Made by a program: the position numbers and the translations under genes | Shown: one piece after another, positions 1-64,000 of the stretch | Numbering within the stretch: the first letter of the stretch is position 1 | How the letters are laid out: every line of letters starts with the position of its first letter | The notes under the pieces: generated by a model | The model's database searches: none | Seen by the model: only the letters and a program-made list of their open reading frames with translations | Told to the model about the DNA's origin: nothing | NCBI RefSeq assembly: GCF_001442615.1 | Contig: NZ_LMXN01000003.1 | Coordinates: 372,001-436,000, forward strand | Length of the DNA stretch: 64,000 nt | Reading direction: 5' to 3' | Origin: Algoriphagus resistens | GTDB lineage: Bacteria > Bacteroidota > Bacteroidia > Cytophagales > Cyclobacteriaceae

Positions 1-962
1 TGATAATCAGCCGTACGATTGCCGGGTACCTGAGCCAGTTGGTTCAAGAAATCCAAAAAGGAGAATGATTTCTTGTTTACATACACTTTCGGTTGAAACT
101 GAGGGTCAATCCCAATGGTTTGCGTTGCATGGTGACCGATATTTTCCCGGTCAATAGCTTTTAGGAAAAGACTCTGCATTGAAATTTTGCCCTGGACTAC
201 TTTTTGGGCATTCTTTACCGTACGGGTAATGCATTTTTGGTACTTTTCCTTGAAATTTCCGGATCCCTGATAAAAAGCGGGGTAGTCGCTCAATAATTTA
301 GTCAGCGCCTCATGTATGGGGCTAAGCTTGGAAAATGATAATTTTTGATAGGCTTCCTCGGGATTGAAAGTTTGGTATGATTTATCTTTTTTTCCAAAAT
401 ACAATTGAATGAGGTTGGGTACTTTCGTAGTTTTTACGGATACGAAAACACCCTGTTTATTGAATTCTTGGATAAGGTCCACCTTGTGTAACTTGAACAC
501 CAAGAAAGGATCGTTGTCTATTTCTGCTGACAGTTTATAAATCACAGCTGCCAGATGCTTACAGGGAACCGCCCAATCCGGGCAGGAACACTGCATTTTG
601 AAATCGGTCCATTTACTGGGGAATACCTTTAAACCTAGACTTTCAGCTAAGGGTAATACTTCACCATCCAGTTCACGGTTTAACAATTTGGAAATTATGG
701 TGGGTTTTGAAGCCAGTTTTTGCAGAAATACTGATAGGTCTGGATCAAAAAATGGGGGTAGGATAATATCCACCTTGTACGGGGTGCGCCGGCTACCGGC
801 CACTTTGGCCTTAATCTGGTTGTCCTTGATTTTTATGGAAACTACCATTCCCTTGTTGGCGTAGGATTTGCCCCGGGGCAAGCGATTGTCGTAATCTATG
901 TCGTTAAGGGAGTTGAGCCATTGACTTCCCCACCAAGTTTTTCCGTATGTATTTTGAGCCAT
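1..962 (-). CDS. SWIM zinc-finger domain protein (3' end outside window)
   Basis: A reading frame open on the minus strand from an ATG at 962 to the window edge gives 320 codons without a stop, so the C-terminus lies outside. It opens MAQNTYGKTWWGSQWLNSL, a start typical of bacterial SWIM proteins. A SWIM zinc motif CxCx(6)CxH is visible at C125, C127, C134 and H136. SWIM proteins of this kind are usually encoded beside a SNF2-family helicase and are thought to contact DNA or protein; the expected helicase would lie to the left of the window and cannot be seen. The function is inferred from the motif only. Codon use looks normal for the window. Confidence 0.75.
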   Translation of the reverse strand, partial: MAQNTYGKTWWGSQWLNSLNDIDYDNRLPRGKSYANKGMVVSIKIKDNQIKAKVAGSRRTPYKVDIILPPFFDPDLSVFLQKLASKPTIISKLLNRELDGEVLPLAESLGLKVFPSKWTDFKMQCSCPDWAVPCKHLAAVIYKLSAEIDNDPFLVFKLHKVDLIQEFNKQGVFVSVKTTKVPNLIQLYFGKKDKSYQTFNPEEAYQKLSFSKLSPIHEALTKLLSDYPAFYQGSGNFKEKYQKCITRTVKNAQKVVQGKISMQSLFLKAIDRENIGHHATQTIGIDPQFQPKVYVNKKSFSFLDFLNQLAQVPGNRTADY

Positions 963-1509
963 GGGCTACGTATGGAGTTTGTGTCTTTTAAAAGTTTAAA
1001 TGTATGGAAAAGTGAGGGGTAAGTAAAAGTCTTGTTTACACTTTCGTTGGGTTCGTATAACTACTCAGGTACTTGATATATGAACTTAGGGCAATTTTGT
1101 AAAAATTGTGTGATCAGCTTGCTGTGTGTCAGATAAGGGTGTCCCCTACGGACGGATAAAGAACTTTCCGAGGATTTCTTCGGTAGTTATAGGTGCGAGG
1201 GAAACGTCGATGACATTATCTGTAGGCTTGTATGATAAGCCAGCCACGTGTATGAAGTGCTCAAATCAGCTTTTCTGTAAGTTCTGTAACTGATGAAACG
1301 AGAGCGACTTGGACGGAAATAAGCGCTGAGCTTTTGGATACCCTGGTCAAGCATTCAGAGAATATCTTTGAAAATCTTGATTACATTGTACAATAATTAT
1401 CGGTTACGATGTTTTTACTATGGAAAAGGATTTAGAAACTATTAGCTATGACGGGAATGATGTTTTTTTCTGTCAATTTGTACAGGTAAGTGCAACAGTT
1501 TAAGTTCCT
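963..1509. other. 547-bp gap with possible gene remnants
   Basis: No intact gene is visible. Two short open stretches read like protein but lack proper starts. On the plus strand 1256-1396 is open between stops and encodes an acidic helical peptide containing TDETRATWTEISAELL. On the minus strand 1146-1265 is open and ends in EEILGKFFIRP before its stop. A 27-codon ATG frame (1420-1503) encodes MEKDLETISYDGNDVFFCQF and continues a further seven codons, ending 6 bp before mtgA. These may be decayed genes or chance; the promoter of mtgA is presumably in the right part. No homologous family was recognised. Confidence 0.35.
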
Positions 1510-2205
1510 ATGAAGCTATTAAAAAGACTTTGGCGTATAGTTTGGAAAGCTACCATCTGGTTTTTTATTCTGTCTATAGGAATGACGGTAATCTATCGCT
1601 TTGTGCCCGTTCCCCTCACTCCATTGATGGTGATTCGTTTTTTTGAACAGACATTTGATCCTGAGAAAGAAGTTCGATACAGCAGAGATTGGGTTCCGAT
1701 TAGCGAAATTTCGAAGCATGCCCCCCAGGCTGTATACGCCTCCGAAGATCAGAGATTCCTAGAGCATAAAGGATTTGATTTCGAAGCGATGGAAAAAGCC
1801 TGGGAGAACAATAAAAAGGGTAAAAGAATAAAAGGAGCTAGTACGATTACTCAGCAGACAGTAAAGAACGTCTTTTTATGGCCATCAAGAAGTTACCTTA
1901 GAAAAGGACTGGAGGCTTATTTCACGGTTTTGGTAGAGTTAATCTGGTCCAAGGAGCGAATCATGGAGGTTTATCTGAATGTAATAGAAATGGGAGAGGG
2001 TATCTACGGGATTGAAGCAGCGTCTCAGGCGTATTTTAATAAACCTGCGTCCAAACTTAACCGCAATCAGGCCGCAAGGATAGCTGCAGTACTTCCCAAT
2101 CCAAGAAGGTGGTCACCTGCTAATCCCACTTCCTATATTATTGGTCGCCAACAATGGATTCTCAGACAAATGAACAATCTGGCACCAATCGGCATGGGGA
2201 TTTAA
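1510..2205 (+). CDS. mtgA: Monofunctional biosynthetic peptidoglycan transglycosylase
   Basis: This GT51 enzyme polymerises lipid II into glycan strands at the outer face of the inner membrane. The 231-residue length is normal for MtgA, which lacks the penicillin-binding domain of bifunctional PBPs. One membrane segment spans about residues 14-32. The catalytic motif EDQRF holds Glu79; the second conserved motif KGASTITQQ lies at 108-116, and KGLEAYFT with Glu135 follows. The later GT51 motifs (ELIWSKERIMEVYLN and GIYGIEAAS) are intact. The ATG at 1510 puts the membrane anchor directly at the N-terminus, so this start is convincing. It is a single gene, convergent with the ClC gene. Confidence 0.93.
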   Translation: MKLLKRLWRIVWKATIWFFILSIGMTVIYRFVPVPLTPLMVIRFFEQTFDPEKEVRYSRDWVPISEISKHAPQAVYASEDQRFLEHKGFDFEAMEKAWENNKKGKRIKGASTITQQTVKNVFLWPSRSYLRKGLEAYFTVLVELIWSKERIMEVYLNVIEMGEGIYGIEAASQAYFNKPASKLNRNQAARIAAVLPNPRRWSPANPTSYIIGRQQWILRQMNNLAPIGMGI

Positions 2206-2631
2206 GAGTTGTATTGTCGCTGTTAAAATTGGATTTTCCTGAGTTGGATTTAAATGAATCAGTTTAATGATGCTTTTTGGAGCCCAATACCCACTAGGTT
2301 GAAACCAGTAAAAAGACCAACAAAATTTTCTTTTAGAATAGGGCGAAATTGGACATTTGGAAATACACTTTTTATTTTCCTTCTGGGCAGGAGGTAAGAT
2401 TCAAAATCTTTGTTTAGAGGCTCTTGTTGAGGTTTAAAAAATGCAAGTGTTTTTTATCCACATTTTCGATAATTTATCCACACTTATAAATACCTTTATT
2501 CTAAACATAAGTGTATCAGTGAGTTACATAGCTATTTTTAAAGGTAATTTTGTGGATAAAGAAGCCTAACTCAAAAAACTGCTATTCAGAATAGTGGATA
2601 AATTCAAACCCAAAGATTATTCTTAGATTGA
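2206..2631. other. Convergent intergenic region, AT-rich, contains DnaA-box cluster
   Basis: This 426-bp gap between the 3' ends of mtgA and the ClC gene contains no plausible ORF. Its right half is AT-rich and holds a cluster of DnaA-box-like 9-mers, annotated separately. The left half (2206-2440) shows no recognised feature, and no clear Rho-independent terminator is visible for either convergent gene. Confidence 0.6.
2440..2605. other. Candidate oriC or DnaA-binding locus: four DnaA boxes
   Basis: TTATCCACA occurs exactly at 2454-2462 (+) and 2474-2482 (+), with starts 20 bp apart, and as TGTGGATAA at 2551-2559 (-). A one-mismatch copy AGTGGATAA lies at 2593-2601 (-). The boxes form two facing pairs around an AT-rich stretch (about 2483-2550) that could serve as an unwinding element. 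The DnaA box consensus is TTATNCACA across bacteria. In Bacteroidota, origins need not lie beside dnaA. The convergent gene setting is unusual for an origin, so a DnaA-titration site is the main alternative. Confidence 0.5.
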
Positions 2632-4410
2632 TTAATCTTGCTTTTGCCGGATCAGGCGTTTCCGATATGCATTAAAGATTCTGGACTTTGAAACAAAGCC
2701 TAAATACTTGCCTTCTTCAATTACAGGAAGATTCCAAGCTCCGGAAAGTTCAAATTTTTCCATCGCTTTTTGCATATTCTCAGTAGCCAATAGGATTTCG
2801 GGAGGGCTATGCATAAGCTCCCGTATCAAAATTATTTCCTGCTTTTCCCGATCAAACATAATGTCTCTGATGTCATCCAGAGTCACTATGCCTCGCAAAG
2901 CGCCATTTTTATCTACTACCGGGAAAATATTTCTCTTGGAGATTTTAACCAAGCTGATCAAGTCTTTTAATTTAGCATCAGGATGAATTGGTAACAAATC
3001 CCGTTCGATTACATTGGTAATCGTTATGAGTTCCAGCAGTTCTTGATCTTTCGATTCTGGCAGATGTCTCCCTTTTTCCTTCAACTGTATCATGTAGATA
3101 CTGTCCTTCTGATAGGCTGTCTTTGTGACGTACGAGATTGCAGAGACGAACATCAAAGGAATGAACAGTTCGTAGCCTCCGGTAATTTCTGCTATCAAGA
3201 ATATCGCTGAGAGCGGCGCATGCTGGGCACCCGCCATCACCCCGCACATAGCCACCAGAGTGAAATGAGCGAGTGGGAGAGGAATCGTAAAATCAAAAAG
3301 ATTGCTGGAGTAAGCAAAGAGAAAACCCAATATACCCCCTACGTAGAGTGAAGGGGCGAATATACCGCCACTGCCACCAGCTCCGAGGGTTACTGCTGAG
3401 GCAATGGGCTTTACCATAATAATAAATGCAAGAAAAATAATGATCAAATAGGGATTTTCTATAAGGGAGAAAAACGGACTTTTTTCAAGTAATTGGCTGG
3501 AGTTACCCTCTATCAGCGTGTTGAGCGTATCATATCCTTCCCCATAAATGGGAGGTAGGAAGAATACCATGATTCCTAATATAGCCCCTCCATATAGGAT
3601 CCGTAATGCTTGGCTTTCTAGCCCCTCCATGAGAGATTCAGTTTTTCTTACAGCCTGGCTGAAATACAGGGAAACTAAGCCACATGCAATTCCCAAAAGT
3701 AGGTAATAAGGCATATGGGAAGCTTGGAAACTTTCTGTCAATTTGAAATTGAACACGGAGTCTTTCCCAATAAGAACCATAGAGGTGAGCGAACCGGTTA
3801 CAGTGGCAATTAGTAATGGAATAAAACTGGCTGTGCTGATTTCCATTAAAATAACTTCAATAGCGAAAATCACGCCTCCAATAGGGGCACCGAAAATGGA
3901 GGAAATCGCTGCTGCAGCACCGCATCCAATCAATAATGTGCGTTTTTTTGCATTCAGATGCACCAGAGAGCCCACATTTGAACCAATAGCAGAACCTGTT
4001 ACCAACATAGGGGCTTCAAGTCCTACAGACCCTCCAAAACCGACTGTTATCGCTGAGGTAAAAACACGGCTGTACGTTTTTACTCTGGCAATAATACTTT
4101 GCTTTTTGGAAATAGTAAATAAAATATCCGGGATCCCATGCCCTCCCGCATCTTTAAAAATAAATTTACCTATAAGATACGCCGCCGAAATACCTATGAG
4201 CGGATAAATGATGTAAAGAAAATTTGCATACTCTTTATAAAACCCCTCAGTAAGAAAATGCTGGATGGCATGCACCCCTTGTTTTAGAATCACTGCTGCA
4301 AGGCCCGAAAGAATTCCTATTATCCCACTGAGAATGAGAATAAAGGTTTGGTTGCTCATGTGTCTGAGCCTCCATATCAAGAGCCTGGTGATGAAGTCTG
4401 TTTTAGCCAA
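2632..4410 (-). CDS. ClC-family chloride channel/transporter with CBS domains
   Basis: This 592-residue polytopic membrane protein belongs to the ClC anion channel or Cl-/H+ exchanger family. Family motifs are in order: GHGIP at 90-94, GLEAP at 130-134 with the gating glutamate Glu132, and GAGGSGGIFAPSLYVGG in the second half. The C-terminal 130 residues form a pair of CBS domains, expected to bind adenine nucleotides and regulate gating. The long frame begins with TTG at 4410; the first ATG (4359, MSNQTFILI) would remove the LLIWRLRHMS stretch, which I recall as common in relatives, so TTG is preferred but uncertain. It is transcribed alone, convergent with mtgA. Transported ion and physiological role cannot be read from sequence. 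Confidence 0.88.
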   Translation of the reverse strand: MAKTDFITRLLIWRLRHMSNQTFILILSGIIGILSGLAAVILKQGVHAIQHFLTEGFYKEYANFLYIIYPLIGISAAYLIGKFIFKDAGGHGIPDILFTISKKQSIIARVKTYSRVFTSAITVGFGGSVGLEAPMLVTGSAIGSNVGSLVHLNAKKRTLLIGCGAAAAISSIFGAPIGGVIFAIEVILMEISTASFIPLLIATVTGSLTSMVLIGKDSVFNFKLTESFQASHMPYYLLLGIACGLVSLYFSQAVRKTESLMEGLESQALRILYGGAILGIMVFFLPPIYGEGYDTLNTLIEGNSSQLLEKSPFFSLIENPYLIIIFLAFIIMVKPIASAVTLGAGGSGGIFAPSLYVGGILGFLFAYSSNLFDFTIPLPLAHFTLVAMCGVMAGAQHAPLSAIFLIAEITGGYELFIPLMFVSAISYVTKTAYQKDSIYMIQLKEKGRHLPESKDQELLELITITNVIERDLLPIHPDAKLKDLISLVKISKRNIFPVVDKNGALRGIVTLDDIRDIMFDREKQEIILIRELMHSPPEILLATENMQKAMEKFELSGAWNLPVIEEGKYLGFVSKSRIFNAYRKRLIRQKQD

Positions 4411-4478
4411 AATTTCGCGTTAGTAGCGTGCTTTATAGTCTAAGGTAAGTAAGATATGAATGAATGAAAAGAAGGGGT

Positions 4479-5408
4479 TTACTCTTTAGGCAATTCCGCG
4501 TCCAGTGCTAAGGTACATTTCAAGATAAGATTGACCGCATTGATATAAAATTGCTGGTCAATATTTTCGAATGAATCACTCGGTTTATGGTAATCGGGAT
4601 GATCTTCTACTCCAAAATAAATGTGCGGAACATTGGCGTTGAAGAATGGACCATGATCCGAGGATTGTGTCCAGTTGTCTGCGCCTGTGTTTGGCTCATC
4701 GTGTCCAAACATCAATTTCGGTGTGGAGCCCGCAGCCGCGCTTTTGAGGATTGTTTTTAAACTTGGATTGTAATAGGTTCCAGAGGCGTACAATTCACCT
4801 TTTTCGTTTCTTGAAATCATATCCATATTGATATTTAAGACGATTTGCTCCAAAGGAAACGGGAAATCGTTTACCAATGCTTTTGCACCCTGTAATCCCA
4901 TCTCCTCACCGTCTAGAGCAGCAAAAATCATAGAATGTGCTGGTCTGTTTTTGTTGAAATACTTTGCCAGTTCTATCAACGCAGCGGTTCCCGAAGCATT
5001 ATCATCTGCACCGTTGTAGATGGAATCACCTTCAGCATTTGGCTTGCCAGCGCCTACATGATCGTAGTGTGCTGTGATTACGATTAATTTTTTCGAAGAA
5101 CTGCCTGCAACAAATCCAACGATGTTCACCGCGTTTTCATAGTTCTTTTTATCTCTTTTATTTTCAAAACTGAATTCTTGCTGAAAATCGGTATAGTGGG
5201 TTTCAAGTCCGATATTTGTGAACTGGTCCAAAATAAAATCACGTGCCTTGGAATTGCCTGCACTGCCTGTTTTTCGACCTTTAAGCGCGTCTGCGGATAA
5301 AAACTCAATATTTTCTATAAGGCTTTTGCCAGCAATACTTTGTCCATTTACTTGGAAAAATACCAGAAAGAATAAGCAACTTAGCGTGTTTTTGATTGTG
5401 GGTTGCAT
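4479..5408 (-). CDS. Secreted M28-family zinc aminopeptidase/peptidase
   Basis: A Sec signal peptide (residues 1-23, ending VNGQ) precedes an M28 peptidase domain. Two-zinc ligands typical of the family are visible: His114 in TAHYDHVG, Asp135 in GADDNASG, Glu168/Glu169 in DGEEMG (catalytic base and ligand), Asp196 in NMDM, and His252 in SSDHGPFF. The protein is 309 residues with no extra domains. It probably trims peptides in the periplasm or outside the cell; exact specificity is unknown. The gene is divergent from the secreted protein at 5478. Confidence 0.9.
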   Translation of the reverse strand: MQPTIKNTLSCLFFLVFFQVNGQSIAGKSLIENIEFLSADALKGRKTGSAGNSKARDFILDQFTNIGLETHYTDFQQEFSFENKRDKKNYENAVNIVGFVAGSSSKKLIVITAHYDHVGAGKPNAEGDSIYNGADDNASGTAALIELAKYFNKNRPAHSMIFAALDGEEMGLQGAKALVNDFPFPLEQIVLNINMDMISRNEKGELYASGTYYNPSLKTILKSAAAGSTPKLMFGHDEPNTGADNWTQSSDHGPFFNANVPHIYFGVEDHPDYHKPSDSFENIDQQFYINAVNLILKCTLALDAELPKE

Positions 5409-5477
5409 CAGGGAAAGTATTTTGCGTTATGTATATTGGTAAAATTAATAAGCTTAGTGGATCACACCTCTGAATTC

Positions 5478-6464
5478 ATGAAATATAATACCCTGCTTGC
5501 TTTTATTCTTTTGATAAATCTCCAGTTGGTTTCGGCCCAGGGGAGTTTGCCCCAATCATTTTTTGATGGTAAATCAGTGGTTTTTATCTCTACTGACCCC
5601 AGTGCCAGACCCAAGATGACCTGGAAAGAAGTGGCTGATAGTGTGCATAATTCTTTGGTAAAGGCAGGAGCTGATCCTGTGGCCTATTTTGAGCTGGAGA
5701 AGATCGCTCTCTCGGAAGCCGTTCAGGCAGATTATGCCAAAATATTCCAACAGCGGCTTGTGAAAAATATTGTCCTGGTCACCCGTCAGAAAAACCAGAT
5801 GAGTATTCATGTTGCACCGTTTTCTGAAGATGGGCAGATCATTCCTTCCATCGCTTTATTTGGTATCAGTGGGGCTGACATAGAAGAGGTTACCAACCAA
5901 TTTAAATCAATAGGTGAGAATCAGCCTTCCAAAAATCTTCTTGTGTTGGACGTGCCAGCGTTTCTTACCATTGGTTCCACTGAGTCTTCCTCAAGCCAGA
6001 AATTTTTGGCAAAAAACCCACTTAATCTGAATGTTTTTAAATTGGGAATTCCCATTGAAGGATCATCTGCTGCGACTGGTTTGTTAAGTTATTTCAGATA
6101 CGATAGGTATGGTAAATCGTCTGAAATTATTATGGCCGAACAGGCCGCTCAGAAAGCTGGAATCGAGCAGGTACTCAAGCAGGAATATCCGTATCAGATA
6201 GAATGGCTGACAGAGCCAAAATCTGTAGAGGAATTGATTCGCGATAGAGTACAATTTCTATTGGTGAAAGTGGAGGGTAGGGAGGCAGATTTAATGAAAA
6301 GCATGGGACTCGAGCCTAAAACTGATGAGTCGTCTTCGCGTATAGTGGTCAAATATTACATTAAACTCCTGGTACGGGAAGAACTCTATATTGGCCCTGA
6401 ATGGGATGCTGATCCGGACTGGAGAGTTGCGTTAGATAGTTTTTTGAAGAATTTAAAAAAGTAG
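5478..6464 (+). CDS. Secreted protein of unknown function
   Basis: The start is placed at the ATG at 5478 because it begins a clean signal peptide (MKYNTLLAFILLINLQLVSA); an upstream in-frame ATG at 5403 would add 25 residues and overlap the divergent peptidase gene. The mature protein of about 305 residues is soluble, of mixed alpha/beta character, with no cysteines in the mature part and no motif I recognise. The C-terminal part (VKYYIKLLVREELYIGPEWDADPDW) is the most distinctive stretch. It is a single-gene unit whose stop codon lies inside a strong hairpin. Function unknown. Confidence 0.75.
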   Translation: MKYNTLLAFILLINLQLVSAQGSLPQSFFDGKSVVFISTDPSARPKMTWKEVADSVHNSLVKAGADPVAYFELEKIALSEAVQADYAKIFQQRLVKNIVLVTRQKNQMSIHVAPFSEDGQIIPSIALFGISGADIEEVTNQFKSIGENQPSKNLLVLDVPAFLTIGSTESSSSQKFLAKNPLNLNVFKLGIPIEGSSAATGLLSYFRYDRYGKSSEIIMAEQAAQKAGIEQVLKQEYPYQIEWLTEPKSVEELIRDRVQFLLVKVEGREADLMKSMGLEPKTDESSSRIVVKYYIKLLVREELYIGPEWDADPDWRVALDSFLKNLKK

Positions 6465-6486
6465 ACCTCTCGGACGAGAGGTCTAC
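6455..6486 (-). terminator. Rho-independent terminator, overlaps a stop codon
   Basis: A perfect 11-bp inverted repeat, GTAGACCTCTC (6461-6471) and GAGAGGTCTAC (6476-6486) with loop GGAC, overlaps the TAG of the rightward gene. Read leftward the stem is followed by TTTTTTAAATTC, so it is a canonical terminator for the leftward YjjX-type gene; it may also stop rightward transcripts. Confidence 0.8.
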
Positions 6487-6657
6487 AGCTACTTAATGCT
6501 AGGGGTGATATAAGCAACTTTTACTACGGTTGATTTCTAAAAGGAGTTTGTAATATTCCGCGCCTTTTGGATAAATCAAAGTTTTAAATTTCAATTATTC
6601 AATAATAGTCAATTATTTTCCAATTAAAAGGGACTTACACAAAAAAATTATTTTTCT

Positions 6658-7224
6658 TTAGAAGAGCTCGTTATTTAGAAACGGAATTAACGCTAGCACA
6701 ATTGCCTGATTATAATAAGTTTGCCTTGTAATTGTCCCGCGAGTGAGTATTCCTACGGCCCCGCCATTTTGTTTAGAATTTTCCTGAGCAAAAAATTGAT
6801 CATTGGCTATGCCCAGTTCCATTCCCGAGCGTATTAGCTCAGCGATAGCTTTAGGAAGGTAGAAGGTCCCTGTCTTCGCTTTGCCGTGAAGTCCGGATTT
6901 ATTTTCTATATAAATCCAGGCGAAAGCATACATACCTCGCCCGTCTTCTCCTATGCCACCTTCTATTCCTACCCAATAATCTGCCTCCGGGAAAGTTTTT
7001 TTAGAATTGAGCACACGGTTTCTAGCGCCCAGATAAGTCTCTTCATCGCCTTTTGGCTGGTCAGATACCTGTGAGGCGGCATTGATTCCATTTACGATGA
7101 ATCCTGTGGCAAATGCTTCTGTAAATGCCGATTCGGTACAGGCTATTTTTACAGGATTTTTACTTCCTACAATTACTAAAGGTTTTTCTGAAGCCTGAAA
7201 ATTCTCTCTTTTGGGGAAATTCAT
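6658..7224 (-). CDS. yjjX: Inosine/xanthosine triphosphatase (YjjX/NTPase family)
   Basis: This 188-residue protein matches the YjjX family, which hydrolyses non-canonical purine NTPs (ITP, XTP) to keep them out of nucleic acids. Seen in sequence: the N-terminal VGSKNPVKIACTESAF phosphate-binding stretch (about 20-35), GDEETYLGARNRV in the middle, WVGIEGGIGEDG, and the C-terminal GGAVGILTRG. Length is close to the E. coli protein. The gene lies 25 bp after the YebC-family gene, but a terminator sits between them, so it may be partly independently transcribed. The short N-terminal extension (MNFPKRENFQASEK) is unremarkable. Confidence 0.85.
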   Translation of the reverse strand: MNFPKRENFQASEKPLVIVGSKNPVKIACTESAFTEAFATGFIVNGINAASQVSDQPKGDEETYLGARNRVLNSKKTFPEADYWVGIEGGIGEDGRGMYAFAWIYIENKSGLHGKAKTGTFYLPKAIAELIRSGMELGIANDQFFAQENSKQNGGAVGILTRGTITRQTYYNQAIVLALIPFLNNELF

Positions 7225-7230
7225 AGAATA

Positions 7231-7254
7231 AAAAAACCTAGGCGGATGCCTAGG
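7231..7254 (-). terminator. Rho-independent terminator after the YebC-family gene
   Basis: The leftward transcript forms CCTAGGC-loop-GCCTAGG (7237-7243 with 7248-7254) followed by seven U residues. The stem includes the TAG stop codon of the YebC-family gene, leaving no room between gene end and terminator. Confidence 0.85.
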
Positions 7255-7957
7255 CCATATTGGTGAAAATTTGGTTTACATCGTCATCTTCTTCCATCTT
7301 TTCGATCATCTTATTGATGATCTCTTCCTGCTCTTCATCGAGCTCAGTAAGCGTAGATGGGAAGCGCTGGAAATCTGCGCTGATCACTTCTATATTTTTT
7401 TCTTCCAGTACTTTTTGCATGGTCCCAAAATCTTCAAATTCGGTGTAAACGAAAATTTCTCCTTCATTTTCATCGATATCAACCAACCCGAAATCAATCA
7501 ACTCAAACTCCAGTTCTTCTAAGTCAAAGTCACCCTTCGCAAAACGAAACACAGCTTTTCTGTCAAACATAAAGACAACTGAACCAGAAGTTCCCAAAGA
7601 GCCCCCGGCCTTAGAGAAATAGCTTCTCACATTCGCAACCGTTCGATTGATATTGTCCGTGGAGGTTTCCACAATGACCGCAATTCCAAAAGGACCATAA
7701 CCTTCATAGACTACTTCTTCGTAATCTTTTTCGTCCTTATTGGAGGCTCTCTTGATTGCCGCCTCTATCCTGTCCTTTGGCATTTGAGCACCTTTGGCAT
7801 TCTGGATAATGGTACGAAGTCTTGGATTTGAAGCGGGATCGGGACCTCCCGATTTCACTGCCATCACGATTTCCTTGCCTAGGCGCGTAAAAACTTTGGA
7901 CATTTTGTCCCAACGCTTGAATTTTCTCTCTTTTCTGAATTCAAATGCTCTTCCCAT
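7250..7957 (-). CDS. yebC: YebC/PmpR (TACO1) family regulatory or translation factor
   Basis: The 235-residue protein has the three-part YebC/TACO1 fold. The N-terminus MGRAFEFRKERKFKRWDKM, then FTRLGKEIVMAVKSGGPDPASNPRLR and ENAKGA-like NAKGAQMPKDRIEAAIKRA, are hallmark family sequences. The family was first described as transcription regulators (PmpR); more recent work links it to relief of ribosome stalling on polyproline. The acidic C-terminus (DELDEEQEEII...EEDDDV) is usual. It starts at ATG 7957, divergent from the NADH dehydrogenase gene, and ends in a terminator. Confidence 0.92.
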   Translation of the reverse strand: MGRAFEFRKERKFKRWDKMSKVFTRLGKEIVMAVKSGGPDPASNPRLRTIIQNAKGAQMPKDRIEAAIKRASNKDEKDYEEVVYEGYGPFGIAVIVETSTDNINRTVANVRSYFSKAGGSLGTSGSVVFMFDRKAVFRFAKGDFDLEELEFELIDFGLVDIDENEGEIFVYTEFEDFGTMQKVLEEKNIEVISADFQRFPSTLTELDEEQEEIINKMIEKMEEDDDVNQIFTNMA

Positions 7958-8102
7958 GGTTAGTAATATTAGGGTGGTAAAATTAGCAATTCTTTTCGTT
8001 TAGGCTGAAAAATGAAGACCTTCAGACAAAGATTTGGTAATTTCAGCCCAGGAATCAGTCCAAAATAGCCCATAAACTGTAAGCACTAAAAACACGTTTA
8101 AA

Positions 8103-9434
8103 ATGTCGGATTTTCTATTACACCCCCTCCCGAATATTCCTAAATCGGATTTACCAAAAGTAGTGATCGTAGGGGCGGGCTTTGGCGGGTTAAAATTAGC
8201 CATGAAGTTGATGAATAAGCAGTTTCAGGTCATTTTATTGGACAAGCACAATTATCATCAGTTTCAGCCGCTTTTTTATCAGGTGGCAACTGCAGGATTA
8301 GAGCCGAGTGCGATTTCATTTCCACTCCGCAAAGTTTTTCACGGTTCTAGAAATGTGACTTTCCGCATGGCCCAGGTGGATCACTTTGATCCTGAAATCA
8401 AACGGCTCTATACAGATATGGGTTTCATTGACTACACCTATCTGGTGATGGCAATGGGTGCTGACACGAACTATTTTGGATCAAAAAGCATAGAGGAATC
8501 AGCATCCCCGATGAAAACTGTTTCGGAGGCACTTTATATCCGGAACAAGATAATTTCTAATTACGAACGGGCTATCAATATCGAGAAAGCAGAAGACCGT
8601 AAATCTCTTATGAATGTGGTCATTGTGGGGGGAGGACCCACAGGGGTAGAGCTGGCCGGCGCGATGGCTGATCTGAGAAATACGGTATTACCGAAGGATT
8701 ATCCTGAGTTGAATTTTCACAACATGAAAATTGTACTCATAGAAGCAGGCCCGGAATTACTTGGACCAATGTCAAAAGAATCCAAACAATGTGCTTTAAA
8801 ATACCTTCAAAATCTTGGCGTAGAGGTAATGTTGAACACCATGGTGAAGGATTATAATGGCAATGAAGTAATACTTGCTGATAAAGAAGCGATCCAGACT
8901 CAGACATTGCTTTGGGCTGCAGGAATTAAACCGAACAGGATCGGAGGATTGGAAGAAGATAGGTATGCGCCGAATGGAAGAATTTTTGTAGATGATTTCT
9001 CAGAAGTAAAAGGGTGTCCGGATGTTTATGCCTTAGGGGACATTAGCTTAATGACTCAGGATGCTTATCCGAAGGGACACCCTCAAGTCGCGCAGGTAGC
9101 CATACAGCAGGCGGTATGTCTGGCCCATAACCTCCACAAGATTGAAGAAGGAAAGGAAAGAAAGGCTTTTCAATATAAAGATCTCGGATCAATGGCAACA
9201 GTAGGTAGAAAACTTGCGGTCGTTGACCTTCCTTTTATTAAGTTCCAGGGGATATTGGCTTGGTTTACCTGGTTATTTGTGCACTTGATGGCTATTCTCG
9301 GAGTAAAAAATAAAGTATTTATATTTCTGGATTGGTCTTGGAACTATCTGAGCTTTGACCCAAGTCTCAGGTTACTGATAAAGCCAAAGGTGGTACGTCC
9401 AAGTGAACAGAAGGAATTGACCGAAGAAAGATGA
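8103..9434 (+). CDS. ndh: Type II NADH:quinone oxidoreductase (NDH-2)
   Basis: This is a single-subunit FAD enzyme that passes electrons from NADH to the quinone pool without pumping protons. Two Rossmann motifs are present: VVIVGAGFGGLKLA (FAD, glycines 24-29) and VVIVGGGPTGVELAG (NADH, 176-181). DVYALGDIS is the late FAD-binding motif. The quinone-site motif region (HPQVAQVAIQQA) precedes a hydrophobic C-terminal region (FQGILAWFTWLFVHLMAILG) that anchors the enzyme to the inner membrane. The 443 residues fit the family. ATG at 8103 is the only good start. It is monocistronic by spacing. Confidence 0.9.
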   Translation: MSDFLLHPLPNIPKSDLPKVVIVGAGFGGLKLAMKLMNKQFQVILLDKHNYHQFQPLFYQVATAGLEPSAISFPLRKVFHGSRNVTFRMAQVDHFDPEIKRLYTDMGFIDYTYLVMAMGADTNYFGSKSIEESASPMKTVSEALYIRNKIISNYERAINIEKAEDRKSLMNVVIVGGGPTGVELAGAMADLRNTVLPKDYPELNFHNMKIVLIEAGPELLGPMSKESKQCALKYLQNLGVEVMLNTMVKDYNGNEVILADKEAIQTQTLLWAAGIKPNRIGGLEEDRYAPNGRIFVDDFSEVKGCPDVYALGDISLMTQDAYPKGHPQVAQVAIQQAVCLAHNLHKIEEGKERKAFQYKDLGSMATVGRKLAVVDLPFIKFQGILAWFTWLFVHLMAILGVKNKVFIFLDWSWNYLSFDPSLRLLIKPKVVRPSEQKELTEER

Positions 9435-9527
9435 GCGCTTTAACTGTTGTTAACAGAATCTCTTCTGGATCAGATTAAACCGATTAAAGCAAGTCCAGTC
9501 TAATCCATGTAACTAAACAACGGACAC

Positions 9528-9956
9528 ATGAAGAAATGGATTTTCGCGACAGGGTTGATGGTAATGATCAGCCTAAGCACAATGGCACAGAAAAGAGACG
9601 GAGAAAGACCAAGTGCGGAGGATAGAGCTAAAAGAAACACCGAACGGATTGCTGAGGAACTCAACCTCACAGATGCCCAGAAGGAACAGGTTCTAGCTAT
9701 CAATTTGGAATATGCCAAAAAGAATGAAGCAGAAATGGCGGAGAGAAAAGCTATGATGGAAGCCCGTAAGGCAGAGATGGAAGCTAAAAGGGTTCAGTTG
9801 AGGGAGCAAGACGCCAAAATACAGGCTGTATTGACTGAGGAACAACGAGCGAAGTGGACTGAAATCAAAGCTGAGAAAATGAATGATCGCCGCAGAGGAA
9901 GACCAAATGCTCAAATTGAAAATGACCCCAGAAAAGGGAGAAAAGGGGATAATTAA
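9528..9956 (+). CDS. Small secreted LTXXQ (Spy/CpxP-like) protein
   Basis: A signal peptide (MKKWIFATGLMVMISLSTMA) precedes a highly charged, almost fully helical protein of about 120 residues. An LTxxQ motif lies at residues 47-51 (LTDAQ) and a second LTEEQ about 60 residues later, as in the Spy/CpxP family of periplasmic chaperones. The middle is a Lys/Glu/Met-rich helix (AEMAERKAMMEARKAEMEAK) and the tail is basic. Family role is inferred; Bacteroidota relatives may be chaperones or metal/stress proteins. It lies 93 bp after the NDH-2 gene and is followed by a terminator. Confidence 0.7.
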   Translation: MKKWIFATGLMVMISLSTMAQKRDGERPSAEDRAKRNTERIAEELNLTDAQKEQVLAINLEYAKKNEAEMAERKAMMEARKAEMEAKRVQLREQDAKIQAVLTEEQRAKWTEIKAEKMNDRRRGRPNAQIENDPRKGRKGDN

Positions 9957-9983
9957 TCCCTATTATAATTGTCTCCAACAAAG

Positions 9984-10016
9984 AAGCCATCCCGAAATCA
10001 ATCGAGATGGCTTTTG
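9984..10016 (+). terminator. Rho-independent terminator
   Basis: A 12-bp stem with one mismatch (AAGCCATCCCGA at 9984-9995 with TCGAGATGGCTT at 10002-10013) is followed by a short T run. It closes the rightward LTXXQ gene in the convergent gap before gltD. Confidence 0.7.
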
Positions 10017-10042
10017 TATGAATAAAGAGATAGAGATTTCGC

Positions 10043-11515
10043 TTAATCTGCAATCTCCTCTTCTACCTGAAAGAAAGATTCGTCTTTCTGGGGAAGGGTA
10101 GATTCTCCCATTAGATATTCGTCCACTTTTACTGCAGCCTCTCTACCTTCGGATATTGCCCATACGACCAAGGACTGTCCTCTGCGCATATCACCGGCCA
10201 GGAAAACCTTAGAATTTGTGCTTTGGTAATTTTTTGATTTTGGAAGCGTATTCTCCATAGATTCTACTCCGAAAGCTTCCAGCAAGCCATTTTGAGTAGG
10301 ACCAGTGTAGCCAATGGCCAAGAATGCCAAGTCACATGGAACAGTACGTTCTGTTCCGGCGATTTCTTCAAAAACCATTCGCCCGTCTTTATGAACCCAT
10401 TCCAGATCGACTAGATTCAACCCAGTGACCTGACCTGCTTCGTTCACGACAAATTCTTTAGTGAGCACAGAGAATACCCGCTCAGCTCCCTCTTCATGAG
10501 AACTGGAAGTTCTCAGGGTCATAGGCCATTCCGGCCATGGATTGAGTGTATTTCTTTGCTGAGGAGGTTTGGGTAGTAACTCAAGCTGCATGATAGAAGC
10601 CGCTCCGTGTCTATTGGAAGTGCCTATGCAGTCACTTCCTGTATCACCACCGCCGATCACGATCACATGTTTGCCTTTTGCCGATATCGGGTTTTCTTTG
10701 ATCTCACCCGACACAACCTTGTTTTGTTGACCTAAAAATTCCATTGCAAAATGAACTCCTTTGGCTTGGGCTCCTTTAATGCTCAAACCTCTAGGCTGCC
10801 CTGCCCCGGTGGAAAGCACCACGGCATCGAAATTCTTGAGAATATTTTCTGCTTTGATATTGAAGCCAACTTCTGTGTCACAGGAGAAAATCACTCCTTC
10901 CTGCTTCATGAATTCTATCCGTCGATCAATCACCCATTTTTCCAGTTTGAAATCGGGGATACCAAATCTAAGGAGTCCTCCAGGTTTGGAGTCTTTTTCG
11001 AAAAGCGTCACTTCATGTCCCGCTTGATTGAGCTGGTCTGCTGCTGCAAGTCCTGCCGGACCTGATCCAATCACAGCCACATGCTTTCCTGTTCTTGTTT
11101 TAGGAGGGTTTGCTTTGATCAGGCCAAGTTCATAGGCCTTTTCAGCAATGTTTTTTTCGATCAATTCAATCGCAACCGGATCTTTATTGATTCCCAAAAC
11201 ACAGCTGGCCTCGCAAGGAGCAGGACAAATTCTCCCAGTGAATTCAGGGAAATTGTTTGTGCTCCTTAATATTTTAATTGCTTGCTCCCACTCGTTATTG
11301 TACACCGCATCATTAAAATCCGGAATTACATTACCAAGAGGGCATCCATTGTGACAAAACGGTACTCCGCAGTCCATGCATCGCGCAGCCTGATTATTTA
11401 ATTTTTCGCCCGAGAAGGGCTCATATATTTCCTTGTAGTCACCTATTCTAGCTTTCGCGTCACGGGTAACCGGGGTTTCTCTTTTGAATTGAATAAATCC
11501 TTCTTTCGCTCCCAT
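10043..11515 (-). CDS. gltD: Glutamate synthase (NADPH) small subunit
   Basis: GltD takes electrons from NAD(P)H through FAD and passes them via iron-sulfur clusters to GltB, where glutamine and 2-oxoglutarate become two glutamates. The N-terminal ferredoxin-like domain has cysteines 46, 49, 54, 58 (CMDCGVPFCHNGC) and 97, 101, 105 (CPAPCEASC). An FAD Rossmann motif VAVIGSGPAGLAA follows at about 146, an NAD(P)H motif VIVIGGGDTGSDCIG near the middle, and AGDMRRGQSLVVWAI near the end. At 490 residues it is full length. It begins one base after the gltB stop, so the two are translated from one leftward operon. Confidence 0.96.
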   Translation of the reverse strand: MGAKEGFIQFKRETPVTRDAKARIGDYKEIYEPFSGEKLNNQAARCMDCGVPFCHNGCPLGNVIPDFNDAVYNNEWEQAIKILRSTNNFPEFTGRICPAPCEASCVLGINKDPVAIELIEKNIAEKAYELGLIKANPPKTRTGKHVAVIGSGPAGLAAADQLNQAGHEVTLFEKDSKPGGLLRFGIPDFKLEKWVIDRRIEFMKQEGVIFSCDTEVGFNIKAENILKNFDAVVLSTGAGQPRGLSIKGAQAKGVHFAMEFLGQQNKVVSGEIKENPISAKGKHVIVIGGGDTGSDCIGTSNRHGAASIMQLELLPKPPQQRNTLNPWPEWPMTLRTSSSHEEGAERVFSVLTKEFVVNEAGQVTGLNLVDLEWVHKDGRMVFEEIAGTERTVPCDLAFLAIGYTGPTQNGLLEAFGVESMENTLPKSKNYQSTNSKVFLAGDMRRGQSLVVWAISEGREAAVKVDEYLMGESTLPQKDESFFQVEEEIAD

Positions 11516-11516
11516 T

Positions 11517-14500
11517 TTACGCCAACGATTTTGATTGTTCTAATGCTCTTTTCTCTAAAACTGCCTTGTAATCTCTAGGAATTACCTTGATGAATTTCTC
11601 TTTGGTTTTATCCCAATCTTCAAGGAATTTAGTGCCTAAAGCCGACTTGGTCAGTTTCACATGTCTTTTGAGGAATGTCTTGATTGTAGTGAAATCCTCA
11701 TCTTCGAGAATATCTATGTCTACCAATTCCGGATTGATTTCCGTGATGTAGTCTTTGAGTATATAAGCGATACCACCGCTCATTCCTGCCGCAAAGTTCC
11801 TTCCGATTTCTCCAAGGTTCACCACTAATCCCCCGGTCATGTATTCACATCCATGATCGCCTATTCCTTCTACCACGGTTTGTACCCCTGAGTTTCTTAC
11901 ACAGAATCGCTCTCCGCCTTTTCCATTTATATATGCTTCTCCGGAAGTGGCGCCATAGAACGCTACGTTACCGATGATGATATTTTCTTCCGGAGCGAAT
12001 TTGGCATTTCTGCTTGGATAGATAATGAGTTTGCCGCCGGAAAGACCTTTTCCGAAATAATCATTGGCTTCCCCCTCTAGTTCGAAGTTGACACCCTTGG
12101 TAAGGAATCCGCCGAAAGTCTGGCCTGCAGAACCGGTAAATTTGAAGTTGATCGTATCCTCTGGCAATCCTGGACTTCCGTATATTTTAGAAATCTCATT
12201 GGAAAGCATTGCACCCACTGATCTGTCTATATTCTTAATCTGGAAGTTGCCCGATGAAGCCATGGCTTGTTCAAGGGAAGGAAGCGCAGCTTTGATCAAC
12301 TGGCGATCCAAAACTCTTTTTAGTTCAAATTCCTGATCGATTTGCTTGTGGATTCCCACGTGGTCCGGAACTTCGACTTTGTGGAAAATAGGGCTCAGAT
12401 CTACTTTATCCCACTTCCAGTGATTCAAGTGGCCAGTAGATTGAAGGACGTTACTCTGTCCTACCATTTCATCTATAGTACGGAATCCTAATGACGCCAT
12501 GATTTCTCTTAGATCCTGAACAAGGAATTGGAAGTAATTTACCACGTGATCCGGATCTCCGGTAAATAGTTTTCTCAAATCCGGATTTTGGGTTGCGATA
12601 CCTACAGGGCAGGTATTTAAATGACATTTTCTCATCATAATGCAACCCTCTACCACAAGTGCAGCAGTAGAAATACCCCATTCTTCAGCTCCCAAAAGTG
12701 TCGCTATTGCAAGATCACGACCGGTTCTAAGCTGGCCATCGGTCTGAAGTACGACGCGGCTTCGCAAATTATTTTTTACCAGGGTCTGGTGAGCTTCTGA
12801 AAGGCCAAGCTCCCAAGGCAACCCTGCATGGCGTATGGAGCTCAACGGAGAAGCTCCGGTTCCGCCATCCGCACCAGAAATAAGGATCACGTCAGCCATA
12901 GCTTTTGCCACACCAGCTGCCACAGTACCTACACCGGCTTGAGAAACAAGCTTAACGTTAATTCTGGCTTTTCTATTTGCGTTTTTTAAATCGAAGATCA
13001 GCTGGGCCAAATCCTCAATGGAATAAATATCGTGGTGAGGAGGTGGGGAGATCAATCCCACTCCAGGGGTAGAATGTCTTACTCTACCGATCCAATCATC
13101 TACTTTATGCCCCGGAAGCTGACCGCCTTCTCCTGGCTTGGCACCCTGTGCCATCTTGATTTGTAGTTCGGCTGCATTGGTGAGATAATTACTTGTCACT
13201 CCAAATCTACCTGAGGCTACCTGCTTGATGGCTGAGCGCTCCCAGTCTCCATTTTCTTTTTTGGCAAAGCGGATCTCATCTTCCCCTCCTTCTCCAGAGT
13301 TGCTTTTGGCTCCGATTCGGTTCATGGCTATCGCCAAAGTAGAATGCGCTTCGTGGGAAATAGAACCGAAAGACATGGCTCCGGTGGCAAATCTCCGCAT
13401 AATAGAAGATGCCGGTTCTACCTCGTCGATCGGGACAGTGATTCGCTTTTTGAATTCGAATAAGCCTCTCAATGTCAATGCATCTTTGCTTTGCTCATTT
13501 ATTTTGGCTGCAAATTTCTTATACAGACCAAAGTCATTTAAGCGCGTTGATTTTTGTAATAAGTGGATTGTTTCAGGATTGAACAAGTGTTTTTCACCTC
13601 TTCGCTTCCACTGATACACGCCACCCTGTTCTAGAATTGGAGATTCAGTTTCATAAGCGGCTCTGTGACGGATTAATACCTCCTCTGCCAATTCGTCAAA
13701 GGAAATCCCGGATATTCTGGATATGGTTCCTTTAAAACATCTGTCGATGACATCAGGCCCAAGACCTATGGCTTCGAAAATCTGGGCGCTTTGATAGGAT
13801 TGAAGTGTACTGATACCCATTTTGGAAAGAACTTTCAATAGTCCTTTTCCTATCGCGGCTTGATAATTCGAAAATAGTTTCTTCTGGCTTTTCACATTTG
13901 GGAGCTCACCTTTCTCAAACATAGCCAAAAGTGATTCTAGGGCCATATACGGGTTGATGGCAGAGGCTCCGTAGCCAATAGCGGTAGCAAAATGATGCGT
14001 TTCACGGATATCTCCGGATTCTAAAACTAAGCCAGCGCTGGTTCTGATCTTCTTCTTGACCAGGTGATGATGCACGGCACCTATCGCCAATAGAGACGGG
14101 ATCGGTGCATATTCTACAGTGCTGTTACGGTCAGAGATGATAATGATGTTTTTCCCTTCACTGATCGCCTTTTCTGCTTCATTGCAAATCTTGTCGAGAG
14201 CTTCCAAAAGTCTTCCCGGCTTATGATCGGCAAGGAAATGACTCGAAAGAGTAGCACATCTATAGCCCTGTCCTTCCATCTTTTGAATCTTTTCCAAATC
14301 CTCATTCAAAAGAACAGGTTGGGAAATGTGGATTTGACGTGTATGTTTTGGGCTTTCTTCCAAGATGTTTTGTCCGACGCCCAGCCGGGTGAACAGCGAC
14401 ATGACCAACCGCTCCCGGATAGGATCAATCGGAGGATTACTCACCTGAGCAAACAGCTGCTTGAAATAATTGGAGATATGCTGGCTTTCTTTGGAAAGAA

Positions 14501-16007
14501 CAGCAAGGGGCGTATCCGCTCCCATAGAACCGATTGCCTCATAAGCAATATCTCCCATGGGGCTTAATACTACTTTGAGCTCCTCAGAAGTATATCCAAA
14601 TATAGTTTGATGCTTCTTAATATTCTCGGTAGAATAAGGATGGGTCAATGTGACAGGCGCATCTTCCAGGCGAAGTTTGATTCGTTGATCAGCTACCCAT
14701 TTCTCATAGGGTTGCTTGCTACATACTTCTCCTTTTACTTCCTCGTCAAATACTACCCGGCCTTTTTCCAAATCCGCCCAAATCATTCTCCCTGGGCTAA
14801 TTCTTCCTTTTTCTATAATGGTAGCCTCACGGATAGGTAAGGCTCCGGCTTCTGAGGAAAGGATAAGTCGGTTATCTTTTGTGATGAAATATCTTAATGG
14901 ACGTAAACCATTTCTGTCCAGTGTAGCACCTACGGATTTTCCATCTGTAAACAACAAAGCTGCAGGACCGTCCCAAGGCTCCACAAGTGATGCGTGGAAT
15001 TTATAGAAAGATTTTCTGTCCCTGTCCATTACCTCGTTATCCTGCCAGGCTTCTGGTACGAGCATCATCATGGCATGAGGAAGAGATCTTCCGCTCAGGG
15101 TCAGAAGCTCCACCATTGCATCGAGATTAGCCGAATCAGATTTTTGTTTATCGGTAATAGGCATCAACCTGGAAAGCTCCTCATCAGTGAAATACTTGGA
15201 TTTCATGAGGTTTTCCTTTGATTTCATCTTGTTCAGATTTCCTTTGATCGTATTGATCTCACCGTTGTGGGAAAGAAAACGGAAGGGCTGGGCCAGTCTC
15301 CAGTTTGGAAAGGTATTGGTCGAGAATCTGGAGTGCACGATCGCAAAAGCGGATTCGATTTTGGAGTTCTGAAGGTCTTTGTAAAAGGCCAAAACCTGGT
15401 CAGTACGTAGCTGTCCTTTATATATAAGTGTCTGGCTACTCAAACTGGCAAAATAGAAGGACTGATTTACACCTGGGATTTTGGTATTGATCTCTGAGGT
15501 AGCGTAGTTTCTAAGCACATACAGCTTACGCTCCAGCTCAATTCCGGTAAGCCCCTTTTTATGCTTGACAAAAAGCTGTTCAATATTAGGCATCACTTCC
15601 AGTGCACCGGACCCTGGCACTGTTTCGTCCACAGGCACAGATCTATAGCCTATCAGTTCAAAACCCAGCTCTTCAATCAGCTGATTGAGGAGCTCTTTTG
15701 ACCGGTGGAATAATTGCTTATTCTTTGGAAAAAAGGTCATACCCACACCATAAGATCCAGCTTCAGGAAGCGAGATCTCTGTACGCGCAGTAATATCCCT
15801 TAGGAACTGATGAGGCACCTGAATCAATATGCCAGCTCCATCGCCAGTCTTAGGATCAGATCCACGACCGCCACGGTGCTCCATATTGCTTAGCATATAT
15901 AAGGCATCGCTAATCGTCTCATGTGAGGGTACTGCGCTCAGATCAACAACCGCACCTATACCGCAGGAGTCATGCTCAAACTCCGATCGATACAAACCTT
16001 CTTGCAT
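11517..16007 (-). CDS. gltB: Glutamate synthase large subunit
   Basis: The large subunit holds four parts in order: an N-terminal class II glutaminase, a central domain, the FMN-binding synthase barrel, and the C-terminal GXGXG beta-helix. I place the start at ATG 16007 (MQEGLYRSEFEHDSCG), which leaves a short propeptide before the nucleophile Cys15; a TTG at 16040 would add 11 residues. The cysteines binding the 3Fe-4S cluster are in CIMMRKCHLNTCPVG. The synthase loop PGEGGQLPGHKV and GGSGGIAY-like GGIAYIL repeats at the C-terminus are intact. With 1,496 residues it is full length. It precedes gltD in a two-gene nitrogen-assimilation operon. Confidence 0.96.
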   Translation of the reverse strand: MQEGLYRSEFEHDSCGIGAVVDLSAVPSHETISDALYMLSNMEHRGGRGSDPKTGDGAGILIQVPHQFLRDITARTEISLPEAGSYGVGMTFFPKNKQLFHRSKELLNQLIEELGFELIGYRSVPVDETVPGSGALEVMPNIEQLFVKHKKGLTGIELERKLYVLRNYATSEINTKIPGVNQSFYFASLSSQTLIYKGQLRTDQVLAFYKDLQNSKIESAFAIVHSRFSTNTFPNWRLAQPFRFLSHNGEINTIKGNLNKMKSKENLMKSKYFTDEELSRLMPITDKQKSDSANLDAMVELLTLSGRSLPHAMMMLVPEAWQDNEVMDRDRKSFYKFHASLVEPWDGPAALLFTDGKSVGATLDRNGLRPLRYFITKDNRLILSSEAGALPIREATIIEKGRISPGRMIWADLEKGRVVFDEEVKGEVCSKQPYEKWVADQRIKLRLEDAPVTLTHPYSTENIKKHQTIFGYTSEELKVVLSPMGDIAYEAIGSMGADTPLAVLSKESQHISNYFKQLFAQVSNPPIDPIRERLVMSLFTRLGVGQNILEESPKHTRQIHISQPVLLNEDLEKIQKMEGQGYRCATLSSHFLADHKPGRLLEALDKICNEAEKAISEGKNIIIISDRNSTVEYAPIPSLLAIGAVHHHLVKKKIRTSAGLVLESGDIRETHHFATAIGYGASAINPYMALESLLAMFEKGELPNVKSQKKLFSNYQAAIGKGLLKVLSKMGISTLQSYQSAQIFEAIGLGPDVIDRCFKGTISRISGISFDELAEEVLIRHRAAYETESPILEQGGVYQWKRRGEKHLFNPETIHLLQKSTRLNDFGLYKKFAAKINEQSKDALTLRGLFEFKKRITVPIDEVEPASSIMRRFATGAMSFGSISHEAHSTLAIAMNRIGAKSNSGEGGEDEIRFAKKENGDWERSAIKQVASGRFGVTSNYLTNAAELQIKMAQGAKPGEGGQLPGHKVDDWIGRVRHSTPGVGLISPPPHHDIYSIEDLAQLIFDLKNANRKARINVKLVSQAGVGTVAAGVAKAMADVILISGADGGTGASPLSSIRHAGLPWELGLSEAHQTLVKNNLRSRVVLQTDGQLRTGRDLAIATLLGAEEWGISTAALVVEGCIMMRKCHLNTCPVGIATQNPDLRKLFTGDPDHVVNYFQFLVQDLREIMASLGFRTIDEMVGQSNVLQSTGHLNHWKWDKVDLSPIFHKVEVPDHVGIHKQIDQEFELKRVLDRQLIKAALPSLEQAMASSGNFQIKNIDRSVGAMLSNEISKIYGSPGLPEDTINFKFTGSAGQTFGGFLTKGVNFELEGEANDYFGKGLSGGKLIIYPSRNAKFAPEENIIIGNVAFYGATSGEAYINGKGGERFCVRNSGVQTVVEGIGDHGCEYMTGGLVVNLGEIGRNFAAGMSGGIAYILKDYITEINPELVDIDILEDEDFTTIKTFLKRHVKLTKSALGTKFLEDWDKTKEKFIKVIPRDYKAVLEKRALEQSKSLA

Positions 16008-16400
16008 TTTTATAGAATTTATTAGGTTCAAAATTTCCAAAAATTACAGAAAAAAATTGTCCTATTAAAATTTCGGCAACAAAACGGCTGCTTTAGTGCC
16101 TTATTATTTATGGATTTTGACTTTTTTGACTTTTTGGCAATTAACTTTTTGGTATATAAAACAGAACTGGTCGATAAAATTTACAGCATAATTAGAAGAA
16201 ATAGGGTGGTTTTTTACCCAAAACCAGTAAAAAATATGTGAAAATCCTATTTTTTGGGTTCGAAAATATACTGTCAAAAAAAATAAAATTATTTTTCGTG
16301 AATTTCGAAGCAAACTCTTCGAATCGCCGACCCGTTATAAAAGAAAAGAATAATATTCTGAATAATTGGAAAAACTAAGAATATTGTAATTGGCTGTTGC
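16008..16400. other. AT-rich gap upstream of gltB
   Basis: This 393-bp region separates the gltB start from the gldE end; both genes read leftward, so it must hold the gltB promoter. It is strongly AT-rich with long A and T runs. A 7-bp hairpin, TTCGAAG (16304-16310) with CTTCGAA (16317-16323), could be a weak gldE terminator or an operator. No exact TAnnTTTG -7 box was found on the leftward strand, and no ORF is convincing. Confidence 0.5.
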
Positions 16401-17750
16401 TCAATCGGTATGAGGGCCTAGCGCGTCCTTGTCCAGAGAATTGATATGAACCTTTACTTTTTTGATTTTTCGGGCATCTACGGCCAGTATGGTGAAGACG
16501 AAATCTCCAAATTTGATCTTGGAGCCATTCTTCGGCAATTTAGAATTAAGCTCTAATAGCAATCCACCGAGAGATTCGCTTTCACCCTTCACATCTTCAA
16601 ATAACTGGGAATCCAGGTCAAGTTTTTTGCAGAAATCATTCAGAGAGACTTTGCCTTCAAATATAAAAGTTGCCGGGTCAATCTCTTGGAAGAAAATGTC
16701 ATCATGGTCGTCAAATTCATCGTTGATCTCACCTATTATTTCCTCGATCAGATCTTCAAGAGTGACTAGTCCTGATGTTCCTCCATATTCATCCACGACG
16801 ATTGCCATATGGACTCTTTTTAATTGAAAATCCTTCAGAAGTGTATCTACTTTCTTGTTTTCCGGTACGAAAAAACTTTTGCGGATAAGTTCATTCCAGG
16901 CGAAATCTTCATCCCGTTCTATAAACGGAAGTAAATCTTTGATGTAAAGTATGCCTTGAATGTTGTCAATGGTCTCTTCATACACAGGGATTCTGGAATA
17001 GCCACTCTTGTTGATTTTGTCCATTAACTCATGGAAATCCATATCCGTATCAACGGCCGTAATATCCATACGGCTTTGCATGACTTGCTTCACCGTAAGT
17101 GTACCGAAGTTTACTATCCCACGTAGGATCTCCCGTTCTTCATTTGGGGCATCTTCGGTAGTCAATTCCAGCACCTGATTTAGCTCGTTTACCGAAAGGG
17201 AATAGCCTTTCTTTTCGATCCGCTTTTCCAGCAGGTTGCTAAAAGCCATCAAAAACATGGAAAAAGGCCTTAGAATAGTGGAAAAGAAAGTGATGCTTGG
17301 CGCCATGATAAGACTGAATTCCACCTTGGCTTTATTGGCATAGACCTTTGGGACAATCTCTCCAAAAAACACAATTGCGAAAGTCACTCCTATTGTTTGG
17401 ACTAAGATTATTAGTATCCCAGTGGCATTTTTTCCAAAAATGGACCATGCCACAAAGGTTGTTAGCGTCACAATCCCGATATTAATGAGGTTATTGAGAA
17501 TCAGGATAGTGCTCAGGAGATTTTTAGGGGCCTCTACCAGACGGATTACTTTTTTTCCGCGAGAGCTGTTTTCTTCTTCGATATTGCCCAGGTCTTCATT
17601 GGAAAGGGAAAAAAATGCTACCTCTGAACCAGAAACTAGGGCAGAGCCTATTAATAGAAGTATAAAAAGCAATCCATTTATAATCAGATAACTTACCGAA
17701 GGTGAGCTAATCTGGGCGAGTAAATGGTAACTCGGGTAGGGATCGTCCAT
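16401..17750 (-). CDS. gldE: Gliding motility-associated protein GldE (CNNM/CorC-type)
   Basis: GldE belongs to the CNNM/HlyC-CorC family. Visible in order: an N-terminal DUF21 membrane domain with about four segments (residues 20-190, opening SEVAFFSLSNEDL), two CBS domains (about 205-335, including VMQSRMDITAVD and HMAIVVDEYGGTSGLVTLEDLIEE), and a C-terminal CorC/HlyC domain (345-435). In Flavobacterium the gene is needed with gldD for stability of gliding proteins, and the order mutY-ssb-gldE-gldD is conserved. Here mutY, ssb and gldE are in that order but the next gene is gltB, so gldD is absent from the locus. Ion transport is possible by homology to CorC/CNNM. Confidence 0.88.
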   Translation of the reverse strand: MDDPYPSYHLLAQISSPSVSYLIINGLLFILLLIGSALVSGSEVAFFSLSNEDLGNIEEENSSRGKKVIRLVEAPKNLLSTILILNNLINIGIVTLTTFVAWSIFGKNATGILIILVQTIGVTFAIVFFGEIVPKVYANKAKVEFSLIMAPSITFFSTILRPFSMFLMAFSNLLEKRIEKKGYSLSVNELNQVLELTTEDAPNEEREILRGIVNFGTLTVKQVMQSRMDITAVDTDMDFHELMDKINKSGYSRIPVYEETIDNIQGILYIKDLLPFIERDEDFAWNELIRKSFFVPENKKVDTLLKDFQLKRVHMAIVVDEYGGTSGLVTLEDLIEEIIGEINDEFDDHDDIFFQEIDPATFIFEGKVSLNDFCKKLDLDSQLFEDVKGESESLGGLLLELNSKLPKNGSKIKFGDFVFTILAVDARKIKKVKVHINSLDKDALGPHTD

Positions 17751-17776
17751 GTATTAAACCGCAATGGTTAATGCAA

Positions 17777-17815
17777 AATTAAAACATTCCCCCGAAAATA
17801 GGTTCCAGGGGAATG
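17777..17815 (-). terminator. Terminator between ssb and gldE
   Basis: The leftward transcript after ssb forms CATTCCCC-loop-GGGGAATG (arms at 17808-17815 and 17785-17792) followed by TTTTAATTTT. It should uncouple much of gldE transcription from ssb. Confidence 0.7.
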
Positions 17816-17820
17816 GAATA

Positions 17821-18282
17821 TTAAAACGGCAGATCGTCATCTTCTGTATCTGAAACCATTTCTTGCGCTTTAGGCGCTGAAGTATGCGCCGCCGATGCAG
17901 GTCTTTGTTGGGAGGATTGTTGGGGAGCTCCAGAGCTTCCCGCTCCGTCGGGCCTGCTGCCAAGCATAGTGAAGCTTAGCACTCTGATTTTGGTTCGGTA
18001 GCGATTTTGCCCTTGTTCGTCCTGCCATTTATCAGTTTTTATTTTTCCCTCAACGTAGATCTGGCTCCCTTTTTTGAGGTATTGTTCAGCTATTTTTGCC
18101 TGTGCTCCCCACATTTCCAAATCATGCCATTCTGTTTGTTCTACCCTTTCTCCGTTTCGATTTTTGTATGCTTCTGTAGTTGCCAGGCTTACATTTGCCA
18201 CTGCGTTGTCGCCTTCCAAATACTTTACTTCCGGGTCTGCACCGAGATTTCCTACTAGGATTACTTTATTTACTCCTGCCAT
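17821..18282 (-). CDS. ssb: Single-stranded DNA-binding protein
   Basis: This 153-residue SSB has an N-terminal OB fold (residues 1-105, opening NKVILVGNLGADPEV, with the aromatic-rich EWHDLEMWGAQAKIAEQYLKKG stretch), a low-complexity Ser/Gln/Ala linker, and the acidic C-terminal tip DDDLPF that recruits repair and replication proteins. It coats single-stranded DNA during replication, repair and recombination. It lies 46 bp after mutY on the same strand, consistent with co-transcription, and is followed by a terminator before gldE. Confidence 0.95.
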   Translation of the reverse strand: MAGVNKVILVGNLGADPEVKYLEGDNAVANVSLATTEAYKNRNGERVEQTEWHDLEMWGAQAKIAEQYLKKGSQIYVEGKIKTDKWQDEQGQNRYRTKIRVLSFTMLGSRPDGAGSSGAPQQSSQQRPASAAHTSAPKAQEMVSDTEDDDLPF

Positions 18283-18328
18283 AATTAGTTTAATTTTTAG
18301 ATTGAAAAAATCTAATTCTTGAAGTTAG

Positions 18329-19402
18329 TCAAATCCCTTGATCGTTCAAAAAGTTCACGATTAACTTTGGCTTGGCCAGGGATTCAATTTTATCTTCTGC
18401 CACTAGCATAAATCCTTCATTTTCGCACCAATTTTCAAGCTCCTCAAAATTTTCTTCTTTTATTTTCATTTCTGAGAAAACGGCATTTAATCGTTGATGT
18501 GACAAAACGTGTCTGTAATTTTTTGGCAAAAGCAGAGGTTCTTCTTTTAAGGCAGAGGGAATATCCATAGTCAGAGAGGGCAGTTCTTCACTTGATTCCA
18601 CCTGAGGGAAGTCATGTAGTCCTTCCCAGATATCACCTGAAGTCCGTTTTTTCCATACCCAGCTATTTCCACACTTGATGACATAGTAATGGAAATGCCG
18701 TTCCTTAATTTTCACTTTATTGATCTTTACGGGTAGATCCGACACCATATTATGTAGTCTGGCAAAACAGGAGGTCTTGAAGGGACATGATTCGCAGTCT
18801 GGATTCCTGGGAGTACACAGCCGGGCGCCAAAATCCATCATTGCCTGATTGAATTCTCCGGGATGATCTTTTGGAATAAGCTGATTGGCCAGTGCTTCAA
18901 ATTCCTTTTTTGCTCTGGAACTTGCGATATCGGTCTCAATGCCGAAATAGCGCGCGAGTACCCGAAATACATTGCCATCCACAACCGCTTTTACTTCGCC
19001 GTAGGCAAAACTTGCAATTGCTGAGGCAGTATAGCTGCCGACTCCTTTTAATTTTAGGAGTTTGTCGTACGTATCTGGGAATTCTCCCGACATTTCAAAC
19101 CAGATACTCTTGGCGCAAGCATGGAGATTTCTCGCTCTGCTATAATACCCAAGACCCTGCCATAGTCTTAGAACTTCCTCTTCCGAAGCCAAAGCGAGAT
19201 CTTTAACTGTGGGATATGCGGTTACAAAAGCATAATAATAAGGTAATCCCTGAGCAACGCGGGTCTGCTGAAGAATGATTTCTGAGAGCCAAATTTTGTA
19301 TGGATCATCTGTTCCTCTCCATGGTAAATCTCTTGGATTTTCTCTATACCAAGTTAGTATTTGATGTGAAAAAGCCTGATATTCAGTAGTTTTATGATCC
19401 AT
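18329..19402 (-). CDS. mutY: A/G-specific adenine glycosylase
   Basis: MutY removes adenine mispaired with 8-oxoguanine. The ATG at 19402 is preferred over an in-frame TTG two codons earlier. Catalytic Glu41 is in SEIILQQTRV. The helix-hairpin-helix LKGVGSYTAS (118-127) is followed by catalytic Asp142 in VVDGNVFRVLARY. The 4Fe-4S cluster ligands are Cys196, 203, 206 and 212 (C-x6-C-x2-C-x5-C). A NUDIX-like C-terminal domain that reads 8-oxoguanine spans about 230-355. The 357-residue length is normal. It heads the leftward mutY-ssb unit and is divergent from the HU gene. Confidence 0.95.
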   Translation of the reverse strand: MDHKTTEYQAFSHQILTWYRENPRDLPWRGTDDPYKIWLSEIILQQTRVAQGLPYYYAFVTAYPTVKDLALASEEEVLRLWQGLGYYSRARNLHACAKSIWFEMSGEFPDTYDKLLKLKGVGSYTASAIASFAYGEVKAVVDGNVFRVLARYFGIETDIASSRAKKEFEALANQLIPKDHPGEFNQAMMDFGARLCTPRNPDCESCPFKTSCFARLHNMVSDLPVKINKVKIKERHFHYYVIKCGNSWVWKKRTSGDIWEGLHDFPQVESSEELPSLTMDIPSALKEEPLLLPKNYRHVLSHQRLNAVFSEMKIKEENFEELENWCENEGFMLVAEDKIESLAKPKLIVNFLNDQGI

Positions 19403-19473
19403 AGTCAATTACAATCTAATATACAAATCACGCTAATTTTTATGAATATGTTTTTTAATTACAATGGTTGTCT

Positions 19474-19481
19474 TACATTTG
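19474..19481 (+). promoter_or_regulatory. Probable -7 promoter element for the HU-type gene
   Basis: TACATTTG matches the Bacteroidota -7 consensus TAnnTTTG exactly and lies 66 bp before the GTG start of the HU gene in the divergent mutY/HU gap. No clear -33 TTG element at ideal spacing was seen, so the call rests on the -7 box alone. Confidence 0.45.
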
Positions 19482-19547
19482 CAGTCCCAAAAACACTTGG
19501 TTAATAGGTTGTTAAGCTTATTTCGTAATTTCTAAATTAATATTACA

Positions 19548-19856
19548 GTGACTAAAGCAGAAGTAATCACTAAGATTTCGGACAAGACAGGTATCCAGAA
19601 GGATGATGTAACACAAGCCATTGAGGCGTTCTTCAAAGTAGTGAAGGATTCAATGTCCGAAGGAGACAACATCTACGTGAGAGGATTTGGTAGCTTCATC
19701 AATAAGAAGAGAGCTAGAAAAATCGCACGGAACATCTCCAAAAACACAGCGATCGTTATCGACGAGCACTATATACCAGCTTTCAAGCCTTCTAAGGTGT
19801 TTGTAGAGAAGATCAAAAACAGTAAGAAAATTAAGGAACTAGCTCCTCAGGATTAA
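19548..19856 (+). CDS. HU/IHF-family DNA-binding protein
   Basis: The 102-residue protein fits the HU/IHF fold: an alpha-helical dimerisation part (TKAEVITKISDKTGIQKDDVTQAIEAFF) and the beta-arm region beginning at IYVRGFGSFINKKRARKIARN. It bends and compacts DNA and helps form nucleoprotein complexes. The start is GTG at 19548, since no ATG lies upstream in frame and the family sequence begins exactly here. A short basic extension (EKIKNSKKIKELAPQD) follows the core. It is 18 bp before the TPR gene, suggesting an operon. Confidence 0.9.
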   Translation: MTKAEVITKISDKTGIQKDDVTQAIEAFFKVVKDSMSEGDNIYVRGFGSFINKKRARKIARNISKNTAIVIDEHYIPAFKPSKVFVEKIKNSKKIKELAPQD

Positions 19857-19874
19857 TCCTGAAGAGTTTTTGAC

Positions 19875-20702
19875 ATGAAAAGATCTCAACTCATACTCAT
19901 TGCACTAGGGATCATCGCAGTTGGAGGACTGTATGTCCTTCCTAGTGTGGTGGTGGACAATGAAAGTAAGGCAGATGCAGTTTCTCAGGAAAATGAATCA
20001 ACTGCCACCTCTTCCACTGACCCGGTAGCCATGCATGAGGCTGAGTTAAGTCCTGATCAGAGGCTTCAGATAAATACGCTGAAGCTGCAGATCGCGGAGA
20101 ATTCTTCCAAAGAAGAGCTGAAATCTTCCGCAGAGGAAATCGCCGGGATCTATCAGGAACTTGGGAAGTACGATAGTGCAGGATATTATCTTAGTCTGGC
20201 GGCAGATCAGCAGTCAGACCCGGATCTAGCAGAAAAAGCAGGAAACGCCTACTATGAGGCTTTCAGCTTTGCGCTGGATGCAGAGAAAGTAAACTACACG
20301 GCCGAACAGACCCGAAAGTATTTAAGCCAGGCGTTGGATAATGATCCCACCCGGATGGATTTGAAAACCAAGATAGCGATGACTTATGTGTCCTCGTCCA
20401 ATCCAATGCAAGGAATCACGATGCTAAGAGAGATCTTAGAAGAGGATCCGCAAAATGAGGACGGGTTGTTCAATATGGGCGTGCTATCTATGCAATCAGG
20501 CCAGTACAAGCGTGCCATGGAGCGATTCGAAGAATTGATTCAATATCATCCGGACAATCTTCAGGGGCAGTTTTATTTGGGTGTGAGCTATTTCGAAGCC
20601 AATCAAAAAAACAAAGCGAAAGCCCAGTTCGAGAAAGTAAAAACGATGACTGATGATGAGATGATCCTCGGAAGTATCGAAAGCTATCTCGACAAGCTAT
20701 AA
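19875..20702 (+). CDS. Membrane-anchored tetratricopeptide repeat protein
   Basis: A single N-terminal hydrophobic segment (residues 5-24, LILIALGIIAVGGLYVLPSV) anchors or exports a 275-residue protein. The rest is helical with TPR units: AGYYLSLAADQQSDPDLAEKAGNAY, an intervening helix pair, then EDGLFNMGVLSMQSGQYKRAMERFEELIQYHPDN and LQGQFYLGVSYFEANQKNKAKAQFEK, the two clearest repeats. TPRs mediate protein contacts; the partner is unknown. It follows the HU gene by 18 bp and precedes the mS38-like gene and RNase E/G gene on the same strand, a grouping I recall as common in Cytophagales. Confidence 0.8.
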   Translation: MKRSQLILIALGIIAVGGLYVLPSVVVDNESKADAVSQENESTATSSTDPVAMHEAELSPDQRLQINTLKLQIAENSSKEELKSSAEEIAGIYQELGKYDSAGYYLSLAADQQSDPDLAEKAGNAYYEAFSFALDAEKVNYTAEQTRKYLSQALDNDPTRMDLKTKIAMTYVSSSNPMQGITMLREILEEDPQNEDGLFNMGVLSMQSGQYKRAMERFEELIQYHPDNLQGQFYLGVSYFEANQKNKAKAQFEKVKTMTDDEMILGSIESYLDKL

Positions 20703-20733
20703 ATTATTCATATCACTACTAAATCCAAAGACT

Positions 20734-20823
20734 ATGCCTTGCGGAAAGAAAAGAAAAAGACATAAGATCGCTACGCACAAGCGTAAGAAAAGACTAAGAA
20801 AAAACAGACATAAGAAGAAGTAA
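20734..20823 (+). CDS. AURKAIP1/COX24 (mS38-like) very small basic protein
   Basis: A 29-residue ORF (ATG 20734, TAA 20821-20823) encodes MPCGKKRKRHKIATHKRKKR and nine further residues ending RHKKK. About 60 percent of residues are Lys, Arg or His. The KKRKRHKxATHKRKKRLRKNRHKKK pattern matches the short AURKAIP1/COX24 domain of the mitochondrial ribosomal protein mS38 C-terminus, which in Bacteroidota occurs as a free peptide and is thought to be ribosome-associated. It sits between the TPR gene and the RNase E/G gene. Its length is below common gene-calling cutoffs. No other function is suggested. Confidence 0.85.
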   Translation: MPCGKKRKRHKIATHKRKKRLRKNRHKKK

Positions 20824-20883
20824 TACACTTCTTCTTATTGTCATTTAAGTACACGTTCATTTACATAATAATAAGACGAGATT

Positions 20884-22455
20884 TTGAGTACGGAATTGTT
20901 AATCGATTCTGCTCAAAACGGAAGTCGAATAGCCCTCCTTCAAGACAAAAGTCTGGTTGAGTTGCATTCCGAAGGAATGGACAACTCGTTTAAAGTTGGG
21001 GATATTTACCTTGGTACGGTCCGCAAAATCGTCAATGGGCTCAATGCAGCTTTCATTGACGTAGGGTATGAGAAAGACGCCTTTCTTCACTACCAGGACC
21101 TCGGGGCAAATTTCAACAGCCTGACGAAGTTCACCAAAATGGTGCGCAACAACAACTACGGCAATTATAATTTGAAGGGTTTTGAGAACGAACCTGAAAT
21201 CGACAAGATTGGAAAAATCTCCAGCCCACTGTCGAAAAATCAACAGATTTTGGTTCAGGTCGTCAAAGAACCCATTTCTACGAAGGGGCCTCGACTATCC
21301 TGTGAGCTCTCTCTACCAGGTCGCTACCTCGTGCTGGTACCTTTTTCGGATTCGGTAAACGTATCCAAGAAGATCCGCAGCAATGAGGAAAGAAGACGTC
21401 TTTTGAGACTCATCAATTCTATCAAGCCAGCCAATTTCGGAGTAATTATCCGTACTGTGGCAGAAGGTCAGTCAGTCAGTGACTTAGATAAAGACCTTCG
21501 TAATCTTCTCAGCAGTTGGGAAGAGGGCATGGCTAAATTGATGAAAGCCAAGAGTCGCGACAAAATTATCGGAGAGATGAGCATGGCTTCCTCACTTGTG
21601 AGAGACCTGCTCAACGAATCATTCGACGCAATCACCGTAGAAGAAGAATCTACTTACGATCAGATCAGATCCTACATCAGGAATATAGCTCCTGAAAAAG
21701 AAAAAATTGTCAAGCTTTACAACGGTAAAGCCAAACTATTTGAAAGTTTTGGAATAGAAAAGCAGATCAAAAGCCTGTTTGGACAGACGGTCAGCCTTCC
21801 GCAGGGAGGGTATGTGATCATAGAGCACACAGAAGCCCTGCACGTCATTGATGTGAACAGTGGTAATAAGTCCAACCAGGAAAGTGACCAGGAATCAACG
21901 GCATTAAAAACCAATCTGGTCGCCGCTAAAGAAATTGGTAGACAGCTCCGCCTCCGGGATATGGGAGGAATCATTGTGGTCGATTTTATAGACATGAAGA
22001 AGGCAGAGAATAAGAAGGCCATCTACGAAGCGATGAATAATGAGCTAAAGTCTGACAGATCTAAGCATACTGTTTTGCCTCTGAGCAAATTTGGGCTCAT
22101 GCAGATCACCAGACAGCGAGTAAGACCCGAGGTCAATATAGTGACTAAAGAGACTTGCCCGGCATGCAACGGCACCGGCAAAATCCAGGCTTCAATTTTG
22201 ATCGCCGATAAGCTGGAAAAAGACGTGGATCATATTGCTACTATCCAGAATGTGAGTAAAATACAAATTGGGCTGCATCCCTACCTGCACGCATATTTCA
22301 CTACAGGCATAATCAGCCGAAGAGTGAAGTGGTTTTTCAAGTATAATAAGTGGATAAAACTGATCAAAGATTCTTCCCTACCCGTGACGGAATACAGATT
22401 CTTAGATGAATCTGGAGAGGAAATCGAACTACAAGTAAAAAGCGAGACTGAATAG
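20884..22455 (+). CDS. rng: Ribonuclease E/G family endoribonuclease
   Basis: This 523-residue protein covers the catalytic half of RNase E/G, enzymes that process rRNA and start mRNA decay. An S1 RNA-binding domain spans about 38-130 (KVGDIYLGTVRKIVNGLNAAFIDVGYEKDAFLH). The catalytic magnesium ligands correspond to Asp323 (HVIDVNSG) and Asp367 (IVVDFIDM); the zinc-link CPAC has Cys425 and Cys428. The start is TTG at 20884, which matches the family N-terminus (MSTELLIDS). Length and absence of a long scaffold tail favour an RNase G-like form. It ends within a strong terminator. Its position beside a ribosome-linked peptide fits an RNA-processing role. Confidence 0.93.
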   Translation: MSTELLIDSAQNGSRIALLQDKSLVELHSEGMDNSFKVGDIYLGTVRKIVNGLNAAFIDVGYEKDAFLHYQDLGANFNSLTKFTKMVRNNNYGNYNLKGFENEPEIDKIGKISSPLSKNQQILVQVVKEPISTKGPRLSCELSLPGRYLVLVPFSDSVNVSKKIRSNEERRRLLRLINSIKPANFGVIIRTVAEGQSVSDLDKDLRNLLSSWEEGMAKLMKAKSRDKIIGEMSMASSLVRDLLNESFDAITVEEESTYDQIRSYIRNIAPEKEKIVKLYNGKAKLFESFGIEKQIKSLFGQTVSLPQGGYVIIEHTEALHVIDVNSGNKSNQESDQESTALKTNLVAAKEIGRQLRLRDMGGIIVVDFIDMKKAENKKAIYEAMNNELKSDRSKHTVLPLSKFGLMQITRQRVRPEVNIVTKETCPACNGTGKIQASILIADKLEKDVDHIATIQNVSKIQIGLHPYLHAYFTTGIISRRVKWFFKYNKWIKLIKDSSLPVTEYRFLDESGEEIELQVKSETE

Positions 22456-22470
22456 TCTCGCTTTTTTTAT
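22437..22470 (+). terminator. Rho-independent terminator after the RNase E/G gene
   Basis: AGCGAGACT (22441-22449), loop GAAT, AGTCTCGCT (22454-22462) and then seven T residues; flanking AAA/TTT extend the stem. The stem overlaps the TAG stop codon. Confidence 0.9.
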
Positions 22471-22562
22471 GAGATTTTTTTAACCATAAAGGTTTCGCAA
22501 AGGGCGCGGGTGTAAATTGGCTTCCATTCGTAATTTACAGAAAGAAAAACTACTTTTCTTGT

Positions 22563-23678
22563 TCAGTAGTAGCCAAATATTTTCGAAAAATCCAGTTTCG
22601 CGAAAGCTACTTCATCTTCGGAGTGAGGATAACCGATGTACAAATAGTAGCCGTCCGGGGTTGAAAAACCACGCGAAAGATGGGGCAAAATCACTTCCCC
22701 GATTTTTTCAAAATTCTTATCCAGAACCACTAGTTTAGTGAGCGGCATTTTGCCCTGATCGCGGTTTGTTTCTGTATCACTGGTTATTATGGCTTCTCGA
22801 AGGTATACCTGTCCCGTTGGATCATAATCCACCCAACTGTATACGCTACTATTACCATTTGGCAAAAAAATGGTGTTCTCACCTTTCTGCTCAGTTCTTC
22901 CAACTAAGAACTGCATTTTATCTGAGACACCTGCATAGACCCATTTTCTGAAATTTTGAGAAATGACCAGTAAAGAATCATCTGCCGGGAAGGAAATCAA
23001 GTGTAGATTGTCTGCCTCATTGTACCCATTTTGATAAGCGGCAAAAGTTGGGTCATCCAAAAATTCTACATACTTCATTGGATAGTTAAATTTTACATAG
23101 CTGATTGAGCTATCTTTTGTATCAAATTCCAATAGCCAGTTTTCATAATCTAGTAAGGATTCTTTTAGCACAAATGGGACATCGGGAATAATGATTTTCC
23201 CATCTATGTTTATAGCTTTTGTTCCCATCAACGTGTTATAATTGATTGCTAATCTTTTTGCAGGACCCTTCGGAAGATCATATCGAGATATAACGCTGCC
23301 GTATTGATCTGCTTTAATCAATTCTTGAAAAGAAACAAACCAAGCTGATGAGTCATCAGTGAAATTTACCTGCAAAAAATTGCCTATTCCATCAGGCCCT
23401 TCTGCAAAATAAAATTGGTCACGGATAAGCTTTCCCTCAGGATAGCTATATTTCATGAATCTATGTTGGCTTGAAGTCAGGAGAAATTCCTCATCACCAC
23501 TTTTTACATAGTTAAAATTTGTCCCAAGATTTTTGGTCAGCGTATCTTTTTCCAAATACAGCGTATCCACTATCAAATTCTTTAAATCGAGGACAGGTAT
23601 TTCTTTTTGAGAATTAGGTGAACAAGAAATTCCAAGTAAACTCAAGGCTAAAAAACTCAGTAGAGCAATCTTTCTCAT
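22563..23678 (-). CDS. Lipoprotein, DUF4221-type beta-propeller-like
   Basis: The start is set at ATG 23678 because it begins a lipoprotein signal peptide with lipobox LGISC (Cys about 19); an upstream in-frame start would overlap the previous gene. The mature protein (about 350 residues) is beta-rich with repeated motifs such as FYFAEGPDGIGNFLQV and LPHLSRGFSTPDGYYLYIGYPHSEDEVAFAKLDF, resembling DUF4221 lipoproteins that are abundant in Cyclobacteriaceae and predicted to form propellers. Function is unknown. It is the last gene of a leftward run that starts with a TonB-dependent receptor. Confidence 0.65.
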   Translation of the reverse strand: MRKIALLSFLALSLLGISCSPNSQKEIPVLDLKNLIVDTLYLEKDTLTKNLGTNFNYVKSGDEEFLLTSSQHRFMKYSYPEGKLIRDQFYFAEGPDGIGNFLQVNFTDDSSAWFVSFQELIKADQYGSVISRYDLPKGPAKRLAINYNTLMGTKAINIDGKIIIPDVPFVLKESLLDYENWLLEFDTKDSSISYVKFNYPMKYVEFLDDPTFAAYQNGYNEADNLHLISFPADDSLLVISQNFRKWVYAGVSDKMQFLVGRTEQKGENTIFLPNGNSSVYSWVDYDPTGQVYLREAIITSDTETNRDQGKMPLTKLVVLDKNFEKIGEVILPHLSRGFSTPDGYYLYIGYPHSEDEVAFAKLDFSKIFGYY

Positions 23679-23730
23679 AAATAGAGGATTTAGAGTGTAT
23701 TGAAATTTAAACAAATCGGCACATAAAAAC

Positions 23731-24948
23731 TTACCGCTTAATAAACTCAAACTGATCCCATTGCTCTATACTGATCAATTCCGCGTAGTTATCCACGAAA
23801 CCATAGTGCAAGAGTAACTTCTCTACGCGCAGGGTATGCGTACCTTCTTCCAAATGTGAAATATCTATTCCTGTCTGATATATTTTTTGTTTGGGAACAC
23901 CTATTCTATGCTTGGACCAGGAAGCTATTTCTATCGGCACCTCATCTATGTAAATCCGGTGAAGGTCAGCAGTCTCCCGAAGTGGCCTCCAAGCCAGGGA
24001 ATCCAGCACTTTCTTAAAATCAGAATTGAGCTCCTCGATGATTTTCCCATCCCCCTCATAGCGGGCTATGCCAAGCCTGAGATAATCGTCATTAATCTCC
24101 TCTGAAGGTATAAATGCCCGGGGATATCTAAAACCGATCTCGTGATCAGTTGCAAAATGAAGGTATTTTGCCGGCCACTCGATCTCCTTCTCAGCAATGG
24201 CCCTATCATTTCTGAACATAGAAAAATCCTGCGTGTCCGAAATAATAAGAGGAACAGCGAAAGCGAAAATCAAAACCGCATAGACTACAGCTGTCCATTT
24301 ACCTAGATTACTTTGGTAAATGGCTGAGATGGAACTGAGCATGCTTTGCACGTACCATACCTTGAACCTGGTCTTTTTTTTGCTCAGCATCAGCACCGAA
24401 AAGATGACCAGGCTAATCATTATAATCACATAAATGATGAAAAAGTTAAGGTTAAACCAAAGATAAAACCCGATCAGTAACCCCAGATATATGGTGATAA
24501 TAAGAAATAGCAGAATCAAGGAAACCGGATAGGCAAAGGTAGTACTACAGGTTTTTTCCAGTTTCAGCACCATATCAGCGGGCTTTTGGTAGCTGTAGTC
24601 TTGTGACATTTTGAATAAGTTCCGGTTGATCACACCTTTCGGATATGCGTAGCTAAGTCCTAAAAGACCCGCCCAGACGAACCTCAGACACAGATGAACA
24701 ACAAAGAAGATTTTAAAGACTGAGACAATGGTGGTGAGGTAAAACAATATCATCAGGCTGCCCAAATATCCTATGCCTACTTCCTGGATCAGATATACAG
24801 AGAACTCATAGATCTTTGCCGGAAAGACAAACAGAAAAGCAAGTGTGATGCCGGAGATGATAACTTCCGGCTCCCAGCTATTCCGCTGAAGATTTTCCAG
24901 CCAGGTGAGCTCTTCCTGCTTTCTGTCGTAATCTATTTCTTTTTTCAT
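23731..24948 (-). CDS. Polytopic membrane protein of unknown function
   Basis: This 405-residue protein has about six hydrophobic segments (near residues 30-55, 60-90, 85-105, 140-165, 165-190 and 215-235). A soluble C-terminal region of about 160 residues follows and looks beta-rich (RIYIDEVPIEIASWSKHRIGVPKQ ... LEEGTHTLRVEKLLL). The soluble part may face the periplasm. I recognise no family. It lies 37 bp after the LytTR regulator gene and 52 bp before the lipoprotein gene, so it may be a target or partner of that two-component system. Confidence 0.75.
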   Translation of the reverse strand: MKKEIDYDRKQEELTWLENLQRNSWEPEVIISGITLAFLFVFPAKIYEFSVYLIQEVGIGYLGSLMILFYLTTIVSVFKIFFVVHLCLRFVWAGLLGLSYAYPKGVINRNLFKMSQDYSYQKPADMVLKLEKTCSTTFAYPVSLILLFLIITIYLGLLIGFYLWFNLNFFIIYVIIMISLVIFSVLMLSKKKTRFKVWYVQSMLSSISAIYQSNLGKWTAVVYAVLIFAFAVPLIISDTQDFSMFRNDRAIAEKEIEWPAKYLHFATDHEIGFRYPRAFIPSEEINDDYLRLGIARYEGDGKIIEELNSDFKKVLDSLAWRPLRETADLHRIYIDEVPIEIASWSKHRIGVPKQKIYQTGIDISHLEEGTHTLRVEKLLLHYGFVDNYAELISIEQWDQFEFIKR

Positions 24949-24985
24949 TACCTAAAAAATACACTGGATTTTCCGAAAATCTAAA

Positions 24986-25738
24986 TTACTGATCCAGCCA
25001 GGATTTGAAATTCGATACTTTTTCCCGGCTTATCAAAATATCCTGATCGGAGCAGTTTTTTAATTTCACTTTTAGACGGCTGTTGGAGTAAGCAAAAATC
25101 CCGTCGATAGATTTCAAACCGCACAGGTATTTTCTGTTAAGCCGGAAGAAATCAGCAGGATTTATCTGAGCTTCTGTTTGCTCTAATGTATTCTCGATAA
25201 CATATTTTTTGCCCTCGATTGTCTGTAGAAATGTCACTCTCTCTTCGCTATAAAAATAGGAAATCTGATCTACCGGGACGCTCTGGATTTTGTCCCCGAA
25301 CTTCACCAAAAATCTGGATTTGAAGGTCAGTTTATTCGGAGAAAGCAGGCTTTTTAGCAAATCTATTTCAAGTGATGACGGAATGCTGTTGAGTTTGAAC
25401 TTATCCACAGCTCTAGCCAATTCCTTCGCATCAATTGGTTTCAATAAATAGTCTATCGCATTTACCTGAAAAGCCTTAATGGCATATTGGTCATATGCAG
25501 TAGTGAAAATAATAGGTGTGGATAAATGTACTTTTTCAAAAACCTCAAAGCTGATACCATCTGCCAATTGAATGTCGCAGAATATTAAATCCGGCTGTGA
25601 ATTAGTTGAAAACCACTGAATACATTTTGTGATGCTATCCAAATTTCCAAATATTTGAGCATCAGGATAATGCAACTTTATTTGCTTTACAAGCAGGTTA
25701 AAGGCAGGTTTTTCATCTTCTATGATTAAAATTCTCAT
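24986..25738 (-). CDS. LytTR-type response regulator
   Basis: An N-terminal receiver domain (1-120) has the acidic pair in IIEDEK, phospho-acceptor Asp55 in LIFCDIQLADG, and the conserved Lys in DYLLKPI. A C-terminal LytTR DNA-binding domain (about 140-245) includes FLVKFGDKIQSVPVDQISYF and FFRLNRKYLCG. Its ATG overlaps the kinase stop by 4 bp, showing translational coupling. It should be phosphorylated by the adjacent LytS-type kinase and bind direct-repeat sites upstream of target genes; plausible targets are the neighbouring membrane-protein and receptor genes. Confidence 0.93.
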   Translation of the reverse strand: MRILIIEDEKPAFNLLVKQIKLHYPDAQIFGNLDSITKCIQWFSTNSQPDLIFCDIQLADGISFEVFEKVHLSTPIIFTTAYDQYAIKAFQVNAIDYLLKPIDAKELARAVDKFKLNSIPSSLEIDLLKSLLSPNKLTFKSRFLVKFGDKIQSVPVDQISYFYSEERVTFLQTIEGKKYVIENTLEQTEAQINPADFFRLNRKYLCGLKSIDGIFAYSNSRLKVKLKNCSDQDILISREKVSNFKSWLDQ

Positions 25739-26808
25739 GTGGATAATTCTAAAATTGGAAGCTTTACCAAGAATTCATCTTTTGTTTGTATGACCTCCAT
25801 TTCCCGGTTAGAAATCAGTTGATATCTCATTTTTATATTTTGTAAACCTACACCTGTTGAGGACTCAGTCTGACTCGATTTTGGCTGGAAGGTATTGCTG
25901 ATCCATAAATTTTCCTGCTTTCTAAAGATGTGGATAAATAATGGGTTTTCTTCGCTTATAATATTATGTTTTATGGCGTTTTCCAAGAGCAGTTGAAGTG
26001 ATAAGGGTGGGATCATTCCAGTTTGCTCTTTGATGTCAACTGAAAATTGGAGGCTATCCTCAAATCTGATTTTCTGAAGCTCCAGGTAATTTGTAGCAAA
26101 ATCAACTTCTCTTTCCAGCTCGATCAGTTCTTCTTTTTGGGCATCAAGGACGTAGCGGTAAATGCGGGAAAGCTTCTGGATAAAAGCGGCTGATTTATCC
26201 GCATTTTCATATACCAGATTGGAAAGAACATTTAGGGAATTGAAGAGGAAATGGGGATTGAGCTGGTCTTTTAAAGACTGGTATTGGCTGGCCAGTTTTT
26301 CATTACGCAAGATCTCAGCTTCCAGTGCAGATTTTCTCCATTCGCCTAGCCATGACCAAGTAGTGAATATCGCCATAAAGACCAGCGCTACGGTCATGGG
26401 CATTTTGGTGTACAATGCGATATTCTTCCATGGAATATTGTCAGCGGTGAATTGGCCGTCTATCCAGGCGTATAAGGATATCACTAAAAAGGAAGCTAAA
26501 AACGCATATGCCATATATAGGCTCACCGTAACCAGCAATCGCTTAAAAGGATGATCAACCCAAGAGATTCTCTGATCTATAAGGTCTTCCACCCGGCTTC
26601 CTCCAAAACTCAAAACCATCGAAATGAAAAATGAAAACAAGTATTCGGGAAATAGCCCTTTTAAACCCTCTAAACTCAGAAAGCAGGATGGACAGAAATA
26701 AATCATCAGAATACTCGCAATTGCTAAGTTGATCAGCAAAAAACTTGACAATCCATACCATATTCCATTATTGGATTTATTGCAGTTTTTCTTTGAGGTA
26801 GCTGTCAT
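25735..26808 (-). CDS. LytS/YpdA-type sensor histidine kinase
   Basis: The N-terminal half has four hydrophobic segments (about 20-40, 50-70, 92-115, 135-155), suggesting a membrane-embedded sensor. The His_kinase domain has phospho-acceptor His186 in NPHFLFNSLNVLSNLV; the HATPase part contains ENAIKHN (about 270) and STGVGLQNIKMRY. There is no large periplasmic domain, so the signal is likely sensed in or near the membrane. It overlaps the LytTR regulator gene by 4 bp. Confidence 0.92.
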   Translation of the reverse strand: MTATSKKNCNKSNNGIWYGLSSFLLINLAIASILMIYFCPSCFLSLEGLKGLFPEYLFSFFISMVLSFGGSRVEDLIDQRISWVDHPFKRLLVTVSLYMAYAFLASFLVISLYAWIDGQFTADNIPWKNIALYTKMPMTVALVFMAIFTTWSWLGEWRKSALEAEILRNEKLASQYQSLKDQLNPHFLFNSLNVLSNLVYENADKSAAFIQKLSRIYRYVLDAQKEELIELEREVDFATNYLELQKIRFEDSLQFSVDIKEQTGMIPPLSLQLLLENAIKHNIISEENPLFIHIFRKQENLWISNTFQPKSSQTESSTGVGLQNIKMRYQLISNREMEVIQTKDEFLVKLPILELST

Positions 26809-26883
26809 GAACGGAATTTAGTTAAAAATAGAATTCCATTCTCCTCCGATAAGAAAGAATGGAATTACATGCCTAAGGATTTA

Positions 26884-27528
26884 TCAATCACATTTTGCAG
26901 CCACTTCTTGGGCTTGTGACTTTCCCCAGGTAGGGAGAATGTAGTCTTCCGTAGTTTTTGCCGCTTCTTTTTTGAAAAGATCCAGCCCCATTCTAGCCAT
27001 CCCACAGGCTTTTTCCGGTCCGGAGCCGAAGAATTGAGCCATACCTAATTCCATTTGAGCCATCAATGTAACAGCACGGGGATTTTCACGATCCAGATTG
27101 ATTGCCTTATCAAACAGTTGCATGGCTTTTGGACTGAGTTCCTGACCACGGGAAGCAGGATCTACGCTCAGTTTCCCCATGATGGCAAATCCATGAAGAG
27201 CCGTGACTTCTGAATTATCTGGAGCCATTTGACTCGCTTTGCTGATCAGTTCCAGGGCTTGGTCGAAGTACTGATCCTTATTCACATCAAACCGAAATGA
27301 GGAAATAATCTGATTGTATGCGGCGTAGTACAGGGGTAGCCATTCATCGCTTTTAGCATCCGAAATACGTAGAAAACCATTGGTTACCTGCTGAGAAGTT
27401 TCTAAATCTGTAATGGAATTCATTGCTTTAATCTGCTTTTGCATGGCAGCTTCGTAAGCCGGATCATTTGCAGAGGTAACGGTGATCCACATAAACATCA
27501 CTGCGAGCGTAAGGAGAGATTTTTTCAT
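26884..27528 (-). CDS. Secreted TPR-like helical protein
   Basis: A signal peptide (MKKSLLTLAVMFMWITVTSA) precedes a helical protein of about 195 residues with at least two degenerate TPR-like units, AALELISKASQMAPDNSEVTALHGFAIM-like (near 90-120) and AMQLFDKAINLDRENPRAVTLMAQ. Three mature-region features stand out: a conserved FFGSGPEKACG turn and a C-terminal Cys. It is encoded 11 bp downstream of the TonB-dependent receptor, so it probably acts with that receptor at the periplasmic side. The exact function is unknown. Confidence 0.75.
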   Translation of the reverse strand: MKKSLLTLAVMFMWITVTSANDPAYEAAMQKQIKAMNSITDLETSQQVTNGFLRISDAKSDEWLPLYYAAYNQIISSFRFDVNKDQYFDQALELISKASQMAPDNSEVTALHGFAIMGKLSVDPASRGQELSPKAMQLFDKAINLDRENPRAVTLMAQMELGMAQFFGSGPEKACGMARMGLDLFKKEAAKTTEDYILPTWGKSQAQEVAAKCD

Positions 27529-27539
27529 GATTATAGTTT

Positions 27540-29699
27540 TTAAAGGTTGTTTAGATTATTTGCTGTTTTGTCTTTTGATAGCGTCAGGAAGATTCCCAAA
27601 AAAAGAAATCGTGGTGCTACCTGCCCCTGCGGGATGGATTCATAAGTCCCTTGGGAATTTGCTTCCCGGCTGAAGGTGTATCCGAACACATTCTCTCTTC
27701 CCAGCACATTTGAACATGCCAGATGGATGATGAGATGAGGTTTTGGCAAATAGCTCCAGGATAAGCTTAGATTCTGAAAGCTTTTGGTTTTAGCATTCAT
27801 CTCTGAGGCATCCACATTAGGATCAGTGTAGGTATAACCGTCGTTATAGGTCATGGAAAATCCTAATTGGGATTTTAGGGGAGCGATGAATCGCTTGATT
27901 ACCACGCTGAGATTGTGCTTAGGAGCAAATCCGGGGTGGACTTGGGTTTTGTATTGGTTAAATCTTCTCTTACTGTCCACAAAGCTGTAAGTGACCCAGT
28001 AGTCAGTATCCTTAAAAGTTCTGCGATCCCGAAAGAAAAAATCAAAACCTCTGGCATAGCCCGAGCCACCATTGCTGAGCACTTCCGGGCTTTCTTCTGT
28101 CCCTTTGAATGTTACAAGATTGTCATAGGATTTATAAAATGACTCGGCACGGAATGTATAGCCTTCTTTTGAAAGCAAGTAATTTAAAATCAGATGTTCG
28201 GATTCTGAGTTTTGTAAATCCGTGTTTAAAACCCGGTAATTTTCTATGGGTAGCTGATGGAATCTTCCTGCTGCCAGGGAGAGCTGTCCGTTCTTACCTA
28301 CTTGATGGGCAAAAGAAATCCGGGGATCAAGCCAGCTTTCACCCGAAACAGAACTGGTACCTGCTCTTAAGCCTGTGCGGAGAACCAGGTCTTTGTTGAA
28401 ATAATAATCCCATTCAGTAAAGAGATAGGTTTCATGATCTTCGAAAGCTCTCCTCAATTTTTCCTTAACCGATTTTTCTGAAAAGGGGTGGATAAAATGT
28501 TCCATTCCGAATTTGCCAGAAAGCCGGTCTGAGAAGTCCTTGATAACAGTAGCTTTCAGGTGGGTAAGTTCATTGCTTCTTTCCACGTTTAAGCTGTCAT
28601 AAGAGATGTTATCGAGGTTGTTGGAATAAGAAATTCCCGTGAAAATCGTCCAGTCATTTTTCAGCGCACTACTCCAATTGGCCTGGAGGTACGAATAGTT
28701 GTTTTTGAGATCTATCAGGATTTTATTTTCTGAGCCTGGCAGGGGTTGCCACAGGCTCATACCTCCGGATTCTGTTCTTGCCATTACTTTCAACAATCCG
28801 TTTTTGCTGGTCTTCTTTTGCGCAGCCATCTCCACATCCCATCCTTTGGGAGCTTTCACAAAATCTATGTCCTGTTTGATCAAACCCTGATAGGGACCTA
28901 GGTTGAAATAGTTGATGCTGCCGGTGATGCTATGCTCTTCATTTGCCAAGGTGTGAGAATAGCCTCCTCCGACCGACATCAGGCTCAGATCTCCCTGGCT
29001 TCGGATGGAAAGATCCTTCGTATTCAGGGCCAAAGCTGAGGAAAGTGCCTGACCATATTCTGCGGAATACCCCCCGGTGCTAAAAAATGTGCCCTTAAAT
29101 AAGTTTGGATTGAAACGCGTTCGAGTCGGGACATTGCCTGTCGTGGTACCATAGGCATTTCCCACTTTCATCCCGTCTATATAGATGCCGACTTCACTGG
29201 CATCTCCGCCACGCACAAATAGCCGTCCGTCATTTCCCACCGTGCTGGTACCGGGAAGTGTCTGAAAAGCACCCATAATGTCACCCATCGCGCTTGGTGT
29301 AGTGACGATGTCGAGCGGTTTGAGAATGACGGATTTGCTTTGGTCAGAAGCCTGCATGGCTCCTGCGGAAATGGTCACGGAATTCATTTCAGTGATTATT
29401 TCTATCAAATGGACATCAGGAACGCTAACAATTTCCTGATCACAGATGATCTCTATTTCCTGTGTTTTAAAGCCAAGAAATTGAAATACCAAGGTTTGAT
29501 TTCCTTGAATAGCAGTTTTTAATTCAAAGGAACCATCTACTGAGCTGCTACTTCCATCGAAGCTCCCTTTGATAAAAACATTCACACCTGGCAAAGCTTG
29601 GCTTTTTTCGTCCATTACTTTACCGGAAATGGTGCATTGTCCTAAAGCTAGGCTCATGTGGAGGATGAAAAATATTGTTGAAAAGATAAAAGGCTTCAT
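27540..29699 (-). CDS. TonB-dependent outer membrane receptor
   Basis: The start is set at ATG 29699, which begins the signal peptide MKPFIFSTIFFILHMSLALG; an upstream start would add 18 residues. A carboxypeptidase-regulatory-like domain (about 20-105: CTISGKVMDEKSQALPGVNVFIKG) is followed by a plug domain (GRLFVRGGDASEVGIYIDGMKVG) and a beta-barrel to residue 719. This layout is that of smaller receptors without a SusD partner. The cargo is unknown. It is the first gene of a leftward run with a secreted TPR-like protein and a LytS/LytTR system. Confidence 0.92.
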   Translation of the reverse strand: MKPFIFSTIFFILHMSLALGQCTISGKVMDEKSQALPGVNVFIKGSFDGSSSSVDGSFELKTAIQGNQTLVFQFLGFKTQEIEIICDQEIVSVPDVHLIEIITEMNSVTISAGAMQASDQSKSVILKPLDIVTTPSAMGDIMGAFQTLPGTSTVGNDGRLFVRGGDASEVGIYIDGMKVGNAYGTTTGNVPTRTRFNPNLFKGTFFSTGGYSAEYGQALSSALALNTKDLSIRSQGDLSLMSVGGGYSHTLANEEHSITGSINYFNLGPYQGLIKQDIDFVKAPKGWDVEMAAQKKTSKNGLLKVMARTESGGMSLWQPLPGSENKILIDLKNNYSYLQANWSSALKNDWTIFTGISYSNNLDNISYDSLNVERSNELTHLKATVIKDFSDRLSGKFGMEHFIHPFSEKSVKEKLRRAFEDHETYLFTEWDYYFNKDLVLRTGLRAGTSSVSGESWLDPRISFAHQVGKNGQLSLAAGRFHQLPIENYRVLNTDLQNSESEHLILNYLLSKEGYTFRAESFYKSYDNLVTFKGTEESPEVLSNGGSGYARGFDFFFRDRRTFKDTDYWVTYSFVDSKRRFNQYKTQVHPGFAPKHNLSVVIKRFIAPLKSQLGFSMTYNDGYTYTDPNVDASEMNAKTKSFQNLSLSWSYLPKPHLIIHLACSNVLGRENVFGYTFSREANSQGTYESIPQGQVAPRFLFLGIFLTLSKDKTANNLNNL

Positions 29700-29824
29700 T
29701 TCGGCTCTGATTTGAACCAAATATGAACCGGCATGGTAGGTTAAAAAAGTCAATCTGACTGAAGTGCGGAATTGAGGGACTGAAGTGTGAAAATCCCGGT
29801 TTGATCAATTCTGCCGGATGAAAA

Positions 29825-30211
29825 TCAAACAGTAATCTCTATCCAGTTTCCTTCCGGGTCCTCGATCACGGATTCAAAATACCCGTCTCCGGTAGTCCGG
29901 GGATTTCCTATGACAGTTATTCCCTGAGTTTGAAGTTGCTCAGTCATCCGTATTACTTTTTCTTTTGATCCTACCGAAACCGCAACATGTGCCAGACCGG
30001 TAGCCATGCCTCTAGGCTTGGGGGATTTCAAACTATCAGATCTTTTCATCAATTCTATCCGGGCTCCGGATGAAAAGCTGAGAAAATATGAGCTAAACCC
30101 TTTGTCGCGGTTTTCATATTTTTCCCCGGATGTCATGTGGAAAGACTGGCGATACCAATCCTTCATTTTCTCCAGATCATCTACCCAGATTGCGAGATGC
30201 TCAATTTTCAT
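29825..30211 (-). CDS. VOC-family (glyoxalase/dioxygenase superfamily) protein
   Basis: This is a compact 128-residue two-module VOC protein. Putative metal ligands are His5 (EHLAIWVDDL), a Glu in RIELMKRSD, His about 75 (GLAHVAVSVGSKEKV) and the C-terminal Glu in NWIEITV. Members include glyoxalase I-like lyases, epimerases and resistance proteins, so substrate cannot be assigned. It begins 12 bp after the end of the M14 peptidase gene, on the same strand, and is likely co-transcribed. Confidence 0.85.
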   Translation of the reverse strand: MKIEHLAIWVDDLEKMKDWYRQSFHMTSGEKYENRDKGFSSYFLSFSSGARIELMKRSDSLKSPKPRGMATGLAHVAVSVGSKEKVIRMTEQLQTQGITVIGNPRTTGDGYFESVIEDPEGNWIEITV

Positions 30212-30223
30212 AGTTATGTCTGT

Positions 30224-32026
30224 TTACCATTCCCGTCCAATCGGTATGACTTTCCAGTTTTTGTCGAAATAGGGTGTTTGCCCATAAAACCAGTTATAGA
30301 TTTGTCTCGGTGATTTTTCCCACTCAGGATTAGCCGCTTTCTTCTGCTCAAACCGCTTTTTCAGATCAGCATCTTCCGCCAGCATTTTCGCGATCAAAGG
30401 CTCCATGATGTACGTTTCCATGTATTCGGTTTGCGAAAGGATGGAGTGAAAATACCCCCATTGGAAAAAACTGTCCACGGATTCCGGCTCCATCAAAATA
30501 ACCAATAGTTCTCCCAAAGGTTGGTCTGTTCCCACACGAACAGAACCTGGATTGAGCATCACTTTTCTATATTCTTTTTCTAATTCGAAGGATTGAAACC
30601 GGAATCTTCCTTCATAAGGCTGATTGCTGAGTTTGTATTCAGAAACTGTGGATAACTCCATGTTTACTTCCTTTGCTTCTTTCAGGATTTCCATCTCAAG
30701 GCCATGTGTTCTAAGTTTTCCGATGATCTCAGACCATTCTGCTGGGATCCAATAAGCTTTGGGAACAGGTACTAAAGCAGAAGGTTTGTCCATCAACAGG
30801 TTTGGGATCTGCTGGGTGATTGCTTTTCCTTCCCAAGCCACATATTCGTTTCCTGTGTTTTTAGATTTCACTTTTTTCGAGGAGATACCTAGAAATTCCA
30901 TAGAATCTGCAGGTGTATCGCGAAATTGATATTTCACCACCACAGCTTCTTTTACCTGTTTTTTGTCAGCTTCTACAGCAGATTGCAACTCAGAGAAGTG
31001 AGTTCCTACGGATTTGATTGCTTGCTCTAGAAATACATAGGTTCCAAGTACGCGCTGTTCAAATGGCTTTAAAGAGTGGTTTTCAATCAAAATGGATGGC
31101 AAGTGGCGAATATCTCCATAGGTATGCGAAAAACGTGGACTAAAAGAAAAAGCGATATTTCCTTCTGTAAAATCCTCATTGTTTGCCGCAAAAAGTAACG
31201 GTCCGGGAATGTGTCCCTCCTGCTTCAATGCCTGATTCACTTCTGGTTGGAAATAGCTGCTCAACCAATTTGAAATCTCAGGTGAATACCCACCGGTAGC
31301 TACGAAACCATACGTGATGTCGTATTGATAATCGGCACCATCCGTGACGTGAATATCAATATAGAGATCCGGATCATAACTGTTGATAACTTTTGCTACC
31401 GCATTGATTCCTGCAGTTTCCAATTTCGTGTAATCCCGATTGAGATTTAAGTTTTGTGCATTGGTTCTCCAGCCCATCACTTTTGGTCCCCGCTGGTTGA
31501 CCCTTCCGTATTCGCTACTGCGCTCATGTCCGTCCACGTTGAGAATCGGGATAAAAAGTAGGTTGGCATAATCTAATAGGTCTATTTTCTCTCCCTGACT
31601 AATATCGCGAAGCAGCATCATTCCCGCATCCTTCCCGTCGATTTCTCCAGCATGGATTCCGGCCTGGAATAAAATCAGTGGCTTTTCGGACGTGGATAAC
31701 TCTTCAGCAGTGAATTCTTGATCTTTGGAGGCGATCACTAGTTGGATGGGCCTGCCTTGCTCACTTTTGCCTATTGGGGTGATTTCCAGATAAGCTGAAT
31801 TTTTCGCTAATTTTTCTACCCAAGCCACAGTTTCCTCATAGTTGGGCGACTCCGTCCCATCAGAAAGTTCGAAGGGAGTGATCCATTTATTGGACTTATC
31901 CACCAGCAATTTCTTGCTTTTTCCATCCCAGGGAAGGAGGGGTGGCATGATATCCTGAGCTAATCCTGCAAGGGCAGAACACAGAAAAATGACAGTGGGA
32001 AGAAGTAGCTGTAGAAATTTTTTCAT
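30224..32026 (-). CDS. Secreted M14-family metallocarboxypeptidase
   Basis: The start at ATG 32026 gives a signal peptide ending GLAQ (residue 24); an earlier in-frame start would add 23 residues. Zinc ligands are His125 and Glu128 in GIHAGEIDGKDAG and the His in DIHVTDG (about 222); the substrate-binding NLNRDY follows the family pattern and the catalytic Glu is probably in ILIENHSLK. The 600-residue protein has a C-terminal region of about 250 residues with no recognised fold. It cuts C-terminal residues or related amide bonds outside the inner membrane. It precedes the VOC gene by 12 bp. Confidence 0.88.
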   Translation of the reverse strand: MKKFLQLLLPTVIFLCSALAGLAQDIMPPLLPWDGKSKKLLVDKSNKWITPFELSDGTESPNYEETVAWVEKLAKNSAYLEITPIGKSEQGRPIQLVIASKDQEFTAEELSTSEKPLILFQAGIHAGEIDGKDAGMMLLRDISQGEKIDLLDYANLLFIPILNVDGHERSSEYGRVNQRGPKVMGWRTNAQNLNLNRDYTKLETAGINAVAKVINSYDPDLYIDIHVTDGADYQYDITYGFVATGGYSPEISNWLSSYFQPEVNQALKQEGHIPGPLLFAANNEDFTEGNIAFSFSPRFSHTYGDIRHLPSILIENHSLKPFEQRVLGTYVFLEQAIKSVGTHFSELQSAVEADKKQVKEAVVVKYQFRDTPADSMEFLGISSKKVKSKNTGNEYVAWEGKAITQQIPNLLMDKPSALVPVPKAYWIPAEWSEIIGKLRTHGLEMEILKEAKEVNMELSTVSEYKLSNQPYEGRFRFQSFELEKEYRKVMLNPGSVRVGTDQPLGELLVILMEPESVDSFFQWGYFHSILSQTEYMETYIMEPLIAKMLAEDADLKKRFEQKKAANPEWEKSPRQIYNWFYGQTPYFDKNWKVIPIGREW

Positions 32027-32269
32027 GTGGGAAGGGTTTGTCCAAATATTGAAAGTACTTCGGAACCGGGAAGACATTTTTTGTTGAGTAGACATTTATC
32101 CATTTAAATGTACGAAACCCTAGTTTGGGGAAATTCTGGACTTTCATTAAATGTTGGTGTAATTTCAGAAATCAGTCATAGGTAGGTTGATTGTTCAATT
32201 TAGTTGAAATTATATGACGGCTACAAAAATCAAGTTAGAGGCGATTATTTCATTAAAAAATCTAAAATG

Positions 32270-33460
32270 TCAATATAAAAACCCGAAAATCCACATAGGC
32301 AGACTTTGTCCTGCGGGGTAATCTATATCATCTTTGACGATCCAAGTGTTATTTGCTGTGGCTTGCTTAGTTGATTTTCCTTTTCCTCCAATCTCAAAAT
32401 TAAATTGATTGTCAATCAGAAAATCTACTGTTTTGGAGAAATTGACTCTATGGCCCACTTTGATGATGCTATTGAAGAAAGTTTCTCTTACTGTACCGAT
32501 TTCAGGTTTGACTTCACTAAGCGCATAGAGATAATTGGTGTTGTTCAAGAATATTTTTTCAGGTTTTTGTAGCGTAGCTACGCTGATCCCCGCAGGATAC
32601 TGTAGGTCGATGAGTCTTGCCTTGGCCAGATATAGCATGTAATTGCCCATGGAGTTACGGTGGATTTGCGTTTTCTCAGCCAAGGCCGAAACGTTGGGTT
32701 TGAAAGGAACCTGCTGAGCTATGATGTAGAGAAGTTGGAGTATTTTTTTTCCATTTCTGATATCAAAACCACGGATCTCGGCCATGTCATATTCTACTAT
32801 CGTGCGGATGAGTTGCCGCAGTTTTTTGAAATACATCTCTTCATTTGAGCCGGAGAAAGGATAGTAACCTGTTTTGAGATAGTCAGGAAAATACCGGAGC
32901 GGTTTGAATTCTTTTGGGTACAATGTCCTAATATTTAAGATAGGATCAAGGATTTGATCTAGCGTGATTACAGGCAAATCTTGATCGTGGTATAACTTTA
33001 GAAATTCGCGATAAGATAAACCGTGTAGTTCATACATCACGGCTCTTCTGCTTAAATCCCCCTCTTCTTTGCTTATATCAACAATCGAGGATCCTGTAAA
33101 AACGATCTGCAGGTCGGGATACCTGTCGTAGAGATTTTTAATTTCTTTAGACCATGTGGGGTATTTGTGGACTTCATCTAATGCAACGATTTTTCCTCCG
33201 GATTGATAAAATCTCTTGACCGTATCTAGCAGGCTATTGGAGAGGAAAAACAGCTCGTCCAATGAGAAATAGGAAACTTGAGCTCCTTCCCGTTTTTTCT
33301 CTTTAAGATATTGAAATACTAAGGTTGTCTTTCCTGTTCCTCTCGCACCTTTAATTCCTATAAGTCTTTCTCCCCAATCTATTTTTTCATACAGGTACCG
33401 CTTGAAATTAAATTTCGTATTGTCAAGCAGTAAATTTGAAATATCCAGTAACTCTTCCAT
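32270..33460 (-). CDS. AAA+ ATPase with DUF4143 C-terminal domain (copy 1)
   Basis: The 396-residue protein has a P-loop GARGTGKTT (38-46), Walker B IVALDEV (about 90-97), and a sensor stretch IVFTGSS. A winged-helix-like middle (KTQIHRNSMGNYMLYLAKARLI) and the DUF4143 C-terminal part (FFNSIIKVGHRVNFSKTVDFLIDNQFNFEIGGKGKS) follow; the last stretch resembles a degenerate PD-(D/E)XK nuclease. The function of this large Bacteroidota family is unknown. Its start codon is the end of the first of three 18-bp palindromes. The gene stands alone between an M14 peptidase and a carboxylesterase. Confidence 0.85.
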   Translation of the reverse strand: MEELLDISNLLLDNTKFNFKRYLYEKIDWGERLIGIKGARGTGKTTLVFQYLKEKKREGAQVSYFSLDELFFLSNSLLDTVKRFYQSGGKIVALDEVHKYPTWSKEIKNLYDRYPDLQIVFTGSSIVDISKEEGDLSRRAVMYELHGLSYREFLKLYHDQDLPVITLDQILDPILNIRTLYPKEFKPLRYFPDYLKTGYYPFSGSNEEMYFKKLRQLIRTIVEYDMAEIRGFDIRNGKKILQLLYIIAQQVPFKPNVSALAEKTQIHRNSMGNYMLYLAKARLIDLQYPAGISVATLQKPEKIFLNNTNYLYALSEVKPEIGTVRETFFNSIIKVGHRVNFSKTVDFLIDNQFNFEIGGKGKSTKQATANNTWIVKDDIDYPAGQSLPMWIFGFLY

Positions 33461-33542
33461 TGCACAAGTATTTGTGCAAATATATTAAATAGTGCATAAA
33501 TAAATATGCATTAATTATAAAATATGCACATTTAAATGTGCG
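33460..33542 (-). promoter_or_regulatory. Three 18-bp palindromes at exact 32-bp spacing, upstream of AAA+ copy 1
   Basis: Palindromic units of the form TGCAnAn...nTnTGCA lie at 33461-33478 (arms extend to TTGCACAA/TTGTGCAA at 33460-33479), 33493-33510 (TGCATA/TATGCA) and 33525-33542 (GCACATTTAAATGTGC perfect). Their centres are 33469.5, 33501.5 and 33533.5, that is, exactly 32 bp apart or about three helical turns. The 14-bp spacers are nearly pure A/T. The array abuts the ATG of the ATPase gene and probably forms an operator for a dimeric regulator, possibly the ATPase itself. Confidence 0.7.
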
Positions 33543-33547
33543 AAAAG

Positions 33548-33580
33548 GAAAGCGCAGGACCGATGTTGTGCTGCGCTTTC
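33548..33580 (-). terminator. Terminator of the carboxylesterase gene
   Basis: A perfect 10-bp inverted repeat (GAAAGCGCAG at 33548-33557, CTGCGCTTTC at 33571-33580) lies 18 bp past the leftward esterase stop; the leftward strand continues CTTTT, a short U tract. It immediately precedes the palindrome array of the next gene. Confidence 0.65.
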
Positions 33581-33598
33581 GATTTAAGTTAAAGAGAA

Positions 33599-35257
33599 TT
33601 ATGCCGGCAATGCTGCCAAGCCATTCGCATCGGGCTTGTTTTTTAAAACTGCCGTATCATTTAAAATCATTGTTTCCCCGTTTTCGGGAGAATATGCAGG
33701 CCACGTTGGAAGAGCTCCCGCATTCGGATCGCCTGTTTTCATGAAGGCAAGGAGTGAAGCAGACATTTTCTCTGAAAGTTTTCTTGGCCGATCTCCTCCG
33801 CCGGTGTGGGTGTACATTCTGTCGGTATTGTCAAACCAAAAACAGATGTCTATGCAGTGGAATGCTTTCATTCTACCGGAGTATAATTCTGGCTCCCAGC
33901 CAAACCAAGCCAAGTAAACCGGCGCTTTTTGTTTGGACTTGGCATTCGCGGTGTTGATTGCCCCTTTTCTATTGGATAAGACCATCGCCCAAATATCTGC
34001 CGGGGAGGCATCTGGGAAGTCTTTTCTATAGGCAGCTATAATTCCCTCAGAAGCATCACCGAAGCTTGGAGTTAGTTTTTCTGCCACTCCATCCCAATCA
34101 ATTTTCTCCAATTCCGGTGCAGTACGGGTGGGATTCCACTCGTGGAATGTAGTGCAGATCAACAGTGGAATATCGGAGGCCAATCCACTTTCTTCAGAAA
34201 AAAACTCACCTTTCGGAATAGTAACCCCGTCGGCTGTTGGACTAAAACCGCCTCTGAAACCGGGTAGCGGATGATCCTTTCGCATTTTTTCCAACGCCTT
34301 ATTAGCTACATCCAGGTATTCACGCCAGGTTAGTTCCTGCAGCTTATCCACTGTATCGGGAGTCAAGCCCGCTTCCTTCATCACATATTCTCCTAAGGTC
34401 TGTGAATATTTCTGTTCGGAAGCCTGGAGCATGGATCCACTTAGGGCGACACCTTTGTGCACCAATCCTTTTGCCGCAGGCATGGCCATGGTTGCGGTGA
34501 CTTTTGCACCGCCGCCTGACTGACCCATGATTGTAACATTCCCTGGATCACCACCGAAGTTTGCAATATTATCCCGAACCCATTCCAGTGAAGCTATAAT
34601 ATCCAACTGGCTTGCATTTCCGGAATGGGCATACTTTGATCCTCCTACACCGGAAAGATCCGTGAAGCCGATAGGGCCTAACCTATGGTTGATGGAAACG
34701 AATACCATATCACCTTTTTTGCTGAGATTTTCACCATGGTAACCGTCTTGCTCTATGCCGTTTCCATTGGTAAACCCACCTCCATGAAGCCAAACCAATA
34801 CTGGTCTCTTTTTACTGTCCAAGGCCGGAGTCCAAACATTCAGCTTCAGACAATCCTCACTTACATCATCGTAATTCCAATGATCCGCAAATGAGTAATC
34901 CGGGTTTGCATATCGATTGTCCATGATTTGCGGAGCTGTATTGCCCCACCAGATGGTTGGCTTGATTCCTTCCCATTTTTCAGGTTTCCGCGGAGGCATA
35001 AATCTGTTTTTGCCGGAAGTATCGGCTCCATAGGGAATGCCGAGAAAAGTATAAATATCATTGAGAATATAGCCTCTGATTTTACCTGAATCTGTTTCAG
35101 CGATAGCAATGTCGTCACCAATTTGGAGAAATTGGCCTTTATTGACTTTTTGGCTAGCAGAACTGGCATGAGAAGAAAAAGGTAAAGAAGCAGCGAGACC
35201 TAGTCCGGCAGTTCCGGCTCCGACTTTTTTGAAGAATCCGCGTCTGGTTGTTTTCAT
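33599..35257 (-). CDS. Tat-exported type B carboxylesterase
   Basis: The start at ATG 35257 gives a twin-arginine signal (TTRRGFFKK at residues 3-11) and a hydrophobic segment with cleavage near ASSHA-like SSHAS. The alpha/beta-hydrolase fold has the oxyanion motif WLHGGGFTNG, the nucleophile Ser247 in GQSGGG (family consensus G-E-S-A-G-G, here Q replaces E and G replaces A), and likely acid and base in the later part. The 552 residues match type B carboxylesterases, which cleave diverse esters. The substrate is unknown. Tat export implies folding, perhaps with cofactor-free disulfides, before export. Confidence 0.88.
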   Translation of the reverse strand: MKTTRRGFFKKVGAGTAGLGLAASLPFSSHASSASQKVNKGQFLQIGDDIAIAETDSGKIRGYILNDIYTFLGIPYGADTSGKNRFMPPRKPEKWEGIKPTIWWGNTAPQIMDNRYANPDYSFADHWNYDDVSEDCLKLNVWTPALDSKKRPVLVWLHGGGFTNGNGIEQDGYHGENLSKKGDMVFVSINHRLGPIGFTDLSGVGGSKYAHSGNASQLDIIASLEWVRDNIANFGGDPGNVTIMGQSGGGAKVTATMAMPAAKGLVHKGVALSGSMLQASEQKYSQTLGEYVMKEAGLTPDTVDKLQELTWREYLDVANKALEKMRKDHPLPGFRGGFSPTADGVTIPKGEFFSEESGLASDIPLLICTTFHEWNPTRTAPELEKIDWDGVAEKLTPSFGDASEGIIAAYRKDFPDASPADIWAMVLSNRKGAINTANAKSKQKAPVYLAWFGWEPELYSGRMKAFHCIDICFWFDNTDRMYTHTGGGDRPRKLSEKMSASLLAFMKTGDPNAGALPTWPAYSPENGETMILNDTAVLKNKPDANGLAALPA

Positions 35258-35402
35258 GATGTTGGGTTTAATGTTTATAGTTTGATGGTAAACAATATAT
35301 ACTTCAGTATTTGGCAAGAGGTGCTTTTTATCGGTATTTCTCCGCGCAGTATTAGTTAAGCAGATAAATATTGTTTCAAAATGAAAAAATAGAATGAGAA
35401 TA

Positions 35403-35433
35403 CAAAAAAACCGGCCACTTTTCAGCAGCCGGT
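35403..35433 (-). terminator. Terminator of the M14 peptidase gene
   Basis: Leftward strand forms ACCGGC-loop-GCCGGT (arms 35428-35433 and 35410-35415) followed by a run of seven T residues, 33 bp beyond the stop codon at 35466. Confidence 0.8.
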
Positions 35434-35465
35434 CTTGATACTTGGTACCAAAATCTAAATACTTC

Positions 35466-37997
35466 TTACTGTCCTACCATAAAGATTGCGTTGCTCAAAA
35501 TCAGTTTTCCACTTTCCCAGAAACCTCTGAAAACCGGATCATCTACGAAGTAGATAATTTCGCCACGCCCTGCATTCTCTACGCCTATTGCCATAGATTC
35601 TCCCATGGTAGATTTGATTTTATAACCGATGTAACCAGATCTATAGGCATCATTGTTTGCGATTATCCCTGCATTTACACCATTGCTGAGGAAAGCGTAT
35701 TTGCTTGAGTTATTTTTGAGGCTATAATACTTGCCCCCCGTTCCATATCCTAGCGGGTGGGTTTCATCCATCTTTACCTCATATATTGCTCCTGCGGCGC
35801 CACCGGAAATTGCCACCCGTTCGGCCTCTTGATAAGGGGCAAGGCGTTCGGCCTTGGCCAGGGAATCTGCTACTTTTTCCGCTGCTTTTTTCTCATCATC
35901 ACTATCAAAAGTCTTTAAGCCGAACCCTTCTTTATCGGCAAAGAGGTTCAGTGCTCCGTCAATTGCTATTAGCTTTCCGCCAGCACGAACCCATTCCATG
36001 AGATTTTTCCGGGCTTGCTCGCTTAGTCCCCCACCCCACATAGAAGGCATGATAAGTACATTGTATTTGCTCAAATCATAGTGGGCAAGATTATCCAGCT
36101 CCAGATTCACCAAAGGATAGTTTAGGTCTTTTTCGAAAAAATGCCAGATAGCTCCGTAATTTAATGAGTTTGTTCCTTCTCCACCGATTAAGGCCACTTT
36201 TGGTGCTTGGATCACTCGGACATCTGGTGAGCCAAAGTCTTTTCCTTTATCAACATAGCCACTCATAGTAGTAGCCAATGTCACTTGAAATTTATTGGCG
36301 ATTTCCACCACTTTTTGATCGAAGTTTGGCACATATTCATTTCCGCCTTTGGTGATCATCAGCGATCCTGCCGCAAAGCTTTTTCCTTCGACCTCAAAAT
36401 CAAACTCATTGAATTTTACGCGGATCCCTTCCTTCAAAAGCGCAGAAAGGAAAGCAACATCACGCGTTCCTTGCCAATTTACCAGATAAGCAACCGGCGT
36501 TTTTTCCGCATGATTTGAAATGAACTCAGGTACTGTGTATTCACCCACCGGATCTATCCGTGACTCCACTGCAAATGCATCCAATCCATAGGCGTATGGC
36601 ATAGCCCAGCTTGTGATGTCATAAGTGATGCTATCGTGAAGTGTAGGATTTGGCTCAAAAAGCACCTGAGCCAATACGGATTTCGGTTGATGGGCGCTGA
36701 TGATAATGTCTTTGTCAGTGGTGGCGAAAGATTCATTTTTACCCGTTCTATACGAAAAGCCTTTTAGCCCTGATTTTGATCCTGCTTTGCCGTAACGAAT
36801 GCCATTTTTGTCCAAGAGCTCCAGCAATTTGGCCGTCTGAGCAGGATTGCTTTCACTCTTGATGATAAAGCTTTTGTATAGACCTTTTGGAGAAGAGGAG
36901 TTTTCATCAAAGAATTTTTCAAATTCAGAAAGCAATTTTTCAGCGTTTTCACTAGTGACCTCTACTGCAGACATGGCAGCAGTATAGTGGCCTTCGATTC
37001 TATAGCTTAATGTCACCGTGTCTCCCACAGCATCAAAACCGCCAATCCCGGCTTGGCCTCCTCCCCCTTGCTCTATGGTCATACCAATTGCTCCGTTAAA
37101 CATCGGATAAGAATCACCATAAGATGGATAAAGCAAGTCGAAGCGTTCTTTGGTAAAGTAAAACCTTCCGGCCTCATCAAAATACTTGGCAGTATTTCTG
37201 CCAAAAATGTCCTGAAACTCATGTTGAAAAGGGCTCAGTTGTTCATGAAGGGGCTCCGCGGCAGGGGCCATGTAGAAGGGATTGTTAATTCCCTGTTCGT
37301 GAAAATCCAAATGTAGCTGTGGCATCCATTGATTATAAAGCTTCATTCTTGCCTGGGACTCCACTTGTACCTGCCACGCCCAATCTCGGTTCAGATCAAA
37401 TAAATAGTGATTTGCACGCCCTCCCGGCCAAGGTTCATTGTGTTCCACAGATTGTAAATCGGCCTGAAGGGTTGTATTCATTTTTTGATTGTACCAGTTT
37501 GAGTAGCGGTCACGGCCATCCGGATTAATGCATGGATCGATGATGACGACTTGATTTTTTAGCCATTCCTGAGCGGTGGCATTTTCAGGATTTGCCAAGG
37601 TATAAAAGGAAGAAATCGCGGCTTCCATTCCCACTGATTCATTTCCATGGACATTGAAAGACATCCAGTTGATCGGAACAGAAGTCGAAGGCTTTCCGTC
37701 CACCATTCCAGTCCTTTTAAGATTGTCAGTGCGGATTTGCTCCAGATCAGCCATGTTTTCAGCACTGGATAGAATTGCGACAATAAGCGGTCGTTTTTCA
37801 TTGGTTTCCCCGTATTGGATGAGTTTGACATTGGGGTTGTTCGCCGCGATATGCTCAAAGTAATCGACCATACGATGGTGTGGAGTGAACCGATCTCCAG
37901 GTTTATAGCCTAAAAACTGCTCAGGGGTCTGGATCTGGGCTTGGACCGTCCAGAAAAGGGTACAAAAGAAAAAGCAAAGGAGTAAGAATCTTTTCAT
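35466..37997 (-). CDS. Secreted M14-family peptidase with GATase-like C-terminal domain
   Basis: A signal peptide (MKRFLLLCFFFCTLFWTVQA) starts this 843-residue protein. Zinc ligands are His117 and Glu120 in NVHGNESVGM and the His in LHLDFHEQG; a Glu in MTIEQGGGGQ is the likely catalytic residue. A second domain around 600-760 (VALIGGEGTNSLNYGAIWHFF ... VLIMPSMWGGGLSEQARKNLMEWVRAGGKLIAIDG) has a class-I glutamine amidotransferase-like or ThuA-like Rossmann fold but lacks an obvious nucleophile Cys. It likely degrades peptides in the periplasm. It is the larger of two M14 paralogues in this region. Confidence 0.9.
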   Translation of the reverse strand: MKRFLLLCFFFCTLFWTVQAQIQTPEQFLGYKPGDRFTPHHRMVDYFEHIAANNPNVKLIQYGETNEKRPLIVAILSSAENMADLEQIRTDNLKRTGMVDGKPSTSVPINWMSFNVHGNESVGMEAAISSFYTLANPENATAQEWLKNQVVIIDPCINPDGRDRYSNWYNQKMNTTLQADLQSVEHNEPWPGGRANHYLFDLNRDWAWQVQVESQARMKLYNQWMPQLHLDFHEQGINNPFYMAPAAEPLHEQLSPFQHEFQDIFGRNTAKYFDEAGRFYFTKERFDLLYPSYGDSYPMFNGAIGMTIEQGGGGQAGIGGFDAVGDTVTLSYRIEGHYTAAMSAVEVTSENAEKLLSEFEKFFDENSSSPKGLYKSFIIKSESNPAQTAKLLELLDKNGIRYGKAGSKSGLKGFSYRTGKNESFATTDKDIIISAHQPKSVLAQVLFEPNPTLHDSITYDITSWAMPYAYGLDAFAVESRIDPVGEYTVPEFISNHAEKTPVAYLVNWQGTRDVAFLSALLKEGIRVKFNEFDFEVEGKSFAAGSLMITKGGNEYVPNFDQKVVEIANKFQVTLATTMSGYVDKGKDFGSPDVRVIQAPKVALIGGEGTNSLNYGAIWHFFEKDLNYPLVNLELDNLAHYDLSKYNVLIMPSMWGGGLSEQARKNLMEWVRAGGKLIAIDGALNLFADKEGFGLKTFDSDDEKKAAEKVADSLAKAERLAPYQEAERVAISGGAAGAIYEVKMDETHPLGYGTGGKYYSLKNNSSKYAFLSNGVNAGIIANNDAYRSGYIGYKIKSTMGESMAIGVENAGRGEIIYFVDDPVFRGFWESGKLILSNAIFMVGQ

Positions 37998-38131
37998 TGA
38001 GTTTTAATTTTTTGGGACGTTCCAATTTAGCCGAAAAAAGAAGAAGCGGAATGGCCGATCAGATAAAAGCGGTAAAATGAAAATAACTTGCTTTTCTTTA
38101 CATCGAGATTGCTCTGTAGTCAGGCTTTTGG
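37998..38131. other. Gap without recognised feature
   Basis: This part of the divergent region must hold the leftward M14 promoter; nothing else was recognised. The remaining part of the gap to the ATPase start holds two palindromic repeats, listed separately. Confidence 0.4.
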
Positions 38132-38178
38132 ATTTACCATGAAATCCGTAAATCATACTTTCGATTTTCATGGTAAAA
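38132..38178 (+). repeat. 47-bp palindromic repeat, copy 1
   Basis: The repeat is bounded by perfect 12-bp arms, TTTACCATGAAA at 38133-38144 and TTTCATGGTAAA at 38166-38177, with a loop of 21 bp. It is identical over 47 bp to copy 2, with a 77-bp period. A nested TTTAC/GTAAA inverted repeat lies in its left half. Confidence 0.9.
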
Positions 38179-38208
38179 TCTGTTTGAGATGTAGAATTAA
38201 TTGCTGAT

Positions 38209-38255
38209 ATTTACCATGAAATCCGTAAATCATACTTTCGATTTTCATGGTAAAA
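38209..38255 (+). repeat. 47-bp palindromic repeat, copy 2, overlapping the ATPase start
   Basis: Identical to copy 1 (47/47). The right arm TTTCATGGTAAA contains the ATG (38247-38249) of AAA+ copy 2, so the hairpin would occlude the start of translation, and any DNA-binding protein would sit on the promoter end. Confidence 0.9.
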
Positions 38256-39389
38256 GATCGCTTTATATTCCCATTGCTTCAGGAATACCTGTCAATTTTC
38301 CCTGCTGTAGGACTTCTTGGCCCAAGACAGGTAGGGAAAACTACGCTCGTCAAAAGCCTGAATCTCGACAGAGAGAGTGTTTACATTGACCTAGAAAGAG
38401 CCTCTGATCGAGCCAAATTGATGGATGCGGAGCTGTATCTTAAGGCGCATGCGAAGAAGACGGTGATTCTCGATGAGATTCAATTGATGCCTGAGCTTTT
38501 TTCAGAACTGAGAAGTCTGATCGATGAGCAGCGTGAGCCGGGCAGGTTTATTCTATTGGGTTCGGCATCGCCGGATTTGATCCGGAAAAGTGCTGACTCA
38601 CTTGCAGGCAGGATTGGATACTTGGAACTGACTCCTTTTTTTGCAGAAGAGGTGGCTGGGGATGAGTTGGAGAAACTATGGATTCGTGGAGGATTTCCGT
38701 TGTCATTTTTGGCAAGAAGTGAGAGAGAGTCGCAGTTGTGGAGACAGAATTTTATCAAAACATATCTGGAAAGAGACCTGGCGCAGATAGGGTTGAGTAC
38801 TGATCCAAGGCTGGTGGAGCGCTTTTGGATTATGCTTGCAAATGCGCAGGGAGGGATCTGGAATGGAGAAAGTTTCGCACGAGCCCTGGGAATTACACGC
38901 CCTACAGTAAATCGGTATTTGGAATACCTAGAGGGATCTTTTATGGTACGTGTGCTGCCCCCATTTCATCAGAATATCAAAAAGCGTCTGGTAAAATCTC
39001 CGAAAGTCTTTATACGGGATACGGGTTTGCTGCATTCGCTGACCGGGGTGACTTCCATGGATTCCTTGATTAATCAAGTGTTAGCAGGTGCTTCGTTGGA
39101 AGGATTTGTGATTGAGCAGATTACCTCAACCTTTGGGCAGGAGTATGACTATTATTTCTACAGGACGCATCAGGGAGCAGAATGTGATCTGCTTTTGGTA
39201 AAAAATGGAGTTGTCAAAACTGCTATAGAAATTAAAAACACCCTTTCTCCCAAACTCACCAAAGGACTTATGATATCCATGGAAGATTCCGGAGCGGAAA
39301 ACGGAGTGGTGATTTGTAGGATAGATCAGGGATTTCCGCTGTCCGAGAAGGTAAAGGCAATGGGATTGAGAGAGTTTTTGCGTAGTTAG
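38247..39389 (+). CDS. AAA+ ATPase with DUF4143 and PD-(D/E)XK-like end (copy 2)
   Basis: This 380-residue protein has a P-loop GPRQVGKTT (25-33), Walker B VILDEI (73-78), and FILLGSAS sensor region. The middle (ESFARALGITRPTVNRYLEYLEGSFMVRVL) is a winged-helix-like segment. The C-terminal DUF4143 domain has GAECDLLL with Asp314 and EIK with Glu328 and Lys330, a pattern expected of PD-(D/E)XK nuclease folds. The ATG lies inside a palindromic repeat. The family is widespread in Bacteroidota and archaea, with unknown function. It shares only family-level architecture with copy 1. It is a single rightward gene framed by repeats. Confidence 0.87.
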   Translation: MVKDRFIFPLLQEYLSIFPAVGLLGPRQVGKTTLVKSLNLDRESVYIDLERASDRAKLMDAELYLKAHAKKTVILDEIQLMPELFSELRSLIDEQREPGRFILLGSASPDLIRKSADSLAGRIGYLELTPFFAEEVAGDELEKLWIRGGFPLSFLARSERESQLWRQNFIKTYLERDLAQIGLSTDPRLVERFWIMLANAQGGIWNGESFARALGITRPTVNRYLEYLEGSFMVRVLPPFHQNIKKRLVKSPKVFIRDTGLLHSLTGVTSMDSLINQVLAGASLEGFVIEQITSTFGQEYDYYFYRTHQGAECDLLLVKNGVVKTAIEIKNTLSPKLTKGLMISMEDSGAENGVVICRIDQGFPLSEKVKAMGLREFLRS

Positions 39390-39465
39390 TGGGTTCAATT
39401 ATGAAATTTTCAGGAATTCAGAGGCTGTAGGCTAAGAATGGTTATTATGGCTGGATGTCTATATT

Positions 39466-39512
39466 ATTTACCATGAAATACGTAAATCAGATCTTCGATT
39501 TTCATGGTAAAA
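39466..39512 (+). repeat. 47-bp palindromic repeat, copy 3
   Basis: It lies 76 bp downstream of the ATPase stop codon, in the same orientation as the two upstream copies. It matches them at 43 of 47 positions, with all differences in the loop and the 12-bp arms fully conserved, suggesting selection on the arms. Confidence 0.88.
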
Positions 39513-39586
39513 TATTTTTTATTCCAAAGTAAAAAATTTGTGTTTGGCCCCTTTGGAGTATAGTATTAAAAATTTTGTTGGCTTGG

Positions 39587-39643
39587 TTAAAAGACAAAAA
39601 GCCGGGTTGTCCAGAACCCATCTCACTGGCTGGACTCCCCGGC
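39587..39643 (-). terminator. Terminator of the susC-susD-DUF3823 operon
   Basis: Leftward strand forms a long stem with GCCGGG/CCCGGC (39638-39643 with 39601-39606) and an inner AGTCCAG/CTGGAC pairing, followed by TTTTTGTCTTTT. It lies just after the last gene's stop at 39659. Confidence 0.8.
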
Positions 39644-39658
39644 ATATCCATAAGAGGC

Positions 39659-40357
39659 TTATAGATTAACTTTTACTATCTCTGAGAAAATCATATCCTC
39701 CACGCCTTCAATTCTTACACCTACTCTCGCATAAGCATAATCTTGAGCCGGAACCCTTTCGGGTACATTTACTTCCAGAGAGATTCCACTCATAGATTCC
39801 AGATCAGCCCCACCTCTATTGGCAGTGGCAATGCTGGTGCGGTTATCCACAAAAGCTGTTTTGCTTACGTAAAGGGATACTTCTTGAATAGCTCTGGCTC
39901 CATCTTCTGTGATAATCTGATCTAAGTCAAAGCTGGCGGAAACCTGATCATTTCCGCCGTTGATAGAAACGTTCCTGATCATGTAATAAGGCATCACTTC
40001 TATATCAATGGTTTGGCTACCGGTGAGGTTTATAGGAATTGTATCATTGCCGGATTGATCGTTAATGATCTTCTGGAAAGGTCCCTGATTGTTAGGAATG
40101 ATCATTTTATAATCTCCTTTGAAAAGAAGCGATGAATAGGATCCGTCCTGATCCACTGCTACACCAATATTGCCAAGTCGCTGCCAACCCGATTCCCAGA
40201 GTTCAATGTATACATCATTGTAACTTACGCCGATAGGCTCTCCCTGATAGACAATCCGGCCATCCAATTGGATGCTGGGCTCGTCGTAATTGTCAAAGCT
40301 GCAGGATGCCAGGGAAGCTGCTATTCCCATCATTCCTAGTATGTTTTTGAAATTCAT
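39659..40357 (-). CDS. DUF3823-type lipoprotein of the Sus-like operon
   Basis: Start at ATG 40357 gives a lipoprotein signal with lipobox SLASC (Cys near 19); an upstream in-frame start would add seven residues. The 232-residue protein has two beta-sandwich-like parts: the first (SIQLDGRIVYQGEPIGVSYNDVYIELWESGW ... GDYKMIIPNNQGPF) matches DUF3823, found in surface glycan-binding lipoproteins next to SusD. It probably sits on the cell surface with SusC/SusD. It follows susD by 24 bp. Confidence 0.8.
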   Translation of the reverse strand: MNFKNILGMMGIAASLASCSFDNYDEPSIQLDGRIVYQGEPIGVSYNDVYIELWESGWQRLGNIGVAVDQDGSYSSLLFKGDYKMIIPNNQGPFQKIINDQSGNDTIPINLTGSQTIDIEVMPYYMIRNVSINGGNDQVSASFDLDQIITEDGARAIQEVSLYVSKTAFVDNRTSIATANRGGADLESMSGISLEVNVPERVPAQDYAYARVGVRIEGVEDMIFSEIVKVNL

Positions 40358-40381
40358 GTTTTGTTGAGTTAAGAGCAATAC

Positions 40382-42250
40382 TTATTGATTAGGATTGCGG
40401 ACAATTTTCGGATTGTTGTTTCGTATACCATCATCAATTTGTGAATAGTAATTTCCCAGTCTAAATCTATGAGCATTAAAGACAGGTGCTGGTACAAATT
40501 CCTCAAACATCCACTTGCCGTTATTCGGAGAGCCTGGCTCATAATACTTAAAAGGCTTCAGTCCAAACACCCGTGTGCTTACAGCCAATGCATTGCCCGG
40601 GTTGTTTGTCAAATCTGCAGTAACGCCATTCCAAATACGGTGTGCCAACCTCCAGCGCTTCTTATCCCAAAGGATATGATTTTCAAAAGCAAGTTCTACT
40701 TTTCGCTCATGTACGATTCTGTCAAAATCAATTTCTCCTGGTGTCAGATCAATAGGAAAGCCGGCTCTTCTTCGTACTTGATTCATGTATTCAGCCGCTT
40801 TTTCCAAATCGCCTAACTCAAATGCCGCTTCAGCAGCATTCAAAAGAATCTCAGCATATCGGAATCTTACCAGCCACACAGATGAGCCAGTTCCTCTTTG
40901 TCCTGATCCTACAGAAGTATCCACATATTTTCTGAGGTAAAAGCCATTCTGCGCTGACCATTCCAATTGATCTATCGGCCCGTCAAAACCAACTACCTGC
41001 ACGGTAGCATTACTTCCGGGAAGCTGTGCCTGTCCACCCAGCTGGCCAGAGGTTATCACCGAACCATCTGCTAATTTATAACCTGCCCAGATATCAACTT
41101 CCTTCCCTCTGAAAGTGGCGCCCGGCACGATCACTGTACCAAAAAGGCGTGGGTCTCTACCTTCAAAAATATCCATTGGATCATCGTAGTAAATCGGATT
41201 TCCATTTTCATCCCTAGTTGGCAATTCTGCAAAGGTATTGTCCAACAATTCGTAGGACTGAACTAAATTTAGCGAAGGATTCATTTTTCCCCCTGAAGTG
41301 TTTTCTTCACGCAGAGAACGAGGAATAGTTTCTATCGTGAAGCCATGTGTCCTTCCCTGAACCAGGAAATCCTTGGCTAGAATGACCTCGTTATTAGAGC
41401 TTTTATTCAGGAAAATATTAGTGTAGTTCTCTGACTTATCAGGGTCCTGATCATACAATTCATAAGTACCCAAGCCCATTACTTCTTCTGAGGCATTCAA
41501 TGCAGTTGTGTAGTATCCATCAGCCATGCTGGCTGGAATACCAACCTCCCCACCGGGCAAGGAGACTTCCGGTGTCAGCTGCCCATAATTGGCAATCGAT
41601 CCGGCATACAGCGCAGCTCTGGAAACCAGGGCAAGTGCCGCGCCTTTAGTGGCTCTGGATTTCGTGCCTCCGTTTGGAAGGTCGTTTTTCACAGCTTCCA
41701 TCTCAGCGATCACAAAGTCATAAATCTCGTGCTCTTTGGCGCGCGGAAACTGTAGATAGGAAGGGTCTCCACTGTTATCATATTCGAGAGGCTCCAAGAT
41801 CAATGGAACCCCGCCCATGCGCTTCACATGCTCGAAGTACACCATGGCCCGGATGAATTTAGCTTCTGCAAGGAATCGGGCTTTTGCCTCATCGGAAATT
41901 TCTGTAGCAGCCTCGCATTTCTGAATAAACAGGTTCAAATCACGGATGTAGGTATAATCCCACATACCCCAGTTACCATAACCATATTCTTGGTTTTGAT
42001 GTCTCCAATAGTCTCCAGCGTTGCTGCCAAAAGCTTCATCGAAATTGGCATATTCCCACCAGTTTTCCAGCCCTTGGTAGTCTGGAAGCCGATTGTACAA
42101 ATCCGCCAGTACTGAAAATACCAGGTCTTCATTTTCCCACACTTGGTCTTCTTGAAGGATGTCTGTGGGCTCTCTATCCAAAAACTGGTCATTATCACAT
42201 CCTGCAAATGCCAGGAAAATGACTAGGTATATATTTCTTAAATTTTTCAT
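40382..42250 (-). CDS. susD: SusD/RagB-family glycan-binding outer membrane lipoprotein
   Basis: SusD proteins cap the SusC barrel and bind the incoming glycan or peptide. The lipobox is FAGC (Cys about 18). SusD TPR helices (ARFLAEAKFIRAMVYFEHVKRMGGVPLI) and the conserved late stretch RFRYAEILLNAAEAAFELGDLEKAAEYMNQVRRRAGF are present. The 622 residues is a typical length. It is 16 bp downstream of susC in a leftward operon. The exact ligand is unknown. Confidence 0.95.
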   Translation of the reverse strand: MKNLRNIYLVIFLAFAGCDNDQFLDREPTDILQEDQVWENEDLVFSVLADLYNRLPDYQGLENWWEYANFDEAFGSNAGDYWRHQNQEYGYGNWGMWDYTYIRDLNLFIQKCEAATEISDEAKARFLAEAKFIRAMVYFEHVKRMGGVPLILEPLEYDNSGDPSYLQFPRAKEHEIYDFVIAEMEAVKNDLPNGGTKSRATKGAALALVSRAALYAGSIANYGQLTPEVSLPGGEVGIPASMADGYYTTALNASEEVMGLGTYELYDQDPDKSENYTNIFLNKSSNNEVILAKDFLVQGRTHGFTIETIPRSLREENTSGGKMNPSLNLVQSYELLDNTFAELPTRDENGNPIYYDDPMDIFEGRDPRLFGTVIVPGATFRGKEVDIWAGYKLADGSVITSGQLGGQAQLPGSNATVQVVGFDGPIDQLEWSAQNGFYLRKYVDTSVGSGQRGTGSSVWLVRFRYAEILLNAAEAAFELGDLEKAAEYMNQVRRRAGFPIDLTPGEIDFDRIVHERKVELAFENHILWDKKRWRLAHRIWNGVTADLTNNPGNALAVSTRVFGLKPFKYYEPGSPNNGKWMFEEFVPAPVFNAHRFRLGNYYSQIDDGIRNNNPKIVRNPNQ

Positions 42251-42266
42251 TGTTCGTTCGGATTTA

Positions 42267-45200
42267 TTAGAATGACACGTTGAATCCTACATTCACCACC
42301 TTGTTCTGAGGATATTGTAATCCGTTTGGATCTACTACTTCAGGATCAATACCAAACTGGTGCACATTATCAATTGCAAACAGGTTGTAGCTGCTTACAA
42401 ATACTCTTCCTCTGGACATTTTCCATCTGTTCAGTAACTTCTCCGGAAGGGTATAGCCTACCTCCAGTGTTCTCATTCTCAAATATTTCACGTTTGTGAG
42501 CCACCAGGTCGAATTCTTATTGTAGTTACTATGGCCTCCGGTATTGAATCGGAGTGGAGGGTTTTTGCCTGCTACCCAAGGGCTGTTGATATCGAGGATA
42601 TCTTCTCTGTGATAGCGATCATCATACATGGATGCCAGTAGGTTTCCGCCGTTTTGGTAAGGCCATCGCATTTCCCAGTTCTGATTATAGGAGTACATTC
42701 CACCACCGGAGAAATCAGCAGTCAGATCAAATCCTTTGTATTGGAAGTTAAAATTTAAGCCGAAGTTTAAGCTGGGTTGACCAGCAGACTGATAGCCAAT
42801 AGGCCGCTCGTCATAACCATCTATCTTGCCATCATTATTTACATCTTTATAGATGAAATCGCCGGGAAGCAAGGTCTTATTCCCTTGCCCATCTATATTA
42901 ACCGGATAATCGTTGATAGCTTCGAATGACTCAAACTGTCCGGTAACTTCATATCCCCAGAAGATACCATTGTATCTGTCTTCACCAGAGTTTCTATACC
43001 TGTCCCAAGATGAGCTAAAAGTTGGATTGTATGACTCAACAAATTTACTACGTGCGTAAGATGCGTTTGCACCGATTCTGAATACAAAGTCTCCGGCTTT
43101 GCCGTTCCAGTTCACAGCAATCTCTGCTCCCGAGTTTGAATCCGTATTTAGATTTTCATCCGTCAGCCCATAACCTAATTCCGCAGGCAAGAAAATATCA
43201 TTTCGTACGCCTCTTAAGCCCGTTCTTCTTCTGTTGAAATAATCTACAGCACCAGTGATCTTGCCACTGCCAAACGAGAAATCCAATCCTATATCGGCTA
43301 TTGTACTTACAAACCATGAAATGTTGTCAATTGGCTGGCCGGTATTTGCTGAACCTTGAATATTCTCTCCATCGACTATAACTGTGGATGAGCCATATCG
43401 GTAACCGGTCAGGTAATCAAATGGTGTGATAAACCTTGGATCATTTCGATCAATCCCCATGTTGATGTTATCATCGCCCAGCTGGCCATAGGAAGCTCTG
43501 ACTTTCAGCTCATCCAGATCCAGTTTGGCCGCAAAGTTATCCATAAAGGGCTCTTCAGAGATTCTCCATCCTGCAGATACTGATGGGAAGAAGCCCCAAC
43601 GGTTATCCGGCGAAAATTTCCAGGAAGCATCTGCCCGACCAGCAAGTTCTAAAAGGTATTTGCCCGCATAATCGTAATTGATACGTCCCACATATCCTAT
43701 CCTAGCTTCTTCCTGTCGCTCGTCATTGTAGGTGTCGGCATCGGCAAAACGAATGATATCCAAGAAATTATTGGTAGGAACAGAGTGGATGAAGTTGTAA
43801 AGTCTGGTACGCTCGATCCGCTCGTTCAAGGCAAGTGCAGAGAAATTATGCTTCTCTCCAAAGGTCTTGTTATACGTCAGAGAAAGCTGCCATACATTCT
43901 CCATAATCTTCTCCTGCCCACGTCCACGGTACGGATTGTCGTTTCCCCCAGATCGGAAATACTCGTCTGTTTCTGGATTGTATCCATAGACATCATAGGT
44001 GTATTCGAAAGTATTTTGCATGTTGTCTGCCAGATAGTAGGAGTACAATCCCTTCGCAACCAAATCAGGAACTATCTCATATTCAGCGGTGAAGTTGGTC
44101 TGCAATACCTGCCATTTGTTGGTGTAAAAACCTGTGCGGTCATAATTCAGCAGGGCCCAGTTGGTTTCGATGTTATTGATATTGGCTGGGTATTCAGGAT
44201 TGTCATTGGCATACGGACGCTCTGTAGGTCTATTTCTAAATAGCGCAAATCTTGGTTGCCAGTAATCATCTCCTCCCGGTACGCCTGGATTGTTCCGGTT
44301 TTCGATGCGGCCGTTGATCTGCATGCCTACTCTGAACTTATCAGTAATATCTGTATTGATATTGGACTGGATATTTGTTCTGTTGAATTCGAATTCATCT
44401 GAGAATACTGCTTTTTGATCAAATCGAGTTACCGACAGATAGTAATTTGTTCGCTCAGATCCACCAGACACAGAGGCGTTGAAATTGCTTTGCGGGGCAT
44501 TTCCCTGGACAATAAAATCTCTCCAGTTGAATGATTTATAGCCGTACTCAGTACCTTGGTTCCACTTTTCAAGTTCTTCGGCAGTGATATTGGTATTTCC
44601 AAACTGGTTGATATCTGCATCTGCTTTACCGAGCATCCACTCATAAGCGTCCACACCATCAGGGAATCTGGACCAATTTTGCCAGCCGTAATAGCCATTG
44701 ATGTTGATGGTTGGTGTTTCTCCGCGCTTGCCCTGCTTGGTTTTCACTACCACCACGCCATTTGCTGCACGTGAACCATATACGGCTGCAGATGCATCTT
44801 TCAGAATGGAGATGCTTTCAATGTCCCCAGGAGCCAGGTTATTAAACTGCCCTTCATCTTTTTGGATTCCATCGATTACATAGAGGGGAGTACCCATATT
44901 ACGTATCTGAAGCCAAGCGCCAGCACCTGGTCGACCATCTGGCTGTCGGAAGGAAAGCCCGGCCAATTTACCTGCCAATGCGCCGGAAACAGTGGCGGAA
45001 GGAACCTTATCTATATCACGGCTGGTCACATTCGCTACAGCACCTGTGATGGTTTCTTTTTGTTGCTCACCGTAGCCGACGACGATTACCTCATCTAAGC
45101 TGCCGAGATCACTTTCCATCTGAAGATCAAGTTCTGTCTGTACTCCAACCAGAATCTCTTGTGTTTTAAATCCTATAAAGGATATTCTTAGAGTCGCCTC

Positions 45201-45419
45201 GTCGCTGGCGAGCGTAATTGCGAATGTCCCGTCCAAATCAGTAATGGTTCCATTGGTAGTTCCTTTTTCAAGGATACTTACTCCGGGCAAAGGCTCCCCG
45301 GAGGATTCTTCCAGGACAGTTCCCCGGATTGTTGTGCCTTGCTGCGCCAGCAGCGGAGTGGCTGCCAGTATAACCATAAAGAGCAGCAGGCAAGATTTCA
45401 TGAGAAGAAGTCTTTTCAT
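42267..45419 (-). CDS. susC: SusC/RagA-family TonB-linked outer membrane transporter
   Basis: The signal peptide ends ATPLLAQ (about 25). A carboxypeptidase-regulatory-like domain ([31 protein letters not shown] ... IGFKTQEI) is followed by the plug with SusC signature [20 protein letters not shown] and [32 protein letters not shown]. A 22-strand barrel runs to 1050 residues and ends VGFNVSF, the usual aromatic terminus. It imports the substrate bound by SusD using TonB energy. It heads the leftward operon and is divergent from the hybrid two-component regulator. Confidence 0.97.
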   Translation of the reverse strand: [1050 protein letters not shown]

Positions 45420-46065
45420 AAATAATCATTTTGGGTTAAAATATGTAAATAAATAGGTCTTCGGTTTTGACAATATTCATCCAGGAAGCCTTGTAAAAGG
45501 CACTTTATAGAAATAAGAAATGCGGAGAAATACTGCGTTAGTCTGAGAAGACTAGGTGGATAGCCCGGTCAGTCGGCTAGGTTGGAGTAGGAATTTTTAG
45601 CATAGGGAATTAGGGTTTATCGTAAAATTCAAGCACTCAGAATTTTTGCCCCTGCTGTGTGAAAAGGCTCTTTTTCCGAGATTATAAATGTAAATTTTCC
45701 TTAAATGGGCATGTATTAAAAAAACTTCAAAAAATGTAAAATTAACTGCCTTAAGGATCTATAAATTCCTCAGATTAACCCGAACTCCAAATTTTATGTT
45801 TATTAGTTCGTAATTATGAGTATAATATGCTGAAATATATTCGAAATAAGCCCAAGACATACATTTTGTATCAAATGAGCTAGTTGCAAAAAGGGGAGTA
45901 CCGAAATCGATTCCGATAACGCCTTTTGCAGTTAAAGAATCTGTAACTTTTCAGTCATCGAATGGGAAATAATCTCCAATTATCTTCCCGAGAGTGTAAA
46001 TTTTCCAATCAAAGAGATCTAGGTAAATGGTTTTTGATAATTTCAATTCCATAACCCAAAATCCC
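45420..46065. promoter_or_regulatory. 646-bp divergent regulatory region between susC and the hybrid regulator
   Basis: No convincing ORF is present. The region holds at least two imperfect dyads: TACCGAAATCGATTCCGATA at 45899-45918 (centred on ATCGAT, four mismatches) and TGCAAAAAGG/CCTTTTGCA flanking it. Such dyads are plausible binding sites for the AraC-type domain of the adjacent regulator, but no direct-repeat site typical of hybrid two-component regulators was recognised. An AT-rich left part probably holds the susC promoter. Confidence 0.5.
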
Positions 46066-49000
46066 ATGAACTTGTCCAAACTACTTCTGGCAGGTTTTCT
46101 CAGCCTAAGTCTTCTTTTCAGCATTTCCAGCCTGGCGCAAGAAAAGCGCTACTATTTCCGTAATTACGATGTAAACTCCGGACTGTCCCATAATTCTGTA
46201 TTTTCTATTTTTCAAGATAGCCAGGGTTTTATGTGGTTTGGCACCAAATATGGCCTGAACCGATTTGATGGACAGCGGTGGAAAAACTACACCACTGATT
46301 CAAAAGGAAATCCTGAGGACATCTTAGGAAATGATTATGTGCATGTTATCCATGAGGATCGTGACGGGATTTTGTGGTTGGGAACCGATGAGGGAATATA
46401 TTTATTCGATAAGGAACTGGATAAATTTTCTCTTTTCCCTTATCAAACTGAAAATGGCACTGCTCCCGCAGGAATAGTTTCTTCCATCGCCGAAGATCAC
46501 AGCGGAAATATATGGATTGCCGGCAGTAACCAAGGCGTTTTCAGATTTGATTTTGTGAGCAAAGAGCTTACCCTCTTTGCCCATGATAAAAATAAAGCCG
46601 GAAGTATTCCTGCCGGAGATGTCTCTAGCGTCAAAGTGGATGAGGAGAATGTGGTCTGGATTTCGTTGGTGGGAAATGGAGTGGGACGCTTTCAGGAAGA
46701 CTCAGAAACCTTCTCCATGTATCTGGATGAGGAGGGGAAACTTCCAGAGGACCATATCATCGGGTTACAGGATTGGGGAGACTTTATCCTGATTGGGACA
46801 AAGAACTCCGGAGTGAAGAAAATGGAGAAAAGCACTGGTAAGGTGTCGGATCTTCTGGTCAGTGATGAAAATGGAGCACCCTTGTTTGTTCGTGACATGT
46901 TTCAGTTCAGCAAAAATGAACTTGGTATAGGAACTGAATCCGGTCTTTTCATTTATGATTTTGTCACTAATTCATATCAGCACCTCCAAGAGAATGGGGA
47001 TGATCCATACTCCATTGCCAACAATGCAATATATTCACTTTGGAAAGATTCGGAAGGAGGCATTTGGGTGGGAAGTTATTTCGGAGGAGTGAATTATCTG
47101 CCAAATCAGCCGGTGAAATTTGAAAAATACTATCCGATCACCAATACAAATACGATCAGCGGAAGGCGGGTAAGAGAAATCATCGGGAACGGTGATGGTA
47201 AAATCTGGATTGGAACTGAAGATGCCAGCCTGAACCTTTTTGATCCGAAAACAGGAAAATTTGAGCAGATACCAGTAGGAGATTCAGACAGGGAGCTTTC
47301 TTACCGGAATATCCACGGGCTGGCCAGACAAGGTGATTCTGTCTGGGTGGGGACTTTCACAGGAGGTGTAAACATCATCGATACCAAATCCGGGAAAATT
47401 CAAAATTTCAATTCAGGGACTCCCCATGCGGGATTATCCACAGATGATGTTTTTGCCATTCTGAATGATAGCAAGAACAGAATCTGGCTTGGGACACCTT
47501 CTGGGCTTTTTAGGTATGAAAAACAGGAGAATAACTTCAGGAAGTTTGAGGAATTTCGAAACTACTTTGTCTATGCCTTGCTGGAAGATCATGCCGGAAA
47601 TATCTGGGCGGGAACGTACAATGATGGACTATTTCGCTTCAATCCGGAAACCGGGGAATTAGCCCAATTCGAGCCCGATCCTGATTTGCCTGGAAGCATC
47701 CCACATCAAACTGTCATTGATGTGTTCGAAGACTCCAAAAACAACATTTGGATAGCGACTACCGGTGGGGGCTTTGCCAAATTCATTTCCGAGGACCAGA
47801 CCTTCAAAACCTACACGGTAGCCAATGGATTCCCTGCCAGCTCCTATTTTAAAATCCTGGAAGACAACAACGGTATGCTGTGGATTACTTCCAGTAAAGG
47901 ATTGCTGCAGTTTGATCCAAAAACAGAATCAGTAAGGTTGTATGATGAGAAAAGCGGATTGATTCCCAGTCCATTCAATTATAGATCCGGCTATAAAGCC
48001 GAAGATGGCACGTTATACTTTGGCTCACAGGGAGGACTGATCTCCTTTCACCCAGACAAAATCGAAGGTTCGAATTTCCAACCCGAACTGCTTTTTACCG
48101 GCATCCAGCTGTTTAATGAGGAAATCCCAATTAATCCAACTGATGGTATTTTGGCCAAGTCGATCATCTACACCGATAAAATCACCTTGAAGCATGACCA
48201 GAATTCTTTGACATTTGAGGTAGCCTCACTTGGATTTACAAACTCACAAAGCTGGAATCTCGCCTATAGAATGGATGGGCTGGAAGATGAATGGAAGCAG
48301 ATGGCTGATACACAGACTATTTCCTATTCTTATCTGCCTCCGGGGAATTATACGCTTCTGGTCAGGTCGCCAAAGATTCAATCGTCTGAAGATTACGAAG
48401 AAGCTCAACTGGAAATTGAGATATTACCCCCATTTTACCTGACATCGGTAGCTTATATTTTCTATGTTTTGCTGGCAGGTGTGGTGGCCTATTGGTTAAT
48501 CTCTTTGTATAAAAACCGCGTCAATAACCGTCATCAGGTACAGCTAAATCTTTTAGAGGCAGAAAAGGAAAAAGAGCTTTATGAAGCCAAAATCGAGTTT
48601 TTCACAAATATTACGCATGAAATCCGGACTCCTCTGACATTGATCAAAGGACCGCTCGAAGATATCTTGAGCAAGGATCGTAACTGTGATCCTGAGGTGA
48701 AAAATGACCTCCTGATTATAGAAAAGAATACCAATCGCTTAATTGATCTGAGCAATCAACTCCTTGACTTTCGTAAGACAGAGCAGCGCGGATTCAAGCT
48801 GAGCTTTCTGAAAACCGAAATCAGTGGAATTTTAGACGAATTGTATGCACGGTTCAAGGTAACGGCAGTGCAATCCGGACTGAATTTTACGTTGGAAAAA
48901 TCCACCTCCACACTTTTTGCAGATGTGGATAAAGAAGCTGTTATCAAAATCCTTAGCAATCTGCTAATCAATGCCCTCAAAAATGCGGATGCAATGATCC

Positions 49001-50139
49001 ATATCCGCTTAGTATATGATCCTGGCAATTCATCAATCTTTAGAATCGAAATTTCTAACGATGGTACAGTGATTCCGTCGGATCTGGCCAGGAAAATTTT
49101 CGAACCATTTTTCCAGATCGATGAAAATAATACTTCGAAAGCCAAGCAGGGAACCGGTCTGGGTTTGCCGTTGGCCAAGTCTTTGGCCGAAATGCACCAT
49201 GGTTCTCTGAGGTTGGAATCCGACCCGACACTCAACAGATTTGCTTTAGAGCTGCCGATCAAACAAAAAGAAGCTATTCATTTCGAAGAAGAATTGGAAT
49301 CGCTGAATGCAGTAAAATTTGATGAGAAAACGGTTGAGGACACGGGTAAAGGGGAGAAATCGAAGAAAAAAAGCAGTCTTCCTGCTATACTTTTGGTGGA
49401 AGATAATAAGGAGTTACTCAGGTTCTTAGGCGAAAAGTTGAAAGGTAAATACGTAATTCACAAGGCTGAAAATGGTATTTTGGCGCTGGATATTGTAAAA
49501 AAGGAACCGATTGATCTGGTCATTTCAGACGTGATGATGCCAGAGATGGATGGTTTTAAACTCTGCGAACGCATCAAGTCAGATCTTGCAACCAGTCACA
49601 TTCCTGTTGTACTTCTAACGGCCAAAAATAACATCAACGCCAAAATCACTGGGCTTGAAATGGGTGCAGACGTTTATCTGGAAAAGCCATTTTCCCTGGA
49701 GTTCCTGTATCTACAAATAAAAAACCTGCTTCAGCATCGTGATCAGATCAAAAAGGCTTTTGCCAGTCTTCCAATGGTGAATTCTGATACCATTGCGCAT
49801 TCCAAAGCAGACGAGGAATTCTTGAATAAAATCAACAAAGCGATTTTGGGAAACATTGAAAATGAGCTTTTTGGCGTCTCGGAACTTGCAGAGCAGCTGC
49901 ACATGAGCCAATCAAGCTTATTACGCAAAATAAAAGCAATTTCCGAGCTGACTCCAAATGGTTATATCCGCCTAGTTCGATTGAAAAAATCAGCTGAACT
50001 GCTCAGCGATGGACTTCATAGCATTGCTGAAATAAGCGAAATGGTCGGTTTCAACAGTCCCTCCTATTTTACGAAATGCTTTCAAAAACATTTTGGGGAA
50101 TTGCCAAAGGACTTTTCGAAAAAACCTGATGTCTTGTAG
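46066..50139 (+). CDS. Hybrid two-component system regulator (sensor kinase, receiver, AraC domain)
   Basis: The start at ATG 46066 gives the signal MNLSKLLLAGFLSLSLLFSI; an ATG 13 codons upstream is less likely. The periplasmic sensor has about twelve Reg_prop-like repeats (for example GFMWFGTKYGLNRFDG, NIWIAGSNQGVFRFD) and a Y_Y_Y domain (PPGNYTLLVRS). A membrane segment spans about 785-805. The kinase has His851 (ITHEIRTPL), an HATPase, a receiver with Asp1155 (LVISDVMMPEMDG), and an AraC-type helix-turn-helix pair at the end (LHMSQSSLLRKIKAISELTPNGYI, ISEMVGFNSPSYFTKCFQKHFG). At 1,357 residues it is full length. It should sense a glycan fragment and activate the divergent sus operon and the downstream cluster. 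Confidence 0.96.
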   Translation: MNLSKLLLAGFLSLSLLFSISSLAQEKRYYFRNYDVNSGLSHNSVFSIFQDSQGFMWFGTKYGLNRFDGQRWKNYTTDSKGNPEDILGNDYVHVIHEDRDGILWLGTDEGIYLFDKELDKFSLFPYQTENGTAPAGIVSSIAEDHSGNIWIAGSNQGVFRFDFVSKELTLFAHDKNKAGSIPAGDVSSVKVDEENVVWISLVGNGVGRFQEDSETFSMYLDEEGKLPEDHIIGLQDWGDFILIGTKNSGVKKMEKSTGKVSDLLVSDENGAPLFVRDMFQFSKNELGIGTESGLFIYDFVTNSYQHLQENGDDPYSIANNAIYSLWKDSEGGIWVGSYFGGVNYLPNQPVKFEKYYPITNTNTISGRRVREIIGNGDGKIWIGTEDASLNLFDPKTGKFEQIPVGDSDRELSYRNIHGLARQGDSVWVGTFTGGVNIIDTKSGKIQNFNSGTPHAGLSTDDVFAILNDSKNRIWLGTPSGLFRYEKQENNFRKFEEFRNYFVYALLEDHAGNIWAGTYNDGLFRFNPETGELAQFEPDPDLPGSIPHQTVIDVFEDSKNNIWIATTGGGFAKFISEDQTFKTYTVANGFPASSYFKILEDNNGMLWITSSKGLLQFDPKTESVRLYDEKSGLIPSPFNYRSGYKAEDGTLYFGSQGGLISFHPDKIEGSNFQPELLFTGIQLFNEEIPINPTDGILAKSIIYTDKITLKHDQNSLTFEVASLGFTNSQSWNLAYRMDGLEDEWKQMADTQTISYSYLPPGNYTLLVRSPKIQSSEDYEEAQLEIEILPPFYLTSVAYIFYVLLAGVVAYWLISLYKNRVNNRHQVQLNLLEAEKEKELYEAKIEFFTNITHEIRTPLTLIKGPLEDILSKDRNCDPEVKNDLLIIEKNTNRLIDLSNQLLDFRKTEQRGFKLSFLKTEISGILDELYARFKVTAVQSGLNFTLEKSTSTLFADVDKEAVIKILSNLLINALKNADAMIHIRLVYDPGNSSIFRIEISNDGTVIPSDLARKIFEPFFQIDENNTSKAKQGTGLGLPLAKSLAEMHHGSLRLESDPTLNRFALELPIKQKEAIHFEEELESLNAVKFDEKTVEDTGKGEKSKKKSSLPAILLVEDNKELLRFLGEKLKGKYVIHKAENGILALDIVKKEPIDLVISDVMMPEMDGFKLCERIKSDLATSHIPVVLLTAKNNINAKITGLEMGADVYLEKPFSLEFLYLQIKNLLQHRDQIKKAFASLPMVNSDTIAHSKADEEFLNKINKAILGNIENELFGVSELAEQLHMSQSSLLRKIKAISELTPNGYIRLVRLKKSAELLSDGLHSIAEISEMVGFNSPSYFTKCFQKHFGELPKDFSKKPDVL

Positions 50140-50366
50140 CCGAGACTTGACCCTCTTAGGAATAAAAAACATCCAGAAAAAACCGTCCAACTGAAAATCA
50201 ATACCTTACAAAAAACTAAATCTTCAAAAAGCTTGGAATTTGCTATTTTTTGATGTTTTGGGACTAATGTATAAGTATGCCAATCGGTAGTTTTACTGCC
50301 AGTTGGATCAAAGTGAGGACTTTGCTTCATCATCCTTTTAATAAACCCTGATAAACCGAATTAATC
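50140..50366. other. Gap between regulator and dehydrogenase genes
   Basis: This 227-bp gap has no ORF. It presumably holds a promoter for the downstream rightward cluster; no motif beyond AT-rich runs was recognised. Confidence 0.4.
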
Positions 50367-53300
50367 ATGCGATTAAATGGAAACTTCAATGTTCTATGTT
50401 TACTGCTTGCGACTTTTTTCTTAAGTCTCAATTTTACTTCACTTGCTTTTGCATCCAATCCTTACCCAGAACCACGACGTGCAGAAGTGCTTTTCCTAGG
50501 ACATGCAAGCGAGCACCATAATTCCCGATTGTATGCTCCATGGCTTGCTACGGCTCTTTTTGCAAGCGGTATCAATATAACCTATACCGAAAATCTGGAG
50601 GATCTGAACAAAGACAACCTCTCTAAATACGATGGCTTAATCATTTATGCCAATCATGATGTCCTTTCGAAGGATCAGGAGGTAGCGATGAAGAATTTTG
50701 TGGAAGGTGGTAAAGGGTTAATTCCACTTCATTCCGCAACTGGCTGTTTTAAAAATTCCGATTGGTACATAGAAACCATTGGCGGACAGTTTGCCTCCCA
50801 CGGAGAAGGAGAATTTAGCTCCGATATCCTTGCTTCAGATCATGCTATCATGAAAGGCCTATCTCCATTTATCACCTGGGACGAAACTTACGTACATCAG
50901 CGCATCAATCCTGATATGACCGTGCTCACAGAGCGAGTAGAGGGAGCACATCATGAGCCATATACATGGGTGCGAAATGTAGGCAAGGGCCGCGTATTCT
51001 ACACCGCTTATGGACACGATGAGCGAACCTGGAAAAATGAGGGATTTTTGGATTTGGTGAAAAACGGCGTCTTTTGGGCCATTGGCGACGATGTCAAAGC
51101 CAATGTCACCGCATTGAATATTCCAGATGTTTCGATTTATGAGGAGACGATTTCTGATTTCACCAAACGATATGAAGTACCAAAGATGCAAGAGCCCCTG
51201 GCTCCTGAAGAGTCCAAAAAACTGATCCAAAAGCCTGTTGGTTTCTCGATTGAACTCTTTGCTGCTGAGCCGGATATCCAAAATCCTATTGCCATGGCCT
51301 GGGACGAGAGAGGAAGGCTTTGGATTGTAGAGTCGGTAGATTACCCCAATACATTTAAAGAAACTGACGGACAGGCCAATGACAGAATCAAAATCTGCGA
51401 AGACACTGACGGTGATGGTAAAGCAGATAAATTCACTGTTTTCGCGGACGGATTGAATATCCCGACAAGTATGGTCTTTGCCAATGGCGGAATTGTAGTG
51501 TCTATGGCTCCGGACTTTGTCTTTATGAAAGACACCAATGGTGACGATGTAGCTGATGTAAAAGAAGTCATCATGACTGGCTGGGGCAAAAACGATACAC
51601 ATGCAGGGCCTTCAAATCTTCAATATGGTTTTGACAATAAGATCTGGGGTGTAACCGGTTATTCTGGGTTTAACGGGACAATCAACGGAGAGCGGATGAG
51701 CTTTCCACAGGGGATCTACCGATTTGATCCTGACGGGAAAGATTTTGAATACCTTGCCGGATCCAGCAACAATACCTGGGGACTGGGATTCTCTGAGGAA
51801 AACAATGTGTTTATGTCAACAGCAAATAATACCCACGCAGGCTACTATTCTATTCCAGCAAAGTATTTGCAACGTGTATTTCCTAAAGCATCCGAAGGTG
51901 AAGCCGCTCCTGAATTTGAAATCCAGCCGATCCAGAAAATTGACGGGCACTACGATGCACATGCCATGACTCCGAACCTGAGACAGGTGGATGTAGTCGG
52001 TGGATTTACTTCCGCTGCGGGTTTCAGGCTTTACACTGCCAGGGATTTTCCGAAGGAATACTGGAACAGGATTGCCTTTGTCAATGAGCCTACGATCCGG
52101 TTGACGCATAATGCTATCATTGAGCCTCAAGGGGCTGGTTTTGTAGAGAAAGACGGATGGAATCTACTTGCAAGTTCAGATGAATGGTTTGGTCCGGTTC
52201 AGGCGGAAGTCGGGCCTGATGGAGCAGTTTGGGTAGCAGATTGGTACAATTTCATCATTCAGCATAATGTCTTTGTGGAGCGTCAGGCACCTTCAAGAAT
52301 GGTGTTGCCTTTCGAAGATCAGCCTCATGGGCAGGGAAATGCCTTCCAGAGTAAGCTCCGCGATACAAATCATGGTAGAATTTATCGTGTCGTCTATAAA
52401 GGGGGTAGCAATGATAAGCCGATGAAACTTACCATGGATGATTCAAAAGGCTTACTGGCAGCACTGAAAAATGACAACATGTTCTGGAGAATGACCGCTC
52501 AGCGCTTGCTCGTGGAGTCAGGAAACCAAAAAGTATTTGGAGATCTATTCAAAATTGTCAATGATAGATCTGTAGATGAAATCGGCTTGAATAGCCCTGC
52601 TGTTCATGCGTTGTGGGCACTTCATGGATTGGGCGCTTTTACGGAAAATAATGCTGAGGCGATCCAGGTAGCCACCACTGCGCTTTCGCATCCTGCTGCC
52701 GGAGTGAGAAAAGCAGCTATTGCTGTGCTGCCAAATAACCAGGAGACGATCCAAGAGATCCACACTGCTGGCCTTACAGCGGATAAGGATCTGAATGTAA
52801 GAATGTATGCTATCCTGAAACTAGCTGAAGTTCCTGCAAGTGCAGAAGCCGGGGCAATGCTTTATCAGGCGAGTCTGGAAGAGCAAAATGCCAAAGATGA
52901 CTGGTTGCAAAAAGCGATTTTTGCGGCAGCAGCCCAGCAAGGAAATGCTTTCCTCGATGCAATCGGTAAGGAGAAAACTGAGCTGACTAAGCGATTGATG
53001 ACCGCAGTGTCCGATGAAAAATACGAGTTGGGAAGAAGAAGTACACTCCAGTACTCCCCTGATGTCAGTGGCAAGGCAATTTCTATTTCTACTCAGATTT
53101 CACAAAGAAGAGATGAAGAGCCATTTGGAGTAATAGTCGCACATGGTAATTCCCAAAACGGATATACGTTCTACCTCGAAGAGGGCAAATTGCACTGGGT
53201 AGTAACGCAAAACGGAGAATCTTCGGAAGCCGTGACCAGCGAGAGTTTGCCCGAAAGCTATGAAGTGCAGGCGACCATGGCCCGAGATGGCAAAATGGAG

Positions 53301-53477
53301 ATCCTGGTGGATGGCAAATCTGTGGCGGCTGCCAAAGCAACTGCTGCGTTCACAGGTAAGCTTGCACCAAGTGTAAGAGCTGGCCGGGATTTCGGTGGAG
53401 ATAGAAATGTAGGTTCTTACAAAGAGGAGTTCAGCTTTGAAGGCAACCTGAGAAATGTAGTATTAGAGTTAAAATAA
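50367..53477 (+). CDS. Secreted ThuA plus PVC-type dehydrogenase beta-propeller protein
   Basis: Signal peptide residues 1-31 lead a 1,036-residue multidomain protein. Domain 1 (about 40-240) is a ThuA fold (VLFLGHASEHHNSRLYAPW, GLIPLHSATGCFKNSDWYIE). Domain 2 (about 285-700) is the N-terminal propeller of PVC-type membrane dehydrogenases (FSIELFAAEPDIQNPIAMAWDERGRLWIVESVDYP ... TDGDGKADKFTVFADGLNIPTSM ... PDGAVWVADWYNFIIQHN). Domain 3 (about 710-870) is HEAT-like, and the last 140 residues resemble a LamG/concanavalin fold. Related proteins carry a C-terminal CxxCH cytochrome; no CxxCH occurs here. The copper protein 7 bp downstream may replace it as electron acceptor. The substrate is unknown; sugar oxidation is inferred. 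Confidence 0.85.
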   Translation: MRLNGNFNVLCLLLATFFLSLNFTSLAFASNPYPEPRRAEVLFLGHASEHHNSRLYAPWLATALFASGINITYTENLEDLNKDNLSKYDGLIIYANHDVLSKDQEVAMKNFVEGGKGLIPLHSATGCFKNSDWYIETIGGQFASHGEGEFSSDILASDHAIMKGLSPFITWDETYVHQRINPDMTVLTERVEGAHHEPYTWVRNVGKGRVFYTAYGHDERTWKNEGFLDLVKNGVFWAIGDDVKANVTALNIPDVSIYEETISDFTKRYEVPKMQEPLAPEESKKLIQKPVGFSIELFAAEPDIQNPIAMAWDERGRLWIVESVDYPNTFKETDGQANDRIKICEDTDGDGKADKFTVFADGLNIPTSMVFANGGIVVSMAPDFVFMKDTNGDDVADVKEVIMTGWGKNDTHAGPSNLQYGFDNKIWGVTGYSGFNGTINGERMSFPQGIYRFDPDGKDFEYLAGSSNNTWGLGFSEENNVFMSTANNTHAGYYSIPAKYLQRVFPKASEGEAAPEFEIQPIQKIDGHYDAHAMTPNLRQVDVVGGFTSAAGFRLYTARDFPKEYWNRIAFVNEPTIRLTHNAIIEPQGAGFVEKDGWNLLASSDEWFGPVQAEVGPDGAVWVADWYNFIIQHNVFVERQAPSRMVLPFEDQPHGQGNAFQSKLRDTNHGRIYRVVYKGGSNDKPMKLTMDDSKGLLAALKNDNMFWRMTAQRLLVESGNQKVFGDLFKIVNDRSVDEIGLNSPAVHALWALHGLGAFTENNAEAIQVATTALSHPAAGVRKAAIAVLPNNQETIQEIHTAGLTADKDLNVRMYAILKLAEVPASAEAGAMLYQASLEEQNAKDDWLQKAIFAAAAQQGNAFLDAIGKEKTELTKRLMTAVSDEKYELGRRSTLQYSPDVSGKAISISTQISQRRDEEPFGVIVAHGNSQNGYTFYLEEGKLHWVVTQNGESSEAVTSESLPESYEVQATMARDGKMEILVDGKSVAAAKATAAFTGKLAPSVRAGRDFGGDRNVGSYKEEFSFEGNLRNVVLELK

Positions 53478-53484
53478 GCATATT

Positions 53485-54039
53485 ATGATTAAAGCAACCT
53501 TATTTCCCATAGCGGCGATGTTACTGTTTGGGAATTGGTATAATGCTCCAAAAGAGACAGAATCGCCTGAAGCGATTGCGCTATGTGAAGCAAAATCAAG
53601 TATAGAAAACACAAGCCAACCAAAGGGTAACGTCCGAATTGAACGAAGCGAAGCAGCACGGGTAACTACCATTGTAATAGAGATCGTTCCTGAGATGATG
53701 AAATTTGATTTGGATACGTTCAATGTGAAAGCCGGAGATCAGGTCATCCTGGAAATCGATAACCTTGATGGAATGCAACACAATCTGTTGATTGCCGAGC
53801 CGGGAACATTGGATAAGGTCGGAGCTGCTGCTGATGCAATGCTCCGTGATCCAAAAGCTTCTGAGAAATTCTATATTCCGGAAATTCCTGAGGTGCTTTT
53901 TGCTACCAAAATGATCGGCCCGCAGGAATTGTACACCTTGACCTTCACTGCTCCAGCCAAGCCGGGAAATTATCCATTTGCCTGCACTTTTCCGGGTCAC
54001 TGGAGAATGATGAATGGAATTATGGTAGTGGAGGGATAA
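53485..54039 (+). CDS. Type-1 copper protein (azurin/plastocyanin-like)
   Basis: After an N-terminal hydrophobic export sequence (about 1-20) and a Ser/Glu-rich linker, residues 60-184 form a cupredoxin domain. All four type-1 copper ligands are visible: His99 (MQHN), Cys167, His172 and Met176 (C-x4-H-x3-M in FACTFPGHWRMMNG), with azurin spacing. It shuttles electrons in the periplasm. The gene begins 7 bp after the ThuA/propeller gene, so the two are co-translated and the copper protein is a plausible electron partner. It is followed 88 bp later by a second ThuA gene. Confidence 0.92.
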   Translation: MIKATLFPIAAMLLFGNWYNAPKETESPEAIALCEAKSSIENTSQPKGNVRIERSEAARVTTIVIEIVPEMMKFDLDTFNVKAGDQVILEIDNLDGMQHNLLIAEPGTLDKVGAAADAMLRDPKASEKFYIPEIPEVLFATKMIGPQELYTLTFTAPAKPGNYPFACTFPGHWRMMNGIMVVEG

Positions 54040-54127
54040 TTGATCGCAGCCTATTCCCCTTAAAGGGACGAGGCAATTCATTTGCAGTGTTTCTTCAAAA
54101 ATTTTCAACCCATACCCAACCCAAAAT

Positions 54128-54853
54128 ATGCATCGTAAAAAAACATTCATCCCTTTCCTCAGCCTACTACTGATTTTGGGATTGACATCCAGTTTAATAG
54201 CAAAAGTAAATCCAGCGAAAAAGCCTATTAAAGTGCTGATGGTAGGCGGAGGGTCATCCCATGATTTTGACAAATGGTACAAGGGCACGGACGTAGCTAC
54301 TTTGGAAAAAGACGGCTTGGCAGAAGTGACCTATACTGACGACCCTTCCACTATTTTGCAATACTTAGATGATACCGAAGTGCTTTTCTTGGCTAATAAC
54401 CAGCCAATTCCGGATGAAGCGACACGCAAGGCTATTTTTGCATTCGCAGATGCAGGAAAGGGGATTATATTGGCTCACCCTGCGCTTTGGTACAATTGGA
54501 ACGACTGGCCGGAATATAACAAAACCATGGTCAGTGGAGGCTCCAGAGGTCATAACGCTTACGGAAATTTCAATGTGGATTTGACTGAAAAGCACCCAGT
54601 GACCAAAGGAATGCCGACTAATTTTTCCCTGGATGATGAACTTTATTATTACAAAGAGGATCCTGCGGGACCTGGAATCGAGATCCTTGCGCTGGCAAGC
54701 AATGCGGAAACAGACCCTTTCCCTTCCATTTTTATTGTGAAAAACCCTAATGCCAGGATCGTGGGAATCGCGCTGGGTCATGATGCTGCTGCTCATGAAT
54801 TGGAAGCATATCAAACCTTGATCCGTAACGCGGTGAAGTGGGCTGCGAAATAA
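54128..54853 (+). CDS. Secreted ThuA-domain protein
   Basis: A signal peptide (residues 1-23, ending SLIAK) precedes a 215-residue ThuA domain: VLMVGGGSSHDFDKWY at the start, DDTEVLFLANNQPIP, GIILAHPALWYNWNDWPEYNK, HPVTKGMPTNFSLDDELYYY and ALGHDAAAHE. ThuA proteins adopt a glutamine amidotransferase-like fold and are linked to trehalose and other 3-keto-sugar use. Free and fused ThuA units in one cluster suggest two steps acting on related substrates. Its role is inferred from family and context. It is 63 bp before the Gfo/Idh/MocA gene. Confidence 0.88.
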   Translation: MHRKKTFIPFLSLLLILGLTSSLIAKVNPAKKPIKVLMVGGGSSHDFDKWYKGTDVATLEKDGLAEVTYTDDPSTILQYLDDTEVLFLANNQPIPDEATRKAIFAFADAGKGIILAHPALWYNWNDWPEYNKTMVSGGSRGHNAYGNFNVDLTEKHPVTKGMPTNFSLDDELYYYKEDPAGPGIEILALASNAETDPFPSIFIVKNPNARIVGIALGHDAAAHELEAYQTLIRNAVKWAAK

Positions 54854-54916
54854 ACAGCTCCTTCTATTAAACCGATCTTTTTCAACAGTAAAAATTATAA
54901 CCTAAAGAATACGATA

Positions 54917-56032
54917 ATGAGTCAAAAACAAATCACTGTAGTTATAGTCGGACTTGGCTTCGGCAAAGAGTTTATACCAATCTATCAAGCGCATCCAAAT
55001 ATTAAGGCTGTGGGTATTTGCACAAGAAATCCAAAGACCTTAGATGAATTGGCTACCAAGTTTAATCTGGACAGAAATCTTTGTTTTACAAATTGGGAAG
55101 ATGTGCCTAAGCGTGACGATGTAGACGCAATCCATATTGTGACGCCTGTCCCAGATCATGCCAGAATGACTTTGGCTTCTTTGAATGCCAATAAACACAC
55201 GGCCTGCACCATTCCTATGGCGATGACCAAGGAGGATTGTGCAGCGATTGTAGAAGCTAAAAGAAAGTCCGGGAAGGTTTACATGATGATGGAAACTGCC
55301 CTTTACACCCGTGAATTTTTGTATGGATTGAAGTTGGCTGAAACAGGACAGCTAGGCAGAATCCAGATGGTAAGAGGCTCACATATTCAGGATATGAGCA
55401 TGCCTGGCTGGGATGAATACTGGAAAGGTTTTCCACCGATGTTGAATGGTACGCACGCGATTTCTCCTCTCTTGAGAATCAACAATACCAAAGCTGAAAC
55501 CGTAGTTTGTCATGGTTCTGGTCGCCTGAGCGAAGATTTAGCCAGCCGTTACGGCTCTCCTTTCGCGATGGAAACAGCTACTTTCACCCTGAAGAATTCC
55601 GATGTAATCGCCGAAGCGACACGTTCATTGTTTGATGTGGTACGCCAATACCGTGAGTCTTACGATGTCTATGGTACCAAGATGTCTTTTGAATGGGAAC
55701 AATTGGAAGACGAAAGCCATGTGATCTTTGATGGTGGCGAAAATGCCCGTCGAATTGATGTGCCAGACACTGACGAATTGTTGATCGAGCCGATCAAGCA
55801 TTTCACCAAGAGACAAACAATTGACGATCCTAACCATGTTTCTTTCTTGCAAGGGGCTGGACATGGTGGTTCCCATCCGCATTTGGTACAGGAATTCGTA
55901 GCTGCCATCGTAGAAGGGCGCGATTCGGCGGTAGATGCTGCCGTAGCTGCCAACTATACCTGTGCAGGAATTTGTGCACATGAGTCAGCTATGAAAGGTG
56001 GAGAGAGAATCCAGGTTCCAACTTTTGATTGA
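54917..56032 (+). CDS. Gfo/Idh/MocA-family oxidoreductase-like protein lacking the EKP lysine
   Basis: The N-terminal Rossmann fold opens TVVIVGLGFGKEFI (glycines 12, 14, 16: G-x-G-x-G). The second domain contains MMMETALYTREFLYGLKLAETGQLGRIQMVRGSHIQDM. In most family members a conserved EKP motif carries the catalytic or nicotinamide-facing lysine; here the matching stretch is ACTIPMA, with Thr98-Ile99-Pro100, so the lysine is absent. The 371-residue length is normal. It is likely cytoplasmic and acts on a sugar or cyclitol, but the missing lysine makes simple dehydrogenation uncertain. It lies 5 bp before the isomerase gene. Confidence 0.88.
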   Translation: MSQKQITVVIVGLGFGKEFIPIYQAHPNIKAVGICTRNPKTLDELATKFNLDRNLCFTNWEDVPKRDDVDAIHIVTPVPDHARMTLASLNANKHTACTIPMAMTKEDCAAIVEAKRKSGKVYMMMETALYTREFLYGLKLAETGQLGRIQMVRGSHIQDMSMPGWDEYWKGFPPMLNGTHAISPLLRINNTKAETVVCHGSGRLSEDLASRYGSPFAMETATFTLKNSDVIAEATRSLFDVVRQYRESYDVYGTKMSFEWEQLEDESHVIFDGGENARRIDVPDTDELLIEPIKHFTKRQTIDDPNHVSFLQGAGHGGSHPHLVQEFVAAIVEGRDSAVDAAVAANYTCAGICAHESAMKGGERIQVPTFD

Positions 56033-56037
56033 TCAAA

Positions 56038-56892
56038 ATGAAATTCGGAGTAAGTACATTTTTATGGGTATCGCCTTTCGATACCCATTCTTTTGACCTT
56101 GTACACAAGGTGAAGGAGATGGGATTTGATATCATTGAAGTGCCTGTGGAGGATAAGGATTTGGTGGATTGGGATGCGTTGAAAAAGCTTACTGAGGAAC
56201 TGGGTCTGCAGGTCAGCATCAGCGGAGCATTTGGGGCAGATCGGGATATCTCCAGCCAGGATCCAGCAATCCGAGCGAATGGGCTGCAATACATTGAGGA
56301 TTCCATCAAGATAGCAGCGAAAATGGGCAGTCCTCTGTTTGGAGGCCCCCTGTATTCGGCAGTAGGAAAGCTTCGTTCTATTTCTGCTGATCAAAAGAAA
56401 CAAGAATTCGACTGGTGTGTGGATAACTTAAAAAAAGCCTCAAAAACGGCAGAGAACTATGGAATTATCCTGGGACTGGAACCACTCAACCGATTCGAAA
56501 GTGATATGGTGAATACAGTAGATCAGGCGCTTGAGATTGTGAAGGCTGTGGATTCTCCTTTTCTAAAGATTCAATTAGACACGTTTCATAACAATATCGA
56601 AGAGAAAAATATCGCTGACTCCATCCGAAAAGTCGGTAAGGGATTGCTTTGCCATGTGCAGGGAAATGAAAGTGACCGGGGAACTCCCGGCACTGGAAAT
56701 CTTGCCTGGAATGAGATCAAGGAAGCCTTGGAGGAAATCGGTTACGAAGGAGCTATGGTGATTGAGACTTTCGGTGCAGTTTCCAAAGAAATGGCAAAAG
56801 CAACTTGCATATGGCGGCCGCTGGCAAATAGTGCTGACGAACTTGCCAGTGAAGGATTGGCCTTCTATAAAAGTCATTTCAACAGTAATTAG
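56038..56892 (+). CDS. Sugar phosphate isomerase/epimerase (AP endonuclease 2-fold TIM barrel)
   Basis: The start is set at ATG 56038; a TTG three codons upstream is in frame. The 284-residue TIM barrel has the family signatures: FGVSTFLWVSPFDTHSFD, NYGIILGLEPLNRFESDMV with a likely metal Glu, FLKIQLDTFHNNIEEKN with Asp and His ligands, LCHVQGNESDRGTPG and GAMVIETFGA with a further Glu. This is the D-tagatose/psicose 3-epimerase or xylose-isomerase-like group. It probably epimerises a keto-sugar made by the neighbouring oxidoreductase; substrate is unknown. Confidence 0.9.
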   Translation: MKFGVSTFLWVSPFDTHSFDLVHKVKEMGFDIIEVPVEDKDLVDWDALKKLTEELGLQVSISGAFGADRDISSQDPAIRANGLQYIEDSIKIAAKMGSPLFGGPLYSAVGKLRSISADQKKQEFDWCVDNLKKASKTAENYGIILGLEPLNRFESDMVNTVDQALEIVKAVDSPFLKIQLDTFHNNIEEKNIADSIRKVGKGLLCHVQGNESDRGTPGTGNLAWNEIKEALEEIGYEGAMVIETFGAVSKEMAKATCIWRPLANSADELASEGLAFYKSHFNSN

Positions 56893-56901
56893 CAACATGG
56901 A

Positions 56902-56920
56902 GGTCTGTGTCACACAGACC
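56902..56920. repeat. GGTCTGTG-CACAGACC palindrome in the isomerase/GH43 gap
   Basis: GGTCTGTG (56902-56909), loop TCA, CACAGACC (56913-56920) is a perfect 8-bp-arm palindrome. A second hairpin, TGGCCT-AAC-AGGCCA, is at 56977-56991. Related TCTGTG/CACAGA palindromes occur in the next two gaps of the same cluster. Confidence 0.7.
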
Positions 56921-57019
56921 ACTTAATTTGCCCTGTGTCCTTACTGGCCGCTTTAATTTTTCGGTTTGTAAGGCACTGGCCTAACAGGCCATCTTACTAC
57001 TTCCCATAATCCATTTAAA

Positions 57020-57979
57020 ATGAATCTAATAAGCCTTCTGATTACTGCATTTTGGTTTGGTCTACCCTTTTCTCCAAGTGCTGAAAAAGAAACAATCTTA
57101 CTCGCAGACCCAACGATTTTCTATCATGACAATGTCTATTATCTATATGGTACAAGCGGAAAAGATAGCAATCAAGGCTTTGAGGTATACTTTTCCAAAA
57201 ATCTGAAATCCTGGAAGAAGTCAACGTTGAATGATGGATTTGCCTTGAAAAAAGGTGAAGCCTATGGTGACAATGGTTTTTGGGCCCCTCAGGTGTTTGA
57301 ATATGGCGGGGAATTCTACATGGCATACACAGCCAATGAACACATTGCCATCGCAACTTCCGATAGCCCATTGGGACCATTCACTCAGCGTGAAATCAAA
57401 GATCTAAAAGCTCCGGTAAAGCAGATCGACCCCTATGTGTTTATAGATACAGACGGAAGAAAGTACATGTATCACGTACGTTTAACTGAAGGAAATCGGC
57501 TATATGTTGCCGAGCTGAAAGATGATTTCTCGGGAATTAAAGAGGAAACTTTGACGTATTGTTTTCATGCTGAAGCACCTTGGGAAAACACCCAAAATGT
57601 AGACTGGACGGTTTCTGAAGGACCAGCAATCATCAAGCATAAAGGTTTGTATTACTTCATTTATTCAGCCAATGATTTTCGGAACCCAGACTATGCAGTC
57701 GGCTATGCTGTAAGTGAAAGCCCGATGGGACCTTGGAAGAAGAGTCCTACCAGCCCGATCTTCGATAAGGGTGACGCAGGAATCAACGGTTCGGGCCATG
57801 GAGATTATTTCGTGGATGCCAAAGGAAAACTCCGTTACGTTCTGCATACCCACAATTCGGACGAGGAAGTATCGCCGAGAAAAACTGCCTTGATTGAACT
57901 GGAATTTAAATCAAACGGAAAGGAAGCTGATGTTTTGGAAGTAAAGCAAGGGAGCTTTAAATTTCTTGAAGTGGATTGA
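57020..57979 (+). CDS. Secreted GH43-type glycoside hydrolase
   Basis: A short export sequence (about 1-20) precedes a five-bladed propeller typical of GH43. The three catalytic carboxylates are visible: Asp30 (LADPTIF, base), Asp137 (QIDPYVF, pKa modulator) and Glu200 (TVSEGPAI, acid). GH43 members release arabinose, xylose or related residues by inversion. The 319-residue protein has no additional carbohydrate-binding module. It lies in the rightward cluster, 127 bp after the isomerase gene, and is the only classical glycosidase in the locus. Confidence 0.92.
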   Translation: MNLISLLITAFWFGLPFSPSAEKETILLADPTIFYHDNVYYLYGTSGKDSNQGFEVYFSKNLKSWKKSTLNDGFALKKGEAYGDNGFWAPQVFEYGGEFYMAYTANEHIAIATSDSPLGPFTQREIKDLKAPVKQIDPYVFIDTDGRKYMYHVRLTEGNRLYVAELKDDFSGIKEETLTYCFHAEAPWENTQNVDWTVSEGPAIIKHKGLYYFIYSANDFRNPDYAVGYAVSESPMGPWKKSPTSPIFDKGDAGINGSGHGDYFVDAKGKLRYVLHTHNSDEEVSPRKTALIELEFKSNGKEADVLEVKQGSFKFLEVD

Positions 57980-58064
57980 AAAGACGGAAGACAGAAGGTG
58001 GAAAGATTTTATATTAAACAACCAAAAATCAAATGTCTAAGGTGTGTTGTAGGAAGTATTCCAT

Positions 58065-58111
58065 TTTCCACAGCTAGCTGTGGAAACCAACCATGGTCTG
58101 TGACACAGATG
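58065..58111. repeat. Paired palindromes in the GH43/Tm-1 gap
   Basis: TTTCCACA (58065-58072) and TGTGGAAA (58081-58088) form one hairpin with loop GCTAGCTG. TCTGTG-A-CACAGA (58099-58111) follows and echoes the palindrome at 56902. The flank includes GGTTTGTGAGG, matching GGTTTGTAAGG near 56964. Confidence 0.6.
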
Positions 58112-58182
58112 ATTCATGGACCAAATTAAGTTTAGGTTTGTGAGGACATAAACCAATGCTGAATAAGTAACAATTGAATGTA

Positions 58183-59400
58183 ATGGCCCCAAAACCTACC
58201 ATCCTGATGCTTGGCTGCTTTGACACGAAAGCTGAGATATTCGCTTTTCTGAGAACTTGTCTATTGGATCAGGGTGCGGAAGTATTGGCGGTGAATGTGG
58301 GAGTTTTAGGAACAACAGATTTATTTCCAAGTGCTGTTGAAGCAAAAGAAATCTGTGAGGCTGTATCGGAAAACATAGCTATTCTCCGAGCAAAGAATGA
58401 CCGCGGATATGCTATGGAGATCATGGGCCGGGGTGCTGCAATGGTTTTAACCAAACTACATGGACAGAAGAAATTTGATGCGGTAATCGGAATGGGCGGT
58501 GGAAGTGGGACTTACCTCACACTGAAAGCTATGCAGCTTTTGCCCTTGGGCATACCCAAAATCTGTATCTCCACGCTGGCAAGTAAAGACCTTTCGGATC
58601 TGATTGGCGTCAAGGATATTTTATTGATGCCGTCTGTAGTGGATGTGGCGGCATTGAACAGCATAATCAAACCCATAATCCGGCAGTCAGCAGCGGCATT
58701 AGTTGCAATGTGCCGCGTGAAAACCCGTTCCTCTATATCCACTACAAGGCGGATAGCAATTAGTATGTTTGGAAATACAAGCACTTGCGTGGAGTATTGC
58801 ACGAAGTTGCTAGAGGCAAAGGGATTTGAAGTGATGACGTTTCATGCAAATGGCATAGGTGGAAAAGCCTTGGAAAGCCTGGCATTGGAAGGTTGCTTCG
58901 TAGCTGTTTTGGATATCACCACTACCGAATTGGCAGATGAGCTAAGCGGGGGAGTTTGCAGCGCTGGGCCAAATAGATTGGAAGCAGCAGGAAAAATAGG
59001 AATTCCGCAGGTTGTTGTGCCGGGTTGTATGGATATGGTCAACTTTGGGACTATGGATTCTGTTCCGGAAAAATATAAAAAAAGGCAATTATACAGTTGG
59101 GTGCCGACTGTCACTTTGATGCGGACAAATGAAGAGGAGAATACGCAACTAGGAAAGATTTTGGCAGATAAGCTTAGCCAGGCACCTGGACGCTCTGCTG
59201 TCCTTTTCCCGGAAAAAGGGTTATCCCAGATTGATTCAGAAGGAAATGCTTTTCATGATCCTGAATCTAATCAAGCACTTTCGAAATCCATTCAGGAAAA
59301 CCTGAAATCCGAAATACCTTTTGTCAGCCTGCCTTTTCATATCAATGATCAGGATTTCGCCAGAGAGGCCATAAAGAAATTGCTGGAATTGATGAAATGA
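58183..59400 (+). CDS. Tm-1-like ATP-binding protein (UPF0261 family)
   Basis: The start is the ATG at 58183, three codons after a TTG. The 405-residue protein matches the N-terminal ATP-binding half of tomato Tm-1, the tobamovirus-resistance protein, known in bacteria as UPF0261. Characteristic stretches are ILMLGCFDTKAEIFAFL, VIGMGGGSGTYLTLKAMQLLPLG, KICISTLA, GNTSTCVEYCTKLLEAKGFEVMTFHANGIGGKA and VVPGCMDMVNFGT. The enzymatic role in bacteria is unknown. It is encoded directly before the second half of the Tm-1 architecture, in a sugar-use cluster, so a role in sugar-acid or phosphorylated-intermediate metabolism is an inference. Confidence 0.9.
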   Translation: MAPKPTILMLGCFDTKAEIFAFLRTCLLDQGAEVLAVNVGVLGTTDLFPSAVEAKEICEAVSENIAILRAKNDRGYAMEIMGRGAAMVLTKLHGQKKFDAVIGMGGGSGTYLTLKAMQLLPLGIPKICISTLASKDLSDLIGVKDILLMPSVVDVAALNSIIKPIIRQSAAALVAMCRVKTRSSISTTRRIAISMFGNTSTCVEYCTKLLEAKGFEVMTFHANGIGGKALESLALEGCFVAVLDITTTELADELSGGVCSAGPNRLEAAGKIGIPQVVVPGCMDMVNFGTMDSVPEKYKKRQLYSWVPTVTLMRTNEEENTQLGKILADKLSQAPGRSAVLFPEKGLSQIDSEGNAFHDPESNQALSKSIQENLKSEIPFVSLPFHINDQDFAREAIKKLLELMK

Positions 59401-59411
59401 AGATTATTTTT

Positions 59412-59451
59412 GGTCTGTGGAAATCTACCCGGCGGATAGGCAGGCACAGAC
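59412..59451. repeat. GTCTGTG/CACAGAC inverted repeat in the Tm-1 gap
   Basis: GTCTGTG (59413-59419) and CACAGAC (59445-59451) are separated by a GC-rich loop (CTACCCGGCGGATAGGCAGG). It is the third gap of the cluster with this palindromic word. Confidence 0.55.
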
Positions 59452-59564
59452 TGAGGCTTGGGATTTAGTTCTGCCTAATGGATTAACCTACCGCACGCTC
59501 TACGACAAACGCTGCAAATCTTCACAGTCAAAAAGGAAAAGATAAACCTATAAAAATAGAAATT

Positions 59565-60425
59565 ATGCCAAATCCATGGACAGGAAAGGGGAATCCCTAT
59601 ACTAGGCAGGAAGTACGAGATAGACTTAAAGAAACATTGGCGCAGAAGAAAGCCATCATCGCTGCAGGTGCAGGAACAGGTATTTCTGCCAAATTCATTG
59701 AAAAAGGCGGAGCAGATCTGCTGATCATTTACAATTCAGGACGGTTCAGAATGTCGGGACATGGCTCCACAGCCGGATTGATGGCCTATGGCGACGCCAA
59801 TGCTGTTGCGATGGAAATCGGGGAATTTGAAGTGCTGCCTGTGGTGGAAGAAATTCCTGTCATCTGTGGTGTGCATGGTTCAGATCCGCGTAGACGCATG
59901 TGGCATCACTTACTGAAAGTAAAGGATATGGGATTTTCTGGGATCAACAATTTCCCAACCCATTCCATTGTAGATGGGCATTTCCGTCAGGTGCTCGAAG
60001 AGACTGGGATGGGCTTTGACAAAGAAGTGGAAATGGTACGCATTGCCAATAAGATGGATTTGTTTTCCATTGTCTATGTCGCTTCGCCCGAAGATGCCCG
60101 TCAGATGGCAGAAGCAGGTGCAGATGCAATAATCTCCCACGTAGGGACAACAGTGGGTGGATCCATCGGAGTCACCGGAGCGAGCTGCAGTATGGACGAG
60201 GCAATCGAGAGAACCAACGAAATTGTGGCCGCGGCAAAAACTGTAAATCCTGATTTATTCTTTTTGGCACATGGTGGTCCTATCAACACGCCTGAGGATG
60301 TTCGTGTGATTTTGGAAAAGGCGGATGTGCATGGCTTCGTTGGAGCTTCTTCACTGGAAAGAATGGGCGTGGAAGAATCATTGACAAAGCTGACCAGGGA
60401 ATTTAAGAAGCTGACAATAAAGTAG
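59565..60425 (+). CDS. TIM-barrel protein, Tm-1 C-terminal half (PEP hydrolase-like)
   Basis: The 286-residue protein matches the TIM-barrel family fused to the ATP-binding half in plant Tm-1 (phosphoenolpyruvate hydrolase-like). Visible motifs: IIAAGAGTGISAKFIEKGGADLLIIYNSGRFRMSGHGS, VMEI-like VAMEIGEFEVLPVVEEIPVICGVHGSDPRR, INNFPTHSIVDGHFRQVLEETGMGFDKEVEM, and ISHVGTTVGGSIGV. The stretch GRFRMSGHGSTAGLM is highly conserved in the family. It is 164 bp after the UPF0261 gene and is likely its functional partner. Bacterial function is unknown. Confidence 0.88.
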   Translation: MPNPWTGKGNPYTRQEVRDRLKETLAQKKAIIAAGAGTGISAKFIEKGGADLLIIYNSGRFRMSGHGSTAGLMAYGDANAVAMEIGEFEVLPVVEEIPVICGVHGSDPRRRMWHHLLKVKDMGFSGINNFPTHSIVDGHFRQVLEETGMGFDKEVEMVRIANKMDLFSIVYVASPEDARQMAEAGADAIISHVGTTVGGSIGVTGASCSMDEAIERTNEIVAAAKTVNPDLFFLAHGGPINTPEDVRVILEKADVHGFVGASSLERMGVEESLTKLTREFKKLTIK

Positions 60426-60621
60426 CTGTTTCTCACTATGGCATGTGCCAGTAGCGTGGAAATTTCCAATAAATACTAAGATATAGTTCTAGCTCCCGAT
60501 AAATTCGGTAAATCTCAGGACTTGTTTTTTGAGAAAGCAGATTCTGAGCAGGACTGCAATGAATCGGACATAAGTCGTGGGACTAAGGCTGTGCAAGTAA
60601 TTGAAATAGGTAATTGGTTTT

Positions 60622-61227
60622 ATGGATAAAGCTTCAGAGGAGTGTTTTAAGAAATTCAGGTCTCATATTGAAAAACATGTCAAGGTAGAGAATCCTGAAA
60701 TGGAGGAAATTTACGGCTATTTTACCATTAAAAGAATAGGAAGAAAAACAGTTCTCCTTGAACCGGGAAATAGGTGTCTTTTTGAAAACTTTGTGGTATC
60801 CGGTTTATTTCAGAGTTCAGTGCTAGACGAGTCAGGGAAAGTACATACATTGAATTTTCCCCATGAAGACTGGTGGGTAGGTGATTTCAAAAGTTTTAGT
60901 ACTGGATCGATTTCAATTATGGGGATTGAGACCCTTGAGGATTCTATTTTGCTTGGGATATCAAAAAGTTCTCTCGATGAATTATTGGCAAAGTCCCTGC
61001 CCTTTGCAAGTTATTTCAGGATACTCAGTGAGAATGCAAGTATGGCTGCAAATGATCGCATTATTACTCAATTGTCACAGTCGGCGGAGCAACGTTATGA
61101 GTTGTTTTGCAGGAAATATGCTGCCATCAAAGGGCGCCTATCCCAGAAGAGAATTGCTTCCTTTTTAGGCATTTCTCCAGAGTACTTCAATCAGCTTGAT
61201 AAGAGAAAGAAATTTCAAAAAACTTAA
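60622..61227 (+). CDS. Crp/Fnr-family transcription regulator
   Basis: The 201-residue protein has a cyclic-nucleotide-binding-like domain (about 30-125: YFTIKRIGRKTVLLEPGNRCLFENFVVSGLFQSSVLDESGK) and a short C-terminal winged helix (about 165-195: GRLSQKRIASFLGISPEYFNQLDKRKK). The cAMP-binding PRAAR-like motif is absent, as usual in Bacteroidota members, so the effector is unknown. It follows the Tm-1 pair by 196 bp and may regulate it or the downstream SnoaL-like gene (60 bp away). ATG 60622 is the only suitable start. Confidence 0.85.
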   Translation: MDKASEECFKKFRSHIEKHVKVENPEMEEIYGYFTIKRIGRKTVLLEPGNRCLFENFVVSGLFQSSVLDESGKVHTLNFPHEDWWVGDFKSFSTGSISIMGIETLEDSILLGISKSSLDELLAKSLPFASYFRILSENASMAANDRIITQLSQSAEQRYELFCRKYAAIKGRLSQKRIASFLGISPEYFNQLDKRKKFQKT

Positions 61228-61287
61228 TCTAGTTAAAGTTTTTCAGGATTCTGCTGCTGTAGTTTTGTTTAACTTAACTTAGAAAAG

Positions 61288-61695
61288 ATGAATGGAAAGC
61301 ACCCGAACGTTCAATTGATTGAAAGCTTTTTCAAGGCCTATTCAGCTGCTGATTTCGAAGGGATGAAGCAGGTAATGTCTGTAGATATCAAGTGGCATAT
61401 TCCCGGTAAGCACCCGTTTAGCGGGATGAAAAGTGGAATTGTGGCCCTTATGGAATACTTGGCAAAGCTCAACGAATTTGGCTTCAAAGCCGAGCAAATC
61501 GTAATGGGCGTGAATGATACGTATGTGATCGATTGTCACAGAAACTGGAGTACTTCCAACGGCTCTGTGGTATTGAATGCAATGTCTTGCTTACTATGGA
61601 AGATTGAGGATAATAAGATTGTTGAGGTTTTCAATTTCCCGCAGGATCAACATATGGTTGATGTTTTTTTTAATAAAGCGCATCTCCAAGCATAA
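61288..61695 (+). CDS. SnoaL-like (NTF2-fold) protein
   Basis: The 135-residue protein matches the SnoaL-like polyketide-cyclase/NTF2 fold: a helical start NVQLIESFFKAYSAADFEGMKQVMSVDIKWHIPG, then HPFSGMKSGIVALMEYLAKLNEFGF and a beta-rich end CLLWKIEDNKIVEVFNFPQDQHMVDVFF. Members are small enzymes or binding proteins with highly variable substrates, so no reaction can be assigned. It is 60 bp after the Crp/Fnr-type gene and possibly in one unit. Confidence 0.8.
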   Translation: MNGKHPNVQLIESFFKAYSAADFEGMKQVMSVDIKWHIPGKHPFSGMKSGIVALMEYLAKLNEFGFKAEQIVMGVNDTYVIDCHRNWSTSNGSVVLNAMSCLLWKIEDNKIVEVFNFPQDQHMVDVFFNKAHLQA

Positions 61696-61765
61696 AATGC
61701 GTGTCTAAGATTCTCTAAATCCGGAATAATAGAAATACAAGCTTTGGCTATAGACTTGTAAGAAG

Positions 61766-61840
61766 TGGAACCTAAGGGATTCGAACCCATGACCTCTGCT
61801 CTGTCAAAGCAGCGCTCTAAACCAACTGAGCTAAGATTCC
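61766..61840 (-). tRNA. tRNA-Val (anticodon GAC)
   Basis: The leftward strand folds as a 75-nt cloverleaf. Acceptor GGAATCT pairs with AGGTTCC (one G-U), the D arm is AGCTCAGTTGGTTTAGAGC, the anticodon stem CTGCT/AGCAG encloses loop TTGACAG with anticodon GAC, and the T arm has the invariant GGTTCGAATCC core. The discriminator is A at 61766. No CCA is encoded, as expected when CCA is added enzymatically. GAC reads GUC and GUU (Val). Confidence 0.95.
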
Positions 61841-61892
61841 TGATTGTGGCTATGAATATATTCAAATGCTGAAGAACTATCCAAGCTACTGC

Positions 61893-62423
61893 CTATATTT
61901 TACTTGATTTTATGCTTTGGACAATAGAATTAAAAAGAGGCTGGATTTTTTCGAAATCTTCCTTTGCTGAAATACCTGTAATTTTGAATGTTTGGTTGAG
62001 CTTTTGGTACATGTAAAAAACACCAGCTTTGTCCTCATTGGCTCCAGACCGAAATCTTGCCCACCTTGCAGGGGCACCCTCTATCACAGAACTTCCCTTT
62101 TCAATCACTTTGAAGTTTGGATATTCTTCAGCTAAAATATAACGGAGTTCAAAATCAAAGTCCTCTTCAAAGGAAGGTTTTGTACCCAGCGATTCGACAT
62201 ACTCCGATCCTTGGGCATTCTCAACATAAGTGATAGAAACGTATGCATTATTGAACTCAGGAGAATGGATCTGATAAACGTAACCGTCATCTTTTACCTC
62301 CCAGCCGTCAGGCAGAAGGTAACTGAACTTGATTTCAGGGTCTTTGACCTCGACTCTTTTTTGGGCCGGGGAAAGTAATGGGATTATTGCCAGGGCGAAA
62401 AGTAAAAGTAAGCGGTGGATCAT
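61893..62423 (-). CDS. Small secreted protein of unknown function (PsbP/DUF-like fold possible)
   Basis: A signal peptide (MIHRLLLLFALAIIPLLSPAQ) precedes a 155-residue mixed alpha/beta domain that begins FSYLLPDGWEVKDDGYVYQIHSPEFNNAYVSITYVENA and ends QTFKITGISAKEDFEKIQPLFNSIVQSI. This layout resembles PsbP-like or DUF1795-like proteins, small secreted folds without a known reaction. It is a single leftward gene between tRNA-Val and uvrA. Function unknown. Confidence 0.75.
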   Translation of the reverse strand: MIHRLLLLFALAIIPLLSPAQKRVEVKDPEIKFSYLLPDGWEVKDDGYVYQIHSPEFNNAYVSITYVENAQGSEYVESLGTKPSFEEDFDFELRYILAEEYPNFKVIEKGSSVIEGAPARWARFRSGANEDKAGVFYMYQKLNQTFKITGISAKEDFEKIQPLFNSIVQSIKSSKI

Positions 62424-62589
62424 ATCGGTTTTTTAAGTTTGAAATGCACAAACCCTATTACATGAGATAATTATAGAAATATATCCATCAAGCAGAGCTT
62501 TCCAAAATAGGGAGCTCTTGCTTTAAGGATAATTAAGAATTTAGAGAGGTAAGTAGTAGGTGCCTTAGGTGAAAAAGTTACTAGGGCAT

Positions 62590-64000
62590 CTACACAAAAC
62601 TCTCCCTCAGATACTTCGCAGTATAATTTCCTTCTTCCTTCATCATATCCTCGGGAGTTCCTTCGAAAGTCAGATAACCACCTTTATTTCCACCTTCCGG
62701 CCCCAGATCAATCACCCAATCTGCCGATTTGATCACTTCGGTATTATGCTCGATGATAAGCACAGAATGACCCTGATCGATCAGCGCATTGATGGAATGA
62801 AGGAGTTTCTTAATGTCGTGGAAATGAAGTCCAGTTGTCGGCTCATCGAATATAAAGAGAATGCGATCACCGACTTTGGTACCACCTTTGCCAAGGAAAG
62901 AAGCCAGTTTCACCCGCTGTGCTTCCCCACCTGAAAGGGTGTTGGAGCTTTGTCCCATGCCGATGTAGCCTAAGCCAACTTCCTGAAGCGGCTGAAGTTT
63001 ATTGATAATCTGGGTTTTTCCTTTGAAGAAGTCAAGAGCTTCATCTATAGTCATGTCCAGCACATCTGAGATGTCCTTTTCTTTGTATTTGACATCCAAA
63101 ATCTCATTCTTGAAACGCTTTCCTTTGCAGGATTCACAGGTCAGATGAATGTCGGCCATAAACTGCATCTCTACCGTTGTTATACCTTCTCCGGCACAGT
63201 TTTCACAGCGTCCACCATCTACGTTGAAGGAGAAAAATGCAGGTTTGTAGCCTCGCTGCTTGGAGACGGGTTGTTCTGAAAACAATGTTCTGATTGCATC
63301 ATAGGCTTTCACATAGGTCACCGGATTGGAACGGGAAGACTTACCGATGGGATTTTGATCTACAAATTCCACTTGGGAAATCGATTTATAATCGCCTTCG
63401 ATTTTGTCATATTTTCCACTTTCATCTATGACTGTTCCCAGCATTTTACCCAGGGCAGGATAAAGCACTTTTTTGATCAAGGTGGACTTGCCCGATCCTG
63501 AAACTCCGGTTACGACAGTGAGTGTATTAAGCGGAAATTGGACGGAGATGTTTTTGAGGTTGTTCTCCCGGGCACCCTTTACCCTGATGGAATCTTTCCA
63601 TTTTCGGTTTCCATCTTTTTTGAAAATCAATTCTTCACCGCGTAGGTATTTCGAAGTATAAGTCTGTGCTGAAGCCATAAGGTCTTCGATGGATCCCTGG
63701 AAAAGCAATTCACCACCATTTACCCCCGCATCCGGTCCGATATCGATGATCTGATCGGCAGCTTTCATCACTTTTTCCTCATGCTCCACAACGATCACGG
63801 TATTGCCCATGTCACGCAGTGACTTCAGCACTTCCACCAGACGGTCTGTATCTCTAGGATGAAGTCCAATGCTCGGTTCATCCAGGATGTACATCGATCC
63901 AACTAAGGCCGATCCCAACGAGGTGGCAAGTTTGATGCGTTGAAATTCTCCTCCCGAAAGGGTGGAAGTCAGACGGTTTAACGTAAGATAGCCTAACCCT
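62590..64000 (-). CDS. uvrA: UvrABC excinuclease subunit A, C-terminal part (5' end outside window)
   Basis: The frame runs open to the window edge, so only about the last 470 residues are seen; the start lies beyond 64000. Visible are the first ABC signature (TLSGGEFQRIKLATSLGSALVG) with Walker B ILDEPSIGLHPRD, the second Walker A GVSGSGKSTLI, the UvrB/DNA-binding zinc motif CENCAGEG ... CESCKG, the second signature TLSGGEAQRVKLASFL, and IFDEPTTGLHFHD. UvrA dimers find bulky DNA damage and load UvrB. Downstream neighbour is the small secreted protein; no operon partner is visible. Confidence 0.97.
   Translation of the reverse strand, partial: GLGYLTLNRLTSTLSGGEFQRIKLATSLGSALVGSMYILDEPSIGLHPRDTDRLVEVLKSLRDMGNTVIVVEHEEKVMKAADQIIDIGPDAGVNGGELLFQGSIEDLMASAQTYTSKYLRGEELIFKKDGNRKWKDSIRVKGARENNLKNISVQFPLNTLTVVTGVSGSGKSTLIKKVLYPALGKMLGTVIDESGKYDKIEGDYKSISQVEFVDQNPIGKSSRSNPVTYVKAYDAIRTLFSEQPVSKQRGYKPAFFSFNVDGGRCENCAGEGITTVEMQFMADIHLTCESCKGKRFKNEILDVKYKEKDISDVLDMTIDEALDFFKGKTQIINKLQPLQEVGLGYIGMGQSSNTLSGGEAQRVKLASFLGKGGTKVGDRILFIFDEPTTGLHFHDIKKLLHSINALIDQGHSVLIIEHNTEVIKSADWVIDLGPEGGNKGGYLTFEGTPEDMMKEEGNYTAKYLRESFV

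Follow-up and report, generated by a model that had tools for sequence, protein, structure and literature searches.

A near-perfect palindrome partnered with AAA_14/DUF4143 (PDC-S01) ATPase genes in Algoriphagus: a candidate operator also found in genomes that lack the gene

In REP-RAYT systems, short palindromes diverge together with a partner gene and the REP palindromes themselves are present in high copy number, usually more than 100 per genome (PMC2817692). PDC-S01 is described as an ATPase fused to a PD-(D/E)-X-K domain, with 29,494 bacterial and 9,986 archaeal instances counted, and validation is pending for most candidates of its kind (PMC12988326); it was further reported to be the fourth commonest predicted defence system across prokaryotes. 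A third point of comparison is IniR, a STAND-type ATPase that regulates promoters (PMC5760070). The open-access literature, to which our search was confined (subscription papers were outside its scope), yielded no description of a palindrome that partners DUF4143, AAA_14, PDC-S01 or SSO1545 genes, nor of the working mechanism of PDC-S01. What is new here is an operator-like partner palindrome with an unusual persistence after what appears to be loss of the gene.

The locus lies in a 64,000-nucleotide stretch of Algoriphagus resistens DNA, hereafter the window, and comprises the following features:

38133..38177, + strand: dyad 1, 45 bp, with perfect 12-bp outer arms (TTTACCATGAAA/TTTCATGGTAAA) and inner CG..CG
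38183..38186, + strand: candidate -33 element TTTG, in the 32-bp spacer between the dyads, 19 nt before the -7 box
38206..38213, + strand: candidate -7 element GATATTTA, overlapping the left edge of dyad 2
38210..38254, + strand: dyad 2, same sequence as dyad 1, with the start codon in its right arm
38247..39389, + strand: ATPase gene, 380 aa, with AAA_14 at residues 19-136 and DUF4143 at residues 175-331; PADLOC assignment PDC-S01
39467..39511, + strand: dyad 3, 3' of the ATPase gene, with 4 differences between the arms

Taken as 47-bp copies, the first two (from 38132 and 38209) have the same sequence, with 77 bp between their starts, and the third (from 39466), which begins 76 bp past the stop of the ATPase gene (39389), differs from them at four positions (counted by eye), all between the 12-bp arms. 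These counts confirm the original prediction, which had described two 47/47 copies, a third at 43/47 changed in the loop only, and an ATG (38247) inside the right arm of the second copy. The exact 12-bp arms occur six times in the window, and with up to one mismatch nine times, compared with a mean of 0.86 and a maximum of 4 in 100 dinucleotide shuffles, which is far in excess of chance. In the whole genome of 6,129,475 bp the two-arm pattern is present at three places only, all within the window (reversed-pattern control, 0), and a longer pattern searched with up to three mismatches again returns the three dyads and nothing else. The search of the complete genome for further copies, which had been suggested as a check, thus found none. 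Dyad 3 was considered as a relic of a second gene copy and this was rejected: no gene remnant follows it, the next-best window match in the remnant search being the other ATPase gene (32-33 kb, E 3e-4), and a comparison of its tail with the other spacers gave 26, no more than shuffled sequence does (25-28 for the best five of 20 shuffles). A carbohydrate-utilisation island occupies positions 39659-60400, after dyad 3.

Within the genus, an orthologue of the ATPase (at least 82% identity) is present in 20 of 72 genomes and the dyad, at up to three mismatches, in 43 of the 72, with one to three copies in each and none in the other 29 (reversed-pattern control, 0/72; L172 and L173 were excluded from the dyad set as likely chance matches). 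Every one of the 20 orthologue-bearing genomes has the dyad, and 18 have two or more copies, usually with dyad 1 at -113 and, 76 bp further on, dyad 2 at -37, whose right arm contains the start codon. The dyad is therefore cognate to the ATPase gene, a linkage shown here for the genus, in agreement with the partnership that had been proposed. The same comparison bears out two further expectations, namely that copy number would vary (one to three, as compared between species) and that arms would be conserved as loops drift (the 12-bp arms are kept and the middle is more variable). In Lunatimonas, Pleomorphovibrio, Cyclobacterium and two further relatives (L052-L059), dyad 2 has decayed, whereas TANNTTTACATGG, seen by eye in all eight loci, persists, preceded by a near-perfect dyad 1.

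Dyad loops differ on average at 1.7 of 13 positions within a genome and at 2.4 between genomes (permutation p 0.0007, 17 genomes), the identical pair in the window being the extreme case, and this closeness suggests homogenisation or a constraint common to the loops of one genome. The same p value could speak for a mobile unit akin to REP-RAYT systems or insertion sequences, which would move together with the gene and have the dyads as its ends or targets; so could the presence of dyads on both sides of the window gene, and a decayed second copy in the genome G037, about 12 kb away from the intact one and consisting of the dyad and gene residues 1-47. Both 12-bp outer arms of the decayed copy are perfect (a chance of about 0.005), and its gene remnant and the intact copy match at 107 of 133 columns. 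A mobile unit has only a small chance in our judgement, as it is at odds with the one to three copies per genome, with the lack of a transposase domain in the ATPase gene itself, and with a constant neighbourhood, a gene of the UvrA cluster lying on the stretch at 14 of 19 gene-bearing loci and at 20 of the 23 loci, described below, where the dyad stands without the gene (the other three share an M14 peptidase neighbour). The framing of the gene by copies, which had been put forward as a feature of the unit, is seen in the window only: in the stretches examined for the other Algoriphagus orthologues, nothing more than a half-site (L060) lies downstream.

Several other AAA_14/DUF4143 subfamilies in the genus were found to have palindromes of their own. 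In one of these, referred to here as the second subfamily, 17 of 72 genomes carry the ATCCCTGCAAAT palindrome, at 20 places in all (control, 0), 15 of which lie at the starts of homologues. More broadly, 65 dereplicated homologues were compared, drawn from Bacteroidota and other phyla, and 30 of them have a strong palindrome just 5' of the gene. The controls gave 3 of 160 for other ORFs at these loci (a control that may contain spurious ORFs), 6 of 182 in a repeat with non-overlapping ORFs, and 0 of 650 shuffles. The 65 were kept from 114 homologues after removal of relatives at 75% identity or more and of genes with less than 150 nt upstream, and the homologue set includes four truncated translations (L204, L206, L211, L214). 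The linkage between gene and palindrome is hence shown statistically across subfamilies and phyla, extending the original prediction to subfamilies beyond that of the window. In many homologues the palindrome touches or covers the start codon, so that these ATPase genes often start within, or shortly after, their own near-perfect palindrome. The remaining 35 of 65 fall below the palindrome score of 13, and in these the partner may have been lost, shortened or diverged. Of 38 arms, 19 contain TGHAAW, compared with 2% of background 17-mers, and half-site divergence tracks protein divergence (Mantel r 0.41, p 0.0005, n = 38), as would be expected if palindrome and gene co-evolve. In other genera, a palindrome of the same kind accompanies the gene at L161, L163, L164, L166, L171 and L175, and stands without it, up to about 4 kb on each side, at L162, L165, L167-L170, L174, L176 and L177; the best match to the window protein in the genomes behind these gene-less palindromes has an E value of 2e-102, and four of them (G377, G402, G338 and G403) have no match at E <= 1e-60. 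At L161, tandem dyads (2653 and 2729) accompany the gene and a third dyad (15248) lies about 12.5 kb downstream.

The window protein is matched by Pfam AAA_14 (1.6e-26) and DUF4143 (1.1e-40), with a sub-threshold AAA_22, and by the PADLOC model PDLC04790 (PDC-S01) over residues 4-377 (E 5.2e-91), so that it is listed as a possible phage-defence candidate, PDC-S01. Neither NCBIfam nor a sequence search of solved structures gave a credible match, and PHROGs returned a clamp-loader profile only (E 5.6e-4). A structure model built from an alignment of 57 sequences (pLDDT 92.4) matches first, over residues 1-267, the archaeal ATPases 2qen and 2fna, and then NLR, CED-4 and Avs STAND proteins, and predicts an AAA+/STAND-like fold. 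On our own reading of the model, residues of about 159-230 would form a helical, HTH-like region. Likewise, a PD-(D/E)xK-like motif may be read in DUF4143 (E312/D314...E328-x-K330): the invariant residues include G25, R27, Q28, G30, K31, D76, E77, D314 and K330, and E312 and E328 are nearly invariant. Foldseek, queried with the C-terminal region as part of the larger model, gave no clear nuclease match for this part, the nuclease Card1 (6wxw) appearing weakly at rank 21 (E 2e-4, TM 0.2, rmsd 21.6). Sliding-window partial Mantel tests on 45 protein windows gave no clear support for a single part of the protein that reads the palindrome. Specifically, co-variation with the half-site was best for residues 305-328 (p 0.007), for residues 193-216 (p 0.013), which lie at the start of the HTH-like region, and for residues 97-120 (p 0.017), all p values being uncorrected, and was negative for residues 209-240. 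The other ATPase gene of the window (32270-33460; L013) encodes AAA_14 with a sub-threshold DUF4143 and has no strong palindrome near its start.

The Bacteroidota promoter consensus is given as TTTG/TANNTTTG (PMC6847099). A promoter-like sequence of this kind (TTTG and TAnnTTTN) lies between dyads 1 and 2 in the window's subfamily, where TAnnTTTA is the form of the -7 element in most scored orthologues and GATATTTA that of the window's own box. The second element is present in 15 of 23 scored loci, 10 of which have the first element at 17-21 nt (0.7% expected), close relatives being counted separately; the scoring omitted L046 (one dyad), L166 and L175, and among L052-L059 seven loci were unplaced and L055 was misplaced. 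By the published spacing, the transcript is predicted to start at about 38218, inside dyad 2, so that the mRNA would not contain the partner of the start-codon arm. The palindrome thus overlaps the start or the putative promoter of its gene, as an operator would, with promoter-like boxes clear in the window's subfamily only (the second subfamily has no obvious TAnnTTTG).

These positions bear directly on whether the palindrome works as DNA or as RNA. A hairpin in the mRNA leader that hides the start codon and controls translation would be in line with the start codon lying within the right arm in several subfamilies and with the conserved pairing, and the 25 G-U type cells counted in the window's subfamily also speak for it. 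In that subfamily, double changes affect 10 pairs, compared with 6.2 in shuffles, and 24 cells, compared with 21.3 (56 of 80 distinct sequences were typed, 24 near-duplicates having been left out by eye); G-U type cells are as common as double changes, and the count therefore does not separate DNA from RNA. In the second subfamily, both sides have changed in 6 of 18 pairs and in 16 cells, compared with 5.2 cells in shuffles and with a single G-U type change, one of five pairing measures (further pair types) being not above shuffles. This pattern counts against an RNA hairpin, as do the predicted transcript start inside dyad 2, the position of dyad 1 upstream of the promoter-like sequence, and the absence of any Rfam family (the lone match, to a microRNA model with E 0.67, falls far short of the gathering score of that model); we regard the hairpin as very unlikely. 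With the promoter-like sequence lying between the dyads and overlapping dyad 2, the dyad most likely works as DNA, and action as double-stranded DNA is favoured on balance.

We propose that the dyad is a cognate DNA site, an operator for the product of its own gene, and consider this probable, if only just. An AAA+/STAND-type ATPase with a PD-(D/E)xK-like DUF4143 domain (PDC-S01) would, as a symmetric oligomer, bind the palindrome in its double-stranded DNA form. Dyad 2 takes in the candidate -7 box, the point at which transcription is predicted to begin, and the start codon, and dyad 1 lies just before the candidate -33 box, an arrangement that makes repression of the gene's own promoter the most likely outcome. 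A trigger, which could be an invader if the defence annotation is right, would switch the ATPase and end the repression. Counting against the operator are the 35 homologues below the palindrome score, the failure to single out one protein part that clearly co-varies with the half-site, promoter-like boxes that are clear in one subfamily only, G-U type changes as common as double changes in that subfamily, and the gene-less dyads, described below, that lie between converging gene ends. Binding by the gene's own product, repression and trigger are all inferred from sequence.

The operator explanation does not cover the single, near-intact dyad kept in genomes without the gene. In 23 genomes of the genus that lack the orthologue there is exactly one dyad (hereafter a solo dyad), with near-intact arms, compared with two or more in 18 of the 20 gene-bearing genomes (Fisher p 3e-10). 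The idea that copies always accompany a DUF4143 gene therefore holds in one direction, since all 20 gene-bearing genomes have the dyad, and fails in the other; likewise, copies without an ATPase, which had been named as the refuting case, do exist in these 23 relatives, yet as one copy each and mostly at the old place. Gene remnants were found by or near the solo dyad at L104, L107, L108 and L112, with a weak one at L113, and some of the losses may be recent. In a single-gene UvrA tree of 32 loci (44 given, 34 matched, 2 too short), lineages with and without the ATPase gene are intermingled, a pattern that suggests its repeated loss, repeated gain being an alternative. The best UvrA match at L102 is a 51% paralogue; this locus was excluded from the pair statistics below and is still an outlier in the tree.

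Several measures speak of maintenance of the solo dyad. Its arms depart from the consensus at a mean of 1.3 of 32 positions, compared with 0.8 for dyad 1 and 2.2 for dyad 2 of gene-bearing loci, a solo value biased towards conservation by the limit of three mismatches at which these dyads were found. Over 164 solo pairs, which are non-independent, the four-fold sites of UvrA differ by 0.64 and the arms by 0.075. For the tree sisters L110 and L111 the values are 0.42 and 1/32 (p 7e-7, neutral binomial), and constraint on their arms would require that the gene was lost before they split. As a check on the search bias, uvrA was sought in 20 of the 29 dyadless genomes and in G055, was found in 17, and its 3' side was read in 16 (15 without a pattern match and G055), all without the orthologue. 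Eleven had no dyad, one had an intact compensated palindrome (L188), two were too short (one of them G055), and L178 and L179 had broken dyads with gene remnants. In this small sample the uvrA-side dyad is mostly either intact or absent, which favours maintenance of the dyad; its absence from 11 of 14 readable gene-less stretches indicates that it is not essential.

In the second subfamily, 5 of the 20 ATCCCTGCAAAT palindromes have no adjoining gene. One of these (L224) has the neighbourhood of the gene-bearing L227, as judged by the first residues of the neighbouring ORFs, and the other four (L222, L223, L225 and L226) share another, common neighbourhood, in which a search with the L121 protein found no gene remnant. 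Among these four, four-fold sites of a neighbour gene differ by 0.19-0.67 and the arms at 2-6 of 34 positions, with 18-20 of 20 positions paired; five of the six pairs, which are non-independent, show more conservation than neutrality would allow (p 2e-5 to 1e-13), and the sixth does not (p 0.09). Four of the five genomes carry other members of the family (that of G004 at 50% identity to the window protein), which might act in trans on these palindromes; the fifth, G098, has no family member at E <= 1e-30.

The main rival to the operator, which we consider unlikely, is that the palindrome is a target or self-marker, serving as substrate or safe-marker of an ATPase-nuclease, with solo copies kept as immunity (anti-addiction) or landing sites. 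It draws on the near-intact solo arms (1.3/32) set against the four-fold divergence of uvrA (0.64), on the pairing that solo palindromes of the second subfamily preserve through double changes, and on the PDC-S01 annotation and nuclease-like residues. It is opposed by the 11 of 14 stretches with no dyad by uvrA and by the 10 of 23 solo genomes that have no homologue at E <= 1e-30, some solo genomes being incomplete assemblies (for example, G055 at 74% and G001 at 89% complete). A distinctly unlikely extension would make PDC-S01 a two-part system, composed of an ATPase-nuclease and a palindrome for self-recognition or licensing, in which gene-less chromosomes keep the palindrome for protection or for readiness on the gene's return. 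Solitary antitoxins, which are thought to counter addiction, offer a comparison for such retained palindromes.

The position of the solo dyads raises a different possibility. On our own reading, at least one gene end faces the dyad in 22 of 23 cases and 13 of 23 lie between two converging ends, where an operator would have no obvious gene to regulate. Solo dyads might then be co-opted terminators, or else repair themselves by template switching without selection; compensated double changes are compatible with template-switch repair, which could keep symmetry and not sequence. T-runs of four or more adjoin the solo arms on 11 of 46 sides, compared with 26 of 184 background stretches, with no clear excess, the stems are A+T-rich, and neither terminators nor mutation bias accounts for sequence kept beyond symmetry, which makes this the least probable of the readings considered here. 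A replication-terminus or dif-like role was rejected: dnaA lies about 0.8-1.1 Mb away, well below half a genome, in four single-contig genomes taken as circular, and in the window the GC skew changes sign 6-8 kb from the dyad and not at it.

Three side observations concern the surroundings of the dyads. Carbohydrate-utilisation islands (SusC/SusD and others) adjoin or separate them, as in G037, where an island of about 12 kb lies between the dyad with the decayed gene start and the intact dyad and gene (L114, ~3180-15380). Additionally, a two-gene cassette resembling MNT/HEPN nucleotidyltransferases recurs, on our own reading, in the variable segment between dyad and uvrA (L043, L047, L049, L060, L096-L098, L102, L104 and L107), which suggests that this segment is a small hotspot for such modules. 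Finally, a second short hairpin, GCACAAA/TTTGTGC, is found near the dyads of several Algoriphagus, just past the dyad at L092, L097, L098, L099 and L103 and downstream at L035, L038 and L045, and is possibly a common terminator or another small repeat.

PDC-S01 is among the commonest putative defence genes, and a subfamily-specific DNA partner provides a ready ligand for binding, cleavage and structural work, together with a predicted operator. That the palindrome outlasts the gene is a puzzle that can be approached in cultivated Algoriphagus. Compared with REP-RAYT systems, to which the locus had originally been likened, the resemblance stands as regards a partnership in which short palindromes diverge along with the gene, constraint on the arms, and palindromes that also occur without the gene. 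It fails in that there is no proliferation (three copies in the genome of origin, no spread) and no direct evidence of mobility; the upstream dyads are in tandem, in the same orientation, with no inverted flanking pair; and the gene encodes AAA_14 and DUF4143 domains in place of an HUH tyrosine transposase of the IS200/IS605 type. The window protein matches the PDC-S01 model, and the passages that describe PDC-S01 in the published account mention no palindrome. The matches to the archaeal proteins SSO1545 (2fna) and PABY2304 (2qen) end at residue 266-267, before the C-terminal DUF4143 part. IniR, unlike the window ATPase, has a separate C-terminal DNA-binding domain (PMC5760070), and may serve as a precedent for a STAND ATPase that regulates promoters, albeit with another DNA-binding domain.
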